Source: Lysobacterales bacterium
GTDB taxonomy: Bacteria > Pseudomonadota > Gammaproteobacteria > Xanthomonadales > Xanthomonadaceae
Direction of reading: 5' to 3'
Assembly (NCBI GenBank): GCA_017302135.1
Contig: JAFLDZ010000001.1
Location: 434,001 to 498,000 of the forward strand
Length of the DNA: 64,000 nucleotides
Shown: positions 1 through 64,000 of the stretch, piece by piece
Numbering within the stretch: position 1 is the first letter of the stretch
Layout of the letters: the number at the start of each line of letters is the position of its first letter
Program-made: the position numbers and the translations under genes
Notes under the pieces: generated by a model
The model's database searches: none
What the model was told of the DNA's origin: nothing
Seen by the model: the letters and a program-made list of their open reading frames with translations, nothing else

Positions 1-780
1 CGCGGGCTGCGCGCGATGTCCGCACGACTGCGCTGGAGCTACGCGGGCGTGGGCGTACTGGTGGCGCTGCATTGGCTGACCTTCTACGCCTCGATCAAAC
101 TCTCCAACGCCTCGGTCGGCGCCACCTGCATGGCGCTGGCCACGGTGTTCACCGCCCTGATCGAACCGGTACTGACCGGCAAACGGCTGTCGAAGCGCGA
201 AGTCGGGCTGGGCATCGCGGTACTGCCGGGCGTGGCCCTGGTCGCGGGCGGCGTACCCGGCGACATGCTGATCGGCGTGGTGGTCGGCACGATATCGGCC
301 CTGTTCGTGGCGGTATTCAGTTCGCTCAACAAGCGGCTGGTCGAACACAGCGACGCCCTGTCGGTCACGGCGCTGGAAATGGCCGCCGGCGTGGCGGCGA
401 TGACCGTGATCGCACCGCTCACCGGGCTACTGTCGCCCGCGTTCGGCGGCGACCCGTTCGTGCTGCCGGATCTGCGCGACGGCGTCTACCTGCTGGTGCT
501 GGCGGTGGCGTGCACGCTGGTGCCGTTCGCGCTGTCGCTGATGGCGCTGCGCCACCTCACCGCGTTCGGATCGCAGCTGGCGATCAATCTGGAGCCGATC
601 TACGCGATCGCGCTGGCGATCCTGCTGCTGGGCGAACAGCACGAGCTCACCCTGCAGTTCTACCTCGGCGTGGCGATCATCCTCGGCGTGGTGCTGGTCT
701 ATCCGCTGCTGGTACGGCCGCAGAAGATCGAACACCCGGAGATTCTGGCGACCGGCGAATCCAAGGTGATCGGCGAATAA
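1..780 (+). CDS. EamA/DMT-family transporter, 5' end outside window
   Basis: The reading frame is open to the first base, so the start lies upstream; the first internal ATG is at 16. The visible part is about 260 residues with at least seven hydrophobic segments. Small residues near the membrane ends (SNASVGATCMALATVFTALI) and the final block LTAFGSQLAINLEPIYAIAL are typical of the second EamA repeat of drug/metabolite exporters, which usually have about 300 residues and ten helices in the inner membrane. Substrate cannot be read from sequence. It ends 65 bp before gspA with no shared function evident. Confidence 0.85.
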   Translation, partial: RGLRAMSARLRWSYAGVGVLVALHWLTFYASIKLSNASVGATCMALATVFTALIEPVLTGKRLSKREVGLGIAVLPGVALVAGGVPGDMLIGVVVGTISALFVAVFSSLNKRLVEHSDALSVTALEMAAGVAAMTVIAPLTGLLSPAFGGDPFVLPDLRDGVYLLVLAVACTLVPFALSLMALRHLTAFGSQLAINLEPIYAIALAILLLGEQHELTLQFYLGVAIILGVVLVYPLLVRPQKIEHPEILATGESKVIGE

Positions 781-845
781 CGCCAGCGAGGCCAACGCTG
801 TGGCAGTCTAGGCACCCCGCTCCCGCCGGCCGACAGCAGCCCCGC

Positions 846-2522
846 ATGTATCTGGAGTACTACGGCCTCGAACAGGCGCCGTTCTCGATCACGCCCGACC
901 CGCATTACGTGTTCCTCAGCGAACACCACCGCGACGCGCTGGCGCATCTGCTCTACGGCATCCGTCAGGGCGGCGGCGGCGGCTTCGTGCAGCTCACCGG
1001 CGAAGTCGGCACCGGCAAGACCACGCTCAGCCGGCTGCTGCTGAACCAACTGCCGGCGAACACCCACGCCGCGCTGGTCCTGAACCCGCGCCTGGAACCG
1101 GCGGAACTGCTGCAGACCATCTGCGAGGAACTGCGTCTCCCGGTCGGCGGCAAGGCCAGTGCGCCCGCAGTTGCGGCGGGCACAGCCAAACGCAAGCCCC
1201 GGGCCGCTGCGCCGAAACCGCCCGGCGGCAAAGCGATGTTCGACGCGCTCAGCGCGTACCTGCTGGAGGCGTACGCGAAAGGCGACAAGGTCGTGCTGAT
1301 CATCGACGAAGCGCAGAACCTGTCGACCGAGGCGCTGGAACAGGTGCGGCTGCTGACCAATCTCGAAACCGAAACCCAGAAGCTGCTGCAGATCATCCTG
1401 ATCGGCCAGCCGGAGCTGCGCGAAACCCTCGCCCGCCCCGAGCTGCGCCAGCTCGCGCAGCGCATCACCGCGCGCTATCACCTGCGTCCGCTCGACGAAG
1501 CCGGCACTGCGGCCTATCTGCGCCATCGACTGAACACCGCCGGCGCGGACCGCTTTCCGTTTTCGGCCGATGCCGTGCGCCGCGTGTACCAGCGCAGCGG
1601 CGGCGTGCCGCGCCTGATCAACGTCATCGCCGAACGCGCGCTGCTCGGCGGTTACGCGCACGATCTGCTGACCATCGATGCGAAGACCGTCGACCGCGCC
1701 GCGAACGAAGCGCTGGCGCCCTCCGCGCACGCAGAGACGGAACGCGACCGCAAACCGCTGTTCATCGCCGCTGCGCTGATTGTCGGCGTTGCGGCGATCG
1801 CATTCGCGCTGTCGGGCGCCGCACCAACCGACACGTCGGTGTCGGATGATGCGATCTCGACGCCCGCTCAAGTCGAAACGCCAACAACCGTTTCACCCGC
1901 GCTCGACGGCGACGCGCTGCTGCAGCGGGTCCGCGCATCGTCGCCGACATCGCCGCGCGAGTGGCAGACCCTGGTGGCGGCATGGAAAGCGCCAGCCGCG
2001 GTGCGCGCCATCGCGCCCGATGCCTGTCCGCCGCTGCCCGCTTCCGGCTGGCGCTGTCTGCGCAGCCGCGCAAGTCTCGATCAGTTGCTGCGATTCGACC
2101 GTCCGGTGCTGCTGCGCCTGCGTGCCGAACCGCAGGTGGTCTGGGCGTCGCTGCTTGCCGCCGATGCGGCACGCGTCCGCATCTCCCTCGACGGCGCGAA
2201 GCTCGATGTCGACCGGGTGGCGCTGGCCGCCGTGTGGAGCGGCGAATACCTCGCGATCTGGAATGCGCCGGACGCACTCGAAAGCGCATTCGCGACCGGC
2301 GATGCCGCAGCATCGGAATGGGTGCGACAGCGACTGCGCACAGCCAACCTCGACACTTCCGGCACCGATGCATCCGCTGTCGGCAACACCGATCTGTCGA
2401 TCGCGCTGCGCGCATTCCAGGCGCGGCATGGGCTGCGCAGCGACGCGATCCTCGGCCCGGAAACCCTGTTCGTGCTGTCCGCAGACGCAACCGGCCCGCA
2501 TCTTTCCGCAGCGGAAGAGTGA
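846..2522 (+). CDS. gspA: General secretion pathway protein A (ExeA/GspA-type AAA ATPase)
   Basis: 558 residues. Residues 1-280 form the ExeA-like AAA ATPase that begins MYLEYYGLEQAPFSITPDP, with Walker A GEVGTGKT at 52-59 and Walker B VVLIIDEAQN. A glycine run sits just before Walker A. One transmembrane helix lies at about 305-323, and a C-terminal peptidoglycan-binding domain (LRAFQARHGLRSDAILGPET) at about 490-550 faces the periplasm. In Aeromonas, ExeA with ExeB remodels peptidoglycan so that the type II secretin can assemble. gspB follows 3 bp later. The rest of the T2SS is not in the window. Confidence 0.9.
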   Translation: MYLEYYGLEQAPFSITPDPHYVFLSEHHRDALAHLLYGIRQGGGGGFVQLTGEVGTGKTTLSRLLLNQLPANTHAALVLNPRLEPAELLQTICEELRLPVGGKASAPAVAAGTAKRKPRAAAPKPPGGKAMFDALSAYLLEAYAKGDKVVLIIDEAQNLSTEALEQVRLLTNLETETQKLLQIILIGQPELRETLARPELRQLAQRITARYHLRPLDEAGTAAYLRHRLNTAGADRFPFSADAVRRVYQRSGGVPRLINVIAERALLGGYAHDLLTIDAKTVDRAANEALAPSAHAETERDRKPLFIAAALIVGVAAIAFALSGAAPTDTSVSDDAISTPAQVETPTTVSPALDGDALLQRVRASSPTSPREWQTLVAAWKAPAAVRAIAPDACPPLPASGWRCLRSRASLDQLLRFDRPVLLRLRAEPQVVWASLLAADAARVRISLDGAKLDVDRVALAAVWSGEYLAIWNAPDALESAFATGDAAASEWVRQRLRTANLDTSGTDASAVGNTDLSIALRAFQARHGLRSDAILGPETLFVLSADATGPHLSAAEE

Positions 2523-2525
2523 TCG

Positions 2526-3245
2526 ATGTCCTTCATCCTCGATGCCCTGCGCAAATCCGAAACCGCACGCCGCCGCAGCGAAGCGCCGGACCTGTTCGCA
2601 ACGATGCCCGGCACGATCGCGCCGGTGCCTGCGCGCAAGCAGTGGCCGCTGCTTGCGATCGGCGGCGTCGGCGTGCTGTCGCTGATCGCGGCGCTGTGGT
2701 TGTTCTCACAGCGAGGCCCCTCGCAGCCCGCATCACTTCCTGCATCCGATGCGACCACTGGAGCGACAACGCCCCAAGCGGCGCCCACCGCGATCGAAAC
2801 TCAAACACCGGCGTCGACACCGCCGACACCCGAGCCTCTACAACAGCCCAGTGCAGCGGAAGCACCCGCCGCACCGATCAAGACCTCGCCCGCGCCGGTC
2901 GCGCCACCGGCAGCAATCGCGATCACTCGCGACCTGCCCGCGCCACCGCCCGAACCCGACACCGACACCGCAGCAACCGCGCCGCAGATTCAGCCGTCAA
3001 CGCCAGCGACAGGCGATCAGGTCGTTTCGCTGGCCGATCTCGATCCGGAGGCGCGCAAACAATTGCCGCCGCTGAAACTCAGCATGCATCTATGGAACGA
3101 AGCGCCATCGCAGCGCTTCGTGATTGTCGATGGCCAGCGATTGAAGGAAGGCGATGTGCTCGGCGAGATTGTGGTAGAGCGGATCACACGCGACGGCGCG
3201 GTGCTGGTGTGGCGCGGCAGCCGCTTGAAGATCGAACTGCGCTGA
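2526..3245 (+). CDS. gspB: General secretion pathway protein B (GspB)
   Basis: 239 residues. The N-terminus MSFILDALRKSETARRR is the signature of the GspB/ExeB family. A single transmembrane helix (about 40-62) is followed by a long Pro/Ala/Thr-rich periplasmic linker. The conserved C-terminal GspB domain at about 165-239 contains LKLSMHLWNEAPSQRFVIVDGQ and ends RLKIELR. It is expected to pair with the GspA ATPase encoded 3 bp upstream, as a membrane partner for secretin assembly. The Pro/Thr-rich linker is a length-variable spanner of the periplasm. Identification is firm from the two conserved ends. Confidence 0.88.
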   Translation: MSFILDALRKSETARRRSEAPDLFATMPGTIAPVPARKQWPLLAIGGVGVLSLIAALWLFSQRGPSQPASLPASDATTGATTPQAAPTAIETQTPASTPPTPEPLQQPSAAEAPAAPIKTSPAPVAPPAAIAITRDLPAPPPEPDTDTAATAPQIQPSTPATGDQVVSLADLDPEARKQLPPLKLSMHLWNEAPSQRFVIVDGQRLKEGDVLGEIVVERITRDGAVLVWRGSRLKIELR

Positions 3246-3271
3246 CGACCGCACTCGACCTCGGGCAGCGC

Positions 3272-3868
3272 TCAGAAATTGTATTCGGCCCACTGATCGC
3301 CTGGCACCACCTGCACCAACTTGCAGCGGCTCTTCGACGCCGCGGCGCATTCTTCGACGATCTTCTTCCTGGCGCTTTTTACGGCTTTCTTGAGTTCTTT
3401 CACGCGCATGTATGTCTGCGGATAGTCGTAGACGTGGAAGAACAAACCATTGTCGGCCGCGCGCGCCACCGCAAGGATTCCGGCATCGTATCGGCCATGG
3501 ATTCGGCAATGCCTGCGGCCTGCATTCGCGCATTTGCGCATGGCCACAGTATCCGCCCCGGCAGCGGACATCAGATCCGCACCCAGGTTGTATCCGGGCT
3601 TGCCTTTCGCATCCTCCCACCGGACCAGCGTCCAATGCCCCGAAAGGACGGACACCGGACCCGCCGGGCCGGTGTCGACCGGGAACGACGGCGGCGCCTG
3701 CGGATAGACGCAGATCGGCACGCAGACGCCACCATTGCAACTGCTGCCGGCCTGGACCATGTCCACCGGGCAGGCATCGTTGGCAAGCAGTGGATGCGGG
3801 GACAGCAGCAATGCAGCAGACAGCGCGACGACTGCGCACAGCCGTGACATTCCGGACTCGATACTCAT
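3272..3868 (-). CDS. Exported cysteine-containing protein, DUF4189-like
   Basis: 198 residues from the ATG at 3868, 9 nt downstream of GGAG; an in-frame ATG at 3874 and one at 3853 are alternatives. A signal peptide is clear (LCAVVALSAALLLSPHPLLA, cleavage near ANDAC). The mature part has a CxxxC-type cysteine pair near its start (GGVCVPICVYP). The second half has the sequence VAMRKCANAGRRHCRI, which resembles the repeated Cys-containing unit of DUF4189 proteins. It ends in a basic Lys/Arg-rich stretch. Function is unknown. It is convergent with gspB, which stops 26 bp away. Confidence 0.6.
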   Translation of the reverse strand: MSIESGMSRLCAVVALSAALLLSPHPLLANDACPVDMVQAGSSCNGGVCVPICVYPQAPPSFPVDTGPAGPVSVLSGHWTLVRWEDAKGKPGYNLGADLMSAAGADTVAMRKCANAGRRHCRIHGRYDAGILAVARAADNGLFFHVYDYPQTYMRVKELKKAVKSARKKIVEECAAASKSRCKLVQVVPGDQWAEYNF

Positions 3869-3995
3869 ATCCATTCGCTCCAGCGACAGCATCCGACTGG
3901 CCCGATCGCCACGTCTCGATGTGTCCTCGACGATACCCGTCGAACGACCCGCATGCAAAGCCGATGATCTCCAGACACGATCGTCAACGCGATCG

Positions 3996-4685
3996 TTAAA
4001 CACGATCGTCGCAGTCGTAGCCGCGGATCAGATCCGGCAAGGTCTTGCCGGATTCGTCGCGAAACCGTTCGCTCAGCACCTCGATCCGCTGGATGCGATC
4101 GACGCGGAAATTGCGGAAGGCGTCGCGCGATTCGCACCATGCCGCCAACGTCCAGACCTCGCCCCAGAAGAAACAGCCCACCGGGCGCACCACGCGCGTG
4201 CTGACATCGTCCTTGAGATCGAGATAGTCGATGCGCAATTTGGTCTTGCGGTCGGTGGCGTGCCGCAGTTGTTCCAGTCGCTCGCGGGTGGCGCGATCGG
4301 GGCCAACCTGCGGCGCGTAGACCGACAGGTTTTCTGCAGCGATGCGCTCGATCGCCGGCAGCACCGCGAGGATTTTCGCCAGCGCGTCGTCCGCATGGCG
4401 CGCAAGACCCGTATCGATCCGCGGCTGCGCGACCCGCACGCACGCCACGAGCGCCTGCGCTTCCTGGGTCGTGAACATCAGCGGTGGCAGATCGAAGCCG
4501 CGATGCATGCGGTAGCCGACGCCGGCCTCGCCTTCGATCGGTACGCCCTGCGCCTGCAGCGCAGCGACATCGCGATACACCGAACGTTGCGAGACTTCGA
4601 GGCGGTCGGCGAGAAACGCGGCCGTCGTCAGTCGACGACCGCGAACGAGTTGCACGATCTGGAACAGACGGTCGGCGCGGCGCAT
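3996..4685 (-). CDS. YafY-type HTH/WYL-domain transcriptional regulator
   Basis: 229 residues. An N-terminal HTH_11 domain (residues 1-55, LADRLEVSQRSVYRDVAAL) precedes a WYL domain (about 130-210) with the core KLRIDYLDLKDDVSTR and PVGCFFWGEVWTLAAWCE. WYL regulators bind DNA as dimers and sense a ligand, often nucleic acid or nucleotide-like. It is the last of three same-strand genes; two VOC genes lie just upstream, an arrangement seen in other proteobacteria. The inverted repeats 44 bp upstream of each VOC gene are candidate binding sites for this protein (inference). Confidence 0.85.
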   Translation of the reverse strand: MRRADRLFQIVQLVRGRRLTTAAFLADRLEVSQRSVYRDVAALQAQGVPIEGEAGVGYRMHRGFDLPPLMFTTQEAQALVACVRVAQPRIDTGLARHADDALAKILAVLPAIERIAAENLSVYAPQVGPDRATRERLEQLRHATDRKTKLRIDYLDLKDDVSTRVVRPVGCFFWGEVWTLAAWCESRDAFRNFRVDRIQRIEVLSERFRDESGKTLPDLIRGYDCDDRV

Positions 4686-4735
4686 GGCGTCAGGCTCGGA
4701 GGCGGTCGTCGGAGACGGCGCATCCTGACATGCCC

Positions 4736-4763
4736 TGAGTCGACATGCACTGAGTCGACATGC
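4736..4763. repeat. Two copies of a 13-bp direct repeat between VOC gene and WYL regulator
   Basis: TGAGTCGACATGC occurs at 4736-4748 and again at 4751-4763, two bases apart; the second copy abuts the stop codon of the VOC gene. Each contains the palindrome GTCGAC. It lies about 50 bp upstream of the WYL regulator start, so it could be a regulatory element or simply a small tandem duplication. Confidence 0.5.
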
Positions 4764-5150
4764 TCAAGCCAATGCGTGCAGACCGACGCGATTGCCTTCG
4801 CTGTCGGCGATGTGGGCGAAGCATCCCATCCCTTCCGGCAGTTCCGTACGCGGCAGCGTCACCCGGCCGCCTGCGGCTTCCACGCGCGCCAGCGTCGCAT
4901 CGAGCGACGGCTCGGCATTGAGGTAGACGACAGCGCCTTCCTGCGACGGCTGCGGACCATCGACATTGGCGAACAGACAGCCGCCCACCCCGTATTTTTC
5001 GTACGGGAACACCGCAAGGGTCGTCGTGGGCCCGGCCTGTTCGCGGCGCAGCGGAGAATCGAACACGGCTTCGTAAAAACGCTGTGCGCGATCCATATCG
5101 CGAACCGGAATCTCGAACCAATTGACGGCGTTGTGTCTGGCGTGTTGCAT
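4764..5150 (-). CDS. VOC-family (glyoxalase/bleomycin-resistance-like) protein
   Basis: 128 residues, one VOC module of two beta-alpha-beta-beta-beta repeats. It begins NAVNWFEIPVRDMDRAQRFY and ends MGCFAHIADSEGNRVGLHA, the usual VOC start and C-terminal metal/substrate strand. The start is supported by GGAGG five bases upstream. YCII/PhnB-like VOC proteins of this size act as small-molecule-modifying enzymes or binding proteins; the substrate is unknown. It lies downstream of a second VOC gene and upstream of the WYL regulator, with its own candidate operator at 5194-5221. Confidence 0.85.
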   Translation of the reverse strand: MQHARHNAVNWFEIPVRDMDRAQRFYEAVFDSPLRREQAGPTTTLAVFPYEKYGVGGCLFANVDGPQPSQEGAVVYLNAEPSLDATLARVEAAGGRVTLPRTELPEGMGCFAHIADSEGNRVGLHALA

Positions 5151-5193
5151 GCGGCCTCCTCAGGCTGTAGCGGGAGACCGCATGCTGCGCGCA

Positions 5194-5221
5194 GTCTGCT
5201 GACAACGCTGTGTCAGCAGAC
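5194..5221. promoter_or_regulatory. Perfect inverted repeat upstream of VOC gene (candidate operator)
   Basis: GTCTGCTGACA (5194-5204), a 6-nt spacer, then TGTCAGCAGAC (5211-5221). It is 44 bp from the start at 5150. Its minus-strand half overlaps a TTGTCA that sits 17 nt before TGCGGT, a weak promoter pair. A near copy lies 44 bp upstream of the next VOC gene, which argues for a shared transcription-factor site. Confidence 0.6.
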
Positions 5222-5232
5222 ATGCGCATGGA

Positions 5233-5607
5233 TCATTCGCCCATGTAGCAGCAGTTGAGCTTGTTGCCGTCGAGGTCGCGGAAATAGGCGGCGTAGAAGC
5301 CGGGAGAACGCTGACCCGGTGCGCCTTCATCCGTGCCGCCGAGTTCGAGCGCCTTGGCATGGACGCGATCGACCTGTTCGCGACTGAGCGCATTCAGCGC
5401 CACCATCACGCCATTGCCGACGGTCGCCGGATTCTTGTCGAAAGGATAGGTGATGCCGAGACCCGCGCCTTCCTGCGAGTTGCCCCAGGCGATGAAATAG
5501 TCGGGTTCGTCCATGAAACGTTTCGCGCCGAGTTCTGCGAGCAGTACGTCGTAGAAGGCGGCGGCGCGGGCCAGATCGTTCGTGCCGAGCGTGGTGTAGG
5601 CGAGCAT
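5233..5607 (-). CDS. VOC-family protein (second copy)
   Basis: 124 residues. It begins MLAYTTLGTNDLARAAAFYD and ends GFYAAYFRDLDGNKLNCCYM, matching the VOC/glyoxalase subgroup with a C-terminal CC pair. It differs strongly from the neighbouring VOC protein, so this is not a recent duplication. An AGGAT Shine-Dalgarno-like sequence precedes the ATG. The inverted repeat at 5651-5671 lies 44 bp upstream. Enzymatic activity is not predictable; members of this subgroup are often annotated only as glyoxalase-like. Confidence 0.83.
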   Translation of the reverse strand: MLAYTTLGTNDLARAAAFYDVLLAELGAKRFMDEPDYFIAWGNSQEGAGLGITYPFDKNPATVGNGVMVALNALSREQVDRVHAKALELGGTDEGAPGQRSPGFYAAYFRDLDGNKLNCCYMGE

Positions 5608-5650
5608 GTGAATATCCTATGGGATGGAATATCGCAGGATCCGCGAACCC

Positions 5651-5671
5651 TGCTGACAACCGCTGTCAGCA
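5651..5671. promoter_or_regulatory. Inverted repeat upstream of second VOC gene (candidate operator)
   Basis: TGCTGACA (5651-5658), 5-nt spacer, TGTCAGCA (5664-5671). It shares both half-sites with the repeat at 5194-5221 and has the same 44-bp distance to its gene start. On the minus strand TTGTCA is followed 17 nt later by TGCGAT, so the site would overlap the -35 element of a promoter. Confidence 0.6.
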
Positions 5672-5746
5672 ATGTGGGCGGCAAGCGGTATCCTACGCCC
5701 GACTTCACCGGTCGCGAAACCGGCTCATCGCCCACGGGAATACCGC

Positions 5747-5968
5747 ATGCCCACGCTCCATTTCGAACTCGACCGCGAATACATCGAATTGAACCAGTTG
5801 CTGAAGCTCACCGGCGTGTGCGACAGCGGCGGGGCCGGCAAGCATCTGGTCGCCAGTGGCGCGGTGCGCGTGGATGGCGTGGTGGAATCGCGCAAGACCT
5901 GCAAGATCCGCGATGGTCAGACCGTCAGCGTGGGGAATATCCATATCCACGTCGCAGGTCTCCGCTGA
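5747..5968 (+). CDS. S4-domain RNA-binding protein (YbcJ-like)
   Basis: 73 residues, starting at the ATG at 5747 after GGGA. The whole protein is a single S4 domain: YIELNQLLKLTGVCDSGGAG, then VRVDGVVESRKTCKIRDGQT. This is the layout of the small YbcJ/YaaA-type S4 proteins that bind structured RNA, probably in ribosome-related functions. It is convergent with acr3, 6 bp away. The family call is firm; a specific RNA target is not known. Confidence 0.85.
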   Translation: MPTLHFELDREYIELNQLLKLTGVCDSGGAGKHLVASGAVRVDGVVESRKTCKIRDGQTVSVGNIHIHVAGLR

Positions 5969-5974
5969 AGCGCA

Positions 5975-7060
5975 TCAACGCGCGCGCAGTCCCTGCTCGT
6001 ACCAGCTGCGGCTGCTGTTGACGATCTTCACGACCGACAGCATGACCGGCACTTCGATCAACACACCCACGACGGTCGCCAGTGCGGCACCCGACTGGAC
6101 CCCGAACAGACCGACTGCCGCAGCGACCGCCAGCTCGAAGAAATTGCTCGCCGCGATGAGCGAAGACGGTCCTGCGACGCAGTGCTCGACACCCAGCTTC
6201 CGGTTCAACCAGTAGGCAAGCGCGGAATTGAAATAGACCTGGATCAGGATCGGCACCGCCAGCATCGCGATGATCAGCGGCTTGCGGACGATCTGCTCGC
6301 CCTGGAAGCCGAACAGCAGCACCAGCGTCAACAACAAGGCCGCCAGGGACACGGGCTGCATGACCGCGAGCGCGGCCTTCAGGCTGGAGGCGCCGCGACG
6401 CAGCAAGCCATGACGCAATGCCGCCGCGATCATGATCGGCACGACGATGTAAAGACCGACGGAAAGCGCGAGCGTGTCCCACGGCACGGCAATCGAGGAA
6501 ACGCCCAGCAGCAGCGCAACGATCGGTGCGAACGCGAAGACCATGATCACGTCGTTGATCGCCACCTGGCTGAGCGTGAAGTTCGGTTCTCCGTCGCATA
6601 AATTGCTCCACACGAACACCATCGCCGTACAAGGCGCGGCAGCCAACAGTACGAGCCCCGCGATGTAGGAATCGATCTGATCCGAGGGAAGATACGCAAC
6701 GAAGATGTGGCGCAGGAAGAAACCGCCCAACAACGCCATCAACAGCGGCTTGACCAGCCAGTTGATCGACAAAGTCACACCGATTCCTTTCCAGTGCGCG
6801 CCGATTTTCCGCATGGCGCCATAGTCGATCTTCATCAGCATCGGGATGATCATCACCCAGACCAGCCCGGCGATCGGAAAATTGACGCTGGCCATTTCGA
6901 GCGCTGCGATCCGCTGGAAATTGTCCGGCATCCAATGCCCCAGCAAGGTGCCGACCGCAATGCACAGCGCGACCCACAGCGTCAGGTAGCGCTCGAAAGT
7001 GCCGATCCCCGGCTTCACGGATGCGCGTTCCGGGAGGCCGGCTTCGCTTTCAGATTTCAT
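5975..7060 (-). CDS. acr3: ACR3-family arsenite efflux permease
   Basis: 361 residues, ten predicted membrane helices. ACR3 signatures are visible: LTLWVALCIAVGTLLG near the N-terminus, and LLAAAPCTAMVFVWSNLCDG with the conserved cysteine of helix 4, then FTLSQVAINDVIMVFAFAP. ACR3 pumps arsenite out across the inner membrane using the proton gradient. It follows the ArsI-like gene on the same strand, about 116 bp downstream, so both probably belong to one arsenic-resistance transcript. No arsenate reductase or ArsR is present in the window. Confidence 0.93.
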   Translation of the reverse strand: MKSESEAGLPERASVKPGIGTFERYLTLWVALCIAVGTLLGHWMPDNFQRIAALEMASVNFPIAGLVWVMIIPMLMKIDYGAMRKIGAHWKGIGVTLSINWLVKPLLMALLGGFFLRHIFVAYLPSDQIDSYIAGLVLLAAAPCTAMVFVWSNLCDGEPNFTLSQVAINDVIMVFAFAPIVALLLGVSSIAVPWDTLALSVGLYIVVPIMIAAALRHGLLRRGASSLKAALAVMQPVSLAALLLTLVLLFGFQGEQIVRKPLIIAMLAVPILIQVYFNSALAYWLNRKLGVEHCVAGPSSLIAASNFFELAVAAAVGLFGVQSGAALATVVGVLIEVPVMLSVVKIVNSSRSWYEQGLRAR

Positions 7061-7176
7061 TCGCGGTTCGTCCCGATTCCGTGCAGCGACTGCTCGGCAA
7101 CAACGTCATCGAACGTGTCCATCGATCATGCCGGCAACATTGCGATGCAACGCTGCGATCGATCATCTGCCCGCCC

Positions 7177-7797
7177 TCAATGCCTGCCATCGCCGCAGCC
7201 GGCGATGGCACAGCCTGCTTTTTGCACCGCCTGTCTGACCGGCCCGCAGCAGGATGCGTCGGCCGGGCGATCCGGCTTCGGAGCGCAGCACACGCCCTGC
7301 GGCGTGTTGTCGTCGCAGCAGGCCTCTTTTGCGACGGCCGCATCGGTATCGGTCGGCGATGCACTGCTCATGGCCTTCAGATCCGCAGCGCGCGCCGAGC
7401 TCAGATCGCAACCTTGCTTCGCGCCGTGGTAGCTGGCGGTGCGTCCGACGGTGTGGAACGCCTCCCAGCGCGTGCCCTGCGGATCCTCGCTCCAGAACTT
7501 GTCCGACCGGGCGTGACAGCATTCGGCGCCCGCTTCGGGCACCACCGCTTGGCCGGCGGCATCGAGGCGAGCCCCGAGTTCGACCAGTTCCTCGGCGTTC
7601 TCGGCCTGGATGCCCAGATGATCGATCCCGGGCGAACCGCTGCGGGTGGAAATCGCAAAGTTGACCCGCGGGTCCTCGATCATCCATTTCGCGTACTCGC
7701 GCTCATGCACGCTCGGGGCAGCAGCGAACAGGCTCGAATAGAAACGGACGCTTTCTTCGATATCGCGGACGGAGACATGCACATGGAAACGTTTCAT
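7177..7797 (-). CDS. arsI: ArsI-like C-As lyase (VOC metalloenzyme) with Cys-rich tail
   Basis: 206 residues. Residues 1-120 match the ArsI/CadI family: probable Fe(II) ligands H5, H60 (GIDHLGIQ) and E112 (RWEAF), and the adjacent pair C93-C94 (AECCHARSDKFW) that binds trivalent organoarsenicals in ArsI. ArsI cleaves the C-As bond of methylarsenite and aromatic arsenicals with O2. The C-terminal 50 residues hold ten cysteines, including CDD...VCC, SCC and CAIAGC, and look like a metal-binding tail. It heads a two-gene unit with acr3 behind the palindrome at 7884-7911. CadI (cadmium-induced) is the alternative name for this family. Confidence 0.85.
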   Translation of the reverse strand: MKRFHVHVSVRDIEESVRFYSSLFAAAPSVHEREYAKWMIEDPRVNFAISTRSGSPGIDHLGIQAENAEELVELGARLDAAGQAVVPEAGAECCHARSDKFWSEDPQGTRWEAFHTVGRTASYHGAKQGCDLSSARAADLKAMSSASPTDTDAAVAKEACCDDNTPQGVCCAPKPDRPADASCCGPVRQAVQKAGCAIAGCGDGRH

Positions 7798-7883
7798 CGC
7801 GGATTCCCAAGCAGTTGAAGGACAGCAGTTGAAGGGCAGGAGGCGCTCCGGGAGGACATCCCGGGCGTTCCGGTGGCGTTGAA

Positions 7884-7911
7884 CTATATTTCCATAATTA
7901 TCGAAATATAG
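7884..7911. promoter_or_regulatory. AT-rich palindromic operator upstream of arsI-acr3
   Basis: CTATATTTC (7884-7892) and GAAATATAG (7903-7911) flank the inner palindrome ATAATTAT (7894-7901). The 28 bp are symmetric except for one base pair, and stand out in a GC-rich setting. On the minus strand TTGTAT and AATTAT are 17 nt apart, so the palindrome overlaps a promoter. ArsR-family repressors bind sites of this kind; binding here is inferred. Two copies of a 12-bp repeat lie between it and arsI at 7810-7821 and 7824-7835. Confidence 0.65.
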
Positions 7912-7976
7912 AAAAAATACAATCCACAGATTCCGGCCGCCGACGAACGGTCCGCGTTTCCATCGATATCATCGTT

Positions 7977-8963
7977 TCAAGCGATCTTCAGGTCCTGGTC
8001 CGCCTGGCAGAACGCGTCGTGCAGCTCACGCACGGCGTCGGCATCCGGATCGGATGCCCCGCTCCCGAGCGTCTCGACAAAACGACAGGCGGCATAGGCC
8101 TTCGATTCGCGTTCGTAGGTCTCGATCCACTGCTGGCGTGCCGGCAGCTCGGCGTGTTCGGGGCGCCATACCGCCGAATACGGCGGTCGCATCCGCGGCA
8201 GGCCCATGCGCCACGGCTTCGGGCTGATCCGCGCGCGGAAGCAGTTCTGGTTGAAGCACATGCGTGCGTACATGGGGTCGACACCGAGCGCATCGAAGCA
8301 CGCCGTGACCTCGGCTTCGCGCGGATCGAAGAGGCGGTGCATGGCCAACAGGCGCAGCCCCGCAGGCGTGCGATAGACGCGCAGGCACCAGCCCGGATGG
8401 GTCGTCAGGAAGCGGCGTACGCGCCGGATCGCGACCTGCTCGTGACCGCCCCGCAGTGCCGCAAACAACCTGCGCAATGCTCCGGGCAGCGGCACGCCGA
8501 ACAACAGCGAAGCGAAGAACCCGACGACCAGCGACGCGGCAGCGGAAAAGTGAAAGCCTGCAACCATCACGCCGACGCTGAGTGCGAACACGAAGATCAT
8601 CGATGCCAGCACATGGCGCGGACGGCTTTCGACGGCGAAATCGATATCGGCGAACAGCACGTTCGGCGTATTCAGGCACAGCGCACCGTAACCATTGCGG
8701 GTGATGACGGTATCGCCCGCGCGGTCGACGATCTCTTCGCGGATCGGCATGCCGTCCGCGCCGTTGTAGGCGACCCGCCGCTCGCGGCGCGGCAGTTTCT
8801 CGCCCGCCAGCACGCGTTCCAATGCCTCCCGCACGCGAACGTCCGCATGCGCCTGCGCTTCGGCTTCGCCGATATCCGACCAACCGAAGCGCCGCACCGT
8901 GATCTGATGTTTGCGCTCACGATGCTGCAGGCGCGCTTCGGCCCAGTATCTGGGAATGATCAT
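7977..8963 (-). CDS. Conserved hypothetical protein with two central membrane helices
   Basis: 328 residues. The N-terminal soluble part begins MIIPRYWAEARLQHRERKHQ and contains a Trp/Glu-rich segment VRRFGWSDIGEAEAQAHAD, then ITRNGYGALCLNTPNVLFAD. Two hydrophobic helices (about 118-155) follow, then a C-terminal domain with WCLRVYRTPAGLRLLAMHRL and MCFNQNCFRARISPKPWRMG. The arrangement VLFADIDF followed by RTPAGLRLLAM weakly recalls archaeo-eukaryotic primase folds, but I cannot confirm it. I do not recognise a function. It is downstream of the S9 peptidase on the same strand (34-bp gap), so co-transcription is possible. Confidence 0.75.
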   Translation of the reverse strand: MIIPRYWAEARLQHRERKHQITVRRFGWSDIGEAEAQAHADVRVREALERVLAGEKLPRRERRVAYNGADGMPIREEIVDRAGDTVITRNGYGALCLNTPNVLFADIDFAVESRPRHVLASMIFVFALSVGVMVAGFHFSAAASLVVGFFASLLFGVPLPGALRRLFAALRGGHEQVAIRRVRRFLTTHPGWCLRVYRTPAGLRLLAMHRLFDPREAEVTACFDALGVDPMYARMCFNQNCFRARISPKPWRMGLPRMRPPYSAVWRPEHAELPARQQWIETYERESKAYAACRFVETLGSGASDPDADAVRELHDAFCQADQDLKIA

Positions 8964-8997
8964 CGTGCGCTCCTCGATCTGCGGGTAGCGGGCCGAA

Positions 8998-10908
8998 TCA
9001 CTGCGCGCCGATGTTCGTGCGCAGGAATTTCAGCACCCGGCCGTAATACTCGCGACGGTTCTCATCGCCATAGATGCCGTGCGTCTCATCGTCGAAAAAG
9101 AAGGTCTCCATCGGCTTGCCGGCCTTCTCCATCGCCGCGACCATCGCACGCGCGTGCTCGAAAGACACCCGTTGATCGTGGTCGCCATGCACCAGCAGCA
9201 CCGGCACCTTGATCTTCGCCACGTGCTTCACCGGCGACTGCTCGTAGAGCTCGACTTCATTGTCGCCGACGGCCTCGTCCAGATAGTTGCGGCCCCATTC
9301 GCTCTGGTGGGTGTCGCCCCATTTGCGGGTGATGACCAGATTGGTGGGGCCGGCGGTGGAAATCGCACAGCGGTACATATCCGGCTCGCGCACGATGCCC
9401 ATCAGCGAAGCGTAGCCACCGAAGCTGGTGCCCCACAGACAGACGCGCTTCGGATCGATGCGTCCGCCGGACATCGCCCAGCGCGTCCCGTCGACGATGT
9501 CGTCCATGATCTTCAATCCCCACTGCCGATAGCCCGAATGCTCGAACGCAATGCCCCGCCCATCGGAACCACGGTAATTGATGCGCAACACCGCATAGCC
9601 GTTGGCGGCAAGAATCTGCGATTCCTCGTCGTAACGCCATCCGTCTTTCACATCGAAGGGGCCGCCGTGCGGCATCACCACCAGCGGAGGCGGGGTCGAC
9701 ACCGCGTTGGGCATCGTCAAATAGCCATGGAGTTCGATGCCGTCGCGGGTGGTGAAGGCGATCGGTTCGCTGCGCGCCAGCGCGTCCGGGCTGAGCCATG
9801 GCTTGACCCGTGCCACCAGATCCATGCGCTTTGTCGCGCGGTCGAGCAGATAGAAACTGCCAGGGTCTCGATCGCTCCATACATTCACGACGATGTGTTG
9901 CCCATCGCGCGAACCGTTGGCGAACGCGATGGCATCGTCGGGAAACGATTTTTCCATGCCGCGCAACAATTTTGCATCGGGGTCTGCAGCATCCCAGAAA
10001 CGCGCACGCGGCACGCCGAGCCCGTAGGCCGCACCAATCGGCTGACGACCATCGGCCGACCACAGCACGAAAGCCGGGTCGAGCACCGGATCGCTCATGA
10101 CCTCGCTGCGTTCGCCGGTGGCGAGCGTCAGGCGTTCGATCACGTCCGGACCCGCTTTGCGCTCGGTGAGAATGAACACATGACGGTCGTCGCGCGACGT
10201 GCCGATGAGCCCGATCTCGACGCCGCTCTGCGATTCGTCGTTGAAGATCTCCCAGCCTTCGCCCTTGCGGATCCATACCTTCTGGATCCGGTCGTCGCCC
10301 CATGCCGATGCGAACAGCACATGCCCCGCGTTGTCGGTGAAGAAGGACGTATCGACCGCAGGCGCATCGGCGATGCGCGGGCCTTTCCAATGATCCTCGT
10401 CGACTTTCTGCACGTAGGTGAGACACCCTTTGTGGGTGTTCTTCGCGCAACGTTCGATCAGGAGATGTTCGTCGTCGTCGATCAGCGTATCGACGATGGT
10501 CGCGTAGAACGAACGGATCCGGCTGCCGTCGACGTTGATCGCGACGATCCGCGGATCGAGGTAATACTGCTGGACGTTGTCGCCGCCCCAGGTGGACATC
10601 ACGTACAGACGCTGGTCGTTGACCCACCAGACGCGGCTGATTTCAGCCTTTTCCTCGGGATCCAGCACCCGCACCGGCTTGTTGGTCTCGCGGTCGATGA
10701 TCGCGAGCAGCATCCGGTTCTGGTTGTTCTCGGGTTTGCGCACGGTCGCCGCGACATACTTGCCGTTCGGCGAAATCTTCACGATATCGGTCTGGCTCGG
10801 CTTGAGGATGTCTTCCAGGGTCGGCGGCGGCGCGGCATGCGCCGACAAGCCCAACGCCCACGCCATCAGGGCGACGAAGCCGCCGCGTATCGACCTGTAA
10901 TGCCCCAT
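8998..10908 (-). CDS. S9-family serine peptidase (prolyl oligopeptidase-like), exported
   Basis: 636 residues from the ATG at 10908, which follows GCGGAG by 8 nt; in-frame ATGs further upstream at 10923 and 10950 lack this. A signal peptide (FVALMAWALGLSAHA) precedes a beta-propeller-like region (about 30-370, with repeated WWVNDQRLYVMS-type blades) and an alpha/beta-hydrolase domain. The catalytic triad is visible: Ser in LWGTSFGGYASL, Asp in LVHGDHDQRVSFEHA, His in ETHGIYGDENRREYY. It should cleave short peptides or acyl-peptides in the periplasm. The specific substrate is unknown. Confidence 0.9.
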   Translation of the reverse strand: MGHYRSIRGGFVALMAWALGLSAHAAPPPTLEDILKPSQTDIVKISPNGKYVAATVRKPENNQNRMLLAIIDRETNKPVRVLDPEEKAEISRVWWVNDQRLYVMSTWGGDNVQQYYLDPRIVAINVDGSRIRSFYATIVDTLIDDDEHLLIERCAKNTHKGCLTYVQKVDEDHWKGPRIADAPAVDTSFFTDNAGHVLFASAWGDDRIQKVWIRKGEGWEIFNDESQSGVEIGLIGTSRDDRHVFILTERKAGPDVIERLTLATGERSEVMSDPVLDPAFVLWSADGRQPIGAAYGLGVPRARFWDAADPDAKLLRGMEKSFPDDAIAFANGSRDGQHIVVNVWSDRDPGSFYLLDRATKRMDLVARVKPWLSPDALARSEPIAFTTRDGIELHGYLTMPNAVSTPPPLVVMPHGGPFDVKDGWRYDEESQILAANGYAVLRINYRGSDGRGIAFEHSGYRQWGLKIMDDIVDGTRWAMSGGRIDPKRVCLWGTSFGGYASLMGIVREPDMYRCAISTAGPTNLVITRKWGDTHQSEWGRNYLDEAVGDNEVELYEQSPVKHVAKIKVPVLLVHGDHDQRVSFEHARAMVAAMEKAGKPMETFFFDDETHGIYGDENRREYYGRVLKFLRTNIGAQ

Positions 10909-11006
10909 GCCACGACTCCGCATTCCGCTTGGATGGCGGCTATCGAACACCAGCCACGATGCAATGGCAATAGCGCCGGTCGATACGCTTATCGACCGGC
11001 CCTGCG

Positions 11007-12044
11007 TCAGCCCCGGGCGCGCCTCGGGAAACCCACCAGTTGCTGCAGATCCTCATCCCACAGTTTCAGCCGTGCGCAACGCAGGCTGGACCAGAAGGTG
11101 AGCCTGGGCGCCGTCTGCAGGACCGGGCTGGATTCGAAGGCTTCGCGCAGACGATAGTTGGGAATGCGGCTGGCGAGGTGGTGGATGTGGTGGTAGGCGA
11201 TGTTGCCGGTGAACCAGTGCACCACCCGCGGCAAATCGTAGAACGAGCTGCCGGAAACCGCAGCGTCGAGCGAATTCCACTTCTCGCCGCGCGTCCAGTA
11301 GGCACCCTCGAACGTGTGCTGGACATAGAACAGCCATACGCCTGCGGCGCCGGCGATGAGCACCACCGGGAGATGCACGAGCAGCGCAATGTGCCAGCCG
11401 ACCGTCCACCACATCGCGACGAAGACGACCGCGAGTGCGAGATTGTTGAGCAGCACACTCATCCATTCCTTCTTCCAGGTGAAGGGCATGTCGAACGGGA
11501 AGCGGTGCTTGATCACGAACTGGTACATCGGGCCGATGCCCAACAGTACCGGCGTGCTGCGGTAGAAGCGATACGCGAAGCGGCCGAACCATGAACGCTG
11601 ACGGTACTCGGCGACGGTCAGGGTTTCGATGTCGCCGACCTCACGCCGATCGAGGTTGCCGGAGGTGCCATGGTGAATCGCGTGGGTCTTCTTCCAGTAT
11701 CCGTACGGAAACAGCGTGATCACGCCGAGACAGCGGCCGACCATGTCGTTGGTGCGCTGACTCGCGAAGAACGATCCATGTCCACAGTCGTGCTGGATGA
11801 TGAACGTCCGCACATACAGGCCTGCAGTGGGCAAGGACAGCAACAGTGTCCAGAGATAGTTCCACCCGTCGATCACGCTCCACGCCATCAGGCCCCAGAG
11901 CGCAGCGAATGGCACGAGCGTATTGATCAGTTGCCAGACAGCCCGGCCGGCGATGGGTTCGGCGAACTGCGCGCAGCGTTGGCGCAGTTGCGATGCATGG
12001 TGTTTGATGGAATCGGTTGCTGTTGCAGTCGCAGTGTCGTTCAC
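11007..12044 (-). CDS. Membrane fatty acid desaturase
   Basis: 345 residues from a GTG at 12044, which has GGGAG 9 nt upstream; an ATG at 12068 would add 8 residues but lacks a ribosome site. Four membrane segments and the three histidine boxes of acyl-lipid desaturases are present: [13 protein letters not shown] and HHIHH. The enzyme places a double bond in membrane acyl chains using O2, two Fe atoms and an electron donor. The sequence between boxes ([20 protein letters not shown]) resembles omega-6/delta-12-like desaturases, but regiospecificity cannot be fixed. Confidence 0.92.
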
Positions 12045-12149
12045 GCGGTTTGGCTCCCAAGTGATCACCCATTGTGTGGGCGCCGGGCCGACATCGCAAT
12101 GCGTGCGCTGGCGTATGGTGAGAATTGCGTCACGTACGGCAGCGCACGT

Positions 12150-14144
12150 TCAGAACTTCGGCTTGGGCCGGTCGCTCGTCGGCGGTCCTTTGCGATGCGA
12201 TTTCGGCGCAGGCTTGCCGCCCTGCGGCTTGGCGAAGTGCGGCCTTGGCGGACGCGGTTTGTCGCCATGCGGTTTGTCCCCGTGCGGCTTGAAGCTGCGC
12301 GGCTTCGGCGCGTAGTCGCCGCCTTCATGCCCGCCAGCGTCGTGTCCTGCGGCACCGACTTCATCCAACCGCTGCAGACGCAGCGGTTGCCCGGACACGC
12401 GGACTTTCTTCAGATGCATCAGCAGCGGCTTGGGCATGCCTTCAGGCAAGTCCAGGATCGAGTGATCGTCGTGGATATCGATGCGGCCGATGTATTTGCT
12501 GTCGAGCTCGGCCTCGTTGGCGATCGCGCCGACGATGTTGCCCGGCTTCACGCCATGCATGTGACCGACTTCGATGCGGTAGGTCTCCATGCCCGGCTCC
12601 GGCGCGGAACGCGGCGCGAAGTCTTTCTTCGGCGCGAATTCCCTGGCCGGACGTTCGCGGGGCGCACGCTCCGAAAAGCCCTGCCCTTCGCGAGATTCGC
12701 GCTGTGGGCGCTCGCCGCGGTCGCCGCCCCTGTCGCCACCACGATCCGCACGCTGCGCGCGCTCGGCGTACTCGCGCTGCTGCGCGAACGGCGGCTGTTT
12801 GCGGTCCGGCGCGAGCAGCAGCGGCGTATCGCCCTGCAGCAGTTTGGCCAGCGCGGCGGCGACTTCGATCGCGGGTACGTTCTGCTCGCGCTCGTAGCGT
12901 TCCACCAGTTCGCGATACAGGCCGATATCGCCACCGCTGCTTTCGTCCGGCGCCAGCGTGTCGGTGATCCGGGAAAGAAACTTGGTGACGCGGGCGTCAT
13001 TGACGCTTTCGACCGTGGGCAGTTGCATTTCCTCGATCGGCTGCCGCGTGGCGCGTTCGATCGCGCGCAGCATGCCTTTCTCGCGCGGACTGACGAACAG
13101 GATCGCTTCGCCGCTGCGGCCGGCGCGACCGGTGCGGCCGATGCGGTGGACGTAGCTTTCGGTGTCGTAGGGAATGTCGTAATTCAGGACATGCGTGATG
13201 CGCTCGACGTCGAGACCGCGCGCGGCCACGTCGGTGGCGACGAGAATATCGATCTTGCCGTCCTTGAGATTCTGGATGGTCTTCTCGCGCTGCGCCTGCT
13301 GCACGTCGCCGTTGATCGCCGCAGCGGCGAGACCGCGCGCCTGCAGCTTTTCGGCCAGTTCATCGGTGCCCAGTTTGGTGCGCGCGAACACCAGCATCGC
13401 GTCGTAGGGCTCTGCTTCGAGGATGCGGGTCAGCGCATCGAGTTTGTGCAGCCCGCTGACGAACCAGAAGCGCTGGCGGATATTGGTCGCGGTGGTGGTC
13501 TTCGCGGCGATGGTGACTTCCGCCGGGTCGCGCAGATAGGTCTGGGCGATGCGCCGGATCTGGCTGGGCATGGTCGCCGAGAACAGCGCGACCTGACGCG
13601 TTTCCGGCACTTTCTTCAGCACGGTTTCGACATCGTCGATGAAACCCATGCGCAGCATTTCGTCGGCTTCGTCCAGCACCAGCGCCTTGAGTTCGGACAG
13701 ATCGAGGGTGCCGCGATCGAGGTGATCGATGACCCGGCCCGGCGTGCCGACGACGACGTGAACGCCGCGCTTCAGCGCCTGCAGCTGCGGGTAGTAGCTC
13801 TGGCCGCCGTAGATCGGCAGCACGTGGAAGCCGGGAAGTTTGTTGGCGTAGCGCTGGAAGGCTTCGGCGACCTGGATCGCGAGCTCGCGCGTGGGCGCCA
13901 GCACCAGCACCTGCGGCTTGGTCTTCGTCAGATCCAACCGCGACAGCAGCGGCAGCGCGAACGCGGCGGTCTTGCCGGTGCCGGTCTGGGCCTGTCCGAG
14001 CACGTCCCGACCGGCCATCAGCGCCGGAATGGTCGCGGCCTGGATCGGCGAAGGGGTCTCGTATCCGACCTCTTTCACTGCGGCCATCACACCCTCGGCC
14101 AGACCGAGATCGGCAAAACGCAGGACGGGGGTTTCGGTGGACAT
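12150..14144 (-). CDS. deaD: DEAD-box RNA helicase, DeaD/CsdA type
   Basis: 664 residues from the ATG at 14144 (MSTETPVLRFADLGLAEGVM). Helicase core: Q motif, Walker A AQTGTGKT (52-59), VLDEADEML, SAT, and HRIGRTGRAGR. A DbpA-like RNA-binding domain follows (MHGVKPGNIVGAIANEAELD), then a basic tail rich in His, Gly, Lys and Pro (KPHGDKPHGDKPRPPRPH). A charged Arg/Glu/Gly stretch (RGGDRGGDRGERPQRESREG) links core and RBD. DeaD unwinds RNA in ribosome assembly and mRNA turnover, most needed in the cold. It differs from the DbpA paralog at 21.1 kb. Confidence 0.93.
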   Translation of the reverse strand: MSTETPVLRFADLGLAEGVMAAVKEVGYETPSPIQAATIPALMAGRDVLGQAQTGTGKTAAFALPLLSRLDLTKTKPQVLVLAPTRELAIQVAEAFQRYANKLPGFHVLPIYGGQSYYPQLQALKRGVHVVVGTPGRVIDHLDRGTLDLSELKALVLDEADEMLRMGFIDDVETVLKKVPETRQVALFSATMPSQIRRIAQTYLRDPAEVTIAAKTTTATNIRQRFWFVSGLHKLDALTRILEAEPYDAMLVFARTKLGTDELAEKLQARGLAAAAINGDVQQAQREKTIQNLKDGKIDILVATDVAARGLDVERITHVLNYDIPYDTESYVHRIGRTGRAGRSGEAILFVSPREKGMLRAIERATRQPIEEMQLPTVESVNDARVTKFLSRITDTLAPDESSGGDIGLYRELVERYEREQNVPAIEVAAALAKLLQGDTPLLLAPDRKQPPFAQQREYAERAQRADRGGDRGGDRGERPQRESREGQGFSERAPRERPAREFAPKKDFAPRSAPEPGMETYRIEVGHMHGVKPGNIVGAIANEAELDSKYIGRIDIHDDHSILDLPEGMPKPLLMHLKKVRVSGQPLRLQRLDEVGAAGHDAGGHEGGDYAPKPRSFKPHGDKPHGDKPRPPRPHFAKPQGGKPAPKSHRKGPPTSDRPKPKF

Positions 14145-14190
14145 ACAGCACTTCCGGACAACAGGTGGTCGGCTATTGTGCGCCCTGGCG

Positions 14191-15066
14191 CTAGGGTTGT
14201 CGCTCCAAAACCCGTTTCCGGGGCCAGCGATAGTCCACGAATACAGGGAAATGGTCGGAGGGGTAACGCCCATTGCGCGCATCGATCACGGTCACCGCGC
14301 GCCGTGCAAGCAGCCCCCGCGCGAAGATCCAGTCGATCCTGCGCTCAGCGCGGCCGGTGAAGGCGTGGAAGGTGCCGGCGGGTCCCCGGCGCTCCGGCGC
14401 TTCGAGCCAGGCATCGCGCAGTGATGCCGACAGCAGCGCATGGACGCGGCTGTCGGGCGAGGTGTTGAAGTCGCCCATCACGATTGCGGGCACGTCCTGC
14501 GGCTGTCGCGCCAGATGCGCCAGGATCAGTTCGGCGCCGCGAATGCGCGCCGCCTCGTCTTCCTCGCGATACGGCAGATGGGTGTTGTAGACGTAGAAGC
14601 GGCGACGACTCGACCGGTGTTCGAACAGCGCCCAGGTCGTCAGGCGCGGGTAGAGATTGCCCCAGGTGATGCTGCCGGGCACCTCCGGCGTATCCGACAG
14701 CCAGAAATCTCCGGATTCGACGACCTTCAGCACCCTGGTGCGATAGAACACGCCCACGTGCTCGTCGTTCGCGCCGCCGCGCCGGTCGCGTCCGAACCAC
14801 GCATATCCATTCAGGCGTTCGATCAGGAAATCGCCCTGCGGCTTGTGCAGTTCCTGGCTGCCGATGAGATCCGGACGATGGCGGCGGATCGTGTCGGCCA
14901 TCAGCTCGCGCCGGGCTTCCCAGCGGTTCCCGCCATCCGCCGCCACCGGCAGACGGACGTTGAACGTCATCACGCGCAAGGATTGCGCCGACGCGGGCGC
15001 GGCGATCGCGAACAGGGTCAGCGCCAGCACGATGCGATGCAGACCGGAAAGCACTGAACGGATCAT
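14191..15066 (-). CDS. Secreted endonuclease/exonuclease/phosphatase-family hydrolase
   Basis: 291 residues from the ATG at 15066, which overlaps the stop of the upstream kinase gene by 4 nt (ATGA). A signal peptide (VLALTLFAIAAPASA) is followed by an EEP fold: MTFNVRLP (Asn), GSQELH (Glu), YNTHLPYREEDE, VMGDFNTSPDS (Asp/Asn) and YPSDHFPVF (Asp-His). EEP enzymes of this subfamily hydrolyse phosphodiesters of nucleic acids or sugar/lipid phosphates; substrate unresolved. Translational coupling to a hybrid histidine kinase suggests shared regulation or a shared physiological task. Confidence 0.88.
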   Translation of the reverse strand: MIRSVLSGLHRIVLALTLFAIAAPASAQSLRVMTFNVRLPVAADGGNRWEARRELMADTIRRHRPDLIGSQELHKPQGDFLIERLNGYAWFGRDRRGGANDEHVGVFYRTRVLKVVESGDFWLSDTPEVPGSITWGNLYPRLTTWALFEHRSSRRRFYVYNTHLPYREEDEAARIRGAELILAHLARQPQDVPAIVMGDFNTSPDSRVHALLSASLRDAWLEAPERRGPAGTFHAFTGRAERRIDWIFARGLLARRAVTVIDARNGRYPSDHFPVFVDYRWPRKRVLERQP

Positions 15067-16910
15067 GGTGCGACGGATTCCGGCTCGACAATGCTGGCGA
15101 CAACATACCGCGAGAGCACCGCACGCAGCGAGTCCAGCTTCACCGGCTTGGTCAGATAGTCGTCCATGCCGGCATCGAGGCACTTCTTGCGATCGTCGGC
15201 CATCGCGTGCGCGGTCAGGGCGAGAATCGGCAGCCGCCTGTGTCGTTCCACGGCTTCGATATGACGCCACCGGCGTGTGGTCGCATAGCCATCCATTTCC
15301 GGCATCTGACAATCCATCAACACCGCATGCCAGGATCCAGTGCGCATCATCTCCAGGGCATGGTTGCCGTTGCCCGCGCATTCGACCACACAGCCGTCGC
15401 GCTCCAGCATCAGTTTGACCAGCGATGCATTGAGGAGGTTGTCCTCCACGACCAGAATCTTCAGGCCCGAAATCGGCAGCGGTGCTGCATCGGCAACGAC
15501 AGGCAACGGCGAAACGCCATCGGGCGCCGGCTCGCCGAAGGTATCGGCATGGGACGATTCGTCAGGCGATTCGGGAACACGCACGCGGAAGCGGCTGCCC
15601 TCGCCCAGCGTACTGCGCAGATCGATCTCTCCGCCCATCAGCGCGACGAGATCGCGGGAAATATTCAAGCCCAGCCCGGTGCCCGGATGCGCGCGGGTCG
15701 ATGAATCGTCGCCCTGCTGGAATGCCGAGAAAATCCGCTGATGATCGTTTTCATCGATACCGGGACCGGTATCCACTACTTCGATCGAAAGCACGCGTCC
15801 AGCCGCCGTATCTTTTTCGACATCGAGTTCGATGCGCACGCTGCCGACCGCAGTGAACTTCAGCGCGTTGCCGACCAGATTGACCAGGATCTGCCGCAGC
15901 CGCGCCTGATCGCCGATGAATAGTTCCGGTACGGAAGTCGCATACGTCGCGTCCAGCCGCAGCGATTTCGACGCCGCCTCCGGCTCGAACATGTCCAGCA
16001 CGTCCTCGACCAGCTGTCGCGGCGCGAAGGGTGCGATCTGCAGCGTGATCTTGCCCGCTTCGATCTGCGAGAGATCCAGCACGTCGCTGATCAGCGCGAG
16101 CAGCGCCTGCCCGGCACGGCGGATGCTGTTCGGCAGATGCCGGTGCTGTGGTTCATCAGGGGCTTCGGCGAGCAGTTGGCTCATGCCGATGATCACGTTC
16201 AGCGGCGTGCGCAGTTCGTGGCTCATATTGGCCAGGAATGTCGATTTGGCGCGGTTCGCCGCATCGGCGCGGTCCAGCGCATCGCCCAGCGACCGGGTCA
16301 TCGCCAGCAGCGCGATGCGTTGGGCGATATTGCGCTGGATCGTACGACCGATCACGAAAGCCTCGCGCATCAGGAACGCGCCGAACAGGCATGCGGCGAG
16401 CCCGGCGATCATGAACTCGTGTTGTCCGCCGGACAGGAAATAGATCGCGAACGGCCCAACGCTGGCCAGCACGTACGCGGCATAAGCCGGCCACCACGCA
16501 CCGAAACTGCTGATCGCCCCCGCAGGCATGCCGATCAGCAGGAAGGCGGTCACGAAATACAGTTCGCTGTGTCCCAGCGGAAACAGCAGCGTGGCCGCCG
16601 CGCCCCAGACGCCACCGGACAGCAGGCCAACCGCGACGCAGACTTCCGGCGTGTTCGGCAGCGCGCGGCCGGTGTCGAGCGCGGATCGCTTCGCCCATAC
16701 CGCCAACAGCACCCGCAGGGCCGAAATCGCCGCCACTGCGATCGCCCAACCGAACAACACATGGCGGGGGTGCACGTCGCGCACCACCAACAGGAACAGC
16801 GCCGCCACGCCGATGGTGGCCAGCGCGCCCGCCACGCCCTGGCTCAGGACCAGTTGGCGGCACTCGCGCGCGATGATCAGCGGAGTCTCGACGGACTCGG
16901 CGGTGGCCAT
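15063..16910 (-). CDS. Hybrid sensor histidine kinase with receiver domain
   Basis: 615 residues from the ATG at 16910. N-terminal region with about six membrane helices (residues 30-190, MASE-like), HisKA domain with the phosphoacceptor in SHELRTPLNVIIG near 230, HATPase domain (NLVGNALKFTAVGSV, GTGLGLNISRDLVALMGG), then a C-terminal receiver (ILVVEDNLLNASL, phosphoacceptor Asp in VLMDCQMPEMDG, Lys in DDYLTKPVK). No Hpt domain is fused, so a separate Hpt protein or a diguanylate-cyclase-like partner must relay the signal. The signal is probably sensed in the membrane. The downstream EEP hydrolase gene overlaps it by 4 nt. Confidence 0.9.
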   Translation of the reverse strand: MATAESVETPLIIARECRQLVLSQGVAGALATIGVAALFLLVVRDVHPRHVLFGWAIAVAAISALRVLLAVWAKRSALDTGRALPNTPEVCVAVGLLSGGVWGAAATLLFPLGHSELYFVTAFLLIGMPAGAISSFGAWWPAYAAYVLASVGPFAIYFLSGGQHEFMIAGLAACLFGAFLMREAFVIGRTIQRNIAQRIALLAMTRSLGDALDRADAANRAKSTFLANMSHELRTPLNVIIGMSQLLAEAPDEPQHRHLPNSIRRAGQALLALISDVLDLSQIEAGKITLQIAPFAPRQLVEDVLDMFEPEAASKSLRLDATYATSVPELFIGDQARLRQILVNLVGNALKFTAVGSVRIELDVEKDTAAGRVLSIEVVDTGPGIDENDHQRIFSAFQQGDDSSTRAHPGTGLGLNISRDLVALMGGEIDLRSTLGEGSRFRVRVPESPDESSHADTFGEPAPDGVSPLPVVADAAPLPISGLKILVVEDNLLNASLVKLMLERDGCVVECAGNGNHALEMMRTGSWHAVLMDCQMPEMDGYATTRRWRHIEAVERHRRLPILALTAHAMADDRKKCLDAGMDDYLTKPVKLDSLRAVLSRYVVASIVEPESVAP

Positions 16911-17412
16911 GCATCCCCCTGTGCTTCCCCCTGTCGTCCCGCATCGGGCGATGCGGACATGGTTCGTATTCCACCTCTCCGGCAGCACCCGCATACGATA
17001 CCGGCAGCACCGCATGGCCGCGAGCCATGCGGCGCGACAGCACCGGAAACGAGACCCGCGTCTCAAGCGCGGTCGGGCGATGCGCATCGCTTCGATTCTC
17101 ATTTGTCGCAAGCGTCTGATGCAGAGCAACAAACCCGCACCAGCGTCCGCCTGCGGATTGTCGCGCTCGCGCAGCGGGACGACGTCGTGGGAATGCGACG
17201 GTTTCGCGCTGAATCCGCCGGATTCCACTGAACGGATCGATCCCGGCCGATGCGCGATCGACTCGATCAACGGTCGACGCCGGGCGATGCGGGATCGGGC
17301 CGACTTGCAAATCCGGACGATTCGCGGCACACACGTCGATCCCGCGACATCCCGGATGCCCGCGCCCACCGGTCGACACGATGCGACCGGTTCCCCCCGA
17401 AATGGAGATGCC
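16911..17412. other. Divergent intergenic region (502 bp) with two hairpins
   Basis: No gene was recognised between the divergent kinase and M14 peptidase genes. Two perfect palindromes lie on the kinase side: CCGCATCG/CGATGCGG at 16939-16956, and CCGCATGGC/GCCATGCGG at 17010-17032 with a 5-nt loop. The remaining roughly 380 bp upstream of the peptidase has no clear promoter or riboswitch that I can name. GGAG lies 7 nt before the peptidase start. Confidence 0.5.
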
Positions 17413-19746
17413 ATGAACCTTCGTTTGTTGTTGCCCGCCGCCCTGCTGGTCTGCATCGCCGGCCAGACCCTCGCAGCGCCGCCCACCACGCCGCCGAGCG
17501 GCCCCGCCCTGCTCCCCGCCGCGACAGGCGACGACAGCCTCTCGTTCGTCAGCATCCAGTACCGGAGCCGCGCGCAGTTGCAGTCGCTGGCGTCGCGCTT
17601 CCAGCACATGATCGTCGACCGCACCGCCAAGACCGTCCGCACCGAAGCCACGGCGCAGGACATCCTCGACATCCAGCGCATGGGGTTGTCGGTACTGGTC
17701 GACCAGACCGCGACCGATCGCATCCGCAGCGCCGAATCGGCGATGGCGCAACAGCAGTTCGGCACCCGCAGCATCAGCGGCTACGCCTGCTATCGCACTG
17801 TCGAAGAGACCTACACCACCATCGACCAGCTCGTCGCGGCAAAGCCGGCGCTGGCCAGCGTCTCGGTCATCGGCCCGAGCTGGCTGAAATCCCGCAATAC
17901 CGGCGGCTACGACATGAAAGTGCTGCGGCTGACCAATTCGGCCACCAACGCATTGCGCCCGAACAAACCGCCGATGGTGGTGTTCGGCTCGATCCACTCG
18001 CGCGAATACACGCCGGCCGAACTGGTCACCCGCTACGCCGAGTGGCTGGTCAACGGTTACGGCACCGATCCCGAAGCCACCTGGCTGATGGACAACTACA
18101 CCTTCTACCTCATCCTGCAGGCCAATCCCGACGGCCGCAAGAAAGCGGAAACCGGCCTGTCCTGGCGGAAAAACGTCAACAACACCAACGGCACCTGCAG
18201 CGCGAACAGCGTCGGCACCGATCTCAACCGCAACTTCCCCTTCCACTGGAACACCGTGCCCGGCGGCTCCAGCGGCAACGCCTGCGCCGAGACTTATCAC
18301 GGCCCGGTGGCGCAGTCGGAACCGGAAACCCAGAATCTCGTGCGCTTCGTCGCCGGCACGCCCGGTGCGGGCGGTGTCTACACCGGCGGCATCTTCCCGG
18401 ACCGTCGCGGCGACGCCGTCAGCAGCGCCGCACCGGACGACTATCAGGGCCTGTTCCTCGACATCCACAGCTATTCGCAGCTGGTGCTGTGGCCCTGGGG
18501 CGACACCTCAAGCGCCGCGCCGAACACCGCCGCGCTGCGCACGTTCGGCCGGCGCATGGCGTGGTTCAACAGCTACCGTCCGCAGCAGTCGGCCGAGCTG
18601 TACGGCACCGACGGCGCCACCGACGACAACATGTACGGCCTGCTCGGCGTGCCCAGCTACACCATCGAACTGGGCGTCTCGTTCTTCGAGTCCTGCACGA
18701 CGTTCACGTCTTCGACGCTGCCGAAGAACCTGTCGATGCTGAAGTACGCCGCACGCAATCTCACCGCGCCGTATCGCTATCCTTCGGGCCCGAACACGGT
18801 CAGCGTGTCGACTTCCAGCGCCACGGTCAGCGCCGGCACGCCGGTGACGATCACCGCAGCCCTCAACGACAGCCAGTTCAACCAGACCAACGGCACCGAA
18901 GCCACCCAGGCCATCGCATCGGCCCGGCTCTATGTCGATATTCCGCCGTGGGAAGCCGGTGCCGTCGGCATCGCGATGACCGCCAGCGACGGCAGCTTCA
19001 ACGCCACCAGCGAAACCGCCACCGCAAGCCTCTCCACCACCGCACTGGGCGTCGGCCGCCACATCGTCTATGTGCAGGGCACCGATGCCTCCGGCGCACT
19101 CGGCACGCCGAATGCGGTGCTGCTGAACATCACCACCGGCGGTGGCGGCGGCAACGTCGCACCAGTCGCGAATTTCAGCGCCAGCACCTCGGGCCTGACC
19201 GCAACCTTCACCGACACCTCCACAGACAGCGACGGCAGCATCGCCTCGCGCACCTGGAGCTTCGGCGACGGCACGCTCTCCACCGCAACCAATCCAAGCA
19301 GGACATACTCCGCCGCAGGCACCTACAGCGTCAGCCTGACCGTCACCGACAACGGCGGTCTGAGCAACACGAAGACGCAGCCGGTCACGGTCGCCGCCAG
19401 TGGAACGCAGACCTACACCAATGGCACCGATATCCCGATCGCCGACAACACCACCGTCAACAGCCCGATCGTCGTCTCCGGCCGCACCGGCAACGCGCCG
19501 GCCAGCACGCCGGTGCTGGTGAACATCGTCCATACCTACAAGGGCGATCTCAAGGTCGATCTGGTCGCGCCGGACGGCAGCGTCTACGTGCTGCACAACC
19601 GCACCGGCGGCAGCGCCGACAACATCAACCAGACCTACAGCGTGAATCTGTCGACCGAAGCGCTGAACGGTACCTGGAACCTGCGCGTGAACGACAACGC
19701 GGCTGGCGACGTCGGCCGTATCGACAGTTGGAGCATCACCTTCTGA
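17413..19746 (+). CDS. Secreted M14 zinc carboxypeptidase with PKD and P domains
   Basis: 777 residues from the ATG at 17413, with GGAG just upstream and a signal peptide (LLLPAALLVCIAGQTLAA). The M14 domain carries zinc ligands H195 and E198 (SIHSREYTP), H352 (DIHSYSQ) and catalytic E419 (YTIELGVS). An Ig-like region (about 455-575), a PKD domain (about 580-660, FTDTSTDSDGSIASRTWSFG) and a C-terminal P/homoB domain (about 665-777, ending GDVGRIDSWSITF) follow. It is built to leave the cell, probably by type II secretion, and removes C-terminal residues from peptides. P domains normally follow subtilases; here one follows a metallopeptidase. Confidence 0.93.
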   Translation: MNLRLLLPAALLVCIAGQTLAAPPTTPPSGPALLPAATGDDSLSFVSIQYRSRAQLQSLASRFQHMIVDRTAKTVRTEATAQDILDIQRMGLSVLVDQTATDRIRSAESAMAQQQFGTRSISGYACYRTVEETYTTIDQLVAAKPALASVSVIGPSWLKSRNTGGYDMKVLRLTNSATNALRPNKPPMVVFGSIHSREYTPAELVTRYAEWLVNGYGTDPEATWLMDNYTFYLILQANPDGRKKAETGLSWRKNVNNTNGTCSANSVGTDLNRNFPFHWNTVPGGSSGNACAETYHGPVAQSEPETQNLVRFVAGTPGAGGVYTGGIFPDRRGDAVSSAAPDDYQGLFLDIHSYSQLVLWPWGDTSSAAPNTAALRTFGRRMAWFNSYRPQQSAELYGTDGATDDNMYGLLGVPSYTIELGVSFFESCTTFTSSTLPKNLSMLKYAARNLTAPYRYPSGPNTVSVSTSSATVSAGTPVTITAALNDSQFNQTNGTEATQAIASARLYVDIPPWEAGAVGIAMTASDGSFNATSETATASLSTTALGVGRHIVYVQGTDASGALGTPNAVLLNITTGGGGGNVAPVANFSASTSGLTATFTDTSTDSDGSIASRTWSFGDGTLSTATNPSRTYSAAGTYSVSLTVTDNGGLSNTKTQPVTVAASGTQTYTNGTDIPIADNTTVNSPIVVSGRTGNAPASTPVLVNIVHTYKGDLKVDLVAPDGSVYVLHNRTGGSADNINQTYSVNLSTEALNGTWNLRVNDNAAGDVGRIDSWSITF

Positions 19747-19776
19747 GTCTTCAGCATGCACAGGGAGGCGATTTAC

Positions 19777-19808
19777 CACAGAACCCGGGCTTCGACCCGG
19801 GTTCTGTG
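19777..19808 (+). terminator. Strong hairpin after the M14 peptidase gene
   Basis: CACAGAACCCGGG (19777-19789) pairs perfectly with CCCGGGTTCTGTG (19796-19808) around a CTTCGA loop, 30 bp past the stop. There is no U-run after it, so it may stabilise the mRNA end or terminate with a factor and not intrinsically. Confidence 0.6.
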
Positions 19809-19909
19809 CATTTGGAGGATGAAGCATCGCGTCAGCCGCGACGGCACCCGTTTGCGGCAACCGCGATCCGTGCATACTGCAGGCCACCACGCAACAAGAC
19901 GTCGCATCG

Positions 19910-21100
19910 ATGATCGACAAATACGCCCCGCGCCTTTCCGACCTGCATGGCGTTGCCCGGTTGGGCGTTGACGCGACCACCGGCGTCACCGATGTGGTCG
20001 AAGCGATGCACGCCGCGATCGCCCGCCCACACCTGGGCGTACGCCACGCGGCACCGGACCGCACCAGCGGCATCGCCGGTCTGGTGTATCGCAGCATTCG
20101 CGGCGTGACCGGATTGACCGGCGCCGGATTGGACGCGGTGCTCGGTCGACCGGACGCAGCCTACCAGCGCAGCTCGACGCAGCGCGAAGCGATCGTCGCG
20201 GCGCTCAACGGGGTGCTGGGCGATCACCTCGCGGTCACCGCAAATCCGCTCGCGATCCCGATGCGGTTGCATCACGCGGGGCAGCCGCTGACGCTGCGCA
20301 CGGATCTGTTGTCCGAAGCGGTTCCCGATGCCGGTTCCAGATTGCTCGTCCTCGCCCACGGCCTGTGCATGAACGATCTGCAGTGGACGCGCAATGACCA
20401 CGATCACGGCGCGATGCTCGCCGAGGCGCTCGGTTACACGCCGCTGTATCTGCACTACAACACCGGACGATCCATCGCACGCAATGGCCACGCCTTCGCG
20501 GAACTGCTGGAAAACCTGCACGCGCAGTGGCCGACGCCGGTGGACGAGATCACGATCATCGGTCACAGCATGGGCGGACTGCTCGCGCGCAGCGCCTGCC
20601 ATCACGCCGCCGCGCACGACCATGGCTGGCTGGGATCGCTGCGCAATCTCGTGTGCATGGGTTCGCCGCATCAGGGCGCGCCGCTGGAACGCGGCGGCCG
20701 CTGGATCGATCTCGTTCTCGGGGCGACGCCTTTCGCTGCACCGCTCGCGCGCGTCGGAAAACTCAGAAGCGCCGGCATCACCGATCTGCGTCACGGCAAT
20801 GCGCTGTCGATGCATGGCCGTCATCGCACGGTGTCGCTGCCCAAGGGCGTACGCTGCTTTGCGATCGCGGCGACCACCGGCAGTCGCCGCGGCGATCTCA
20901 AGGACCGCTGGATCGGCGATGGTCTGGTGCCCGTCGCCAGTGCGCTCGGCCATCATCCGGACCCGGATCGCGTCACCGGATTTGCGAAGAACCGGCAATG
21001 GATCGGCTACGGCATGCATCACCTGGACCTGCTCGATCACCCCGATGTCGCGGATCGTCTGCTGCGCTGGTTGACGCCGAAACCGACGCGAAAGAACTGA
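19910..21100 (+). CDS. Alpha/beta-hydrolase, PGAP1/lipase-like
   Basis: 396 residues, no signal peptide. The nucleophile elbow GHSMGG places the catalytic Ser at residue 220. The segment LVLAHGLCMNDLQWTR forms the oxyanion region, and MGSPHQGAPLERGG is the strand after the elbow typical of lipases related to PGAP1 and triacylglycerol lipases. About 120 residues precede the hydrolase fold, with NGVLGDHLAVTANPLAIPMR. This architecture appears in polyhydroxyalkanoate- or lipid-associated hydrolases of gammaproteobacteria. The substrate is unknown. dbpA follows 39 bp downstream. Confidence 0.82.
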   Translation: MIDKYAPRLSDLHGVARLGVDATTGVTDVVEAMHAAIARPHLGVRHAAPDRTSGIAGLVYRSIRGVTGLTGAGLDAVLGRPDAAYQRSSTQREAIVAALNGVLGDHLAVTANPLAIPMRLHHAGQPLTLRTDLLSEAVPDAGSRLLVLAHGLCMNDLQWTRNDHDHGAMLAEALGYTPLYLHYNTGRSIARNGHAFAELLENLHAQWPTPVDEITIIGHSMGGLLARSACHHAAAHDHGWLGSLRNLVCMGSPHQGAPLERGGRWIDLVLGATPFAAPLARVGKLRSAGITDLRHGNALSMHGRHRTVSLPKGVRCFAIAATTGSRRGDLKDRWIGDGLVPVASALGHHPDPDRVTGFAKNRQWIGYGMHHLDLLDHPDVADRLLRWLTPKPTRKN

Positions 21101-21139
21101 TCGCTGCCTTTTGGCGCGTGGGTCTGAGATCATGGCGGG

Positions 21140-22522
21140 ATGACCGAGTCCACCGATTTCGCCGCGCTGTCGCTGTCTCCCACCCTGCTGCAGGGCATCG
21201 ATGCCCTCGGCTACACGGCGATGACGCCGGTCCAGGCCCAAGCATTGCCTGCGATTCTCGAAGGCCGCGACGTGATCGCGCAGGCGCCCACCGGCAGCGG
21301 CAAGACCGCCGCATTCGGGCTCGGGCTGTTGCATCGACTCGATCCGGGCACGACCCGCACCCAGGCGCTGGTGCTGTGCCCGACGCGCGAACTCGCCGAT
21401 CAGGTCGGCAAGCAGTTGCGAAAACTCGCGACCGGCATTCCCAATCTGAAGATCTCGATCCTCTGCGGCGGCATTCCGCTGGGCCCGCAGCTCGCCTCGC
21501 TCACCCACGAGCCGCACGTCGTCGTCGGCACGCCCGGGCGCATCCAGGAACTCATGCAGAAGAAAGCGCTGCAACTGGGCGGGCTGCGCACACTGGTGCT
21601 GGACGAAGCCGACCGCATGCTCGACATGGGCTTCGAAGACGCGATCCGAGACATCGTCAAGCGCACGCCGAAAGAACGGCAGAGCCTGCTGTTCTCAGCG
21701 ACATTCCCCGACGCCATTCGCGCGCTGGGCAACGCCATGCTGCGCAATGCGGTGGAAGTCAGCATCGACGGCGGCGCGGAGCCGGCCACGATCGAGCAAC
21801 TGTTTTTCGAAGTGGAACAGGATCGCAAGGCGCCGCTGCTCGCCGCCCTGCTGTTGAACTATCGGCCAGTGTCGTGCGTGGTGTTCTGCAACATGCGCAA
21901 GGACACCGAAGAAGTGGTCGGCTCGCTGTCGCACTACGGATTCACGGCGCTGGCGCTGCATGGCGACATGGAACAGCGCGACCGCGACGAAGTGCTGGTG
22001 CGCTTCGCCAACCGCAGCTGCAGCGTGCTGGTGGCCAGCGATGTCGCCGCGCGCGGACTCGACGTCGAAGATCTCGGCGCGGTCGTGAACTACGACTTGC
22101 CGACCGACGCCGACACGTATCTGCATCGCATCGGCCGCACCGGACGCGCCGGACGCGATGGCCTCGCGCTCAGCCTGTGCATGCCGCACGAACTGCCGCG
22201 CAAGACCGCGATCAGCGAACGTCTGGGCAAACCGCTGCGCTGGGAACGCATGCAGCCGCTGACCGGAAGGCCGCAGAACGTGCCGCCCGCCGCAATGGTC
22301 ACCCTGCGCATCGACGCCGGACGCACCGACAAACTGCGGCCCGGCGATATCGTCGGCGCGCTCACCGGCGACGCCGGACTGAACGTTGATGCCATCGGCA
22401 AGATCGATATCTACGCAACACGCTCGTACGTCGCGATCGCGCGCGCGCAGGCCGACACCGCGCTGTCGCGTCTGCGCAGCGGCAAGATCAAAGGCCGCAA
22501 GTTCCGCATCAATCGCCTGTAG
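21140..22522 (+). CDS. dbpA: ATP-dependent RNA helicase DbpA
   Basis: 460 residues, matching DbpA length. Motifs: Q motif MTPVQAQALPAILEGRDVIA, Walker A APTGSGKT, VLDEADRMLDMGF, SAT, and HRIGRTGRAGRDG. The C-terminal RNA-binding domain (VTLRIDAGRTDKLRPGDIVG...) is the one that binds hairpin 92 of 23S rRNA. DbpA is activated by that hairpin and acts late in 50S subunit assembly. A second DEAD-box gene (deaD) lies at 12.1 kb. Confidence 0.95.
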   Translation: MTESTDFAALSLSPTLLQGIDALGYTAMTPVQAQALPAILEGRDVIAQAPTGSGKTAAFGLGLLHRLDPGTTRTQALVLCPTRELADQVGKQLRKLATGIPNLKISILCGGIPLGPQLASLTHEPHVVVGTPGRIQELMQKKALQLGGLRTLVLDEADRMLDMGFEDAIRDIVKRTPKERQSLLFSATFPDAIRALGNAMLRNAVEVSIDGGAEPATIEQLFFEVEQDRKAPLLAALLLNYRPVSCVVFCNMRKDTEEVVGSLSHYGFTALALHGDMEQRDRDEVLVRFANRSCSVLVASDVAARGLDVEDLGAVVNYDLPTDADTYLHRIGRTGRAGRDGLALSLCMPHELPRKTAISERLGKPLRWERMQPLTGRPQNVPPAAMVTLRIDAGRTDKLRPGDIVGALTGDAGLNVDAIGKIDIYATRSYVAIARAQADTALSRLRSGKIKGRKFRINRL

Positions 22523-23060
22523 GCGGGGCTTCACGACCGAGAACCACACCAGCGGTCGTAGCGCGGGCTCAAGCCCGCCTAGAAACAGCGCACCAACATC
22601 GCACCGAAGCGCCGGTCGTCTTCGACGACCGATTGCTGTCATGCCGCAGCGTCGCCATGCGCGTCGCCATGCGCGTCGATAGCGGGCACCTATGGCGGGC
22701 TTGATTCCGCCGTACGCGACTCGACAAGGGCTTGACAAATATCTTTTCACGGGTCGCGAAGAATTACATTTTCGCCTGCTTTTCAAGCATTTTTCGCGGT
22801 CGCAGCCTGTGCGACCCCGCTGCGGATAATGGACAGCACGCAAAGACATCACCGCATCCACGACCGCCCGATTGCGTGCCGGGCGGACCTCTCGTAGATC
22901 ACCGGGAAAGCGACAGGGAGTCGCCTTCCGCAAGGACGCTCAGCCTTCGACGACGCACGCCACGGATGGTGCGCGTCGTCGCGGCGGACGGTAAAGCACG
23001 CAGGCGGCGGAAGCCGAAAAGCCGCAACAGAGTAGGCAATCAATCAAAGGAGCAATACCC
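22523..23060. other. Intergenic leader region of the DUF2589 cassette, with palindromes
   Basis: 538 bp without a gene. GCGGGCT-CA-AGCCCGC at 22563-22578 and a looser GGCGG...CCGCC at 22695-22710 are of the GC-rich palindrome type found elsewhere in the window. A consensus TTGACA is at 22732-22737, but I see no good -10 box 16-18 bp after it. A stable hairpin lies at 22949-22980 and AGGAG is 8 nt before the first cassette gene. Confidence 0.5.
22949..22980 (+). other. 14-bp hairpin in the cassette leader
   Basis: GACGACGCACGCCA (22949-22962) pairs with TGGTGCGCGTCGTC (22967-22980) around the tetraloop CGGA: 12 Watson-Crick pairs, one G-T and one mismatch. It ends 80 nt before the start of the DUF2589 gene, so it would sit in the mRNA leader if transcription begins near 22.75 kb. 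Confidence 0.5.
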
Positions 23061-23660
23061 ATGGCAAATCTCGTCCAGGAACTCAACAGTCTCGACTTCA
23101 GCGTCTATATCGGCGGTCCGCTGCAGGCGGCGGTGGATGCGCAGCATGCCGCGTCGATGTCGCAGGTCAACTTCATCAAGGAAGTCGGTTTCGTCACCAC
23201 CACATCCGGCACTCCCGCAGTCACCACGACCGACCTGCGTTACGTCGAATTCAAATACAAGAAGCGCGTGCCGAATCCTACCTACGATAGCGCCGCAACC
23301 ACCGCACCGAACAACCAGCAGTTCATCGACAGCAATGTCACCATCGAAGTACCGTTCCTGACGATGCTGACCATCCCGGCGCTGCGGATCGAAGAAATCA
23401 ACATCGATTTCAATGCCAAGCTGACGTCGGTCGAGACCACCGCCGCTTCCAGCGAGTTCTCCGGCAGTGCGGAACTGAGCGCCAAGTTCTGGAAGGTCAG
23501 ATTCAAAGCCTCCGCATCGTACAAGCGCTCGACGAGCAGCACGACGAATATCGAGAAGACCTACAACCTCGGCGTTCGCGTGCGTGCGGTCAACGATGAA
23601 CTGCCGGCCGGTCTGGATCGCATCCTGACCATGCTGGAGGACAGCATCCGTTCGAGCTGA
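23061..23660 (+). CDS. DUF2589-domain protein
   Basis: 199 residues with AGGAG upstream. The N-terminal SVYIGGPLQAAVDAQHAASM followed by NFIKEVGF, and the central VPFLTMLTIPALRIEEINID with FNAKLTSVE, are the conserved blocks of DUF2589. The second half is Ser/Thr-rich and strand-like (SGSAELSAKFWKVRFKASAS), with no signal peptide or membrane helix. Pfam lists no function. It is the first of three same-strand genes; a hairpin separates it from the second, which may make this the most expressed product. Confidence 0.85.
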   Translation: MANLVQELNSLDFSVYIGGPLQAAVDAQHAASMSQVNFIKEVGFVTTTSGTPAVTTTDLRYVEFKYKKRVPNPTYDSAATTAPNNQQFIDSNVTIEVPFLTMLTIPALRIEEINIDFNAKLTSVETTAASSEFSGSAELSAKFWKVRFKASASYKRSTSSTTNIEKTYNLGVRVRAVNDELPAGLDRILTMLEDSIRSS

Positions 23661-23672
23661 TATGTCCCACCC

Positions 23673-23695
23673 GGGGCCGGCTTCATGCCGGCCCC
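23673..23695 (+). terminator. Intercistronic hairpin inside the DUF2589 cassette
   Basis: GGGGCCGGC (23673-23681), loop TTCAT, GCCGGCCCC (23687-23695): a perfect 9-bp GC stem 13 bp after the first stop and 30 bp before the second start. No U-tract follows, so partial termination or 3' end protection of the first cistron is more likely than full termination. Confidence 0.5.
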
Positions 23696-23724
23696 ACTTC
23701 CAACACTCTCTCCAGGATAGGACC

Positions 23725-24432
23725 ATGCCCACTCTCAACGAATATCTCGGCGGCCTCTTCAGCAGCATCACCGATGCGCGCGTGATGGCGGACGTACAGA
23801 CCGTACAGGTCGCCGAGCAATACGCCAAACACGACCTGCTCAAACATTTCTCGGTGCCGCGCATGCGCATCAGCGACATCGAGCTGACCATTCCGGTCGC
23901 GATCGAAGGCCTGACCGAACGCAGCGGCTATCAGCTCGACCCGATCGGCAACGCAGAGTTCAAGCGCGTCAACGCGCGCGAACTGGCGCGACTCGTCGGC
24001 TACAGCGAACTGCCGCCGATCGCCGCCCAGAAGCTGCTGACCGTGCTGGACAGTCGCATCGCCGCCCTCGTGGAACAGATCAAGGCCGAGGGCGACATCC
24101 AGAAGCCGATCATGACCTTCGCCGACAGGATCGTCACTGACCTGTTCGAGATCGGTACCGAAGCCAAGCTGCACGAAGGCAAATTCCCCGACGGCTATCG
24201 TCAGGACGAGATCACGAAATTCACCTCCGAACTCGGCATCGGCCTGGTGGCCGGCGTTGTCGACAAACCGGTGCTCGATCAGCTGACGGTCATCGCCGAA
24301 TCCCATCGTCTGCGCGAACAGCGTCCCGAGGATGTCATCAGAATCCGCATGAAAGTCAGCGAAGACGGCATGGAATGGCAAACCCTCCAGCGCGACGATG
24401 GCAGCATCGAGCGCAAGCTGCTGCCGGAGTAA
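23725..24432 (+). CDS. Unknown soluble protein, second gene of the DUF2589 cassette
   Basis: 235 residues from the ATG at 23725, preceded by AGGATAGGA; ATG at 23662 is an unlikely alternative since it would include the hairpin. It opens MPTLNEYLGGLFSSITDARV, then AEQYAKHDLLKHFSVPRMRI, and has ISDIELTIPVAIEGLTE, which echoes the strand block of DUF2589 proteins (VPFLTMLTIPALRIEEI). The C-terminal region VIRIRMKVSEDGMEWQ is strand-rich. No catalytic motif, signal or membrane helix is seen. I do not recognise a named family; a remote relation to the DUF2589 neighbour is my inference. Confidence 0.75.
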   Translation: MPTLNEYLGGLFSSITDARVMADVQTVQVAEQYAKHDLLKHFSVPRMRISDIELTIPVAIEGLTERSGYQLDPIGNAEFKRVNARELARLVGYSELPPIAAQKLLTVLDSRIAALVEQIKAEGDIQKPIMTFADRIVTDLFEIGTEAKLHEGKFPDGYRQDEITKFTSELGIGLVAGVVDKPVLDQLTVIAESHRLREQRPEDVIRIRMKVSEDGMEWQTLQRDDGSIERKLLPE

Positions 24433-24438
24433 GCGACC

Positions 24439-24999
24439 ATGCTCAGATCGACATTCCAACTCACGCGGCAGCTTTCCGATGCGCTGCTCGAACTGCCGGG
24501 TATCGTGCGCCAGTTCGAACAAAAGTCGCCGCAGGTCATGGCGACGCTCATGGACTGGATCCGTCGCGCCGAGGATCTGCTGTCCACGCATCGTCTGGTC
24601 GAAGCAGCGGAACTCTCGGGATTGAAAGCGCGCATCCTGGCGCCGGTGTTCGACGACGACAAGCGCGGCACGTTGCGTCGGCGCCAGCAGACGATCGCGA
24701 TCGGTCTGGTGCACGAACTGCAGCTCTCGCTGCAGCACGCGCTGCAACCGCGCGCGCTCAAGCTCGAACAGGCCCGCGACATGGCGCGCCAGCTGCTGCA
24801 GATCGTCGCCCAGAGCGGTGCGATCGTGTACGACCCTGCCGTCGATTTCGAGACGATGGTCGACCGCATCTGGGCGCTGTGCACCCAGCACGAACAGCTG
24901 AAGCCGCTCGCGGCGCAGTTGAAGATGCTGCTGTCGACGGACGACATCCGGCTTCTGTTGGCGGAAGAACTCGACCCGGCCGATTTCGTCGGTGGCTAG
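24439..24999 (+). CDS. Unknown helical protein, third gene of the DUF2589 cassette
   Basis: 186 residues, 6 bp after the previous stop, so probably translated from the same message. Composition is almost entirely helical and charged (RQLSDALLELPGIVRQFEQK, QLSLQHALQPRALKLEQARD). There is no signal peptide, membrane segment or enzyme motif. The tail LAEELDPADFVGG is acidic. Function unknown; tight spacing suggests it acts together with the two upstream products, perhaps as an adaptor. Confidence 0.72.
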   Translation: MLRSTFQLTRQLSDALLELPGIVRQFEQKSPQVMATLMDWIRRAEDLLSTHRLVEAAELSGLKARILAPVFDDDKRGTLRRRQQTIAIGLVHELQLSLQHALQPRALKLEQARDMARQLLQIVAQSGAIVYDPAVDFETMVDRIWALCTQHEQLKPLAAQLKMLLSTDDIRLLLAEELDPADFVGG

Positions 25000-25006
25000 G
25001 CGCATC

Positions 25007-25042
25007 CGGGGCGAGAGCGGGCCATTCGCCCGTTCCGCCCCG
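25007..25042. terminator. Bidirectional hairpin between convergent genes
   Basis: Outer stem CGGGGCG (25007-25013) with CGCCCCG (25036-25042) and inner stem CGGGC (25018-25022) with GCCCG (25028-25032), loop CATTC. It lies 8 bp after the DUF2589 cassette and 12 bp after the convergent gene, so it can end both transcripts. Confidence 0.6.
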
Positions 25043-25053
25043 TGCGACAGCGA

Positions 25054-25569
25054 TCATTGCTCGTTCATCACGCTCGCAACGTAGGCCTTGTCCGTCATCG
25101 CGCGCGCGTCTACGTTCGCATTCCCGTGCCCCGCGACCGGGACACTGCCGCGAATCGCGCGATGACTGTCGATGCCGCGGATTTCAAGCGTTTCCGTCGC
25201 ACCTTTCGGCTTGATGCGCACGATGATCGCGAACGCACGACCATCGGCAAGGCGCCACTCCACCTTGCCGCGTTCGTAATCGCTCAGGGACAGAGGCGTA
25301 TCGAAGACGGTGTCTCCGCGCGCATTCTCGACCATCAGCATCGTGTCCGCGGCGGAGAAATAAATGAACAGGCGATAGTCGCCACTGCCCTTGCAGCGCA
25401 GCGCGTTGTCCTGGCCCTCCTCAAGCTCGGCATCTGGGAATGCAGGGCGGCAATCCTTGGCCAGATCGGTGTATTCGCTCGCGAACACCGGCGTTGCAGC
25501 GTTCACAGGAGGATTCACCGCGGTGAGCGCCAGCGACAGCATCGCGAAACGCAGCGTATTCAGACGCAT
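25054..25569 (-). CDS. Exported hypothetical protein
   Basis: 171 residues from the ATG at 25569. A signal peptide (MRLNTLRFAMLSLALTAVNPPVNA) is followed by a short strand-rich domain with two cysteines (LAKDCRPAFPD and ALRCKGSGDYRLFIYFSAAD), which could form a disulfide. The middle (DTMLMVENARGDTVFDTPLS) reads like a small beta-sandwich. No family recognised. It lies downstream of another exported unknown on the same strand, 65 bp away. Confidence 0.65.
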   Translation of the reverse strand: MRLNTLRFAMLSLALTAVNPPVNAATPVFASEYTDLAKDCRPAFPDAELEEGQDNALRCKGSGDYRLFIYFSAADTMLMVENARGDTVFDTPLSLSDYERGKVEWRLADGRAFAIIVRIKPKGATETLEIRGIDSHRAIRGSVPVAGHGNANVDARAMTDKAYVASVMNEQ

Positions 25570-25634
25570 GGGAATGATCCGTGGGTGTCCGCAGAGATTG
25601 TGGGCTGCCCTCTCTTCACTGCGCAAGCCCGCAT

Positions 25635-26570
25635 TCAGCGGACGACGCCGCTCTTGCCGTCATATGCACCAGTGGTGAAGACCCATCCCGTGACCGGCAC
25701 CGTCTTCGGATGCGTGCAATCGTCGTACCACACCGCCATCGTCGCGGTCGAAGTCTCGCCAGCGACGGTCTCTATCGTGGCGCTCTCCCACGCACGCGGC
25801 TGCGCAACCGGTTTCAGTTCGATGCCCGGCGCAAAGCGATCCGTCGCACCCCGATCGAGGGTCATCCGGTACGTGTAGCTGCAGTCTTGGTCGCCCTTCT
25901 TTTTATCCACGCCGTCGATCGACACCACACGCACCCGCATCGGTGCGCGTCTGATGAGGGCGAGATACGCGGGCGGCAGATCGGGCAGGCCTTCGGCCGC
26001 TTTGTTCTCGTCTTCCTGCGCAAGCAGGAACATGCCATGGACTCGTTCGCGCGGCTCCAAGCCGTGATTGATCGCGTTGACGAAACCCATCATTTTGTCT
26101 TGCTGAATCATGTAGCGCCGCTCACCCCAACGGACCGGGCGCAGGGTGTCTGGAAAGCCGCCAAAACCCGCTTTGTTCGGCTGTTCGTACTCGAACCGTA
26201 ACGTGCCATCGCGCTCCACCACCTTGCCGCGATTCGCACCGTACAGACCCGTGCAGCCGTGCCAGGTCGCAGCGATGCCGGTATCCGGCGCCAGCGAGAT
26301 GCTGATATTCGCACCCAGACCATCGCCCTCGTAGTAGTCCCCGGCCCACGGATGCTGTTTCAGTGTCGCGATTTCCTGCTGGATCCGTGTGCGCCGCTGT
26401 TCGATCCCGGTTTCGCGAAGTTCGCCGTCGCCTGTTTCCAACGCCATCTCCTGCGCGAGGCTCAGACCGACCGCCATCGGAACCGCAACGATCGAGACAA
26501 TCGCGACGCCCATGGCTGCCGCGATTCGCAGGATCGGCGGCATCGGCGTTTGATCGGAGCGTCGGATCAT
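25635..26570 (-). CDS. Membrane-anchored or exported hypothetical protein
   Basis: 311 residues from the ATG at 26570. One N-terminal hydrophobic helix (ILRIAAAMGVAIVSIVAVPMAV) serves as signal anchor or signal peptide. The periplasmic part has HPWAGDYYEGDGLGANISIS and TWHGCTGLYGANRGKV, and two further cysteines (QDCSYTYRM, DDCTHPK). I do not recognise the domain. The opening WAGDYYEGDGLG resembles lipocalin-like sensing domains that report a dose-dependent value, but this is only an impression. It belongs to a run of five exported proteins. Confidence 0.65.
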   Translation of the reverse strand: MIRRSDQTPMPPILRIAAAMGVAIVSIVAVPMAVGLSLAQEMALETGDGELRETGIEQRRTRIQQEIATLKQHPWAGDYYEGDGLGANISISLAPDTGIAATWHGCTGLYGANRGKVVERDGTLRFEYEQPNKAGFGGFPDTLRPVRWGERRYMIQQDKMMGFVNAINHGLEPRERVHGMFLLAQEDENKAAEGLPDLPPAYLALIRRAPMRVRVVSIDGVDKKKGDQDCSYTYRMTLDRGATDRFAPGIELKPVAQPRAWESATIETVAGETSTATMAVWYDDCTHPKTVPVTGWVFTTGAYDGKSGVVR

Positions 26571-26680
26571 GACAGTGTCCCTCGAGTTCTGGCCGCACGG
26601 GTGCGCGGTTGCCGGGAATGGGAACGTCCTGGCCATCGGGGTGGGGTTGGCGTTCGGATCCTGCTCATCGCATCGGTATC

Positions 26681-28354
26681 TTAACCATCATCGCGACGCA
26701 GCGTGACGGTCACCTCAGCGGTATCCAGCCGCACGCGGACCTGCTCGAAACCGGGTACTTCCACCAGCACCGCCGGCTCGGTGACATTGTCGAGTACCAC
26801 CTGCCCCGCACGATCCGCAGTCAGCGTCTTCGGGGGCACGCCCCGCAGCGGCGACAGCAGATGCACGGGTGCAGACGCCAGCGGTCGATTGTCCGACGTG
26901 ATGCGCAGACGCACGCGGCGCCCGCCGGTAGCGGCGATGCGGGTGCGGTAGCGGGTATCCGCAGAGGCATCGCCGATCTCCACCGCGTCGCTGAAGCGCA
27001 AAGACCACGGCGCCAGTACCGCCGCGATGCGCACGGTGCCGGACTTGTTGAGCGACACCGCCAATCCATCTCCTGCGGGTCGAAAATAGTCGGCGGACGA
27101 ATCGCGCCACATCGCGTTATCCCGGCGCTGCAGCACGAACACCGGGAAGGGTTCTTCCACGCGCGGCCTGCGCGGAATGTCGATGCCGGGCGTCTCGACG
27201 ATCAACCAGCGCAATGGTTCGAGTTCGACCGTTCTGGCGATCGCACCCGCACTCACGGGCGCATCGATCAGGTCCAGCGTCATCGGCAGCCGCTCGGGCC
27301 ACGATGGCAATGCGCCGACGAGAAACGACGGCGTCTCCGGCGACGCGAAACGGATGTCGATCGGCAGCGGCAGCAGCGGGTCGATACCTTCGATGCGGAC
27401 AGACCCCGAACCGTCCGTGCGCAGACTGCGCTCTCCGCGCGGCGAAGACCACACGACCGTCGCGTCCTTCACCGGTGTGCCGCTGCCTTTTTCAACCAGC
27501 CGCAGGGCCACCGTCGCCGACAGTGCGGCCGCCAGTTCCGACGCTTCGGCGTCGGGATCGAACGTCGCGATGCGCCCGGCCGACAGCGTCACCCGACGAC
27601 GTTCGCTCTCCACGCCATCGATCACCGCGATCACATCCAGCGGCCCCGGAGGCAGCGGCGCGACCACGGCACCCGCAGCCACCGGCAGCGGGCGTTCGTC
27701 GTAGGCGTCGAGCACCGCCGGTGCCTCGCGACGCATCAACGACTGCCACGCTGCGTCCTGCGAGCCTTCGACACGACGGAACAACAGGCGCGCACCGTCC
27801 ATCTGCGCGGGCGCGCGCAGGCGCAGACCCGCCGCGATGCGCGGGGCGATCTCTGCGGGCAGATCGTCGCGGGTGAACGATGCTTCATAGAAGCGCAGCC
27901 CATCGTTCGCACGCGCCTGCAGCAGATAACGATCCGCTGCGGGCAGCCGCGTCGGCGTCACCACGACAACGCCTTCCGCAGTCAAGGTCGCCGGCACGTT
28001 CAACCAGCGGGTGACCGTCGCCAGATCCTCGAACGCGCGCGGTCCAGCGCCTTCCGCACCGCCGCGCAGCCAGGCCTGGTAGGCCGCCAATTCATCCGGC
28101 GAGACATAGGCCAGACCGATCCGCACCGATGTCGGCAATGCCGATACGCCACCTTCGGGCAACAGGCGCATGCGCAGCGTGAGCGTGCGTTCGCCCATCG
28201 CGTCTGCGTCATCCGCCGAAGCCCTCGAAGCGGCGACTTCGCGCGGCACGCTGCCGGTGTCCCTGTGCGAGGACCACCAGTACACGCCGAAAGCAACGGC
28301 GCCCACCGCGAGGCAGGCGCCGAGGATCAGCAGGGAACGGCGCAGGCTCGCCAT
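26681..28354 (-). CDS. Membrane-anchored protein with Ig-like/carboxypeptidase-regulatory-like domains
   Basis: 557 residues. One N-terminal helix (SLLILGACLAVGAVAFGVYW) anchors it to the inner membrane, with the rest in the periplasm. Two segments have the pattern of carboxypeptidase regulatory-like folds: TVALRLVEKGSGTPVKDATV with GSVRIEGIDP (about 272-320), and RVRLRITSDNRPLASAPVHL with AGQVVLDNVTE (about 480-535). No catalytic residues are visible. Function unknown; such domains usually serve as adhesion or scaffold modules. It starts 13 bp from the end of the nuclease-like gene upstream, so an operon is likely. Confidence 0.65.
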   Translation of the reverse strand: MASLRRSLLILGACLAVGAVAFGVYWWSSHRDTGSVPREVAASRASADDADAMGERTLTLRMRLLPEGGVSALPTSVRIGLAYVSPDELAAYQAWLRGGAEGAGPRAFEDLATVTRWLNVPATLTAEGVVVVTPTRLPAADRYLLQARANDGLRFYEASFTRDDLPAEIAPRIAAGLRLRAPAQMDGARLLFRRVEGSQDAAWQSLMRREAPAVLDAYDERPLPVAAGAVVAPLPPGPLDVIAVIDGVESERRRVTLSAGRIATFDPDAEASELAAALSATVALRLVEKGSGTPVKDATVVWSSPRGERSLRTDGSGSVRIEGIDPLLPLPIDIRFASPETPSFLVGALPSWPERLPMTLDLIDAPVSAGAIARTVELEPLRWLIVETPGIDIPRRPRVEEPFPVFVLQRRDNAMWRDSSADYFRPAGDGLAVSLNKSGTVRIAAVLAPWSLRFSDAVEIGDASADTRYRTRIAATGGRRVRLRITSDNRPLASAPVHLLSPLRGVPPKTLTADRAGQVVLDNVTEPAVLVEVPGFEQVRVRLDTAEVTVTLRRDDG

Positions 28355-28367
28355 CGTCCGGATCGGA

Positions 28368-29225
28368 TCAATCCGTGTCCGCCGTCGAGTAGAGCGAGAG
28401 GTAGATCGGCGCGTGATCCGATACGCCGTTGCGGAACGTGCACATGTTGGCGATGTAATCGCGCCCCGAAGTCGAATACTCGGTGACGTAACTGTTCTGC
28501 ATCCAGAAATGATCGTAACGGCTGGCGAACGCGCAGCTGGCGTTGATCGAGGTCAGCTCATTGACGCGATAGCCCACTGCGGGCGTCAGCGCGGTCAGAT
28601 TGGCCCACCACGGCGACGTCGCCTCGCGATTGTGATCGCCGACGAGGATCACGTCCTGGTCGCTGCTGCTGCCGCTCTGGATCGAATTGAAGACCGTGCC
28701 GATCAGCTGGACTTCGGCCTGCCGCTCAGCGGTGGTACCGAACACCGTATGCCAGTTGATGAAGGTGTAGTCCGCACCGGTCTGGATGTGGCGGACCTTC
28801 ACGATCTGCGGCTCGCGCTCGAACTTGTCGCCGGTATCGGTCCACACGGTGGCGGACAGCAGCTGCACGCGATCGGTGCGGAAAAACACCGCATAGCGTT
28901 CCTTGTAGCTGCTGCGGCCGATGGCGGCGGATACGCGATAATCCCAGGTGAAGCCGCTGACAGCGGTCAATGCCGCAGCCACGCTGGCGGCCGACTCGGC
29001 ATACATCACTTCCTGGCCGAACACCAGATCCGCGCCGTTGGCGGCGCCTGCAGCGCTGCCGTAGTTGTTCCAGATCTGTCCTGCGTAAGCGTTCCAGTCC
29101 TGCTGCCCGCTCCAACCGGCATGCAGCATGTTCCAGGAGACCACGCGGAGATACGACTGGGCCGACGCCTGCGCGCCGAAAAGCAATAGGCATAGACCGA
29201 AGATCGCGACGAGCCTGCGTTTCAT
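28368..29225 (-). CDS. Secreted endonuclease/exonuclease/phosphatase-family protein
   Basis: 285 residues from the ATG at 29225, which follows GGGAG. Signal peptide LVAIFGLCLLLFGAQASA. EEP core: VVSWNMLHAG (Asn), FGQEVMYAE (Glu), FINWHTVFG (His), VGDHNREATS (Asp-x-Asn), and GVSDHAPIYL (Asp-His). This set is that of DNase I-like enzymes, here probably an extracellular nuclease. Two cysteines late in the chain (NASCAFASRYDHFWMQ and ANMCTFRN) could form a disulfide. It is unlike the EEP protein at 14.2 kb apart from the motifs. Confidence 0.85.
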   Translation of the reverse strand: MKRRLVAIFGLCLLLFGAQASAQSYLRVVSWNMLHAGWSGQQDWNAYAGQIWNNYGSAAGAANGADLVFGQEVMYAESAASVAAALTAVSGFTWDYRVSAAIGRSSYKERYAVFFRTDRVQLLSATVWTDTGDKFEREPQIVKVRHIQTGADYTFINWHTVFGTTAERQAEVQLIGTVFNSIQSGSSSDQDVILVGDHNREATSPWWANLTALTPAVGYRVNELTSINASCAFASRYDHFWMQNSYVTEYSTSGRDYIANMCTFRNGVSDHAPIYLSLYSTADTD

Positions 29226-29460
29226 GACATCTCCCGGGAGTGAATGGACGACGCGGAGTATCCCGGCTCGGTGTGTCCGTACGATGTCTATCGGGCGTCC
29301 CCCATCCGCCCGGCCCATCCTGGTCGCGATGTCTCTGCCGGAGCACGGGGCATCGTATGCCAGAACATGGCGCAAACGGCGGCCAGAACGGGCGATGCGG
29401 GCATTCCGCAACGCCCGTGCAGGTCGCGTGTGATGCAAGGCACGGTTTACGTCCGCTGGA

Positions 29461-30267
29461 TCACTCCCAATGGGCGTCCAGGTTCGTGACGTAAAGCGTC
29501 CAGTCGGTCGAACGTTTGAAGGTTTCCGCGAAGAACCAGCCGCCGAGATTGCTCGGCAGCGCCGGGTAAGCGTAGGTCTTCGTGCGCTGCGTGTACTCCA
29601 GCCAGCCGACCCATGTCGGGAGATAAAGCGAATAACTGGTCTGATACTGGCCATTGCTGTAGCCGGATACCAACCTGACCCGATACCAGGCGCCGTTGGT
29701 CAGGACCTGCGGGCTGTAGGTCTCCTGCCCGAACACGCAGTTCGGCTGCGACGATACCGGCGATGCGCCGGCGACTTCGATCGCGATCCGGTTCTGCGCA
29801 GGCGTTTGCGTGCACGGGTATCCGTACGGGTGATTGAAATTCGGATAGGCCGACACGTCGCCGAGAATCACGCCATGGCCACGATACGGATAACCCGGGT
29901 CGTAGGTCTGCGTGTACATGTCGGCGCGCGAGAACAAGCCGAAATGCCCGCCGCCGGTACCGAAATAATTCGGCGACATCACATCGAACTGCACCACGTG
30001 CCGCGTGGTGTTCGGGGGCTGCTGCGTCCCCGGCGCGGTGGAAATCAGATGCAGCACGCCCCATGGGCCTGACGGTACCGCTTGCCACGTGCCGTACTGC
30101 GATGACACGACGGTGGCCCGGCCGGTACTGGCCTGATAAGTGATGGTGTAATTCAAGCCCTGCGCATGGGACAGCGGGCTGGCGAACAGGCCGATCAGCA
30201 GCATGACGCATGCGTAACGCGCATGCAGCCAGGATTGAAAACGCGTGCGGTTCGTAACGGAATGCAT
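29461..30267 (-). CDS. Secreted hypothetical protein, Tyr/Gly-rich beta protein
   Basis: 268 residues from the ATG at 30267; a signal peptide runs to SHAQG. The mature protein is rich in Tyr, Gly, Asn and Thr (TITYQASTGRATVVSSQYGT), as in extracellular beta-sandwich or polysaccharide-binding proteins. Two cysteines (YGYPCTQTP, QPNCVFGQ) probably pair. The C-terminal block GGWFFAETFKRSTDWTLYVT looks like a concanavalin-type strand pair. No family recognised with confidence. It closes the run of five exported proteins at 25-30.3 kb. Confidence 0.65.
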   Translation of the reverse strand: MHSVTNRTRFQSWLHARYACVMLLIGLFASPLSHAQGLNYTITYQASTGRATVVSSQYGTWQAVPSGPWGVLHLISTAPGTQQPPNTTRHVVQFDVMSPNYFGTGGGHFGLFSRADMYTQTYDPGYPYRGHGVILGDVSAYPNFNHPYGYPCTQTPAQNRIAIEVAGASPVSSQPNCVFGQETYSPQVLTNGAWYRVRLVSGYSNGQYQTSYSLYLPTWVGWLEYTQRTKTYAYPALPSNLGGWFFAETFKRSTDWTLYVTNLDAHWE

Positions 30268-30422
30268 GGTGGGTATCCTCCGGTGACAGAACAATCCATG
30301 TCCCGACCCGATGCGGCCATCCATTGCGGATGACCGTTACCCGGAAAGATCGGGATCGAATGCGGCTTCCGGTGCCGATCGATCTCCCCCTTGATCCGCA
30401 GTATCGCCCCGTGTCTGGCGGC

Positions 30423-32045
30423 TTACCAGTCCGTCGGCCGGTAATCCTTGAGAAACTGTCCCCAGACATGCTGCCCGGTGTTGATACCGTCGATGATCGG
30501 GTCGACGATGCGCGCGGCGCCATCGACGATATCCAGCGGCGGGTGGAAGCGTTCTTCGATGACCTTGCGCGCCGCCAGCTCCGCCGGATCCTCGTCGGTC
30601 ACCCAGCCGGTGTCGACGGCGTTCATGTGGATGCCGTCGTTGTGATAATCGGCGGCGGCGGTGCGCGTCATCATGTTCAGCGCCGCCTTCGCCATGTTGG
30701 TATGCGGATGCCGCGTGGTCTTGAACTTGCGATAGAACTGGCCTTCGACCGCCGACACATTGACGATGTGTTTGTCGCGGCCCGGCGCTTCGCCCTCGCG
30801 GGTGCGCAGCATCAGCGGTTTCAGACGCGCGTTGATGATGAACGGCGCGATCGCGTTGACCAGTTGCACTTCCAGCAGTTCGACGGCGGGCACTTCGGCC
30901 ATCAGCAGCCGCCATGAATTGCGCGTGCGCAGATCGATCTGCTGCAGATCCTGATCGAGCCGCCCCTGCGGGAACAGATGCTGCTGCCCGACCATTTCTT
31001 CGGCCAGCAGCGGAATCTGCGACAGCTCGGCGGCGCGGGTGATGCCGGCGAGCGCATCGCGGTCGCTGCCGCGTCCCTGTACCGACAGCGACGAACCGTC
31101 CGCGCCCTCGGGCAGCATCGCGTACTGGCGCAGGCCTTCGTAACCGCCGAGCAGCTTGCGCAGATGTTCGGGTACATCGTGCGCGGCGGCGGTTTCGCCG
31201 TCCATCATGTGCGAATAGAACTCCGGCGGACGGCGCACCGTCTGGCAGGCGTTGTTGACGATGAAATCGAGACGCTCGCGGGTGGCGACCAGTTCGCGGC
31301 AGAACGCTTCGACGCTGGGCGTGTGGCGCAGATCGAGGCCGAAGATTTCCAGACGGTCGGCCCAGTCGCCGAAGTCCGGTTCTTCGGCGTAACGTGCGGC
31401 CGAATCGCGCGGGAAGCGCGTGGTCACGATCAGGCTCGCCCCCGCGCGCAGCAGCTTGAGTCCGGCCTGATAGCCGATCTTCACCCGCCCGCCGGTCAGC
31501 AATGCGACTCGGCCGCGCAGGTCGGCGGTTTCGGTGCGCTTGGCGAAATTGAATGCCGCGCAGCCCGGGCACAGCTGATCGTAGAAATGATGGATCAGCG
31601 AATATTTCTGCTTGCAGACGTAGCAATGCTGCGGCTCGATCGATTCGCGCGGTTCCGGCGCATCGGTCTGTCGATCGTCGGCGATGAAATCCGGCGGCGG
31701 AAAATAATTCGGCGTGGTGAACACCGGTCGACGGCGCAGCTCGCGGATGCCGGTCTCGTGCAGCACCGCTTCCTCGCGCGCCACCTGCGCGGCGTTGCGT
31801 GCGCGCTCGGCGGCCTTCATCTTCTGCCGGCGCAGTACCGGATCCGGGTGGTAAACACTGGCTACCGCCTGATGCAGCCGCCCGCGATCTTCGGCGGTCA
31901 AACGATCCAGCAGCTCGCGATCGGCTGCGACGGCATCCAGAAACGCGATGCAGGCGCGGGCGTCGACGGCGAGCGCGTCAGTGGACACGTCAGCGAACGC
32001 ATCACGATGCGTCGCATCGTGGGAAGGTGGTGAAGAAGCAGGCAT
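30423..32045 (-). CDS. Large SDR-fold protein with zinc ribbon, catalytic Tyr replaced
   Basis: 540 residues, twice the usual SDR length. Residues 1-135 are helical and of unknown role; CYVC...CPGC (141, 144, 159, 162) forms a likely zinc ribbon. The SDR domain starts near 177 with the NAD(P) loop LLTGGRVKIGYQAG and NNAC near 264-267. The catalytic Ser is S431 (VNVSAVEG), but the YxxxK position reads TNMAK (T449, K453), so the proton-donating Tyr is missing. Long insertions sit between strands. Oxidoreductase activity is therefore doubtful; a sensor or binding role is possible. It is divergent from the glycosyltransferase. Confidence 0.8.
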   Translation of the reverse strand: MPASSPPSHDATHRDAFADVSTDALAVDARACIAFLDAVAADRELLDRLTAEDRGRLHQAVASVYHPDPVLRRQKMKAAERARNAAQVAREEAVLHETGIRELRRRPVFTTPNYFPPPDFIADDRQTDAPEPRESIEPQHCYVCKQKYSLIHHFYDQLCPGCAAFNFAKRTETADLRGRVALLTGGRVKIGYQAGLKLLRAGASLIVTTRFPRDSAARYAEEPDFGDWADRLEIFGLDLRHTPSVEAFCRELVATRERLDFIVNNACQTVRRPPEFYSHMMDGETAAAHDVPEHLRKLLGGYEGLRQYAMLPEGADGSSLSVQGRGSDRDALAGITRAAELSQIPLLAEEMVGQQHLFPQGRLDQDLQQIDLRTRNSWRLLMAEVPAVELLEVQLVNAIAPFIINARLKPLMLRTREGEAPGRDKHIVNVSAVEGQFYRKFKTTRHPHTNMAKAALNMMTRTAAADYHNDGIHMNAVDTGWVTDEDPAELAARKVIEERFHPPLDIVDGAARIVDPIIDGINTGQHVWGQFLKDYRPTDW

Positions 32046-32165
32046 TGCGATCCCGGATTCGATGCGGCAACTCGCCGCAGACCGCCCATTGTCGCGCGGA
32101 TACGCCTGCCATGCATGTCTCCCCGTATGCCGGACAGGCCGGGCCGGCGGTTCCTGGCACTTGGC

Positions 32166-32171
32166 TATACT
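32166..32171 (+). promoter_or_regulatory. Candidate -10 box of the glycosyltransferase gene
   Basis: TATACT at 32166-32171 is a good -10 hexamer with no strong -35. Transcription would begin near 32178, after the in-frame ATG at 32111, which supports a downstream start codon for the glycosyltransferase (TTG at 32210). Confidence 0.45.
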
Positions 32172-32209
32172 CCGGACTTCGCTGTGGAAACCCGATCCAG
32201 GCCCTGGCT

Positions 32210-32914
32210 TTGCTGTCGTTCATCATCCCCGCCTACAACGAAGCGCGATATCTGCCCGCAACGCTGACCACACTGCGCGAAGCCGCTGCGGAGGTCGGGA
32301 TCGCGCACGAAATCATCGTGGTCGACGACGCCTCGACCGACGCTACCGCAGACATCGCGACCGCACATGGTGCGGAAGTGCTGCGCGTGGAGCACCGGCA
32401 TATCGCCGCCACCCGCAATGCCGGCGCACAGCATGCGCAGGGCACGCGGTTGATCTTCATCGATGCAGACACGGTCATCGACACCGCAGTGCTTCGCGCG
32501 GCGTTGATGGCGCTGGACGGCGGTGCTGTCGGCGGCGGCGTCACCGTGCGGCTGCAGGGCAACCCGGTGTGGCACGAACGCTGGACCGCGAACACGTTCA
32601 CCTGGCTGCTGCGGCAATGGAAAATCGCCCCCGGCTGCTTCATCTTCTGCACCCGCAGCGCCTTCGACGCCGCGAAGGGCTTCGACGAAACCTATTTCGC
32701 CGCCGAAGACATCGCCATCAGCCGCGCACTCGCGCGGCAGGGACGCTTCGTGATCCTGCGCGAGGCGGTCGTCACCTCGGACCGCAAACTGCGCACCTTC
32801 ACCCTGCGCGACCACTTCGGCCTGCTGCTGCGCATGGCCGTTCACGGCCGCAAAGTGCTGCGCTCGCGCAAGGATCTGAAACTCTGGTACGAAGACCGCA
32901 GGAACGATGTCTGA
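32210..32914 (+). CDS. Family 2 glycosyltransferase
   Basis: 234 residues from TTG at 32210 (reads LLSFIIPAYNEARYLP); the start is uncertain, with ATG at 32111 the alternative. GT-A fold: SFIIPAYNEARYL nucleotide loop, EIIVVDDASTD (32321 region), then the DxD motif FIDADT and acceptor block GFDETYFAAEDIAISRAL. The C-terminal basic tail (LKLWYEDRRNDV) is short. This is a GT2 enzyme of the small, soluble type without membrane helices, transferring a sugar from a nucleotide donor. Substrate and neighbours give no pathway. Confidence 0.85.
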   Translation: MLSFIIPAYNEARYLPATLTTLREAAAEVGIAHEIIVVDDASTDATADIATAHGAEVLRVEHRHIAATRNAGAQHAQGTRLIFIDADTVIDTAVLRAALMALDGGAVGGGVTVRLQGNPVWHERWTANTFTWLLRQWKIAPGCFIFCTRSAFDAAKGFDETYFAAEDIAISRALARQGRFVILREAVVTSDRKLRTFTLRDHFGLLLRMAVHGRKVLRSRKDLKLWYEDRRNDV

Positions 32915-32935
32915 CGCGGCTCGCCCCGCGAATAT

Positions 32936-33682
32936 CTATTTTCGCGCCGGCCGCCGTCGCACGCGTCGCCCCAGCGCATCCGACCAGTAGCCGAACCACG
33001 TGCCGCCTTCGGGCAGACGCTCGTAGCGCTGCATCACGCCATGCACGCGGGCGATGACACCGAACAGCGCACCGCTGATGAAGCCGACACCGTGCGACAC
33101 ATAGTTCACGCCTTCCAGGCCCTCCAGTGTTCCGGACGATGCCATGGTCCGCCACACATCCGCACCCAGCCAGAACAGCACCACCCAGAACGCCATCACA
33201 TCGAATGTTTTCAGCGGGAAGACGAAAAACATCAGGCGCAGCGTAACGGCACGATCGTAGAACAGGATGGCGTAAGCACCGGCGATGGCGGAGATGCAGC
33301 CGGACGCGCCGATCGTCGGAATCGTATTGCCGACGTTGTTGTGCACGTAGAGCAGATCGCCGAGAAAGCCGCCGATGAAGTACAGCAGCAGGAATCCGAG
33401 CGGACCGATGGCGTCTTCGATGCTGTCGCCGAACAGCCACAGGAACAGCATGTTGCCGAGCAGATGCATGAGGTCGGCATGCATGAAGTTGGCGGTGAAG
33501 AACTGGAACCAGCGCCAATCGTCGGCCAGCAGCCCATATTTCTGCGAAAAGGCAGTGGCATCGCCGGTCAGCGTCATCACCATCCATGCAAAGGCGACGA
33601 TGTTGATCGCGATCAGTGCGTACACCGCCCACGACAGGTGCTTGACGCGGTTTTCCTGTCCCCATGGCAGCAGCCAGATCAC
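32936..33682 (-). CDS. Rhomboid-family intramembrane serine protease
   Basis: 248 residues with about six membrane helices. The catalytic dyad is clear: S128 in TIGASGCISAIAG and H197 in YVSHGVGFISG. The oxyanion HxxxN-type motif is in HADLMHLLGNMLF (helix 2). Rhomboids cleave transmembrane substrates within the bilayer. The cytoplasmic C-terminus is basic (ALGRRVRRRPARK). It is downstream of two small membrane proteins on the same strand (39-bp gap), so they may share a transcript. Confidence 0.93.
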   Translation of the reverse strand: MIWLLPWGQENRVKHLSWAVYALIAINIVAFAWMVMTLTGDATAFSQKYGLLADDWRWFQFFTANFMHADLMHLLGNMLFLWLFGDSIEDAIGPLGFLLLYFIGGFLGDLLYVHNNVGNTIPTIGASGCISAIAGAYAILFYDRAVTLRLMFFVFPLKTFDVMAFWVVLFWLGADVWRTMASSGTLEGLEGVNYVSHGVGFISGALFGVIARVHGVMQRYERLPEGGTWFGYWSDALGRRVRRRPARK

Positions 33683-33721
33683 ATCATTCCCCTTCAGAAC
33701 GTCTTGGCTCGATGACGCACT

Positions 33722-34501
33722 CTAACGCGTCGGCCGCCCCGGCACGAATCTCGGGGTGGTCAGCAGATACTCGCGATGCGCCGGGCTGCGCTGCTGCAGA
33801 TCCGCTTCCAGCAGCGGCACGCCGGAGACGCGCGTCAACAGCCAGGTCATCAGCAGCGGCGAGAACAGCGTCCACGCGCCGCCCATGCTGGCCGATGCGA
33901 TCCAGAGGCCCCACCAGAACGTGGCCTCGCCGAAATAATTCGGGTGCCGGCTGTAGCGCCAGAGGCCGCGATTCATCACCGTGTCCTGCGCGGTGCGCGT
34001 CGCCTTGTAACGCGCCATCTGCGCATCGGCGATAGTCTCGAACAGCGCGCCGAACGCGGCGATGGCGAAGCCCGCATACGTCAGCAGGTTCGCATCCTGC
34101 GCACCGTTGAGAATCGGCACCACCGGCAGCACGATCACCGTCGCCAGCACCATCTGCAGCAGGAAGATCAGATACAGGCTCTTGAATTCGAAATTGGGCT
34201 GGTTGCGGGCGCGGATCGCCTGATAGCGCCGGTCCTCGCCCTTGCCGTGGTTGCGCACGGTGATGTAGATCGACAGGCGCAGCCCCCACAGCAGGATCAA
34301 TGCGATCAGCACGTACGCCGCCGTAACATCGCTGCGCAACCGCCATGCGAACAGCAGCGTGAAGACGATGAAGAAGATCGACCAGAGGCTGTCGACGATG
34401 CTGACATCGCGCAGCTTGACGCTGAGCGCCCACGCCGAGATCACCAGCAACAGCATCGCCGACAGCGGCAGCCACACCTCGGCAAGACCGGACAGATTCA
34501 T
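33722..34501 (-). CDS. DUF1295 / steroid 5-alpha-reductase-like membrane protein
   Basis: 259 residues, about six membrane helices. The C-terminal motif GLWRYSRHPNYFGEATFWWG with ARYKATR before it marks the DUF1295 family, homologous to steroid 5-alpha-reductases and isoprenylcysteine methyltransferase-like proteins. The family shares a NAD(P)H-binding type loop but the bacterial members have no proven reaction. It sits 4 bp after the DUF2177 gene and 39 bp before the rhomboid gene, so all three are probably co-transcribed. Confidence 0.88.
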   Translation of the reverse strand: MNLSGLAEVWLPLSAMLLLVISAWALSVKLRDVSIVDSLWSIFFIVFTLLFAWRLRSDVTAAYVLIALILLWGLRLSIYITVRNHGKGEDRRYQAIRARNQPNFEFKSLYLIFLLQMVLATVIVLPVVPILNGAQDANLLTYAGFAIAAFGALFETIADAQMARYKATRTAQDTVMNRGLWRYSRHPNYFGEATFWWGLWIASASMGGAWTLFSPLLMTWLLTRVSGVPLLEADLQQRSPAHREYLLTTPRFVPGRPTR

Positions 34502-34505
34502 CGGC

Positions 34506-34904
34506 TCACACTCCCAGTCGTTTGGCGATGGCGAAGGTGATGGTCGACACCGACGCCGACAGCACGGTGCCCCAGGCCAGATCGACCACGGTGATCAGCA
34601 GCGGCCAATCCTTCAACAGCGCCAAAGCGGTGAGGTCGAACGTGGCATAGGTGATGAACCCGTACGCAGCACCCACCGACAGCGCATGACGCGCCGAGCG
34701 TTTTTCGCGCGCGGGCGCGATCACGAAGAACACCATGCCCCCGATGAAGATCAGATAGAACAGCACCGCCGCCGCCCAGTTCACATCGGCCTTCATCAGA
34801 CCGCCGACTTGAGCAGCATAGAAATCGCTCGCCAGCAGGCCCAGCCACAGCATGTCCAGGGCGAAAAAAACCGGTAGCGCGATGGCGAAGAGTTTGAGCC
34901 GCAT
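34506..34904 (-). CDS. DUF2177 membrane protein
   Basis: 132 residues from the ATG at 34904, four predicted membrane helices. Family hallmarks are LKLFAIALPVFFALDMLWLG at the N-terminus, FYLIFIGGMVFFVIAP, and GAAYGFITYATFDLTALALL. Function is unknown. DUF2177 and DUF1295 genes are often next to each other in proteobacteria, which fits the 4-bp spacing here. A role in lipid or membrane stress is only a guess from the partner family. Confidence 0.88.
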   Translation of the reverse strand: MRLKLFAIALPVFFALDMLWLGLLASDFYAAQVGGLMKADVNWAAAVLFYLIFIGGMVFFVIAPAREKRSARHALSVGAAYGFITYATFDLTALALLKDWPLLITVVDLAWGTVLSASVSTITFAIAKRLGV

Positions 34905-34994
34905 GGAGTTTTCTCGGATTTGCCGCGTCGAACGGCAGGGCAAGGCGCGTGCGCCAATGACCTTATACGACAAAGATGGCGCGACGGATGCAAA

Positions 34995-35139
34995 CGTAGG
35001 GTGGCGGTGAGCGCAGCGAACCCCACCATCCAAGCACACCATCCCGGCAGACATCGATCGAAGACGCGGATGGTCGACGACCATTCGTGCGTCGGCCGAT
35101 GCCGCAGGTGGGGTTCGCTTCGCTCACCGCCACCCTACG
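34995..35139. repeat. Long inverted repeat (33-bp arms, one mismatch)
   Basis: Left arm 34995-35027 begins CGTAGGGTGGCGGTGAGCG; right arm 35107-35139 is its reverse complement with one base different. A 79-bp spacer separates them. Motifs of this GTAGGGTGG...CCCACC type recur in many proteobacterial genomes as small mobile palindromes. It sits in the gap between the DUF2177 gene and the lipoprotein gene and does not encode a protein that I can see. Confidence 0.75.
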
Positions 35140-35177
35140 CGTTTCGATTCGATCGGCGGCTACCAGCGCCTTACGGA

Positions 35178-35621
35178 TTACAGCTTGATCGAATGGACCT
35201 GGAACCCACTGCCCCTGATCGGATAGGCGGCCTTTCCGGTCATGGGATCAGTCACCGGGGAAGGCATTTGTTCGACGCTGTCTTTTGATGGTGTGTACGG
35301 CGCACCGGGCACGAAAACGCCACGGCAACGTACTCGTTTTCCGACAACGTCGGCGAAACGCTCGAACGGGACCGATGCGGACGGGCGAAGCACCACGCCC
35401 TGCTGCGCCATGCGTTTGCCTGGCAAAGACTCCGGATTTTCGATTTCGAGCACGTAGTACTCGCTGCCGCCCGCGTTCCATGATTCGTAAGACTTCGACC
35501 ACTCTTTGCGAATCACGACACCCGTCAGCACTTCGAGCGATGCACTGGCGGGTCGCGGACGCTCCTCGTGACAGCCAACCGCCAGCACGACCGCCAGGAA
35601 TGTCGTCAACAGTCTCATCAT
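35178..35621 (-). CDS. Small lipoprotein of unknown function
   Basis: 147 residues from the ATG at 35621 (another ATG at 35618), with GGAGGAG upstream. A lipobox VLAVGC follows a short hydrophobic stretch (LLTTFLAVVLAVGC), so signal peptidase II cleavage and lipidation at Cys are expected. The mature part has YYVLEIENPESLPGKRMAQQ and VPFERFADVVGKRVRCRGVF, a strand-rich OB-like pattern. No known domain recognised. It is downstream of no obvious operon partner. Confidence 0.7.
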   Translation of the reverse strand: MMRLLTTFLAVVLAVGCHEERPRPASASLEVLTGVVIRKEWSKSYESWNAGGSEYYVLEIENPESLPGKRMAQQGVVLRPSASVPFERFADVVGKRVRCRGVFVPGAPYTPSKDSVEQMPSPVTDPMTGKAAYPIRGSGFQVHSIKL

Positions 35622-35733
35622 GATCTCCTCCGGATGTGGCGGCTGCACGGCCCGACGGCGACACATGCTTGTCGGTGATCATTGTCGAGCCCTGATGCGC
35701 AAGATCCACCAGAGACCGAGGAACAGCAAGTAG

Positions 35734-35938
35734 CCGGGCGTCCGCGAAGTGGACACCCGGGATGGAGTGTCGCATGTCTCACCGAAGGCCCCGGCTCTCG
35801 CTTGCAGCGAGAACCGGGCTACGTCACTTATTCAACGACCATTATTTTGCGATAGCCACGCACAGACTCTTGCTACTACATGGCGGGTCAAGACCCGCCC
35901 TACGAAAACCCGTTTTGCAGGGCGGGTTTTAAACCGCC
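35734..35938. repeat. Cluster of short palindromes downstream of the AT-rich gene
   Basis: Four hairpins: CCGGGcGTCC/GGACaCCCGG (35734-35760), CCCGGCTCTCGCT/AGCGAGAACCGGG (35790-35818, one mismatch), GGCGGGTC/GACCCGCC (35882-35899), and AAAACCCG/CGGGTTTT (35905-35930) overlapping GGCGGgTTT/AAACCGCC (35921-35938). The last, 11 bp beyond the stop of the AT-rich gene, could act as its terminator. The 327-bp gap 35622-35948 holds no gene. Confidence 0.6.
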
Positions 35939-35948
35939 TTATGGGTTG

Positions 35949-37316
35949 TCACGCCTTGAATTTATCAAAGATTTCCTTGACTCTCTCAAATATTTTTTCA
36001 TCTTTTAGAGAATCTAGTAACGATTCTGCAGGATGAGCATGATTCTTATCGTCTACCCCTGTTAATCGGACAGGATTTTCGCCAAAAGTTTTTATTGCTG
36101 TGGATAGAAGCTGCTCTGCGATCTCACCACTGCCACCGAGAAGCTCTACTTCGTTTTTATAGCTCTCAAAAGCAAGAGCGGTAGCGGCCTTGTATTCGTA
36201 ATCTTGCACAAGACGAGAAATAGCACCTATTCTTTTCGCAGAATACCAGCCCAGCCAGACGAGCGGGATAGCCAGCGGCAGTTCCGCAAGCAACAGCCTA
36301 AGAGAAGAATAAATTTCGCCATTTATCCTTTCGCTAACCATGGCAATGGCCGCATTGGATGCTGAAAGATCAGAATTTACGACATCTACTCCCTCCTTGA
36401 TTGCAAAAAACTGAAGCGCACCAAGAACCGCGAGTAAAACTATAGCTAAAATGAAAGAACCAACCCAAACAAAATATTCTTTTCTCGCAGCAGCATGCCG
36501 ATCTGAGAATGCCTTAGCCAGCCCTTGCCTCCTGGCATCCAACAGAGCCTGATCCAGCTCTGCGAGAGCTTCTTTCGACTTCGTCAAAGCAGCATCAACG
36601 GCGCTATTTAGCCCCGCAACTGAACCCTGTAGCTGTGAAACATCCCCCTCAGCAATTTTTCTTGCCTCAGCAACAGCACGACCTGAAGATTCAATTTCTT
36701 CGCGAAAAGAATCAATCTCAATTTTCTTTTTATCTAGCTTTTCAGAAAACTCATCAACCTTTTCCAGGACACTCTGAATTGATTGTTGAGCTAAATCTAC
36801 ATTACTTTTTACGGCATCAATTGACTTCGCTGAATCCTGCAAAAACTTACCGGTATTCAATACATTTTCAGCAGATGCTGCAGCATCCTGCACAATAGTT
36901 AAGTCGCCATGAAATCGATCTGCTGCAATTTTCGCAATCCTTGCTCGCACATCTACATTCCTACCAATCACTTGCCTAATAATTGCATTAACGCTCGCAA
37001 TTTCTGACAGGAAAGTTGTTGCAGTAAGCAACCATGAAATACCATTCCCTCGAGCAGACTCAACCCAACTCTTAAGCTGACGAAGATCCCGTGTCGCCGC
37101 CGCATCAGCCAACAGCAAATCATCTCTTTCCGTTGGCTTCAACTTAGTTACATGGGCTTCAACAATTTCGATGAGAGCAGTTAACGATGCGCTCACAATG
37201 TTTGCGTTCAGCCCCTCATAGCCGAATCCTGAAAAATCAACCTCACTTGGCCGCGCTTCCACGAGTCTCGCCCAAGAATCTTTAAGTGCATTCAACTCAG
37301 CCAATGAAGATTTCAC
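35949..37316 (-). CDS. AT-rich gene: coiled-coil protein with two membrane helices
   Basis: 455 residues from a GTG at 37316 with AAGGGAG 7 nt upstream. Base composition is far more AT-rich than all neighbours (codons such as AAA, ATT, TTA are common), a mark of recent gain. Residues 1-125 are soluble; about 140-265 are a long coiled coil; helices are at about 282-306 and 340-360; a soluble tail with DYEYKAATALAFESYKNEVE follows. No enzymatic motif seen. I do not recognise the family. Coiled-coil membrane proteins of this size occur in phage-defence islands, but nothing here proves that. Confidence 0.75.
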   Translation of the reverse strand: MKSSLAELNALKDSWARLVEARPSEVDFSGFGYEGLNANIVSASLTALIEIVEAHVTKLKPTERDDLLLADAAATRDLRQLKSWVESARGNGISWLLTATTFLSEIASVNAIIRQVIGRNVDVRARIAKIAADRFHGDLTIVQDAAASAENVLNTGKFLQDSAKSIDAVKSNVDLAQQSIQSVLEKVDEFSEKLDKKKIEIDSFREEIESSGRAVAEARKIAEGDVSQLQGSVAGLNSAVDAALTKSKEALAELDQALLDARRQGLAKAFSDRHAAARKEYFVWVGSFILAIVLLAVLGALQFFAIKEGVDVVNSDLSASNAAIAMVSERINGEIYSSLRLLLAELPLAIPLVWLGWYSAKRIGAISRLVQDYEYKAATALAFESYKNEVELLGGSGEIAEQLLSTAIKTFGENPVRLTGVDDKNHAHPAESLLDSLKDEKIFERVKEIFDKFKA

Positions 37317-37373
37317 AGCCCCACTCCCTTAAGTGACTAGACCATAAGCTTGGTCATTAACGCAGTGCTTTAG

Positions 37374-37435
37374 GCTGGGTCATAGACTCAGCATCATCAC
37401 ATCGCCACACCCATGGCTGGGTCGATGACCCAGCC
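37374..37435. repeat. Two related palindromes upstream of the AT-rich gene
   Basis: GCTGGGTC/GACTCAGC (37374-37392, one mismatch) and GGCTGGGTC/GACCCAGCC (37415-37435, perfect, GAT loop). Both contain TAGGCTGGGTC or its complement, as in short repeat families of Xanthomonadaceae. They lie between the AT-rich gene start and the end of hutU. Confidence 0.6.
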
Positions 37436-37451
37436 TACAACACCACACACA

Positions 37452-39137
<1,686 letters not shown>

Positions 39138-39266
39138 GGCGACGCTCCTGATGTCGATCGGGGGATTTTACGCCGCTTGGGCCTCCGCCCGGCCCCGCTG
39201 TCCGCACAGGACATCCGTGTCCGAAAACGGCGAGTCGCCGCCATCGCGACGGCCTATGATCGCGTC

Positions 39267-40814
39267 ATGACCGACGCACTGACCGCCATCGATACCCTGC
39301 CTTCGCGCGAGATCTGCTTCCGGGCGATGGCCGCGAAGGACCATCGCTTCGACGGTCTGTTCTTCATCGCCGTGCGCAGCACCGGCATCTACTGCCGGCC
39401 GGTGTGTCCGGCGACGGCGCCGAAGCGGGAAAACATCACCTTCTACGCGAACGCCGCCGCAGCCACTGCGGCCGGCTACCGGCCCTGCCTGCGCTGCCGG
39501 CCGGAGCTGTCGCCCGAGGCGCATGCGCAGGTGCGCGAAGAGGCGGTGCGTCGCGCGCTGGCCTTGATCGCCGACGGTGCGCTGCAGGACGGCAGCGCCG
39601 ACGCATTGGCGGCGCGGGTCGGACTGAGCGCGCGGCAGTTGCAGCGGGTGTTCCTCACGCATGTCGGCGCAACACCGCACACGGTGCATGCGACCCGCCG
39701 GCTGCTGCTCGCGAAACAATTGCTGACCGAAACCGCATTGCCGGTGACCGATGTCGCGCTGGCGGCGGGCTACAACAGCCTGCGGCGCTTCAACGCCGCG
39801 TTCAAGAGCGGCTGCGGCATGCCGCCGAGCGCGATCCGTCGGCTGAAATCGGCGGCGTCCGCACCCAGCGGCACACTGACCCTGCGTCTGGGCTATCGGC
39901 CGCCGCTGGATTTCCCGATGCTGTTGCGCTTCCTCGCCAAACGCGCGATCCCCGGCATCGAACGCGTGAGCGACGACCGCTACGAGCGCGTGATCGGCAC
40001 CGCCGATGCATCGAGCTGGATCCGGGTGCGCGCCGCCAGCGAACGTCCGGAACTGCTGCTGGAGATCGGCAACGCCGATCCACGCGCGATTCCGGGCATC
40101 GTGCGCCGGGTGCGGCGCATGTTCGATCTCGATGCCGATCTGCGCGCCGTGCATGCGGTGTTCGCCACGGACCCGCTGCTGAAACAGGCGATCGATCTGC
40201 ATCCCGGATTGCGCGTGCCCTGCGCTTGGGACGGATTCGAACTGGCGGTGCGCGCGGTACTTGGGCAACAGATCAGCGTGGCCGGTGCGACCACGCTGGC
40301 GCGGCGCCTGGTGGAGCACTGGGGCGAGCCGCGCACCGATGCTGCGGCGACGCAGATCGGACTGGATCGCGCGTTCCCTTTCCCGGAACGCCTGCGCGAT
40401 GCGCCGCTGGAAAGCATCGGCCTGCCGCGCACGCGCGCCGCGACCCTGCGCGGGCTGTCGGCGGCGGTCGCGGATGGACGCCTGTCGTTCGATCCGGGAC
40501 AGCCACTGCAGGAGTTCGTCGAATGCGCGACCGCGCTGCACGGCATCGGCGCATGGACGGCGCAGTACATCGCGATGCGCGCGCTGGCGCTGCCGGATGC
40601 TTTCCCGGCCGGCGATCTGGTGCTGCAGCAGCGGCTCGCACCGCCGGGGATCGCACGTCTGAGCGAGCGCGCGACCGAAGCGAGATCGCAGGCGTGGCGA
40701 CCGTGGCGCGCATACGCGGTGCTGCATCTGTGGCATCTGCCCGCAGACATCGCCAGCTGCGGCAGCTGCGGCAGCTGCGGCAGCTGCGGCAGCATGGAGA
40801 CCGCTGCAGCATGA
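39267..40814 (+). CDS. alkA: Ada-type/AlkA fusion: methylphosphotriester sensor, AraC HTH and 3-methyladenine glycosylase
   Basis: 515 residues from the ATG at 39267. The N-terminal Ada zinc domain has C43, C47, C74 and C77 ([19 protein letters not shown]), where one Cys accepts methyl from DNA phosphotriesters. An AraC HTH (about 85-185, [20 protein letters not shown]) and an AlkA glycosylase domain (about 200-490, with helix-hairpin-helix [17 protein letters not shown]) follow. This fused protein senses methylation damage and removes alkylated bases. Residues 497-508 are a four-fold Ser-Cys-Gly repeat. ogt overlaps the stop by 4 nt. Confidence 0.93.
40755..40790 (+). repeat. Four tandem copies of a 9-bp repeat inside alkA
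   Basis: AGCTGCGGC is repeated exactly four times in frame, encoding Ser-Cys-Gly units (residues 497-508) beyond the glycosylase fold and just before the stop. Such short tandem repeats can gain or lose copies by slippage without frame change. Confidence 0.8.
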
Positions 40815-41338
40815 ATACGCTGTTCTTCGAGCGCTTCGACACGCCCATCGGCACCTTGACCATCGCCGCGGATGCGGGCGGTCTGCGCCATATCGAATTC
40901 CCGAGCAATCGCCACCCGGCGGATCGCTACGACTGGGCGCAGGGCGCGCGCGGCGACGCTGCGGATGCGCTGCGCGCGACGCGCGAACAGTTGCTGGAAT
41001 ATTTCGCAGGCACGCGCCGCGATTTCGATCTGCCGCTGGCGCCGCAGGGCACTGCGTTCCAGATGCAGGTGTGGCGGATGCTGGCGACGATTCCGTTCGG
41101 CGAGACGTGGAGCTACGGCGATCTCGCGCGCGCCATCGGCAAACCCCAGGCCATGCGCGCGGTCGGCGCGGCGAACGGACGCAATCCGCTGCCGATCGTG
41201 CTGCCCTGCCATCGCGTGATCGGCGCCGACGGCAGCCTGACCGGTTTCGGCGGCGGTCTGCCGATCAAGGAAGCGCTGCTGCGGCTGGAAGGCGCAAAGT
41301 CGATCTCGGAGATCCAGAAAGGCGATTTGTTCAGCTGA
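40811..41338 (+). CDS. ogt: Methylated-DNA--protein-cysteine methyltransferase (Ogt)
   Basis: 175 residues, start ATG at 40811 overlapping alkA by 4 nt. Active-site motif [10 protein letters not shown] places the acceptor Cys at residue 133; the helix-turn-helix [20 protein letters not shown] precedes it and [20 protein letters not shown] follows. It transfers methyl or alkyl from O6-alkylguanine to its own Cys, once. The C-terminus ([15 protein letters not shown]) is not the usual one of this family. A 106-bp piece of this gene is repeated at 43.9 kb. Confidence 0.95.
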
Positions 41339-41547
41339 CTCCATCCGACCGATCGACTGGACATTCTGTTTCATGATGTCGATCACTTTGCGCGACATAT
41401 AGAGGCATATGCTAGCCAAGTGGTCGAGCGATATCCCGTCCTCGGCAACCCAAGGACCACGTTTCCTGCATGGGATTCCGAATCGAAAGATCGTTCCTAA
41501 AGTTCACGGTCAAACCTATTCGTACTGCAGCCCAAGGAGAGGGACAG

Positions 41548-43689
41548 ATGCATATCTTAACCAGCCCATATCACGCATGTCTCCGGAACTTTGCCGCATT
41601 CCGCAATCGTTTTGCGATAGCGTTTCTACTGGGAATATTCTCGTTGAACGTTATCGGCGCAGCACAAGCCGCAACCACCACATTCCGCCGTGCGATGACA
41701 TGGACAGTGCTTGAACAACAGGCAGGCTACACACACTTGGGCGCCGATACATTCACGAATCCGTATTCGGGCGATACAACCATCGACTTTTTTCTGCCGA
41801 TCCTATGCCTGCGCGTCGATGGTCGCGCCGCTCCGCCAGGCATTTATTTCGATGCCTACAACGGCTGGTCGCGCGGCGAAGCGCGATTGACGCCAGCGAT
41901 CGCCGCAACCGTACTGACATCGCAAGCCCAAGCGGACTATATGTGCAGCGAAACTTTCGGCGATGGCTGGCATATGGCGGAATTCCATGAAGGTCGCCAT
42001 GGCAGCAATTTCAGCCTGAGCGGCGGCTGGACCTATTGGGTTGGCGGAGTAATCCCGAGCGGCCAGCGCTTTTGGGTCGCGATCAACGACCAGCCAGCGA
42101 ATGCGTGGAATTCGGCCGGTAACCTGCCAACGGTCATGGTGCCTAAATTCCTGCCCTCAGATGCTCCTGTTCCCAACCAATATCTGGCCATGTTCCCCGA
42201 AACCACGCCAGCGAGTTCAGTAGACGCCCTCGCAAATGAGCTCTTGCGTGTCTATGGCGGCACCCTGATCGACAGCTTTTCGTCATCGCTTGGATTTTCG
42301 TTCAATGCCAATGAAGCTCAGGCACGTGCAATCAGCGAAGATACACGAGTTGAAAGCGTAGATGAGGACAGCTACGGCCAACCGTTTGTCGAATGGCACC
42401 AGGATCGGGTCGACCAACGTGCGCTTCCACTGAACAGTACTTATGCACCGCCGAACGATGGCTCAGGGGTCAACATTTACATTCTCGACACCGGTTTCCG
42501 TCGGAGTCATAGCGAATTCGGCGGACGTGCGCGCCAAGACGCTGACTTCATACGATTCCTGGGCTCGCGTGACGATTGCAATGGGCACGGCACCGCAGTG
42601 GGCAGTGCCGCAGGTGGTGCCACTGTCGGTGTCGCACCGCGCGCGACACTCATCTCCATCCGCATTGCTGGCTGCAGGGGGAACGCCTACAACCCGCTCG
42701 TGTCCGTGTTCAGTTCGACCATCGTTGCCGGCCTGGATTGGGTCGCGCGCTTCCACCAATCACCTGCGGTGGCAAACATCAGCTACGGAACGCCCCCGGG
42801 GTTCTGGCGACGCTGGTTCAATCTGCGTACGCCGCAGGATCGTGCGGTACGCCGTGCAACGAACGCCGGCGTAACGGTGGTCGCTGCTGCAGGCAACGAT
42901 AACAGGAACGCAAATATCTACAGCCCGGCACGCGCACCAGAAGCGATTTCGGTGAGTGCCACCGATTTCAACGATCGCCGCGCTTCTTTCGGCAACTATG
43001 GCAAGGTAGAGATCTTCGCGCCGGGGGTGTCAATGCGCTTGGCCAATTTCGACACCGACATCTCTTATAAATCGTGGGACGGCACTTCGCTCTCGGCGCC
43101 GATGGTCGCGGGTGCTGCAGCACTCTATCTGCATGACAATCCCGGCGCGAGCCCGTCGCAGGTGCGGGATGCGCTGCTCGCCGCCTCGACAAGTAATGCG
43201 GTGACTGATCCAGGTCCAGGATCACCGAACCGACTTTTGTTCGTAGGTGCCGGCGCACGGCACCTGGGAATGACCTGGACGCGTATGGAGCAACGCCCCG
43301 GCTATGTACACGTGGGATCAGACGGCATCACCAATCCGTACTCCGGCGATACCTCGCCACAATCGTCTCTGCCAGTGCTGTGCCTGCTGATTACAAACGC
43401 ATCTATGCCGTCTGGATTCATACCCGACTATTACAACGGCTGGGCACGAGGTTCAGTCGCAGCGACAACACCTGTGCCAGGTTCCACATTGACCAGCAAG
43501 GCTGCTGCGGATGCGCTCTGTGCCGCATCCTTCGGCGTTGGCTGGCGCATGGCTGAGTTCCATGATGGGCGTTACGGGACAAATCTATCGCTATCGGGGG
43601 GCTGGACCTTCTGGGCCTATGGCCAGTTGCCGGCCGCAACACGGTTCTGGGTATCGATCAGCGACCAACCCGCAAACCCATGGAACTAG
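41548..43689 (+). CDS. Secreted subtilase (S8) flanked by two copies of one accessory domain
   Basis: 713 residues from ATG at 41548 with AAGGAG 8 nt upstream; a signal peptide ends at AQA (about residue 41). Domain A (50-188) and domain B (575-713) are repeats of one another: NPYSGDT, YNGW.RG, GWxMAEFHxGR, LSGGWTxW, RFWVxIxDQPAN. Between them lie an I9-like propeptide (208-276) and the S8 domain with D314 (ILDTG), H347 (NGHGTA) and S514 (GTSLSAP). Codon use is less GC-biased than its neighbours. The accessory domain may be C-type-lectin-like (AEFH, FWV.I.DQ), an inference. Confidence 0.88.
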   Translation: MHILTSPYHACLRNFAAFRNRFAIAFLLGIFSLNVIGAAQAATTTFRRAMTWTVLEQQAGYTHLGADTFTNPYSGDTTIDFFLPILCLRVDGRAAPPGIYFDAYNGWSRGEARLTPAIAATVLTSQAQADYMCSETFGDGWHMAEFHEGRHGSNFSLSGGWTYWVGGVIPSGQRFWVAINDQPANAWNSAGNLPTVMVPKFLPSDAPVPNQYLAMFPETTPASSVDALANELLRVYGGTLIDSFSSSLGFSFNANEAQARAISEDTRVESVDEDSYGQPFVEWHQDRVDQRALPLNSTYAPPNDGSGVNIYILDTGFRRSHSEFGGRARQDADFIRFLGSRDDCNGHGTAVGSAAGGATVGVAPRATLISIRIAGCRGNAYNPLVSVFSSTIVAGLDWVARFHQSPAVANISYGTPPGFWRRWFNLRTPQDRAVRRATNAGVTVVAAAGNDNRNANIYSPARAPEAISVSATDFNDRRASFGNYGKVEIFAPGVSMRLANFDTDISYKSWDGTSLSAPMVAGAAALYLHDNPGASPSQVRDALLAASTSNAVTDPGPGSPNRLLFVGAGARHLGMTWTRMEQRPGYVHVGSDGITNPYSGDTSPQSSLPVLCLLITNASMPSGFIPDYYNGWARGSVAATTPVPGSTLTSKAAADALCAASFGVGWRMAEFHDGRYGTNLSLSGGWTFWAYGQLPAATRFWVSISDQPANPWN

Positions 43690-43752
43690 CTGACTTCGTG
43701 CCTGTAACCAAGGCGCGCATACAAGAAAAAGAATGTCTTCCACAACCAGAAC

Positions 43753-43770
43753 GCCCGGCATGCGCCGGGC
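43753..43770 (+). terminator. Hairpin after the subtilase gene
   Basis: GCCCGGC (43753-43759), loop ATGC, GCCGGGC (43764-43770), followed by ATTTGG. It is 63 bp past the stop and could terminate the subtilase transcript. Confidence 0.55.
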
Positions 43771-43852
43771 ATTTGGATATTCAGTGAGCAATATAGTGTG
43801 TGAGCGGATAGCGCAACCGACTGGCAATGCGTCGTATTGCGGTGCAGATTCG

Positions 43853-44016
43853 AAGAGACGCAATCTCTTGCCGATCGTGCTGCCCTGCCATCGCGTGATC
43901 GGCGCCGACGGCAGCCTGACCGGTTTCGCGGCGGCGGTCTGCCGATCAAGGAAGCGCTGCTGCGGCTGGAAGGCGCGCTGCCGGCGCAGCGCAGCGGCGG
44001 CGATCTGTTCGGGTGA
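43853..44016 (+). pseudogene. 3' fragment of a second ogt, frameshifted
   Basis: From about 43869 to 43976 the sequence is identical to ogt 41190-41295 except for a 2-bp insertion (TTCGCGGCGG against TTCGGCGG), which breaks the frame. Homology starts near 43853 with mismatches. The fragment includes the active-site CCCTGCCATCG codons. After 43976 it diverges and ends in a TGA at 44014-44016, giving a tail that reads GALPAQRSGGDLFG in the reading frame of the fragment's 3' part. There is no start codon, so it is not a gene. Confidence 0.85.
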
Positions 44017-44056
44017 GCATCGCCCATCAGAGCCGCAATCGCGTATCGCAACAACA

Positions 44057-44083
44057 AAACGCCCGGCACGAGGCCGGGCGTTT
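44057..44083 (-). terminator. Terminator of the small exported protein gene
   Basis: AAACGCCCGGC (44057-44067), loop ACGAG, GCCGGGCGTTT (44073-44083). On the minus strand it lies 22 bp past the stop at 44106 and is followed by TTTTGTTGTT, a reasonable intrinsic terminator. Confidence 0.7.
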
Positions 44084-44105
44084 GCTCAAAGCATGGATGT
44101 GGAGA

Positions 44106-44462
44106 TCAGCGGATCGACGGGTCCAGCATGCGCAGCGCTTCGTGGATGTCGACCTGACCGGTGCGCGCGATGTCTTCGCTGGTGTAGACGCGTCCGCTGA
44201 CCGGTGCGCAGCGCTGCGGTTTGCCGTCTTTGGTGGCGCGGACATTCTGCGCTGCGGTCACGCGGGAGCCGGTGCTGCGCAGGCAGGTGCGGGCGGGTTC
44301 GCGCGGCGCGGTGGTTTCGGCGGCTGTGGTTTCGGTGGTTTCGGTGGCTTCGGTGGTCTGGACGGTTTCGACCTCGCCGGCTTCCGTGGTCACGGTAACG
44401 GTCTGGGCAACGGCGGCACCGGCTAGGAAAGTCAGCAGGGCGGCAAGCAGGAGGCGGGTCAT
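44106..44462 (-). CDS. Small exported protein with Thr/Glu repeats and plug-like C-terminus
   Basis: 118 residues. Signal peptide LLLAALLTFLAGAAVAQ. A Thr/Glu-rich stretch (VQTTEATETTETTAAETTAP) follows, then a domain with two cysteines (CLRSTGSRVTAA, QRCAPVSG). The C-terminal 29 residues (GRVYTSEDIARTGQVDIHEA LRMLDPSIR, split here) resemble the start of a TonB-receptor plug, where a similar motif sets a serine, an aspartate and the helix LRMLDP. It is too short to be a receptor. Function unknown; perhaps a periplasmic regulator or partner. Confidence 0.65.
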   Translation of the reverse strand: MTRLLLAALLTFLAGAAVAQTVTVTTEAGEVETVQTTEATETTETTAAETTAPREPARTCLRSTGSRVTAAQNVRATKDGKPQRCAPVSGRVYTSEDIARTGQVDIHEALRMLDPSIR

Positions 44463-44657
44463 GGCGATAACTCCGATGCTGGTAAGGACGCTGCATGTGA
44501 ATGCGATGAAGGAACCTTACGCCGACCCTGAACCGCTTGCCTGAACGCGGCGGGGGATATTCAGGAGGTCGTCAGCCCGAACTCAGGGTCCCGTTCGATG
44601 ACGGTGGACGGGAAGTGGACCTTCGTCGAAATCCTGCGGACATCGGCGGCGTTTATC

Positions 44658-45941
44658 ATGACCCGCATGAAGCCAAGTCTCCGGATACCACCGCGCCTCT
44701 TGCGCCCCGTACTGCCCGCTGCCCTTGTCTGGATGCTCGCGATCTTCGTCACGGTGCTGGTCACCGGTTGCGCGGGGCGTCAGGTTGCGACGGCGCCTCC
44801 GACCGCCCCGCTCGTGATTCTGGTGTCCATCGACGGTCTGCCGGCATCGGTGCCGGGGGATGGCACGATGCCCACCCTCGATCGCCTTGCCGCCGGTGGC
44901 GCGCGTGCCGACTGGATGAACCCCAGTTACCCGACCCAGACCTTTCCGAACCACTACACCCTGGTCACCGGGCTGCGTCCCGACCATCACGGCATCGTCC
45001 ACAACAACATGCGGGACGCGGATCTGGGTCGCTACATTTCCAAGGAAGCCAGCGCCGACGACGGCCGCTGGTGGGGCGGCGAGCCGATCTGGGCGACGCT
45101 GCAGAAACAGGGCGGGATCGCCGCGACCATGTTCTGGCCCGGATCGCGCGCGGAGATCGCCGGGCAGCGGCCGCGCTACAGCCGTGCATTCGACAAGACG
45201 CTCACGCCTGCCGCACGGGTCGATCAGGTGCTTGCGTGGCTGGATCTGCCGCAAGGCGAGCGTCCGCAACTGGTGACGCTCTATTTCGACCAGTACGACG
45301 TGGCCGCGCACATTGCCGGCGCACGCTCCAGCCTCGCGCTGGCATCGCTGCACGATGTCGACGCCGCACTGGCGCGGCTGCGCAACGGCCTGTCGCTACG
45401 CGGCATGGACGACGATGCCACGCTGATCGTCGTCTCCGACCACGGCATGGCCGACGTATCGCAGGCGAACAGCCTGCTGCTGGACGATCTGCTCGATGCT
45501 GCGCATTACGACATCGAATGGTGGGGCACGCTCATCGGGCTGCGACCGCATGCGGACAGCGTCGATATCGTTGCGCGCACGCTGCTCGGCAAGCACGATC
45601 ATTTCGAATGCTGGCGCAAGAGCGAGCTGCCGGCAGCATGGCGCTACGGCACCCACCCGCGCATCCCGCCCATCGTCTGCCAGGTCGACGTGGGCTGGCG
45701 CGTGCAGGGTCGGCACAACCCACCGCAGCGCCAGCCGATCAAGGGCGAACACGGCTACGCGCCGGAAGATCCGTCGATGCGTTCGGTCTTCGTCGCGAAC
45801 GGCCCTTCGTTCCGCAGCGGCGTGCGCTTGCCGCCGTTCGACAACGTCGATATCTACCCGCTGCTCGCGCATCTGCTGCGGATCGAACCCGCCGCGAACG
45901 ACGGTGAACTGGAACCTTTGCGAGCGGCGCTCAAGCCGTAG
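44658..45941 (+). CDS. Alkaline phosphatase-superfamily phosphodiesterase (NPP-like) lipoprotein
   Basis: 427 residues from ATG at 44658 (ATG at 44667 also fits). Basic N-terminus, hydrophobic stretch and lipobox-like VLVTGC suggest a lipoprotein. The catalytic domain matches nucleotide pyrophosphatase/phosphodiesterases: ILVSIDGLPA (metal Asp), YPTQTFPNHYTLVTG (nucleophile Thr), DQYDVAAH, VVSDHGMADV and EHGYAPEDPSMR. It would hydrolyse extracellular nucleotides or phosphodiesters with two zinc ions. It converges with the LytTR regulator gene 3 bp away. Confidence 0.9.
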   Translation: MTRMKPSLRIPPRLLRPVLPAALVWMLAIFVTVLVTGCAGRQVATAPPTAPLVILVSIDGLPASVPGDGTMPTLDRLAAGGARADWMNPSYPTQTFPNHYTLVTGLRPDHHGIVHNNMRDADLGRYISKEASADDGRWWGGEPIWATLQKQGGIAATMFWPGSRAEIAGQRPRYSRAFDKTLTPAARVDQVLAWLDLPQGERPQLVTLYFDQYDVAAHIAGARSSLALASLHDVDAALARLRNGLSLRGMDDDATLIVVSDHGMADVSQANSLLLDDLLDAAHYDIEWWGTLIGLRPHADSVDIVARTLLGKHDHFECWRKSELPAAWRYGTHPRIPPIVCQVDVGWRVQGRHNPPQRQPIKGEHGYAPEDPSMRSVFVANGPSFRSGVRLPPFDNVDIYPLLAHLLRIEPAANDGELEPLRAALKP

Positions 45942-45944
45942 CGA

Positions 45945-46721
45945 TCACATCCCGCGGAAACGATGCAGGAATGCCGCGCTGACCGGCAGCGCATCGTCGC
46001 GCCCGCGCAGTTGCAGCGTCGATTTTCCGAATTCGTCCCTGCGCACCCGGTCGATCGCGGACACGCGCACGACCACGCCGCGATGCACCTGCCAGAATTC
46101 ATCGGGATCCAGCCCGGCCAGCAGATCCTTGATCGGCGTGCGGATGATCGCTTCCGCGCCTGCGGTCACCACCCGCACGTATTTGTCCTGCGCCTGGAAA
46201 TACAGGACTTCCTCGATCCCGATCATGCGCACGCTGTCGCCGACGGCGGCGCTGATCCAGCGGATCAGGCGGGTGCCGGATGGGCGCAGCCGGGTTTCGA
46301 GGGCATCGACCTGCTGCAAGGCATCGTCGTTCGGCGCGGTGGCCGCGCGCAAACGCTCGCGGATGCGATCGAGCGCACGCTGCAGGCGTTCGGGCTGCAG
46401 CGGCTTGAGCAGATAGTCGACGGCGCCGGCCTCGAACGCGCGCACCGCATATTCGTCATAAGCGGTCGTGAACACCACCAGCGACTTCGCCGCGACCGCA
46501 GCGCGCGCCACATCCAGACCGCTGACACCCGGCATGCGGATGTCGAGGAAGGCCAGCGTCGGCCGATGCGCGGCGATCGCTTCCATCGCCGCGATACCGT
46601 CTTCGCATTCGGCGACGATGCGCAGTTCCGGCCAGGCATCCTCCAGCATCGCGCGCAGCGCGTTGCGCAGCGGCGCTTCGTCTTCGGCAATGATCGCGTT
46701 GATGTCGGTGATGTCGGTCAT
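45945..46721 (-). CDS. LytTR-family response regulator
   Basis: 258 residues. Receiver domain 1-120 with phosphoacceptor D60 (LAFLDIRMPG), T and K of the switch (FTTAYDEYAV, DYLLKPLQP). A LytTR DNA-binding domain follows at about 150-255 (RWISAAVGDSVRMIGIEEVL...FWQVHRGVVVRVSAIDR). It is the partner of the LytS-like kinase encoded immediately upstream; the start codon overlaps that gene by 4 nt (ATGA). LytTR regulators control cell wall, biofilm or secretion genes; the targets here are unknown. Confidence 0.93.
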   Translation of the reverse strand: MTDITDINAIIAEDEAPLRNALRAMLEDAWPELRIVAECEDGIAAMEAIAAHRPTLAFLDIRMPGVSGLDVARAAVAAKSLVVFTTAYDEYAVRAFEAGAVDYLLKPLQPERLQRALDRIRERLRAATAPNDDALQQVDALETRLRPSGTRLIRWISAAVGDSVRMIGIEEVLYFQAQDKYVRVVTAGAEAIIRTPIKDLLAGLDPDEFWQVHRGVVVRVSAIDRVRRDEFGKSTLQLRGRDDALPVSAAFLHRFRGM

Positions 46722-47989
46722 TGCGCTTCGTGCTCCAATGGTTCGTCGTGCAATGCGTGGTCGTCCAACGGGAGCCGCAATTCCGCGCGCGCGCCGCATG
46801 CAGGCTCGCCGCTCAGCTGGAAATCCGCGCGCGCGCCATAACGCGCGTCCAACTGTGCGCGGATATTGGCCAGACCCAGCCCACCGCCGACACCCAACTG
46901 CAGTCCCAGGCCGTCGTCTATGACGCGGATATGCAGGTCGCGTCCATGTCGTTCCGCCGAAATGGTCACCGTCCCGGGCCCCGGTTTCGGTTCGATCCCG
47001 TGCTTGATCGCGTTCTCGACCAGACTGATCAACAGCATCGGCGGACACGGCAGCGCCCGCAGCGCGTCGTCGACATCGACCCTGTAGTTCAATCGCCCGG
47101 CGGTGCGCAGGCGCATCAGTTCGAGGTAGCTCGCGCACAGATCGAGCTGCTGGCCGAGCGTGGAATGCAGGGCGCTGTGTTCGTCGCGCAGCTTGGGAAT
47201 GGTCGCGCGCAGATAATCGACGAGCGCGTCGAGCGTGGCTTCGGCCTGCGCCGGTTCCTGACGCAGCAGCGCGCGCACGGAAGCGAGGGTGTTGAACAGG
47301 AAATGCGGTTCGACCTGCGCCTGCAGCACGCCGAGGCGCAGCTCGGACTGCTGTTTGCGAAGCTCCAGCGCCGCCAGCGCATCGGCCTGGCGATTGTCCT
47401 GCCAGCGCCGCAATTCGCCGAAATACGCGCGCAGCGCCAGCCCACCGCCGAGCGCGCCGTAGACCAGCAAGCCGATCACCACTTTCACCGTCGCCAGCAC
47501 CGCCGTGGTGAAGGCCGAAAACGTCGGCGGCTTCACGGTCACGTCGATGCCCTGCGTTTTCGGCATCACCTGTGCGAGATAGCCGGATGCCCAGGCATCG
47601 GCGAAATACGCGATGACGATGCCGATCGACACCGCAGCCACCACGCCGATACGCTCGCGGCGCAGCGGCAGGTCGCGATGACGCACGAAGGTCGCCAGCA
47701 GCGGACCGGCGCAGGTCATCAGCATGAAAGCGCCGAAAAAATGCAGGCCGGACAGGATTCCGATCTTCGCGTCGAAGGTCGTCATGCCCAGACCCACGCC
47801 GGACAACAGCGCCCAGAGTCCGATACAGATCGCGAAGATCAGCGCCCGCCCACGCAGCCACGGCCAACCGAACACCGGGTAGCGTCGATAGTGGATCCGG
47901 AATACGCCGCCACCAGCCACGACTTCGGTCGGCAGCGGGCGGTCCAGCGGATAAGGCGTGCGGTCCGATAAACGTTCTGACGAATTCAT
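46718..47989 (-). CDS. LytS/YpdA-type sensor histidine kinase
   Basis: 423 residues. Six membrane helices (residues 45-230) form the sensor, followed by the His_kinase domain (phosphoacceptor His in QVEPHFLFNTLASVRALLR) and a HATPase domain (LLISLVENAIKHGIEPKPG, GLGLQLGVGGGLGLANIRAQ). It phosphorylates the LytTR regulator encoded 3' with a 4-nt overlap. It overlaps the upstream serine hydrolase gene by 4 nt too, so the three products come from one message. Confidence 0.93.
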   Translation of the reverse strand: MNSSERLSDRTPYPLDRPLPTEVVAGGGVFRIHYRRYPVFGWPWLRGRALIFAICIGLWALLSGVGLGMTTFDAKIGILSGLHFFGAFMLMTCAGPLLATFVRHRDLPLRRERIGVVAAVSIGIVIAYFADAWASGYLAQVMPKTQGIDVTVKPPTFSAFTTAVLATVKVVIGLLVYGALGGGLALRAYFGELRRWQDNRQADALAALELRKQQSELRLGVLQAQVEPHFLFNTLASVRALLRQEPAQAEATLDALVDYLRATIPKLRDEHSALHSTLGQQLDLCASYLELMRLRTAGRLNYRVDVDDALRALPCPPMLLISLVENAIKHGIEPKPGPGTVTISAERHGRDLHIRVIDDGLGLQLGVGGGLGLANIRAQLDARYGARADFQLSGEPACGARAELRLPLDDHALHDEPLEHEAQ

Positions 47990-49377
47990 TGACGCTTACC
48001 GTCAAGAGTATGGCCGCCCTGATCGAGCTTGAGCGCGATCACTTTCCCGGCCGCGTCACGCTGGAAACGAATGATGATGCCGAAGTCCGGCGCCTCGAAC
48101 ACGTCCTTCGCCGTCGCCGCCAGCGGAAACGCACCCTGCCCGCTCGCCTGTGCGGTCAGCGTGCTGCCTTCAACGCGCACGGTCAGCACGAAGTCCGGCA
48201 TCAGCGGATATTCGCCGGCATACGCCTTCAGTTCATCCGCCGACAATGCGAGCACGGGCGCAGCCGATTCGCCGGTGTCGGGTTTGCCCAGCGGCACGTT
48301 CGGGTCGAGCAGATGCAGACCGAGACTGCCGAGCCCACCGCGTGCGTGCAGCGCGGTGTCGGACAGGATCACCACGCCGAATTTCTTTTCCGGATCGAAG
48401 GCCACGAACGACGAGAAGCCGCCGGTGCCGCCCTCGTGCGCGAGAAACGTACGTCCGTTGAGCTGCGCGAGCATCCAGTGCATCGCGATCGGCGCTTTCG
48501 CATCGTTGGCCACTGGCGCATGGGTCATCCGGAAATCCGTGTCCAGCGGCGGCGGCGCACCGCCGAATTGGCCCTGCACGTAGCGGACCATATCGTCGAG
48601 CGTCGAACGCACACCGCCGACACCGGCGAAGTCGCCAGGGAACGTCCACGCAGGCGTGGCCTTCGCATCCGGGGTGTGGCCGACGGCGACCTTCACGCCG
48701 TCCGGCTTGCGGTTGATGTAACTGCTGTCCATGCCCAGCGGCGCGAACACGCGCGCATCGAGCAGGGTCTCGACATCGCTGCCGGCACGCTGCGCGACCG
48801 CATACGACAACAGCATCGCCGCGAAGTTGGAGTATTCGAACTTGGCGCCCGGCGCCTGCGCCAATGCCGTGGTCGAGAGCGCCTTCAGCAGCGTGGCCGC
48901 GTCCACCTGCGCATACGGATTCAGCGGGTCGTAGCCCACGCCTGCGGGAAGCGCCGGCAGCCCGGAGGTGTGGGTGACGATGTGCCGCAACAGAATCGGC
49001 TTGCCCTCAAAGGTCGGCACGCTGCTGCCCTTCGGCAGATACGCCGACAGCGGATCGTCGAGCGAGGCCTTGCCGTCGCGGATCAGGCCGGCGAGCAGCG
49101 CCGCCATCATCGGCTTGCTGACCGAGCCGATCTCGAACGCGGTCTTCGCATCGATCCGATCCGCCGCGTCCTTGCCGTCGGCGCAGACGTAGGCGCGGCT
49201 GACGGTCTTGTCGATGACGGCGACGGCGAAGCAGGCACCGCTGCGATCGCCGTGCAGGCGTTTGCCGACGATGGTCTGCAGTTCGGCATCGGTCGCTGAA
49301 TCGGTCGCAGCGTCGGCGGCGGTGCAGGCGAAGCACGAAGACAGTGCGGCGAAGAGGACGGCGGGACGGTAGCGCAT
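47986..49377 (-). CDS. Exported class C beta-lactamase-like serine hydrolase
   Basis: 463 residues from the ATG at 49377, with a signal peptide (PAVLFAALSSCFACTAADA). The serine hydrolase triad is in EIGSVSKPM (SxxK), KFEYSNFAAM (YxN) and LAHEGGTGGFSS (HxG). A C-terminal lipocalin-like extension follows (SADELKAYAGEYPLMPDFVL). This is a D-aminopeptidase or esterase-type enzyme and not necessarily a beta-lactamase. It leads the LytS/LytR operon, which suggests that the kinase responds to a cell-wall or peptide cue handled by this enzyme (inference). Confidence 0.9.
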   Translation of the reverse strand: MRYRPAVLFAALSSCFACTAADAATDSATDAELQTIVGKRLHGDRSGACFAVAVIDKTVSRAYVCADGKDAADRIDAKTAFEIGSVSKPMMAALLAGLIRDGKASLDDPLSAYLPKGSSVPTFEGKPILLRHIVTHTSGLPALPAGVGYDPLNPYAQVDAATLLKALSTTALAQAPGAKFEYSNFAAMLLSYAVAQRAGSDVETLLDARVFAPLGMDSSYINRKPDGVKVAVGHTPDAKATPAWTFPGDFAGVGGVRSTLDDMVRYVQGQFGGAPPPLDTDFRMTHAPVANDAKAPIAMHWMLAQLNGRTFLAHEGGTGGFSSFVAFDPEKKFGVVILSDTALHARGGLGSLGLHLLDPNVPLGKPDTGESAAPVLALSADELKAYAGEYPLMPDFVLTVRVEGSTLTAQASGQGAFPLAATAKDVFEAPDFGIIIRFQRDAAGKVIALKLDQGGHTLDGKRQ

Positions 49378-49489
49378 GGCGAACTCCAAACAGGATCGGG
49401 GATGCGACCAGCCTGCCCTGCGCTGCCGTCGCACGCAGAGGTTTGCGACGAAGCCCCGCGATCGGGCGACGAAGCCCGCTCAGCGCGGA

Positions 49490-50734
49490 TCAGACCGCCA
49501 GCAGCCTGCGCATCGATGCCGCGAACCGCGTGGCGATGGCGTCGCGGTCGCGGTGGCGGGCGCCGGTCACCACGTCGCAACCATTCACGATGACGCGATC
49601 CACCGCATTGCGATTGCCGGCGAAGATCCAGCGGTCGGCCGCATCGGCGGCGGTCGCGCCGATCAGCTGCGGCGCGTGGCCGTTCAGGGCGACCGTATCG
49701 CGCGCCAGCGCTTCCGGCGCGAATCCGGTCGACTGCGCTGCGCTCGCCCGCACGCCTGAAAGCAGCACCTCGCCGACGCTGGGCGAGCCGGCGGTTGCGG
49801 CGATATTGCGATGCCGGGTGATCAGACGCTGGCCGTATTCCAGCCAGCGCAGTTCTTCCACCGGCGACACCGAACTGTGCGAATCCGAACCGATGCCCCA
49901 GGCGCCGTTCGCATCGAGGTAATCGCGCAGCGGGAACAAGCCGTCGCCGAGATTGGCTTCGGTGGTCGGGCAGATCGCAACGGTGGCGCTGGCATCGGCG
50001 ATGCCGACGATCTCTTCGATTTCGAGATGGGTGGCATGCACCAGGGTCCAGCGCGCATCAATGTCGACATGATCCAGCAGCCAGCGCACCGGGCGTTCGC
50101 CGCGGATCGCGAGACAGTCCTGCACTTCGCCGATCTGCTCGGCGATGTGGATGTGGATGCGCGCATCCGGTGGCAGCGCCGCGAGCACCGCCGTCATCGC
50201 ATCCGCCGGCACCGCGCGCAGGCTGTGCAGCGCGCAGCCGACGCGCAGGGTGTCGTCCTGTTCGCGATGCAGCGTTTCGAACAGGTGCAGATAGCCGTCG
50301 ATATCGTGACCGAAGCGGCGCTGGCGTTCGTTGAGCGGGCGCCTGTCGAAACCGCCGGTCATGTACAGCACCGGCAGCAGGGTCATGCGGATACCGGTCT
50401 CGCGCGCGGCGGCGATCAGGGCGCGCGACATCGCCGCAGCGTCATCGTAGGCGCGCCCGTCGGGCGCATGGTGCAGATAGTGGAATTCGCAGACCGTGGT
50501 GTAGCCGGCTTCCAGCATTTCGGCGTACAACTGCGCGGCGACCGCGTGCAGGGTGTCGGGATCGAACCGCGACGCCATCCGGTACATGGTTTCGCGCCAG
50601 GTCCAGAACGAGTCGGACGGATGGGTCATGCGTTCGGCCATGCCCGCCATTGCGCGCTGGAACGCATGCGAATGCAGGTTGGCGATGCCGGGAAGACGCC
50701 AGCGGTCGCCTTCGGATGCGATGGATGGGTTCAT
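49490..50734 (-). CDS. hutF: Formimidoylglutamate deiminase (HutF), short N-terminus
   Basis: 414 residues. Amidohydrolase fold: metal-binding LHSHAFQ (usual HxH), ARIHIHIAEQIGEVQDC, WTLVHATHLEIEEI, ATVAICPTTEANLGDGLFPL and WGIGSDSHSSVSPVEELRWL. HutF deiminates N-formimidoyl-L-glutamate to N-formylglutamate, the alternative five-step histidine route. Known HutFs are about 455 residues; the first 40 or so (small beta domain) are absent here and no upstream start in this frame supplies them. It is divergent from the CoA transferase gene. Confidence 0.92.
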   Translation of the reverse strand: MNPSIASEGDRWRLPGIANLHSHAFQRAMAGMAERMTHPSDSFWTWRETMYRMASRFDPDTLHAVAAQLYAEMLEAGYTTVCEFHYLHHAPDGRAYDDAAAMSRALIAAARETGIRMTLLPVLYMTGGFDRRPLNERQRRFGHDIDGYLHLFETLHREQDDTLRVGCALHSLRAVPADAMTAVLAALPPDARIHIHIAEQIGEVQDCLAIRGERPVRWLLDHVDIDARWTLVHATHLEIEEIVGIADASATVAICPTTEANLGDGLFPLRDYLDANGAWGIGSDSHSSVSPVEELRWLEYGQRLITRHRNIAATAGSPSVGEVLLSGVRASAAQSTGFAPEALARDTVALNGHAPQLIGATAADAADRWIFAGNRNAVDRVIVNGCDVVTGARHRDRDAIATRFAASMRRLLAV

Positions 50735-50826
50735 TGGCGCATTGTCGCCGATTCGCGCTGCGCCGCATCCCCTGTGGGAGCAGGCCCGGCTAGACTGTGC
50801 GCTGACTTCAAACCACGGGCGGATCG

Positions 50827-51987
50827 ATGTCGGCGTTGTCAGGAATCAAGGTGCTGGAACTGTCTCGGGTGCTGGCCGGGCCGTGGTGCGGGATGACGCT
50901 CGCCGATCTCGGCGCCGACGTGATCAAGCTCGAACCGCTGGAAGGCGACGACACCCGCGGCTACGGTCCGCCGTTCCGAGGCGACATCTCCGCCTATTTC
51001 GCCAGTTGCAATCGCGGCAAGCGTTCGATCGCCATCGATCTGCGTCATCCCGAAGCGAAACCGCTGCTGGAGGCGCTGATCAGCGAGGCCGACGTGCTGG
51101 TCGAGAACTTCCGCACCGGCGCCGCCGAAGCGCTCGGCATCGGCTACGCGCATGCGCGCAGCCTCAACCCGCGACTGATCTGGTGCGCGATCTCCGGTTA
51201 CGGCCGCAGCGGTCCGGATGCGCAGCGGCCGGGCTACGATTTCGTGGTGCAGGCCGAATCCGGGCTGATGTCGATCACCGGGCCGGCGGACGGCGCGCCC
51301 AGCAAGGTCGGCGTGGCCACGGTCGATCTGGCCACCGGACTCAACGCGACCATCGCGATCCTCGCCGCGCTGCATCAGCGCGCGCGCACCGGCGAGGGCC
51401 AGTACATCGAGCTGAGCCTGTTCGAAGTGCAGGTGCAGGCCCTGGCCAACATCGCCAGCAGCGTGCTGTTCACCGATGCCGAAGCGAAGCGCTGCGGTAA
51501 CACGCACCCGACCATCGTGCCGTATCAGACCTTCGATGCCGCCGACGGCACGTTCGCGCTGGCCTGCGCCAGCGACCATCTCTGGCATCGCCTGTGCGCG
51601 TTGATCGACCGGCCGCAGTGGGTCGACGATCCGCGCTGCGCGACGAACAGCGCGCGGGTGCTGCATCGCCACTGGCTGATTCCGGCGCTGGCGGCATGTT
51701 TCGCTGCCGACACCGTGACCGCATGGCTGGCGCGCTTCGACACCGCCGGCATTCCCGCCTCACCGGTCAACGGCGTGCGCGACGCGCTGATGAGCGAGTT
51801 GGCGACAGCGCGCAGCCTGCGCATCGAAGACGACGGCATTCCGATGGTCGCCAGCCCGCTGCGGATGTCGGCCTCGCCGATGGCCGAACCGAAACGCCCG
51901 CCGCACCTCAGCGAGCATGCCGACGCGGTCTGCGCCGCGCATGGTTTCGATGCGGAGGCATTGCGCGCGTCCGGAGCGATCCGGTGA
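50827..51987 (+). CDS. CaiB/BaiF-family CoA transferase (class III)
   Basis: 386 residues. N-terminal [20 protein letters not shown] and [20 protein letters not shown], the catalytic-Asp region [20 protein letters not shown], and [20 protein letters not shown] identify the class III CoA-transferase family. These enzymes move CoA between acids through an Asp-linked anhydride. Substrate not readable. The stop overlaps the hutI start (GTGA), so it is co-translated with the histidine pathway gene, an unusual pairing. Confidence 0.92.
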
Positions 51988-53219
51988 CGGCCGCAACCCT
52001 GTACGACGGCCTGCTCATCGGCGCCTCGCTGGCGACGCTGGATGCGGCGCGCGGCTATGGCGAGATCGAAGACGGCGCGCTTGCCTGGAAAGACGGCGTG
52101 CTGCGATTCGTCGGCCCGCGCAGCGCGCTTCCGGAAACGGCGGCTGCGCTGGCGCACGAAGTCTTCGAAGTCGATGGCGGTTGGGTCACGCCAGGTCTGA
52201 TCGACTGCCATACGCATGTCGTGTTCGCTGGCGACCGCGCGCACGAATTCGAACTGCGGCTGGAAGGCGCGAGCTACGAGGAGATCGCGCGCGCAGGCGG
52301 CGGCATCCTCTCGACCGTACGCGCGGTGCGCAACGCCAGCGAAGACGCGCTGTTCGCACAATCGCTGCCGCGCGCGCGGATGCTGCTGCGCGACGGCGCG
52401 ACCACCCTGGAAATCAAATCCGGCTACGGCTTGGATCTGGACAACGAACGCAAGATGCTGCGGGTCGCGCGCCGCATCGGCGACGCGCTGGGCATCGGCG
52501 TACGCACGACCTTCCTCGGCGCGCACGCGCTGCCGCCGGAGTTCGCGAACGATGCCGACGGCTACATCGATGCCGCCATCGACTGGCTGCGGACGCTGCA
52601 CGCCGAAGGACTGGTCGATGCGGTCGACGCCTTCTGCGAAGGCATCGGCTTCACGCCTGCGCAGACGCGGCGCGTGTTCGCGGCTGCCGCAGCACTGGGC
52701 CTGCCGGTGAAACTGCACGCCGACCAGCTCAGCGATCTCGGCGGTGCAGCGCTGGTCGCGGAGTTCGGCGGGCTGTCGGCGGATCACGTCGAATTCGCCA
52801 GCGACGACAGCGTGCGTGCAATGGCCGCGAACAACACGGTCGCCGTGCTGCTGCCCGGGGCATTCCACTGCCTGCGCGAAACGAAACTGCCGCCGATCGA
52901 CGCCTTCCGCGCGCAGGGCGTGGCGATGGCCGTCGCCACCGACTGCAACCCCGGCACATCGCCGCTGCTGTCGCTGCGCTGCGCCATGTCGCTGGCCTGC
53001 ACCCATTTCCGGCTCACCCCGGAAGAGGCCCTGCGCGGCGCGACCGTGCATGCGGCGCGCGCGCTCGGCCTGTCCGATCGCGGCGTCCTGGCGGTGGACA
53101 TGCGCGCGGATTTCGCGCACTGGAACATCCGCCGCCCCGCCGACCTGTGCTACTGGCTCGGCGGCGAGCTTGCGGGTACCGTATTCGCGGGCGGTCGCCC
53201 CGCTCCCTCCACGTACTGA
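51984..53219 (+). CDS. hutI: Imidazolonepropionase (HutI)
   Basis: 411 residues from a GTG start at 51984 overlapping the CoA transferase stop by 4 nt. Metal motif [18 protein letters not shown], the catalytic [30 protein letters not shown] and [20 protein letters not shown] are diagnostic of HutI. It opens the imidazolone ring to give N-formimidoyl-L-glutamate, the substrate of HutF. Standard length. Together with HutU at 37.5 kb and HutF it gives three of the five histidine degradation steps in this window. Confidence 0.96.
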
Positions 53220-53239
53220 ACAAACGGCAGGTATTCCGC

Positions 53240-54439
53240 ATGCGCATCCACACGTTCGCCGCCGCGCTCGCGCTCTGCGCGTCGCCCTTCGCCATCGCGA
53301 CCGCAGCGGACGCCACGCCGGCGGCGCGGAAACTCGCGCAGGACGCGGTCATCGTCGACACGCATATCGACGCACCGACCGAACTGATGAAAACCTGGGT
53401 CGATCTTGGCGCCGCGCAGTCGCGCGAGTTCGATTTTCCGAAAGCGCGTGCCGGCGGCCTCGACGTCGCCTTCATGTCGATCTACACCTCGCCCGGACAG
53501 GACGACAACGGCAGCGCGTGGACGGTCGCCAACCACATGATCGATGCGGTGGAATCGCTCGCGCTGCGCCATCCCGACAAATTCGCGCTGCTGCGCTCGC
53601 CGCAGGACGTGAAGCGTCTGCGTCGCGGCGACCGCGTGCTGCTGCCGCTGGGCATGGAGAACGGCGCGCCGATCGGCGACGACCTGGGCAAACTGACCTT
53701 CTTCTTCGACCGCGGCGTGCGCTACATCACCCTCGCCCACAGCGCCAACAACCGCATCGCCGATTCCTCGTACGCGCAGGAGAAGAAGTGGAATGGACTG
53801 AGCCCGTTCGGCCGTGAGGTGGTCGCGGAAATGAATCGCCTCGGCATGATGATCGACGTCTCGCATCTGTCCGATGCGGCGGTGGCACAATCGGTCGAAC
53901 TCAGCCGCGCGCCGGTGGTCGCGACCCATTCGGCGCTGCGGCATTTCACGCCCGGCTTCGAGCGCAATCTCAGCGACGAACTGGCCAAGGCCATCGCGGC
54001 GAAAGGCGGCGTGATCCAGATTCCGTTCGGCAACGCTTTCGTCGATCCCGCATCGGCGGCCAAGACCCAAGCGTACTTCGTCGCCTACGCCGCGTTCGAG
54101 CGCGATCGCAATTCGGGCAAGACCACGAAAACCGTCGCCGAATTCGACGAGGCATGGGACAGGGACCACCCGGCGCTGACCGTGAAGATCGAAGCGGTGC
54201 TCGACCAGATCGATTACGGCGTGAAGCTGGTAGGCATCGACCACATCGGCATCGGCTCCGACTTCGACGGCGTCAGCGGCGCATTGCCAGAAGGCCTGAA
54301 AAGCGTCGCCGATTTCCCGAACCTGATCGCCGGCCTGCAGGCGCGCGACTACAGCGACGCGGATATCCGAAAAATCCTCGGCGGCAATCTGGTGCGGATG
54401 TGGCGGCAGGTGGAAACGACCGCAACCGCTTCGCGCTGA
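53240..54439 (+). CDS. Exported membrane dipeptidase (M19, renal dipeptidase family)
   Basis: 399 residues from ATG at 53240; signal peptide TFAAALALCASPFAIATAA. Zinc ligands: IVDTHIDAPTE (HxD), LPLGMENGAPIG (Glu), ITLAHSANN (His), VVATHSALRHF (His), and HIGIGSDFDGVSG (Asp). M19 enzymes cleave dipeptides, often D-configured at the second residue, in the periplasm. It sits 20 bp after hutI and 74 bp before the STM4015 gene on the same strand, so its promoter may also reach the STM4011-4015 cassette. Confidence 0.93.
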   Translation: MRIHTFAAALALCASPFAIATAADATPAARKLAQDAVIVDTHIDAPTELMKTWVDLGAAQSREFDFPKARAGGLDVAFMSIYTSPGQDDNGSAWTVANHMIDAVESLALRHPDKFALLRSPQDVKRLRRGDRVLLPLGMENGAPIGDDLGKLTFFFDRGVRYITLAHSANNRIADSSYAQEKKWNGLSPFGREVVAEMNRLGMMIDVSHLSDAAVAQSVELSRAPVVATHSALRHFTPGFERNLSDELAKAIAAKGGVIQIPFGNAFVDPASAAKTQAYFVAYAAFERDRNSGKTTKTVAEFDEAWDRDHPALTVKIEAVLDQIDYGVKLVGIDHIGIGSDFDGVSGALPEGLKSVADFPNLIAGLQARDYSDADIRKILGGNLVRMWRQVETTATASR

Positions 54440-54513
54440 TCGCTTCGTCGTCCGCGAGCAAGACAGAACTGTACTGAACCGACATCACCCTCACACTTTG
54501 GATTGGACTCCGT

Positions 54514-55443
54514 ATGACCGTCAACGAAACCAAAGACCGCTATCTCGACAAGCCCGTCGTCGAGTTCCGCATGGGCGACACCATCGCCGACCCGGCTGCC
54601 GTCCGCACCAGCGTCTATCGTCTGACGCAGGATTACGACTCGGCCGAAAGCCAGCGCGATCTGCTCGACAGTTTTCTGGGACAGATCAACACGTCCGCGC
54701 TCGACGCGCTGATCATCGGCGCGTGGAGCGAAGCCCACGACGAAGGCCCGCAGGGCTATCTCGACGGCCTGATCGAACGTCGCGCGGAACTGCCTGCGCT
54801 GCAGGCGCTGTTCGTCGGCGACATGACCTACGAAGACTGCGAGATTTCGTGGATCATCCAGAGCGATTACAACCCGCTGCTGGCCGCTTTCCCGCAACTG
54901 CGCTCGCTGCGCATTCGCGGCAGCAGCGAGCTGAAGCTGGAAGCGTTCGAGCATGCGCAGCTCGAAGAGCTGGCGATCGAATGCGGCGGCCTGCCCGGCG
55001 GAATCGCGAACGCGATCGGCGGGTCGAAACTGCCGGCGCTGCGTCGGTTGGAACTGTGGCTCGGCGACGATGGCTATGGCTTCGATGGCGATGTCGATAC
55101 CTATGCGAAACTTCTCGATGCCATCGACGCCTCCCGGCTGGACTATCTCGGCCTGCGCAACTCGCAGCTCAGCGATGCGCTGGCGCAGCATCTGGCAGCG
55201 CAGCCTTGGCTGGGCAAGCTGAAGATGCTGGATCTGTCGATGGGCACCATCGGCGACGAAGGCGCACAGGCATTCTGCGAAAGCGCGTATCTCGCTGGAC
55301 TGGGAACGCTCGACCTCAGTCACCACTACATCGGTGAAACCTGGCAGGCCAAACTTCGCGCATTACCCTGCAAGGTCGTGCTGGACGATCCGCAGGATGC
55401 CGAAGAAAGCGACGGCGACCGCTACGTCGCGGTATCCGAATAG
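54514..55443 (+). CDS. STM4015-family protein (LRR-like)
   Basis: 309 residues. It opens MTVNETKDRYLDKPVVEFRM and shows the STM4015 layout: an N-terminal acidic part, then leucine-rich-like strands (LPALQALFVGDMTYEDCEIS, FPQLRSLRIRGSSELKLEAF, LGKLKMLDLSMGTIGDEGA). The end is acidic (DDPQDAEESDGDRY). It is soluble, with no signal peptide. The function of STM4015 is unknown; the LRR-like region suggests a protein-interaction scaffold for the cassette. First gene of the five-gene run STM4015-4014-4013-4012-4011. Confidence 0.85.
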   Translation: MTVNETKDRYLDKPVVEFRMGDTIADPAAVRTSVYRLTQDYDSAESQRDLLDSFLGQINTSALDALIIGAWSEAHDEGPQGYLDGLIERRAELPALQALFVGDMTYEDCEISWIIQSDYNPLLAAFPQLRSLRIRGSSELKLEAFEHAQLEELAIECGGLPGGIANAIGGSKLPALRRLELWLGDDGYGFDGDVDTYAKLLDAIDASRLDYLGLRNSQLSDALAQHLAAQPWLGKLKMLDLSMGTIGDEGAQAFCESAYLAGLGTLDLSHHYIGETWQAKLRALPCKVVLDDPQDAEESDGDRYVAVSE

Positions 55444-55456
55444 GCCGGTACTCGCC

Positions 55457-56587
55457 ATGACGCAAGCCCCGATGGTCCTGGTCGGACAGCCGGACCATCG
55501 CCGCACGCATCTGCTGCAGGCGGCGCTGAAGCGACGCGGCCTGGCACCGGCGCGCGTCGTGGATTACACGACACTCTTCACCGATCCACATCGCCTTGCG
55601 GAGTCGCTTGCTGACGTTGCTGTCATCAAGCTCGACTCGCCCGGCGAATCCGCCGCGCTGCACGAAGCGCTGCTGCATCGCGGCTGGATCTGCGGCGGCG
55701 AACAAGGTGCGCCGCCCACGCCGCTTGCGCACGGCGAGCTTGCCCATCAGCACCTGTGGTACGCCGGCTTCGCCGATCTGTTGCGAACACTGGAGCGTGT
55801 CGCCGGCAGTGCGCGCTGGCTGAATCCGCCGGAAGACATCCTGCGCATGTGCGACAAATGGCGCTGCCAGCAGGAGTTGATAACCGCTGGCGTTGCCGCG
55901 CCGCCGCTGCTCGGCCTGATCGACGGTTACGACACGCTGCGCCGATTGTCCGCGCAACACGATTGCGATCGTATCTTCGTCAAGGCCCGCTACGGTTCGT
56001 CCGCTGCAGGCGTACTCGCCTATCGACGCCATCGCGATGGCCCCGAAATCGCCTACGCAAGCACGCAGGTGATCGCTGGCACAAGCGGCCCGCAGCTCTT
56101 CAATACGCTCACGCCGCAGCGTTACACCGACAGTCGAAGCATCGCGGCGCTGGTCGACGCGCTGGCCCTCCAAGGCGCCTACGCCGAGCGCTGGATCGCT
56201 AAACCGCGCGCACGCGGGCATGCCGGCCATCATTTCGATCTGCGCGTGGTCGCTTTCGACGGCGAGCCCCGGCAGCGGGTCGCGCGCATCGCCGACCGGC
56301 CGATGACCAACCTTCATCTCGGCAGCCGGCGCGGCGATCCGCAGACATTCCTCGATGAGGAAGACATGACCGCCACTGAAGATTGCGTCAGGAAAGCAGC
56401 GACGGTGTTTCCGGACAGCGCGATGATCGGCTTCGACCTGATTCCGGGACACGACGCCTGCCGTGTGCTGGAGGCGAATGCCTTCGGCGATCTGCTGCCG
56501 GGCCTGCACTGGCACGGCGCCGATGTGTACGACGATCAGGCGGCCTGGGTCGCTCGCCACGGCACCCAGAACAGGAGCGCCGCATGA
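55457..56587 (+). CDS. STM4014-family protein, ATP-grasp-like
   Basis: 376 residues, 13 bp after the STM4015 gene. N-terminal LVGQPDHRRTHLLQAALKRR and LNPPEDILRMCDKWRCQQEL, then ATP-grasp-like blocks: RIFVKARYGSSAAGVLAYRR (nucleotide-binding Lys), GHHFDLRVVAFDGEPRQRVA and MIGFDLIPGHDACRVLEANA (late Mg-binding Asp/Glu/Asn). ATP-grasp enzymes ligate a carboxylate to a nucleophile using ATP; here the substrate is unknown. Its start of the next gene overlaps the stop by 4 nt (ATGA). Confidence 0.85.
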   Translation: MTQAPMVLVGQPDHRRTHLLQAALKRRGLAPARVVDYTTLFTDPHRLAESLADVAVIKLDSPGESAALHEALLHRGWICGGEQGAPPTPLAHGELAHQHLWYAGFADLLRTLERVAGSARWLNPPEDILRMCDKWRCQQELITAGVAAPPLLGLIDGYDTLRRLSAQHDCDRIFVKARYGSSAAGVLAYRRHRDGPEIAYASTQVIAGTSGPQLFNTLTPQRYTDSRSIAALVDALALQGAYAERWIAKPRARGHAGHHFDLRVVAFDGEPRQRVARIADRPMTNLHLGSRRGDPQTFLDEEDMTATEDCVRKAATVFPDSAMIGFDLIPGHDACRVLEANAFGDLLPGLHWHGADVYDDQAAWVARHGTQNRSAA

Positions 56588-57417
56588 TCCACGATCCTGC
56601 CGCACCGCCTGCCATCGACATGCACGGTATCGTCGGCACGCACGACATTTTGTTCATCACTCTCGATACGCTGCGTTACGACGCCGCACAGACCTGCTTC
56701 ACGCAGGGTCGTCTGCCGACGCTGGCCGCGCATCTGCCCGCTGGCGGCTGGGAACGCCGGCACACGCCGGCCAGCTTCACCTATGCAGCGCATCAGGCAT
56801 TTTTCGCGGGATTTCTGCCCACGCCCGCACGACCCGATCCGCATCCGCGCCTGTTCGCCCTGGCTTTCGCCGGCAGCGAAACCACTGATGCGAACACGTT
56901 CGTATTTCCCGATCACGCCGATATCGTCCATGGCCTGGCCGCACAGGGCTACCGCACGATCTGCATCGGCGGCGTCGGCTTCTTCAATCTCGCCAATCCG
57001 CTCGGGCGCGCATTGCCATCCATGTTCGACGAAGCGCACTGGCGGCTGGAGTTCGGCGTGACCGCGTTCGACTCGATTGCGGCGCAGGTCGCGCTGGCCT
57101 GCGAGCGCCTGCAGTCCGGGGATCTGCGCGGGCAGCGCTGCTTCACCTTCATCAATGTATCTGCATTGCATCAACCGAATCGCCACTATATTCCGGACGC
57201 AGAACGCGACGATCTCGATACCCACATGGCGGCGTTGACCCATGTGGATGCGGCCTTGGCGAAGCTGCTCGAAGCATCGCGGCGGCGCGCACCGACCTTC
57301 GTCATCGTCTGCTCGGATCACGGCACCGCTTACGGTGAGGACGGTTATCATGGGCATCGCATCGCACACGATGTCGTGATGCACGTGCCCTACTCCCACT
57401 TTGTGCTGATGCCGTGA
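56584..57417 (+). CDS. STM4013/SEN3800-family hydrolase (sulfatase/phosphatase-like)
   Basis: 277 residues from ATG at 56584. Alkaline-phosphatase-superfamily motifs: DILFITLDTLRYDAAQ (metal Asp with Thr in nucleophile position), RHTPASFTYAAHQAFFAGFL, TFVIVCSDHGTAYGEDGYHG and HRIAHDVVMHVPYSHFVLM. It would hydrolyse a phosphate or sulfate ester in the cytosol (no signal peptide). Overlaps both flanking genes by 4 nt, so stoichiometric expression with STM4014 and STM4012 is likely. Confidence 0.87.
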   Translation: MIHDPAAPPAIDMHGIVGTHDILFITLDTLRYDAAQTCFTQGRLPTLAAHLPAGGWERRHTPASFTYAAHQAFFAGFLPTPARPDPHPRLFALAFAGSETTDANTFVFPDHADIVHGLAAQGYRTICIGGVGFFNLANPLGRALPSMFDEAHWRLEFGVTAFDSIAAQVALACERLQSGDLRGQRCFTFINVSALHQPNRHYIPDAERDDLDTHMAALTHVDAALAKLLEASRRRAPTFVIVCSDHGTAYGEDGYHGHRIAHDVVMHVPYSHFVLMP

Positions 57418-58811
57418 ACGCTGTCGCGCTCGAATCCCTGCTCGAATTGCCGGCCTATCAGGCGTATTCGTATTCCTATCCGCACAAGACCGCGTATCGG
57501 GCGTTGTCCGAACCGCAGCCCTTTCGTCAGGCATGGGCGAACGAAAACCGCGACGCGCTGTTCCTGTATCTGCATATCCCGTTCTGTTCGTATCGCTGCG
57601 GCTTCTGCAATCTGTTCACGCTGGCGCGGCCCTCGGCCGATACGGTCGAGCGCTATCTCCACCAGCTCGACCGTCAGCTCGCCGTCACTGCCGAGGCGCT
57701 CGACGCGCATCGCTTCGTCCGCTTCGCGCTGGGTGGCGGCACACCGAGCTACTTGTCCGCCGATCAACTGCAGCGCATGTTCGACAGCGTGCGCCGCCAT
57801 TGCACGATCGATCTGCCGACGATTCCGGCGGGCATGGAAGTGTCGCCTGAAACCGTCGACCTCGAAAAAATGGCGATCTGCCGCAGCGCGGGCATCGACC
57901 GGATCAGCATGGGCATCCAGAGTTTCAGCGATGCCGAAGTGCGTACGCTGGTCCGGCCGCAGCAGCGCGACGAGGTGGAGCACGCGATCGCCGCGATCCG
58001 CGCGCACGACTTTCCGACGCTCAACCTCGACCTGATCTACGGCATCCAGGGCCAGACCGAGGCGAGTTTTCTGGCGTCGATCGACAGCGCGCTCGCCTTC
58101 GCGCCGGAAGAACTCTATCTCTATCCGCTGTACGTCCGGCCGCTGACTGGTTTAGGCAAGATTCAAGGCAGGATTCAGGGCAGGATTCAGGGCAGGATGG
58201 AAAGTCGCGGCGGCAAAACACGTTTCGCGCTGCACCCGGAACCGCAGGACGATCGCCTGGCGCTGTATCGCGCCGGCCGCGACGCGTTGCTCGCCGCCGG
58301 TTACCGGCAGGTCTCGATGCGCATGTTCCGCGCGCCGCACGCGCCCGCCAGCGACATCGGCCCCGCTTATTGTTGCCAGGACGACGGCATGGTCGGCATC
58401 GGCTGCGGTGCGCGTTCGTATACGCGCGCGCTGCATTACTCCAGCGAGTTCGGAGTCTCGCGGCGAAGCGTCGCCGAGATTCTCGAACACTACCTGTCGC
58501 TGTCGACGGACGACTTCGCGCGGATCGACTACGGCATCGCATTGGATGCGGACGAACAGCGGCGACGCTATGTCATCCAGTCGCTGCTTGTTCGACCGGG
58601 GCTCGATCTGCGGGCTTACCGCGCACGCTTCGACAGCGATTGTTTCGAGGATCTGCCGCAATTGAATGCGTTGGAAGCGCTGTCGCTCGCGCGTCTCGAA
58701 GACGGGCTGCTGGCGCTGACCGATGCCGGCATGGCGCGTGCGGATACGATCGGTCCCTGGCTGATTTCCGACGCCGTGGCCGCGCGCATGGCCGAATTCG
58801 AGCTGCGTTGA
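57414..58811 (+). CDS. STM4012-family radical SAM protein (HemW/HemN-like)
   Basis: 465 residues from a GTG at 57414 overlapping the previous stop by 4 nt. The [4Fe-4S] cluster motif is CSYRCGFC (LHIPFCSYRCGFCNLFTL), followed by the SAM loop GGGTPSYLSADQL and IPAGMEVSPETVD, and DRISMGIQSFSDAEVRTL; HemN-like C-terminal block with GIGCGARSYTR. It generates a 5'-deoxyadenosyl radical. Substrate is unknown. Residues 250-261 hold IQGR three times, an insertion made by a 12-bp tandem repeat. Other STM4012 proteins are of comparable length without it, as far as I recall. Confidence 0.9.
   Translation: MNAVALESLLELPAYQAYSYSYPHKTAYRALSEPQPFRQAWANENRDALFLYLHIPFCSYRCGFCNLFTLARPSADTVERYLHQLDRQLAVTAEALDAHRFVRFALGGGTPSYLSADQLQRMFDSVRRHCTIDLPTIPAGMEVSPETVDLEKMAICRSAGIDRISMGIQSFSDAEVRTLVRPQQRDEVEHAIAAIRAHDFPTLNLDLIYGIQGQTEASFLASIDSALAFAPEELYLYPLYVRPLTGLGKIQGRIQGRIQGRMESRGGKTRFALHPEPQDDRLALYRAGRDALLAAGYRQVSMRMFRAPHAPASDIGPAYCCQDDGMVGIGCGARSYTRALHYSSEFGVSRRSVAEILEHYLSLSTDDFARIDYGIALDADEQRRRYVIQSLLVRPGLDLRAYRARFDSDCFEDLPQLNALEALSLARLEDGLLALTDAGMARADTIGPWLISDAVAARMAEFELR
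58161..58196 (+). repeat. Three tandem copies of a 12-bp repeat inside the STM4012 gene
   Basis: ATTCAAGGCAGG at 58161-58172 and ATTCAGGGCAGG at 58173-58184 and 58185-58196, encoding Ile-Gln-Gly-Arg three times in frame (residues 250-261). A partial copy (GGCAAG) precedes. Copy number could vary by slippage without frameshift. Confidence 0.8.
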
Positions 58812-58814
58812 CCG

Positions 58815-59720
58815 ATGGACGCGCTGCAGATTCCCGCATCGCTGTTGGCCGCGCTCACCGAGGGCCTGCCTTCAGCGCTGTCGCTGCTCTATCGCGGCAA
58901 ACTGAGCAGCTGCAATTACGATTGCGACTATTGCCCGTTCGCGAAAACCCGCGACAGCCGCACGACGCTGCAGCGCGACGCAGCCGACCTCGCACGCTTC
59001 GTCGATTGGGCCGCACGGCAGACCACGACGCTGTCGATCCTGTTCACGCCCTGGGGCGAAGGCCTGGTGCGCAAGCACTATCGCGACGCCATGATCGCGC
59101 TCGGCCATCTGCCGCACGTGCGACGCGTCGCGATCCAGACCAATCTGTGCATCGGTACGCGCTGGCTGGACCGCGTCGATACGCGATCGTTCGCGCTGTG
59201 GTGCACCTATCATCCGAGCCAGGTGTCGCTGCGCGCTTTCGTCGACCGTTGTCTCGAATTGCGGCGCCGCGAAATCCGTTTCAGCGTCGGTATGGTCGCA
59301 CTACGCGATTCATTCGATGAAATCGAGCGCCTGCGCGCAGCGCTGCCCGCGGACGTGCCGATGTGGCTCAATGCCTACGATCAGCGCACTGTGGATTATT
59401 ACGACGCGAACGATACGGCGCGGCTGACCGCCATCGATCCGCACTTCGGCTACAGCCTCGCACCACCACCCAGCCTGGATGCGCCCTGCGCCACCGGCGA
59501 ATCGGTGCTGTCGGTGGATGGCGACGGTGACGTGCGCCGCTGCCATTTCGTCGCCGAACCGTTGGGGAATCTCTACGACGGCAGTTTCGCCGCGCGACTC
59601 GGTCCGAAACCCTGCCCGAACATGATCTGCGACTGCTTCATCGGCTATGTGCACCGCAAGGACCTGCCGTTCGCGCGCGACTATGCAGGCGGGCAGCTGG
59701 AGCGCGTTCCGGCGCGCTGA
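58815..59720 (+). CDS. STM4011-family radical SAM protein
   Basis: 301 residues, 3 bp after the STM4012 gene. Cluster motif CNYDCDYC (LSSCNYDCDYCPFAKTRD), then LFTPWGEGLVRKHYRDAM. A second Cys set near the C-terminus, PPPSLDAPCATGESVLSVDG with DVRRCHFV, and PKPCPNMICDCFIGYVHRKD, looks like a SPASM/twitch-type auxiliary cluster region. Auxiliary clusters usually handle peptide or protein substrates, so a peptide target is plausible. Its partner in the cassette is the HemW-like STM4012 protein. A terminator follows. Confidence 0.9.
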   Translation: MDALQIPASLLAALTEGLPSALSLLYRGKLSSCNYDCDYCPFAKTRDSRTTLQRDAADLARFVDWAARQTTTLSILFTPWGEGLVRKHYRDAMIALGHLPHVRRVAIQTNLCIGTRWLDRVDTRSFALWCTYHPSQVSLRAFVDRCLELRRREIRFSVGMVALRDSFDEIERLRAALPADVPMWLNAYDQRTVDYYDANDTARLTAIDPHFGYSLAPPPSLDAPCATGESVLSVDGDGDVRRCHFVAEPLGNLYDGSFAARLGPKPCPNMICDCFIGYVHRKDLPFARDYAGGQLERVPAR

Positions 59721-59754
59721 GCGAAGGTCGTCGATCGCGCACCCCAAAAAGCGA

Positions 59755-59776
59755 AAACCCCGCCGGGGCGGGGTTT
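59755..59776. terminator. Bidirectional terminator between STM4011 and the THX gene
   Basis: AAACCCCGCC (59755-59764) pairs with GGCGGGGTTT (59767-59776) with only GG between, so the inner pairs cannot form and the effective stem is about 8 bp. It is 34 bp past the STM4011 stop and 30 bp past the convergent THX gene stop, with A and T runs on both sides. It ends the cassette. Confidence 0.75.
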
Positions 59777-59806
59777 CTGCGCGACACATCGAAAAATGCC
59801 GTTCGC

Positions 59807-59986
59807 TTACTTGGCAGCGACCTTTTTGGCCACGGCTTTCTTGGTCACGGCCGTCTTCGCAGCGGCTTTCTTCACGACAGGAGCCGCAGCGGCGCCGGTC
59901 GCCTTCTTCGAAACCTGCAAACGGGCGTTGCCGTAGCTGGAGTTGTAACGCTTGCCTTTGGCGGTTTTACGATCGCCCTTACCCAT
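59807..59986 (-). CDS. 30S ribosomal protein THX-like, with Lys/Ala tail
   Basis: 59 residues from ATG at 59986. The first 22 residues (MGKGDRKTAKGKRYNSSYGN, AR) match the THX family, a small basic protein first found on Thermus 30S subunits. The tail (KKATGAAAAPVVKKAAAKTA...) is Lys/Ala-rich and histone H1-like, much longer than in Thermus. It would bind rRNA electrostatically. It follows the MerC-like gene on the same strand, 122 bp away. Confidence 0.85.
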   Translation of the reverse strand: MGKGDRKTAKGKRYNSSYGNARLQVSKKATGAAAAPVVKKAAAKTAVTKKAVAKKVAAK

Positions 59987-60108
59987 GTCGTGCTCCTGAA
60001 TCGGTGAATGATGACGCCCGCGCGGCGCAATCTGACGGCGCCGCACAGGCCGAAAAACGGCCCTGCACCCGGCGGGATGCAAAGCACGGGGCCGCAAAGC
60101 CTAGCAGA

Positions 60109-60534
60109 TCAGTGGGCGCAGGTCGCGTCGCAGGTGCTGCCGTCGGCGTGTTCGCGGCTGAGTCTGAGGTTGGCGAGGTGGGCCAGGGCGACCAGGGCGC
60201 CGCCGGTCGTCATCGTCAGCGCATGCCCCAGGATCGAGTGATGCAGCGGTGGGTACAGCACCCCGAACCAGATGATCAGCAGACCGGGAACCAGCAGCAC
60301 CAGCGCATGCAGGGCGCGGTGCCGGCGATAGCCGACGATCAGCGCGACCGAACCCAGCACCGTGGCGAACACAGCGAACAACTCTTCGAAGTGCTCGTTG
60401 AGCGCGCCGGCCACGCCGAACGCAGGCAATAGCGCCAGCACGACCGGCAGCAACGCACAGTGCGCCGCGCAGATCAGCGAGGCGAAAAAGCCGACGCGGT
60501 CAGCTTTGCCGAGGGTGCGGGGAGATGGGCTCAT
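60109..60534 (-). CDS. MerC-domain membrane protein
   Basis: 141 residues from the ATG at 60534. Four membrane helices (LICAAHCALLPVVLALLPA...). The metal-binding CAAHC pair in helix 1 (residues 22-26) is typical of MerC-like transporters, and the C-terminus has DGSTCDATCAH. MerC proteins take up Hg2+, but genes of this type near znuD/zur are thought to be zinc- or metal-linked. It is divergent from the ZnuD-like receptor, and the Zur-box-like site lies between them, so Zur may repress both. Confidence 0.8.
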   Translation of the reverse strand: MSPSPRTLGKADRVGFFASLICAAHCALLPVVLALLPAFGVAGALNEHFEELFAVFATVLGSVALIVGYRRHRALHALVLLVPGLLIIWFGVLYPPLHHSILGHALTMTTGGALVALAHLANLRLSREHADGSTCDATCAH

Positions 60535-60563
60535 GACGTTTGGGTGCTTGCGTAATTCATTTT

Positions 60564-60582
60564 GGAATATTATAACATTTCC
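60564..60582. promoter_or_regulatory. Zur-box-like site between MerC and ZnuD genes
   Basis: GGAATATTATAACATTTCC. The right half ATAACATTTC is identical to the half-site of the gammaproteobacterial Zur box; the left half is degenerate. It lies 28-46 bp before the receptor start and contains a TATTAT -10-like sequence, so binding would block transcription in both directions. AT-rich against its GC-rich surroundings. Confidence 0.65.
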
Positions 60583-60609
60583 GAATTCCACTCCCAGTGT
60601 ACCCCACCC

Positions 60610-62634
60610 ATGCCCGTTTCTGCCCGTTCACTGCGCCACACGAACCGCCGCCCGCTGTTCCTCGCCGTCGCCCTGCTGCTGCCGTTTGCCGCGCAGGCCC
60701 AGACCCCCACCGGCAAGGATCCACGCCATGACGAAGCCAAGGATCTGGATCGCGTGGTCGTCACCGCCAGCCCGCTGCGCCAGACCGCCGAGGAGTTGAG
60801 CCAGCCGGTGGAAGTCCTGAGCGGCGAACGGCTCGATCAGGCCAAGTCGGCCACCCTCGGCGAGACCCTGGACAAGTTGCCGGGCGTGCAGACCTCGAAT
60901 TTCGGCGCTGGCGTCGGCCGCCCGATCATCCGCGGTCTGGATGGCCCGCGCGTCGGCGTGCTGTCAGGCGGCCTAAGCAGCCAAGACGTCTCCACGATCA
61001 GTCAGGACCACGCCACGGCGATCGAGCCCTTCCTCGCCGACCAGATCGAAGTGTTGAAAGGCCCGGCCACGCTGCTGTACGGCAGCGGCGCGATCGGCGG
61101 CGTGGTCAATATCGTCGACGGGCGCATCGCCGAACGCAGGCTCGACGACACCATCAGCGGCCGCGCCGAACTGCGCTACGACAGCGTGAACAAGGGCCGC
61201 ACCGCGATGGCCCGCGTCGACGCGTCCGGCGCCGATGGCGCGCTGGTCGTACATGCCGATGGCGTCTACCGCGATCAGGACGACTACGACACGCCGGATG
61301 GCAAGCAGCTGAACAGCTTCGTCGAAACCCGCACCGGCGCGCTCGGCGTGTCCTATATCGGCGCGGACGGCTTCATCGGCATGTCGGCGTCGCGCTACGA
61401 CAACCGCTACGGCAATCCCGGTGAGCCGGGCGATCCGTCCGCAGGCGAAGCCGGCGTGTCGCTGGACATGCTGCAGAACCGTTTTGAACTGAAGACCGGG
61501 ATCGACCGCGACTTCTGGATCTTCGACGGGCTGCGCGGCAGCTTCGCCAGTACAACCTATGAACACACCGAGTTCGAGGGTGCCGACGTCGGCACTTTCT
61601 TCACCAACGAAGCGGACGAAGGCCGCCTCGAACTGACCCACAAGGCGTTCGGGCAATGGACCGGTGCTGTCGGCCTGCAACTGGGCAGTCGCGTGTTCGA
61701 AGCGATCGGCGAGGAAGCCTTCGTGCCGCGCACCAAAACCCGCGCACAGGGCCTGTTCTGGATGGAACATGGGCAATGGGACGCACTGCAGGTCGATCTG
61801 GGCGTGCGCGCCGACCGCGTGCGCACCGACGCCGCCGGCCAGGCGCGCCGCACGTTCACGCAGCTCAGCCTGTCGGCCGGCGCGCTGTGGCGCTTCAACG
61901 ATGCGTGGCGGGTGACCCTGAACCTGGACCGCGCCGAACGCGCCCCGGCGGAGGAAGAGCTCTACGCCGATGGTCCGCACGTCGCGACAGCGTCCTATGA
62001 AATCGGCGACCCGGCATTGCGCGAAGAGCGCGCGGATCAGGCCGAAGTCGGCCTGCATTACCACGGCGAACGTTTCGAGGCGAAAGCATCGGTCTATCAC
62101 ACCCGCTTCGATGGCTTCATCTATCTGGCCGACACCGGGACCTTCACGCCGCCGGAGCCCGGCGCAGACCCGCTGCCGATCCGCCAATGGTCACAGGGCA
62201 ACGCAACTTTCCAGGGCTTTGAAGCCGAACTCACCGCGCATCTGCTCGACAGCGCCCAGGGCAAACTCGATCTGCGCGTGTTCGGCGACCATGTGCGCGG
62301 CGAGCTGGACAGCGGCGAGAATCTGCCGCGCATCGCGCCCTCGCGCTTCGGTCTGGACCTGAACTGGAATGCCGACCACTGGCGCGCCGCGCTCGGCGCG
62401 ACCCGCGTCATGCGCCAGAGCGATGTGGCCACGGACGAAACCGAAACGGCTGGTCACACGCTGGTCGACGCGCACTTCGCCTGGCATTGGGACACCGACG
62501 ACTACGGTTGGGAAGTGTTCGTCGACGGCAGGAATCTGGGCGATGTCGACGCCCGCGTGCATACCTCGTTCCTGAAGGACAACGTCGTGCTGCCGGGCCG
62601 GAATTTCGGCCTCGGTGTCCGTCTGTTCTTCTGA
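60610..62634 (+). CDS. znuD: TonB-dependent receptor, ZnuD-like (zinc uptake)
   Basis: 674 residues from ATG at 60610. Signal peptide LFLAVALLLPFAAQAQ. Plug domain begins LDRVVVTASPLRQTAEELSQ and contains LGETLDKLPGVQTSNFGAGV and LKGPATLLYGSGAIGGVVNI. The barrel ends in LPGRNFGLGVRLFF with a C-terminal Phe. ZnuD of Neisseria is the outer-membrane zinc receptor; the match is in the plug sequence and length (about 700) rather than in His-rich loops, which are few here. Regulation by the Zur-like gene at 62.8 kb through the upstream site is expected. Confidence 0.88.
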   Translation: MPVSARSLRHTNRRPLFLAVALLLPFAAQAQTPTGKDPRHDEAKDLDRVVVTASPLRQTAEELSQPVEVLSGERLDQAKSATLGETLDKLPGVQTSNFGAGVGRPIIRGLDGPRVGVLSGGLSSQDVSTISQDHATAIEPFLADQIEVLKGPATLLYGSGAIGGVVNIVDGRIAERRLDDTISGRAELRYDSVNKGRTAMARVDASGADGALVVHADGVYRDQDDYDTPDGKQLNSFVETRTGALGVSYIGADGFIGMSASRYDNRYGNPGEPGDPSAGEAGVSLDMLQNRFELKTGIDRDFWIFDGLRGSFASTTYEHTEFEGADVGTFFTNEADEGRLELTHKAFGQWTGAVGLQLGSRVFEAIGEEAFVPRTKTRAQGLFWMEHGQWDALQVDLGVRADRVRTDAAGQARRTFTQLSLSAGALWRFNDAWRVTLNLDRAERAPAEEELYADGPHVATASYEIGDPALREERADQAEVGLHYHGERFEAKASVYHTRFDGFIYLADTGTFTPPEPGADPLPIRQWSQGNATFQGFEAELTAHLLDSAQGKLDLRVFGDHVRGELDSGENLPRIAPSRFGLDLNWNADHWRAALGATRVMRQSDVATDETETAGHTLVDAHFAWHWDTDDYGWEVFVDGRNLGDVDARVHTSFLKDNVVLPGRNFGLGVRLFF

Positions 62635-62644
62635 TCGTCACATC

Positions 62645-62673
62645 GATCGCGATGTCCGCATGACATCGCGATC
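62645..62673. terminator. Hairpin between ZnuD and Zur genes
   Basis: GATCGCGATGTC (62645-62656) pairs perfectly with GACATCGCGATC (62662-62673), loop CGCAT. It is 11 bp past the receptor stop and 148 bp past the convergent zur stop. A stem this long and exact likely serves as a terminator, although no U-run follows. Confidence 0.6.
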
Positions 62674-62820
62674 TTCACGGCGCCCCCGCACGCGTCGCGC
62701 TCCTGTCGATTCTCTCCCGGACAGGCGCGCGGCGCGTGCAACTTTTCAGGCTTCGGCCACACGACAAAAACGGCGATGCGGCGCCACTGACCGCGGTTCT
62801 GGCCGAATCGTGAAGCTCGA

Positions 62821-63333
62821 TTATTGCGCGGCGCAGCGCACGCAGATGCCGTGCACTTCCAGGGTCTGCGCCTGCGGCACGAACCCCAGCGCGCGCGCGC
62901 GTTCGTCGAGCGCGGCGACCACATCCATGTCTTCGAGTTCGACCGCGCTGTGGCAGCGATCGCAGATCAGGAACGGCACCGAATGCTGGGCGGTACTGGG
63001 GTGGTGACATGCGACGAACGCGTTCACCGATTCCAGTTTATGGATGAAGCCATTGGCCAGCAGGAAATCCAGCGCGCGATAGATGGTCGGCGGCGCGGCG
63101 GCACCGGCGCTCTCTTCATCGTCGCTCTTGTCGATACGTGCGTTGTCGACGCGCAGTTGTTCGAGCAGATCGTAGGCCTTGATCGGCTTGCCCTGCCGGG
63201 CGATCAGTCCGAGCACCCGCGCGCGGATCGGGGTCAAGCGCAGGCCGCGATCGCGACAGGCGCGTTCGACCGCATCCACGAAGCTGGGCGCGTCGTGGAC
63301 GTGATCGTGGGGAGCGGTGCAGTTGTGGGTCAT
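62821..63333 (-). CDS. zur: Fur-family zinc uptake regulator (Zur)
   Basis: 170 residues from ATG at 63333. His/Asp-rich N-terminus (HNCTAPHDHVHDAP), winged helix with LRLTPIRARVLGLIARQGKP and APPTIYRALDFLLANGFIHK, then dimerisation domain with FVACHHPSTAQHSVPFLICD and the structural zinc Cys pairs CDRC and CVRC. The C-terminal motif and the ZnuD/MerC neighbours identify it as Zur rather than Fur. It represses zinc-uptake genes when zinc is bound; the site at 60564-60582 is a likely target. Confidence 0.9.
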   Translation of the reverse strand: MTHNCTAPHDHVHDAPSFVDAVERACRDRGLRLTPIRARVLGLIARQGKPIKAYDLLEQLRVDNARIDKSDDEESAGAAAPPTIYRALDFLLANGFIHKLESVNAFVACHHPSTAQHSVPFLICDRCHSAVELEDMDVVAALDERARALGFVPQAQTLEVHGICVRCAAQ

Positions 63334-63406
63334 GTGCAGATGATGGCGACGCGGCGGCGTGGACTCAAGCAGCGGAGATCCGGGCATCGCATTGCGGACG
63401 CCGTAT

Positions 63407-64000
63407 TCAGCCTGCGATCCCGGCCCCTGCGATCTTCGCCAGCGCCGCGTCGATCCGCGCCACCGCCTCGCCCTGCCCGGCCAGATAGACCGTATGCGAG
63501 ATGTCCGGGCTGACCTGGGTGCCGGTGATCGCCACCCGCATCGGCTGGGCGACTTTGCCCATGCCCAGCCCCAGCGCCTCGCCGGTCGCATGCAGCGCGG
63601 CGCTCACGGTGTCGACCGTCCAGGTGTCGAGCCCGGCGAAACGATCGCGGGCATCGGCCAGCGCCGCAGCCGCCTCGGGCTTGAGGTGCTTGGCGACCGC
63701 CGCCTCGTCGTATGCGGTCAACGGGCGATACCAGACGCCGGCACGTTCGGCCATGTCCTTGAGGGTCTGCACGCGGTCGCGCAGCGCGACCACCACATCC
63801 GCAGGCGCCGGGCCCTGCGACAGGTCGTAGCCCTGCTGCTGCAGATGCCATACGAGATGTGTCGCGACCGCCGCCGGATCGTCACTCTTCAGATACTGCT
63901 GGTTGAGCCAGCCGAGTTTGGCCATGTCGAGGCGCGAGGCGCTCGGATTCACGTCATGCAGCTCGAACAGGGCAATCATCTCGTCGATCGAAAAAATTTC
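63407..64000 (-). CDS. gltX: Glutamate--tRNA ligase (GltX), C-terminal part
   Basis: The frame runs off the right end of the window; the visible 197 residues are the anticodon-binding C-terminal domain of discriminating class I GluRS. It reads [20 protein letters not shown], then [36 protein letters not shown], and ends [20 protein letters not shown] followed by [20 protein letters not shown]. The Rossmann catalytic part lies outside. GluRS charges tRNA-Glu. It lies downstream-to-upstream next to zur, about 70 bp from it, on the same strand. Confidence 0.93.

Follow-up and report, generated by a model that had tools for sequence, protein, structure and literature searches.

A widely transferred three-gene DUF2589 module with a pseudoknot leader RNA may encode a cytosolic hetero-oligomeric particle

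The window analyzed here, a 64,000-nucleotide stretch of a 4.3-Mb genome from a Lysobacteraceae-like genus, contains a three-gene module whose existence is confirmed, which is widely transferred and which the sources examined do not describe. Its gene set and order are constant, its first gene belongs to DUF2589 and evolves far more slowly than the other two, a hairpin follows that gene, and the RNA in its leader covaries as a pseudoknot. We propose, in a judgment for which the arguments on either side are evenly weighted, that the three genes encode a cytosolic hetero-oligomeric particle with the gene 1 product as its bulk subunit. Tentatively, and with some doubt, the module may further represent an undescribed class of self-assembling prokaryotic particle that is shared by bacteria and archaea, controlled by a travelling pseudoknot RNA and coupled to lysis in some lineages.

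The three open reading frames are found on the plus strand where the preliminary description had placed them: gene 1 (23061-23660, 199 aa), gene 2 (23725-24432, 235 aa) and gene 3 (24439-24999, 186 aa). The gaps between them measure 64 bp and 6 bp, within the claimed 6-65 bp. A longer gene 2 frame opening at 23662 was considered and rejected, because the relatives disagree with it (most begin with MPxLxxYLG), and the ATG at 23725 was taken. The assignment of gene 1 to DUF2589 is confirmed by a PF11655 match of 104.1 bits against a cut-off of 23 (E 1.2e-29). Membrane helices are absent, as had been stated, with a top 19-residue Kyte-Doolittle mean of only 1.35, and a hydrophobic signal stretch is absent too; the absence of a hydrophobic helix is consistent with the cytosolic location that had been suggested. 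The module is flanked upstream by a DbpA-type DEAD-box helicase gene that ends at 22522, and downstream by convergent minus-strand genes. Three such genes occupy 25054-28354; two are without a Pfam family over the cut-off, and the third has a carboxypeptidase-regulatory-like domain.

A scan of approximately 85,000 GTDB species genomes with the gene 1 alignment yields 238 relatives, the best 80 of which were kept; these were picked by similarity to gene 1 and therefore describe the type I branch rather than all of DUF2589. Profile searches reveal genes 2 and 3 directly 3′ of gene 1, in the same order and on the same strand, in 77 of these best 80 of 238 relatives, and in the remaining three (L102, L107 and L136) the contig ends approximately 0.2-0.75 kb past the 3′ end of gene 1. 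Thus, all 77 untruncated loci keep the trio, and the refutation that had been set beforehand as a test, a lack of conserved pairing across genomes, does not hold. Within the genus of the window, each of the six genomes sampled has the three genes in order, and gene 2 is missing from the remaining 143 genomes sampled across the family. The carriers span the Pseudomonadota, Bacteroidota, Chloroflexota, Planctomycetota and methanogenic archaea; among the bacterial ones are Lysobacter, Chryseobacterium, Flavobacterium, Nonlabens, Rheinheimera, Alteromonas and Limnobacter, as well as Desulfuromonadaceae, Anaerolineae, Phycisphaerae and Chthonomonas; the archaeal ones include Methanothrix, Methanocellales and Methanoperedens. 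DUF2589 of any type is rare, occurring in approximately 1-7% of the genomes per sampled group (10 of 149 family genomes, 8 of 397 phylum genomes and 3 of 369 class genomes), and 8 of 247 genomes from the class of a Flavobacterium encode gene 1-like proteins.

The ORFs within 10 kb of the module were clustered without gene prediction, and no fourth family at a constant place across lineages is found among the clusters. Response regulators, kinases and ABC ATPases were considered as a fourth partner and rejected as background, as they recur but vary in place and strand. The lack of another conserved gene indicates that the unit is self-contained and acts alone. Searches for a phage link return just one weak phage record and one viral contig, with no PHROG match, and no phage structural genes (tail, sheath or baseplate) are conserved beside the module. 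In locus L054, a 174-aa protein (7255-7779) with an HEDGH motif, possibly a metalloprotease, is encoded upstream of a type I module.

In the gene 1 tree, the phyla interleave, and the starred branches need at least five changes for the Pseudomonadota and at least four for the Bacteroidota, a pattern that indicates a horizontally mobile and widely transferred module. Genes 2 and 3 of the window share 43-45% identity with those of Rheinheimera and 31-32% with those of Chryseobacterium, whereas gene 1 does not place the window closer to Rheinheimera than to Chryseobacterium, and the three genes may therefore differ in the details of their histories.

The evolutionary rate of gene 1 is far below those of its two partners. 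The identities between the window and Chryseobacterium are 69% for gene 1, 31% for gene 2 and 32% for gene 3, and over all pairs they are 55%, 30% and 28%, respectively. Such conservation is expected of a subunit that packs on its own copies, but it could instead reflect binding to a conserved partner. The AF2 model of gene 1, obtained from a 60-row alignment, is poor (pLDDT 65.5, pTM 0.44) and consists of a helix (residues 13-43), two strands (61-71 and 88-98), a long hairpin (115-137/150-172) and a C-terminal helix. The outer half of the hairpin has pLDDT values mostly of 37-50, although much of the hairpin is conserved. Hydropathy alternates in and out along residues 115-172, which makes the hairpin amphipathic with a charged polar face, and the stretch IDFNAKxxS at 115-123 hardly varies. 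Such a hairpin, conserved and alternating yet beyond what a monomer model can place, would be consistent with an inter-subunit sheet or barrel. Sequence searches of the PDB with the profiles of genes 1, 2 and 3 return nothing significant, and all PDB hits of Foldseek with the low-confidence gene 1 model lie above E 1. Its only clear relative in the set of viral models is A0A516MP19 (E 9e-8), presumably a DUF2589 protein.

The strand block that had been noticed in both gene 1 and gene 2 is recovered by profile-profile alignment, in which PRMRISDIELTIPVAI of gene 2 aligns with PALRIEEINIDFNAKL of gene 1 (hhalign E 1.5e-4), yet over just 36 columns and with a probability of 51%. Additionally, the two family profiles cross-match at approximately 1e-2 to 3e-4. 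No Pfam match is obtained for gene 2 itself, nor a DUF2589 match among 55 of its orthologues, and gene 3 has no consistent Pfam match, alone or via its orthologues. Each of the two genes has 77 orthologues in cis, and neither has a convincing family in Pfam (also searched via 49-55 orthologues each), NCBIfam, PHROG or PADLOC. Genes 2 and 3 were modeled jointly as a read-through fusion across the in-frame stop TAA (pLDDT 88.5, pTM 0.50). The gene 2 part comprises a helix, a long strand, a helical insert, a second long strand and a three-stranded meander, and the gene 3 part is all-alpha with pLDDT mostly above 90, in agreement with the helical third protein described previously. No reliable interface between the two proteins is seen in this read-through model, and the best VIA-align hits of the model (Z 9.1) were set aside as generic helical bundles. 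In light of the alignment and the model, gene 2 is probably a divergent relative of DUF2589 in which a helical insert separates two long strands. A shortened gene 2 of just 121 aa in a Bacteroidota-class locus (L239:6941-7306), which retains the helix, the strand block and the second strand without the helical middle, fits the predicted insert. The idea that gene 2 corresponds to the B-type DUF2589 found in tandem loci was rejected (E 0.15 only). Genes 2 and 3 are mostly spaced by 0-18 nt across the loci, which suggests that they are probably translationally coupled.

Between genes 1 and 2, a hairpin with the sequence GGGGCCGGC-UUCAU-GCCGGCCCC is present at 23673-23695 on the plus strand (-27.4 kcal/mol, z -3.0). 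A hairpin at z < -2 relative to mononucleotide shuffles is found in 51 of 73 gene 1-gene 2 spacers, whereas the other 22 have no significant one. The spacer hairpins of Lysobacter, Chryseobacterium and Flavobacterium are built of unrelated sequence, and that of Chryseobacterium is followed by TTTT. An excess of the first gene product is the pattern of major structural subunit operons, and the position of the hairpin after gene 1 fits such an excess. The earlier proposal that this hairpin makes gene 1 the most abundant product is thus partly supported, by the spacers but not by codon usage, as adaptation to ribosomal genes shows no consistent preference for gene 1 and is low in Rheinheimera. 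A second hairpin closes the operon at 25007-25042 (z -4.7 on the plus strand and -2.6 on the minus strand). The bidirectional terminator claimed at this place retains its hairpin on both strands but lacks a U-tract, and no terminator-like site is found at 25007-25042.

Outside type I, DUF2589 genes occur as type II (a DUF2589 pair with an 86-92 aa protein), as type III (a plain A-B pair) and as A-gene2-A′ sets with a second DUF2589 in the place of gene 3, so that nearly every architecture seen includes at least two DUF2589-type subunits. The 86-92 aa protein of type II (L043:6994-7254 and relatives) carries the pattern VKRIVVG...GEHQVVxQ...YHVGFxRKP and has no NCBIfam or PHROG family. In locus L241, which lies on the Vibrio plasmid pVDT1, the type II set adjoins a peptidase-containing ABC exporter, an HlyD protein, a DUF805 gene and a Mor-like regulator. 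Phage-type endolysins from four unrelated families also recur next to the DUF2589 genes of type II/III loci, namely GH19 in L051 and L057, GH24 in L140 (overlapping the preceding stop) and L052, N-acetylmuramidase in L138, and a pesticin-like endolysin in L053 (opposite strand, assigned by eye). Mor/C-type late activators are present in L053, L057, L178 and L241.

These neighbors raise an alternative that we regard as unlikely, in which the module produces a pore-forming or lysis-linked killing particle: the oligomerized gene 1 hairpin would insert into a membrane as a beta-barrel, and endolysins would release the particle in some lineages. The gene 1 hairpin gives sub-threshold matches to PF17475, the clostridial binary toxin B/PA pore domain (E 0.0072, 16.5 bits against a cut-off of 25), and to lysenin (E 4.4), which may reflect merely Ser/Thr-rich alternating strands. 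However, the charge on the polar face of the hairpin and the lack of a hydrophobic signal stretch argue against a pore, and known anti-phage defense systems yield no PADLOC model match up to E 0.1. Furthermore, searches of 86 type I loci and of the window with the eight endolysin and Mor queries find nothing, and for these queries an endolysin link was rejected in type I. Lysis coupling is therefore a possible lead for the DUF2589 family and not evidence on the module of the window.

Upstream of gene 1, the structured leader of the preliminary description holds in that the gap spans 538 bp and its fold is more stable than those of shuffled sequences (z -3.2), but the transcribed part is probably only approximately 220 nt. 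A palindrome, GGTCGCAGCCTGTGCGACC, at 22798-22816 is conserved with changes in the aligned leaders of 8 genus members and is immediately followed by a putative promoter, of which the -10-like box GATAAT (22825-22830, plus strand) is conserved in the same alignment; no sigma-70 consensus pair is found at the leader. The palindrome and the box place the transcript start probably near 22840. The palindrome is a probable operator, and its perfect form GGTCGCAN5TGCGACC has only two copies in the genome, one in the window and one at C22:23860.

The leader also contains a DUF805b RNA (RF02914), absent from the preliminary description, at 23004-23038 on the plus strand (47.3 bits against a cut-off of 35.6, E 9.9e-12), in sense orientation and 22 nt 5′ of gene 1. 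It is followed by the Shine-Dalgarno sequence AAAGGAG (23046-23052), of which AAGGAG is conserved in most genus members. The RNA pairs in a helix P1 (23005-23008/23021-23024) and in a pseudoknot (23013-23015/23035-23037). It occurs in 25 module leaders including that of the window, with its 3′ arm 20-24 nt 5′ of the ATG with one exception, and heads gene 1 also in Rheinheimera, Flavobacterium, Nonlabens, a Balneolia bin and others. The trinucleotide in the loop and that after AGAGUA covary (GCC/GGC, ACC/GGU, CCC/GGG, UCC/GGA and UCU/AGA). Across 15 leaders, 92.3% of the cells are paired compared with 73.7% after shuffling, and the covariation score is 0.546 compared with 0.198 for shuffled and at most 0.084 for slid versions. 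These paired changes indicate that the DUF805b RNA is an H-type pseudoknot, the second helix of which is absent from the Rfam RF02914 model.

Among the 149 family genomes, the DUF805b RNA is found in only six, all of which carry the module, and always just 5′ of gene 1; in the genome of the window it is single copy. In the Bacteroidota, it is multi-copy, with up to 13 matches in one Chryseobacterium, and it stands before genes for small secreted proteins, for GG-leader-like peptides, for PixA inclusion-body proteins and for a protein with a phage tail-collar domain; in Chryseobacterium (L147-L198), the genes that it heads, those for PixA, tail-collar and GG-leader peptide products among them, make up an RNA regulon. 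The Chryseobacterium module lacks the RNA and has a different conserved leader instead, which matches no Rfam family. This leader (L062-L088, at about 9900-9990) consists of a variable CAGT...ACTG stem, GGATATGTATTACC and TAGTCTGCTAGCACTACTATA.

The presence of the same RNA before Chryseobacterium PixA genes would also suit a cytosolic storage or inclusion-body system that is expressed in late growth and has a role like that of PixA inclusions, as would the DUF2589-related genes AF0414-AF0417 of Archaeoglobus fulgidus, which change with energy source (PMC3949148). We consider this quite improbable, since the Chryseobacterium cassette itself is without the RNA and two fast-evolving partner genes would be unusual for a simple storage protein. 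A three-part signaling or conflict complex, with gene 1 as binding protein or adaptor, gene 2 as sensor and gene 3 as effector, would suit the patchy, horizontally transferred distribution and the weak, sub-threshold likeness of gene 1 to Trypco2 (E 0.17, 12.6 bits against a cut-off of 24.2), a domain of bacterial conflict systems (PMC7159879), but is very unlikely, as family searches find no nuclease, protease, NTPase or nucleotide-signaling domain in the three proteins and no conserved fourth gene of this kind, or one for the trypsin-like partner of a Trypco2/VMAP system, stands beside the module.

For the assembly, the roles of the three proteins and the direction of regulation, we infer the following scheme. 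The three genes would give rise to a cytosolic, non-membrane and hetero-oligomeric particle. Gene 1, with its N-terminal helix and a sheet bearing the long amphipathic beta-hairpin, would be the bulk subunit, and this hairpin would probably fold only against neighboring subunits. Gene 2, a diverged relative with a helical domain on its hairpin, may start, cap or diversify the particle, and the helical gene 3 product may act as an adaptor or in assembly. The stoichiometry would depend on the hairpin that follows gene 1, and expression on the DUF805b pseudoknot just 5′ of the ribosome site. Besides the conservation of gene 1 and the constancy of the trio, the particle is favored by the poorly modeled yet largely conserved gene 1 hairpin with its in-out alternation, by the short spacing of genes 2 and 3, by the lack of any other conserved neighbor, by the retention of a spacer hairpin while its sequence changes, by the presence of at least two DUF2589-type subunits in nearly all locus types, and by the DUF805b RNA before the PixA and tail-collar-domain genes of Chryseobacterium, whose products accumulate or assemble. 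The poor gene 1 model, the lack of a PDB fold, the codon adaptation that does not mark gene 1 and the spacers that have no significant hairpin argue against it.

A complete, minimal and portable module that extends from methanogens to Chryseobacterium and in which no protein has a characterized relative is rare. Its novelty would rest on absent matches (Pfam for genes 2 and 3, NCBIfam, PHROGs, PADLOC and PDB) rather than on mechanism, and a literature search on PF11655 or the DUF805 RNA motif found no paper. The constant three-gene make-up renders co-expression and electron microscopy straightforward, and for the DUF805b RNA, an orphan candidate, there are now definite target genes, together with a corrected structure open to reporter assays.

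A comparison with known systems reveals partial similarities. Gene 1 is a member of DUF2589 well above the cut-off, but this Pfam family has no assigned function, and many of its members stand in types II/III without genes 2 and 3. With beta-pore-forming toxins (PA domain 2 and lysenin), gene 1 shares a long Ser/Thr-rich amphipathic beta-hairpin; it differs in its sub-threshold matches, the lack of a fold match and of a secretion signal, and its archaeal members. The likeness to tailocins and lysis-released particles lies in the endolysin and late activator beside type II/III DUF2589 genes, whereas the module has no conserved tail, sheath or baseplate genes and type I has no endolysin. PixA (PF12306) has the leader RNA in common, in Chryseobacterium, but no sequence relation to genes 1-3, so that the link is regulatory only and lies in other genomes. 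Finally, the Rfam model of the DUF805b RNA consists of one 4-bp stem, to which a second, covarying pseudoknot helix is added here, and in the genus of the window the RNA has one copy, linked to the module, in contrast to the multi-gene regulon of the Bacteroidota.

What the first reader, a model, noticed from the sequence alone, without database searches (positions are those of the whole stretch)
41548..43689. Subtilase sandwiched between two copies of a lectin-like domain
Seen: residues 50-188 and 575-713 repeat each other, with shared motifs NPYSGDT, GWxMAEFHxGR, LSGGWTxW and FWVxIxDQPAN, on either side of an I9-S8 core with intact D314, H347 and S514. I do not know this architecture. Inference: the same binding domain at both ends could clamp a surface or a substrate, or keep the enzyme inactive until one copy is removed.
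Basis: partly seen in the sequence, partly recalled or inferred. Interest (0 to 1): 0.72.

Follow-up and report, generated by a model that had tools for sequence, protein, structure and literature searches.

The report
Subtilase flanked by uncatalogued twin domains
A secreted bacterial protein-cutting enzyme carries, at both ends, copies of a small extracellular domain that is in none of the protein-family libraries searched and matches no solved structure; it recurs in scattered bacteria as a free secreted protein or attached to quite different proteins, which suggests an undescribed binding module.

Summary
Residues 50-188 and 575-713 of the 713-aa product are 55% identical over 139 ungapped residues (E 1e-55), around an I9-like propeptide and a proteinase K/aqualysin-type S8 core with D314, H347 and S514 intact. 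The 'lectin-like' label is not supported. The domain ("D") matches nothing in Pfam, NCBIfam or PHROGs; its AlphaFold2 model (pLDDT 97) matches no PDB or viral structure; profile tests against two C-type-lectin-like families fail. D is nevertheless a real extracellular module: about 80 genomes in several phyla carry it, alone and secreted (mostly Streptomyces), behind S8 or S53 proteases, beside ricin-B, fasciclin or RCC1 domains, and on a kinase. The same D-I9-S8-D order occurs in Lysobacter and Micromonospora; another core (D-X-D) is sandwiched in Dyella. N-terminal copies group by position, so this is no recent within-gene duplication. D1 lies upstream of the propeptide, so ordinary maturation should shed D1-I9 and leave S8-D2: a two-ended 'clamp' on the mature enzyme is unlikely. 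Most likely D binds a surface or substrate ligand, still unknown. The gene is a recent foreign insertion behind ogt. New variant of a known kind, resting on an undescribed domain.

The parts
41535..41541 (+). AAGGAG-like ribosome-binding sequence before the ATG at 41548
   Evidence: read from sequence
41548..43689 (+). whole gene, 713 aa D-I9-S8-D subtilase
41548..41670 (+). predicted signal peptide, residues 1-41 (hydrophobic stretch then AQA|A)
   Evidence: read from the sequence; H7-33 in the model; cut site is inference
41695..42111 (+). D1, N-terminal copy (residues 50-188); departs from the family at G73A, R95H and D101E (domain numbering)
42163..42375 (+). I9-like propeptide (about residues 206-276); expected autocleavage near residues 275-277
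   Evidence: (sub-threshold), alignment with L046; cut site inferred from aqualysin alignment
42388..43242 (+). Peptidase S8 core (residues 281-565), D314/H347/S514, N450
43270..43686 (+). D2, C-terminal copy (residues 575-713), all 39 most conserved family positions kept; ends with the protein
41172..41295 (+). left copy of a roughly 125-bp direct repeat, 3' end of ogt
43851..43976 (+). right copy of the repeat (orphan ogt 3' end): right border of the inserted segment
43751..43774 (+). GC-rich inverted repeat followed by T-rich DNA, terminator-like
   Evidence: read from sequence; not scanned with the terminator tool

Best explanation
It is a secreted proteinase K/aqualysin-type protease made as a precursor signal-D1-I9-S8-D2. 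D is an extracellular ligand-binding module of an undescribed family, used as an interchangeable targeting piece. After export the I9 propeptide helps the core to fold and is cut off near residue 276, which also removes D1; the mature enzyme is S8-D2, with D2 tethering it to a surface or insoluble substrate, while D1-I9 is a separate fragment that may hold the precursor or the inhibitor at the same place. Shown: the architecture, both D copies, intact catalytic residues, the positional grouping of N-terminal copies, recurrence of D with unrelated partners. Inferred: cleavage, binding, ligand, and any role for D1.
For: D recurs in about 80 genome loci: 60 of 83 D-bearing ORFs are short single-D proteins, and in 70 of 83 D ends within one residue of the C-terminus. 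Partners are unrelated and mostly extracellular: S8, S53-type with Pro-kumamolisin, fasciclin, RCC1/CARDB, kinase followed by a hydrophobic segment; ricin-B lectin twice (L150, L050). Closest solved cores are aqualysin I-type enzymes, aligned from residue 281, which puts the pro/mature border between D1 and S8. D2 keeps all 39 most conserved positions, whereas D1 alone among 61 sequences changes D101, and also changes R95, as expected if D2 is the working copy here. Precedent: the C-terminal extension of halolysin SptA binds insoluble protein substrates (PMC3158780).
Against: No ligand evidence and no structural relative. Near-invariant polar residues (E98, H100, D101, R127, D134, Q135, N138) could equally mark a catalytic or metal site. 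Aqualysin's own C-terminal pro-sequence is removed (stated in PMC3158780), so D2 might be lost too. The full-length model is too poor (pLDDT 54) to show how the domains touch.
Confidence: 0.5

Rival explanations
1. D is a small enzyme or metal-binding catalytic domain, and the protein is a two-activity enzyme; stand-alone Streptomyces proteins would be the same enzyme alone.
For: Near-invariant E98, H100, D101, R127, D134, Q135, N138 and the block WRMAEFHDG across several phyla, tighter than many binding modules.
Against: D is short, often duplicated and terminal, and sits beside lectins and on a kinase ectodomain. The window's D1 has R95H and D101E. No enzyme structure matches.
Confidence: 0.17
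2. D2 (and D1) are pro-sequences for secretion or folding, removed during maturation, as with the C-terminal pro-sequence of aqualysin I.
For: [quoted passage not shown]
Against: D exists as a whole protein in many species, and in secreted and lipoprotein-like contexts with no protease, so it has a function of its own.
Confidence: 0.17
3. Clamp or intramolecular latch: D1 and D2 pair with each other or jointly hold a substrate while both are attached to the core.
For: The two-ended arrangement recurs with two unrelated cores (D-S8-D and D-X-D), and N-copies and C-copies are distinct lineages, so two-endedness looks retained.
Against: I9 lies between D1 and S8, so standard maturation separates them. 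D-D tandems at one end also occur (S53-type, fasciclin), and Deinococcus has D-X with only the N-terminal copy. C-terminal copies of D-S8-D do not form one clade (p-AU 0.036), arguing against tight D1-D2 co-evolution.
Confidence: 0.1

Closest known systems
Aqualysin I / proteinase K subfamily of S8 subtilases (PDB 4dzt, 2b6n, 5wsl)
   Same: Catalytic triad, core sequence 281-565 (phmmer E 3e-67 to 4dzt), propeptide position, possible C-terminal extension
   Different: Has a D domain before the propeptide and another after the core
I9-S8-D subtilases of Micromonospora and Plantactinospora (L045, L046, L078; unannotated here)
   Same: I9, S8 and C-terminal D, about 40% identical overall
   Different: No N-terminal D
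D-I9-S8-D proteins of Lysobacter sp. Root916 (L039) and Micromonospora sp. CB01531 (L040, interrupted by an in-frame TAA)
   Same: Same domain order, 60-64% identical
   Different: L039 D1 carries an insertion of about 45 residues; L040 has a stop codon in the S8 core, so it is a pseudogene unless the stop is a sequencing error
Halolysin SptA C-terminal extension (PMC3158780)
   Same: Works alike in the proposed way: C-terminal extension binding insoluble substrate
   Different: No relation of the extensions was tested
Lcl_C (PF07603, DUF1566-type) and FGE-sulfatase (PF03781), C-type-lectin-like families
   Same: Superficial motif likeness: a helix with A..C, then GWR[ML]
   Different: hhalign probability under 1%, also against circularly permuted profiles

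Membership tests
Peptidase S8, proteinase K/aqualysin-like | Significant S8 domain match | tested here: met
   PF00082 E 1.1e-36; 4dzt E 3.3e-67
Peptidase S8, proteinase K/aqualysin-like | Asp-His-Ser triad and oxyanion Asn | tested here: met
   D314, H347, S514, N450
Inhibitor I9 propeptide | I9 domain match above the Pfam cut-off | tested here: inconclusive
   14.8 bits against 21.2; region aligns with a true I9 in L046
Peptidase S8, proteinase K/aqualysin-like | Proteolytic activity and autoprocessing | not testable with these tools
   needs protein
C-type lectin or jelly-roll fold for D | Structural match of a confident model | tested here: not met
   pLDDT 97.2 model; best PDB E 1.3, TM 0.14; no VIA Z of 2 or more; best viral E 2.5. 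Control: S8 core found at E 1e-10 even from a pLDDT 54 model
Lcl_C (PF07603) and FGE-sulfatase (PF03781) | Profile-profile similarity | tested here: not met
   hhalign probability 0.4-0.8%, E 0.07-0.17, same with six circular permutations
Any Pfam, NCBIfam or PHROGs family for D | Family match of D | tested here: not met
   0 families for both copies; only scattered chance hits among 61 members
Carbohydrate-binding module | Measured binding to a glycan | not testable with these tools
   only circumstantial: two ricin-B+D proteins

The most novel reading that the evidence does not exclude
D is a new protein fold and an undescribed, promiscuous extracellular binding module spread by lateral transfer among actinobacteria, proteobacteria, myxobacteria, cyanobacteria, Chloroflexota and Deinococcota. 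Natural circular permutants occur in Sandaracinaceae-type myxobacteria, and N-terminal and C-terminal lineages are used to bracket unrelated cores so that both the shed pro-fragment and the mature enzyme carry the same targeting signal.
Probability: 0.3. Interest if true: 0.68.

Novelty: new variant of a known kind. Interest (0 to 1): 0.52.

Why it matters
The protease core is ordinary, but it brings to light a conserved extracellular domain absent from the current family libraries searched, with no fold match despite a very confident model. A 140-residue domain that also exists as a free secreted protein should be practical to express and crystallise, so its ligand and fold can be tested directly. 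The two-ended arrangement across a self-removing propeptide raises a concrete question: why should a protease target both its shed inhibitor fragment and its mature form with the same module?

Tried and rejected
(1) C-type-lectin identity, suggested by the helix-then-GWRMAEF motif: rejected by fold search and by hhalign against Lcl_C and FGE, including permuted profiles. A first Lcl_C/FGE extraction used the wrong strand for some loci and was redone. (2) The only PDB profile hits for D, an antibody heavy chain at E 0.003, judged chance: they cover 53 positions of an unrelated Ig fold. (3) Recent internal duplication within the gene: rejected by the tree. (4) Full-length structure for domain contacts: only 7 sequences, pLDDT 54, not used for arrangement. 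(5) Phage origin or spread of D: none in viral contigs or phages. (6) Conserved gene neighbours of D across phyla: none convincing, only antisense shadow frames and unrelated genes. (7) Literature search for the MAEFHDG motif: nothing.

Full report
What was claimed and what is there. The gene at 41548-43689 encodes 713 aa. Residues 50-188 and 575-713 align over 139 residues without a gap at 55% identity, E 1e-55. The shared motifs sit at a constant offset of 525 and the triad D314, H347, S514 with N450 is intact. Pfam finds only Peptidase_S8 (E 1e-36) and a sub-threshold I9; NCBIfam finds only protease models below their cut-offs. The nearest solved cores are aqualysin I and close relatives, aligned from residue 281 to 565.

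What the repeated domain is. I call it D. A scan of genomes with D2 gave 80 loci. An alignment of 61 copies shows G28, W60, E98, G113 and W140 invariant, and the block GWRMAEFHDG, R127, W129, DQ at 134-135 and N138 nearly so. C40 and C86 are 98% conserved and probably form a disulphide (inference). Neither Pfam, NCBIfam nor PHROGs has a model for it. AlphaFold2 on that alignment is very confident (pLDDT 97.2, pTM 0.92): strands 4-11, 14-18, 38-43, 59-67, helix 79-90, then short strands. Foldseek against PDB gives nothing (best E 1.3, TM 0.14), VIA-align no Z of 2 or more, viral models nothing. The same Foldseek search recovers S8 proteases at E 1e-10 from the much poorer full-length model, so the tool works. 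A missing match does not prove a new fold; AlphaFold DB could not be searched.

Lectin-like? The helix followed by GWRMAEF resembles the 'A..C ... GWRLPT' segment of Lcl_C (DUF1566) domains, which I recalled as C-type-lectin-like. I tested this with Lcl_C and FGE alignments taken from relatives: hhalign probability is under 1% for both, and stays so for six circular permutations of D. The label is not supported, though weak remote kinship cannot be excluded.

Where D occurs. Of 83 D-bearing ORFs outside the window genome, 60 are short with one D, 15 are longer with one D, and 8 carry two copies (L039 is scored as three because an insertion splits its D1). In 70 of 83, D ends within one residue of the C-terminus. 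Architectures read from sequences and Pfam: secreted single D, chiefly Streptomyces; I9-S8-D in Micromonospora and Plantactinospora; Pro-kumamolisin/S53-type proteins with D-D in Rhodanobacter and Dyella; fasciclin with two D in Anaerolineae; RCC1-CARDB-D in Thiodictyon; a protein kinase followed by a hydrophobic segment and D; ricin-B with D in two Streptomyces. The same D-I9-S8-D order is found in Lysobacter sp. Root916 (L039) and Micromonospora sp. CB01531 (L040), 60-64% identical; L040 is interrupted by an in-frame TAA. A second sandwich, D-X-D with an unrelated core, is in Dyella (L037, L038), and a homologue with its C-terminal D seen is in a genome of the window's own genus (L083). On a Deinococcus plasmid the protein has only the N-terminal D. 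D is rare: 1 of 369 sampled Gammaproteobacteria, counting the window's own genome; only the query genome of 296 Actinomycetota; 18 of 398 in the order; none in phage collections.

History of the two copies. In a tree of 47 D domains the N-terminal copies of the three D-S8-D proteins form one group (94/76, not starred), next to the N-terminal copies of D-X-D. The C-terminal copies of the same proteins do not form one clade (p-AU 0.036). For the L039 N-terminal copy the inserted loop was left out of the row. The sandwich is therefore probably older than the spread of the gene between proteobacteria and actinobacteria, and C-terminal copies have probably been exchanged. In the window, D1 alone of 61 sequences has changed D101 (to E), and also has R95H and G73A, while D2 keeps all 39 best-conserved positions.

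Circular permutants. In four myxobacterial proteins (L060, L068, L073, L075) the first strand 'AMTWR' is missing at the start and appears after the closing NPW-type motif. That is what a tandem D-D followed by trimming would leave, and it predicts that the ends of D are neighbours in space. The tandem copies in L042 and L048, joined by only a few residues, fit this.

How it most likely works. D1 lies before the propeptide and D2 after the core. If maturation follows the aqualysin/proteinase K scheme (established for that family; not shown here), cutting near residue 276 releases D1-I9 and leaves S8-D2. A two-ended clamp on the mature enzyme is then unlikely. The range of partners suggests a ligand-binding accessory module, with D2 as the working anchor. 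A catalytic or metal-binding role for D, and removal of D2 as a pro-sequence, remain open rivals. PMC3158780 documents both precedents: a subtilase extension that binds insoluble substrate, and aqualysin's processed C-terminal pro-sequence.

Origin of the gene here. In seven same-genus loci (L153-L159) ogt is followed by the homologue of the small gene at 44106-44462 with no subtilase found between; in L153 the alignment runs through the empty site. In the window about 2.55 kb with G+C 53-62% against about 65-70% in the flanks sits between two copies of the last 125 bp or so of ogt (41172-41295 and 43851-43976), and ogt ends in a tail that does not align with relatives. This looks like integration at the 3' end of ogt, by single crossover of a circular molecule or by site-specific insertion; which one is not resolved.

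Verdict. The protease is ordinary. The bracketing domain is an uncatalogued, patchily distributed extracellular module with a confident but unmatched model. The architecture is rare but not unique. Interest 0.52.

Noticed in passing
window 41172-41295 and 43851-43976: Near-perfect direct repeats of the 3' end of ogt flank the subtilase; seven same-genus loci have the empty site (ogt before the 44106-44462 gene), so the subtilase is a recent foreign insertion.
   Followed up: yes
window 41296-41338: The intact ogt now ends in ...[16 protein letters not shown], whereas the orphan right-hand copy continues into the tail that aligns with relatives; the insertion supplied a replacement 3' end for ogt.
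   Followed up: partly
L060, L068, L073, L075: Natural circular permutation of the D domain in myxobacterial proteins, some of which look like lipoproteins: the first strand AMTWR is moved behind the C-terminal NPW-type motif.
   Followed up: partly
L053, L055, L058, L059, L063, L069, L072 and others: A cysteine-rich subfamily of D replaces the final NPW with NCW and adds cysteines near the N[PA]Y.G[DE]T loop, probably an extra disulphide.
   Followed up: no
L040 6066-6068: In-frame TAA in the S8 core of the Micromonospora sp. CB01531 orthologue, between catalytic His and Ser: pseudogene or sequencing error.
   Followed up: no
L077 2817-4652: Protein kinase followed by a hydrophobic segment with D as the presumed external sensor domain (uncultured bacterium).
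   Followed up: no
L037, L038, L083, L151: An unannotated large core X (no Pfam match in the two proteins scanned, L037 and L151) bracketed or led by D in Dyella, the window's genus and a Deinococcus plasmid.
   Followed up: no
window about 40750-40810: The end of the ada/alkA-like ORF before ogt runs into a short repeat coding [13 protein letters not shown].
   Followed up: no

Follow-up and report, generated by a model that had tools for sequence, protein, structure and literature searches.

RimK, an ATP-grasp ligase, extends the C-terminal Glu of ribosomal protein S6. A C-terminal Glu is also the residue to which LysX and ArgX ligate on LysW/ArgW (PMC10433800). In the pearlins TglA and TmoA, an amino-acid-derived product is built at the C-terminus of an encoded carrier peptide; these carriers are short peptides, loading relies on PEARL enzymes with aminoacyl-tRNA, and the tmo system includes a radical SAM enzyme (PMC9303977). 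The genes described here are members of the NCBIfam families STM4011–STM4015/SEN3800, which are mostly hypothetical equivalogs or subfamilies with no assigned function. Our search of the open-access literature found no published function for STM4011–STM4015 (a subscription paper could exist), in line with the original prediction that no product had been described. What the present analysis adds to these families is the proposal that STM4015 is probably a substrate or carrier for the enzymes of its own cassette.

Within the window (the whole stretch of DNA that was analysed, 64,000 nucleotides), five intact, co-directional open reading frames occupy positions 54514–59720 of the plus strand in the order STM4015-STM4014-STM4013-STM4012-STM4011, and profile searches placed all five proteins above the curated NCBIfam cutoffs (Table 1). 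Spacing inside the cassette consists of gaps of 3–13 nt or overlaps, the latter at ATGA (56584–56587, STM4014/STM4013) and GTGA (57414–57417, STM4013/STM4012). The open reading frame positions and family matches bear out the cassette identity and the co-directional arrangement with 4-nt overlaps at two junctions that had been read from the sequence; its LRR-like protein, ATP-grasp-like protein and CX3CX2C clusters in both radical SAM proteins also held up, on evidence given below.

Upstream, the cassette is flanked at a distance of 74 nt by an M19 dipeptidase gene and downstream by a convergent Thx-like gene; because M19 and hutI are common neighbours in the closest relatives only, we place them outside the cassette. 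A terminator had been predicted after the last gene: the inverted repeat is there, but a terminator score was obtained on the minus strand only. Since its U-tract lies on that strand, the repeat is best assigned to the convergent Thx-like gene as a putative terminator that may act in both directions. In the Thx-like gene itself (window 59807–60097, minus strand), the Thx motif is followed by a long Lys/Ala-rich extension at the C-terminus (VVKKAAAKTAVTKKAVAKKVAAK).

Table 1. Coordinates of the cassette genes and of predicted sites within and beside them (window positions).
Feature	Position	Strand	Basis
STM4015 leucine-rich-repeat protein, 309 aa, proposed substrate/carrier	54514..55443	+	NF038076, 310 bits
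Acidic linker DDPQDAEESDGD, STM4015 residues 291-302	55384..55419	+	Sequence
Tail RYVAVSE-stop, STM4015 residues 303-309, C-terminal Glu309	55420..55443	+	Conservation in homologues
STM4014, ATP-grasp ligase of LysX/ArgX-RimK type	55457..56587	+	NF038074, 327 bits
STM4013, alkaline-phosphatase-superfamily phosphohydrolase	56584..57417	+	NF038075, 388 bits
Predicted nucleophile Thr66 codon of STM4013	56779..56781	+	Aligned with Thr of NPP 2gsn in SLTFPNHYTLVTG
STM4012, HemN-like radical SAM enzyme with HemN_C domain	57414..58811	+	NF006067, 575 bits; PF04055, PF06969
CSYRCGFC, predicted radical SAM [4Fe-4S] site of STM4012	57585..57608	+	Sequence
STM4011, radical SAM enzyme with SPASM-like C-terminal region	58815..59720	+	NF038073, 372 bits
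CNYDCDYC, predicted radical SAM [4Fe-4S] site of STM4011	58911..58934	+	Sequence
Inverted repeat after STM4011	about 59754-59777	.	U-tract on minus strand

This gene order is shared by the majority of some 88 loci spanning several phyla and is therefore not a matter of chance. A scan of species genomes returned at least 583 relatives, the best 80 of which are mostly actinobacterial, Lysobacteraceae and Oxalobacteraceae. Distribution is patchy: among 398 genomes sampled from the phylum, the window's genome alone passed the STM4011 cutoff, while the cassette was found in 33 of 297 sampled genomes from its family and in nine of 11 from its own genus, the two genomes without it being incomplete assemblies (75–82%). 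Full STM4011 and STM4015 genes occurred in the same 33 of 297 family genomes, STM4015 was missing from all 397 remaining genomes sampled from the phylum, and no genome in either set carried STM4015 without STM4011. Cassettes on plasmids or megaplasmids were seen in Streptomyces, Embleya, Deinococcus, Methylobacterium, Paenibacillus, Salmonella and Bacteroides.

Several loci depart from the common arrangement. A stretch of genome G622 (C6:4655464-4655919) holds an STM4011 fragment without STM4015 and is probably a decayed cassette. Three cassettes (L108, L120 and L128) have no local STM4014, which is encoded at another site in those genomes. A Bacteroides finegoldii plasmid (L051) encodes STM4015 with a WGR domain at its N-terminus and a fusion of STM4011 to a HAD phosphatase; only remnants of STM4013/STM4012 are left there, within a gap of 365 bp. 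We rejected a phage origin, as matches were limited to Salmonella/E. coli records with fragments, and a role in anti-phage defence, as PADLOC gave no meaningful match. Five sequences catalogued as phages of Salmonella or E. coli (H37–H41) contain STM4015 fragments, some at record ends, and are probably host DNA; no near match to the Salmonella cassette was found in E. coli.

The family match of STM4015 is accompanied by a PDB relative, 2ra8 (E 7.7e-86), to which its AF2 model (pLDDT 96) aligns with Z 30.5. It is the most divided of the five proteins, with 114 genes falling into 63 clusters at 72% identity, and an alignment of 60 sequences contained just eight invariant columns: seven LRR Leu/Gly positions and the last residue. 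Every copy in an alignment from eight scattered organisms stops at Glu, as do 143 of 144 genes in a larger collection (the 114 plus a Lysobacteraceae set), the sole exception being a copy with an internal stop (L131) that ends in a different frame. Among the 114 genes, 113 of which end in Glu, the last seven residues follow R-[YF]-x-x-V-[SGA]-E in the majority, so that R at −7, Y/F at −6 and V at −3 are conserved besides Glu. Across the 144 genes, tail codons change freely and synonymously and all three stop codons are used; the constraint is therefore on the protein. Residues just ahead of the tail are acidic, Asp and Glu making up 45% of positions −19 to −8 in homologues versus 15% of the body.

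A degenerate 24-base pattern representing the tail matched the window's own genome once, at STM4015 (reversed control, 0), and 16 of its 19 matches in ten actinobacterial genomes were STM4015 ends. Tandem, stand-alone, Deinococcus, Salmonella, Bacteroides and cyanobacterial copies all keep the tail, including stand-alone copies remote from any cassette; the cyanobacterial copy, for which the Calothrix plasmid alone was covered, ends in DRYCSVAE. The tail likely behaves like a core or carrier region.

A purely structural or docking tail, capping the LRR or recruiting enzymes that make a free small molecule while STM4015 serves as scaffold or regulator, would account for its predicted order. In the AF2 model the tail has a pLDDT of about 84, and the alignment with the 2ra8 crystal, ordered at this end, reaches the model's last residue; the tail may therefore pack on the LRR body instead of forming a free arm, which is the main caution to our proposal. 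A packing or docking motif would nevertheless often tolerate trailing residues, whereas here the stop falls exactly at Glu with one exception, and C-termini are loose in three of the other four cassette proteins: the last seven residues carry 23.9 bits of information in STM4015 and 16.7 in STM4012, against 7.8 in STM4013, 7.2 in STM4014 and 6.2 in STM4011. We consider this explanation improbable.

Conservation at the end of STM4015 bears on the earlier statement that no precursor peptide gene was found. That statement stands for a separate small open reading frame, but overlooks that STM4015 itself bears a conserved C-terminal tail, the sole candidate that we found. A separate precursor was rejected, as the spacing within the operon leaves no room for one and the M19 dipeptidase and Thx-like flanks are not part of the cassette; a classical RiPP with a short precursor gene was set aside too, there being no such gene in the cassette. 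About half of the loci (L046, L047, L048, L053 and about 37 others) are flanked by a conserved pair comprising DUF6745 and a protein of ~100 aa with the pattern RQGDV..GEVTGHSHR..EHxxI.LP.G.Y.V..QREY, which matches phrog_27831 (function unassigned). This pair was rejected as a precursor source: DUF6745 is absent from the window's own genome and neither protein has the tail at its end.

The AF2 model of STM4014 (pLDDT 92) confirmed an ATP-grasp fold. The first eight rows returned by VIA-align were ArgX with LysW, LysX, LysX/ArgX with LysW-gamma-AAA, and RimK (Z 22.5–23.5; ArgX:LysW 3vpb 23.5, LysX 3vpd 23.3, RimK 22.5–23.1), followed by glutathione synthetase (21.8). Foldseek put the graspetide ligase PsnB, in complex with its precursor, slightly above ArgX:LysW and LysX/RimK. 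As glutathione synthetase, D-Ala-D-Ala ligases and others rank closely behind LysX/RimK, the fold alone leaves the acceptor unfixed. In a sequence-profile search the first matches were LysX (6e-7) and RimK (3e-6); the D-x-R, R, T-N, D and E-x-N residues of STM4014 align with those of LysX, and D327, E339 and N341 are invariant among homologues, giving STM4014 the conserved Mg and ATP residues of LysX/ArgX-RimK ligases. Two separate lines, the sequence and fold of the ligase on one side and the STM4015 tail on the other, therefore point the same way, to a C-terminal Glu. Glu309 would be the acceptor, as suggested by its conservation and by the relationship of STM4014 to LysX/RimK. A graspetide-type macrocycle was rejected, as the tail has no conserved Ser, Thr or Lys acceptor.

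Both radical SAM proteins retain their cluster ligands. Loss of these Cys in most homologues was looked for, and they were intact in 87/87 homologues of STM4012 (C58-x3-C62-x2-C65) and 89/89 of STM4011 (C33-x3-C37-x2-C40). PDB matches for STM4012 were HemN (1olt, 1.1e-56) and NocN (9p2u, 1e-36); its score with the HemN coproporphyrinogen oxidase equivalog, 153 bits, fell far below the cutoff of 325. A 12-bp tandem repeat of 3.8 copies (window 58154–58198, IQGRIQGRIQGR) falls in a loop of STM4012 that aligned homologues have in shorter form; it keeps the frame. STM4011 has five further invariant Cys (C225, C243, C267, C272 and C274). Its only significant PDB match is SkfB, a radical SAM enzyme of peptide maturation (6efn, 7.2e-5), limited to the C-terminal auxiliary-cluster region, and Pfam SPASM matched at 0.033, below its cutoff.

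The match to SkfB also suits a RiPP-like modification of the tail, in which the LRR body would serve as a leader of large size, and the two radical SAM enzymes would alter tail residues in place (for example by C-terminal decarboxylation, Tyr/Phe crosslinking or epimerisation), leaving the result bound to the protein or excised as a peptide. Conservation at −7, −6 and −3 besides Glu, the presence of several divergent STM4015 copies per enzyme set, as in RiPP families, and the first place of the graspetide ligase PsnB in Foldseek all agree with this. Set against it, position −6 is Phe in 18 of 114 genes and −2 varies among S, G and A, so that the tail holds no obligatory Ser, Thr, Lys or Tyr side chain and the terminal Glu alone is obligatory; nor was a RiPP protease or exporter recognised as a conserved neighbour, in a neighbour clustering that was noisy and clouded by antisense open reading frames. 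We think such in-place modification unlikely, if worth keeping in view.

The sulfatase-like hydrolase of the original prediction, STM4013, belongs to the alkaline-phosphatase superfamily. It shows weak alignment to sulfatases and also to a nucleotide pyrophosphatase (NPP), and T66, D245, H246, H258 and H262 are invariant among homologues. The formylglycine sulfatase signature C/S-x-P-x-R is absent; in its place stands F-T-[YFW]-x-x-H with invariant F-T and H. Since Thr66 falls on the NPP nucleophile position, STM4013 appears better called a Thr-nucleophile phosphohydrolase than a sulfatase.

This NPP-type Thr offers some encouragement to the suggestion, made in part by the original prediction, of a nucleotide-linked product: STM4013 would cleave a nucleotide-activated intermediate, HAD phosphatases would finish the process and STM4014 would join two small molecules. 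A HAD phosphatase does follow the cassette in Salmonella and, as noted, is fused to STM4011 on the Bacteroides plasmid. However, no HAD partner was seen beside other annotated cassettes or in the window's immediate flanks, and a small-molecule pathway of this kind leaves the conserved STM4015 tail unexplained; we give it little credence.

Gene content, tail conservation, co-occurrence, folds and conserved catalytic residues, all shown here, are the material for a mechanism centred on STM4015. Its LRR body would present the C-terminal tail with the obligatory Glu, and STM4014 would activate a carboxylate of that Glu and join an amine-bearing group to it. STM4011 and STM4012 would then act by radical chemistry, either on that group or on the tail itself, and STM4013 would remove a phosphoryl or nucleotidyl group, with the product staying on STM4015 or being released by a peptidase outside the cassette. 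In this scheme the role of STM4015 as substrate is the part with good support. We infer that the tail is where the reaction occurs, and likewise the step order and the nature of the added group; beyond STM4014, both order and chemistry are speculation.

We lean slightly towards the view that the cassette encodes the protein substrate on which its own enzymes act, with STM4014 loading Glu, the radical SAM pair modifying and STM4013 dephosphorylating. We do so because a single set of enzymes is often accompanied by several copies of STM4015 (21 loci have tandem pairs, L100 has five copies), Glu is near-invariant and STM4015 and STM4011 co-occur, and because STM4014 is structurally nearest to ArgX:LysW, LysX and RimK and the C-terminal region of STM4011 matches SkfB alone. 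Counting against it are the ordered tail prediction, the rank of PsnB in Foldseek and the few cassettes without local STM4014; in addition, no cassette enzyme is a clear peptidase for release, and the product may therefore stay on the protein or not. The undescribed pathway of the original prediction, in which two radical SAM enzymes, an ATP-grasp protein and a SPASM-like region modify a peptide or protein, fits this evidence, but missed the likely substrate. A tentative extension, about which we have more doubt than confidence, is that the cassette represents a new carrier-protein biosynthesis, in which an amine is loaded on the Glu of an LRR scaffold by a LysX/RimK-type ligase and rebuilt by two radical SAM enzymes, in organisms that include Salmonella, Lysobacter, Streptomyces and Deinococcus.

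Among the closest described systems, LysW/ArgW with LysX/ArgX resembles the cassette in its obligatory C-terminal Glu after acidic residues (EDWGE in LysW; PMC10433800), matched by the conserved last-residue Glu of STM4015, and in an ATP-grasp fold nearest to that of STM4014. LysW is, however, a small zinc protein with Cys ligands and EDWGE, whereas STM4015 is a 309-aa LRR protein ending in RYVAVSE, and the partners of LysW are a kinase, reductase, aminotransferase and peptidase, in contrast to the two radical SAM enzymes and phosphohydrolase of the cassette; STM4015 is no member of the LysW group, though possibly similar in logic. RimK shares the ATP-grasp ligase but works without radical SAM partners, and S6 is a ribosomal protein. 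Pearlins differ in PEARL loading, as against the proposed ATP-grasp ligation, and in having short peptide carriers instead of an LRR protein; no PEARL was found in the cassette. Its logic may nonetheless be like that of the LysW system or the pearlins. With SkfB and the SPASM-type RiPP enzymes, STM4011 may have the C-terminal auxiliary-cluster region in common; the match in PDB sequence searches is confined to that region, and the candidate substrate here is the tail of an LRR protein. For genes that occur in hundreds of genomes, Salmonella carriers included, the substrate proposal makes an orphan radical-SAM cassette experimentally approachable at the C-terminus of STM4015 and, if true, protein-scaffolded radical chemistry would join LysW carriers, pearlins and RiPPs.
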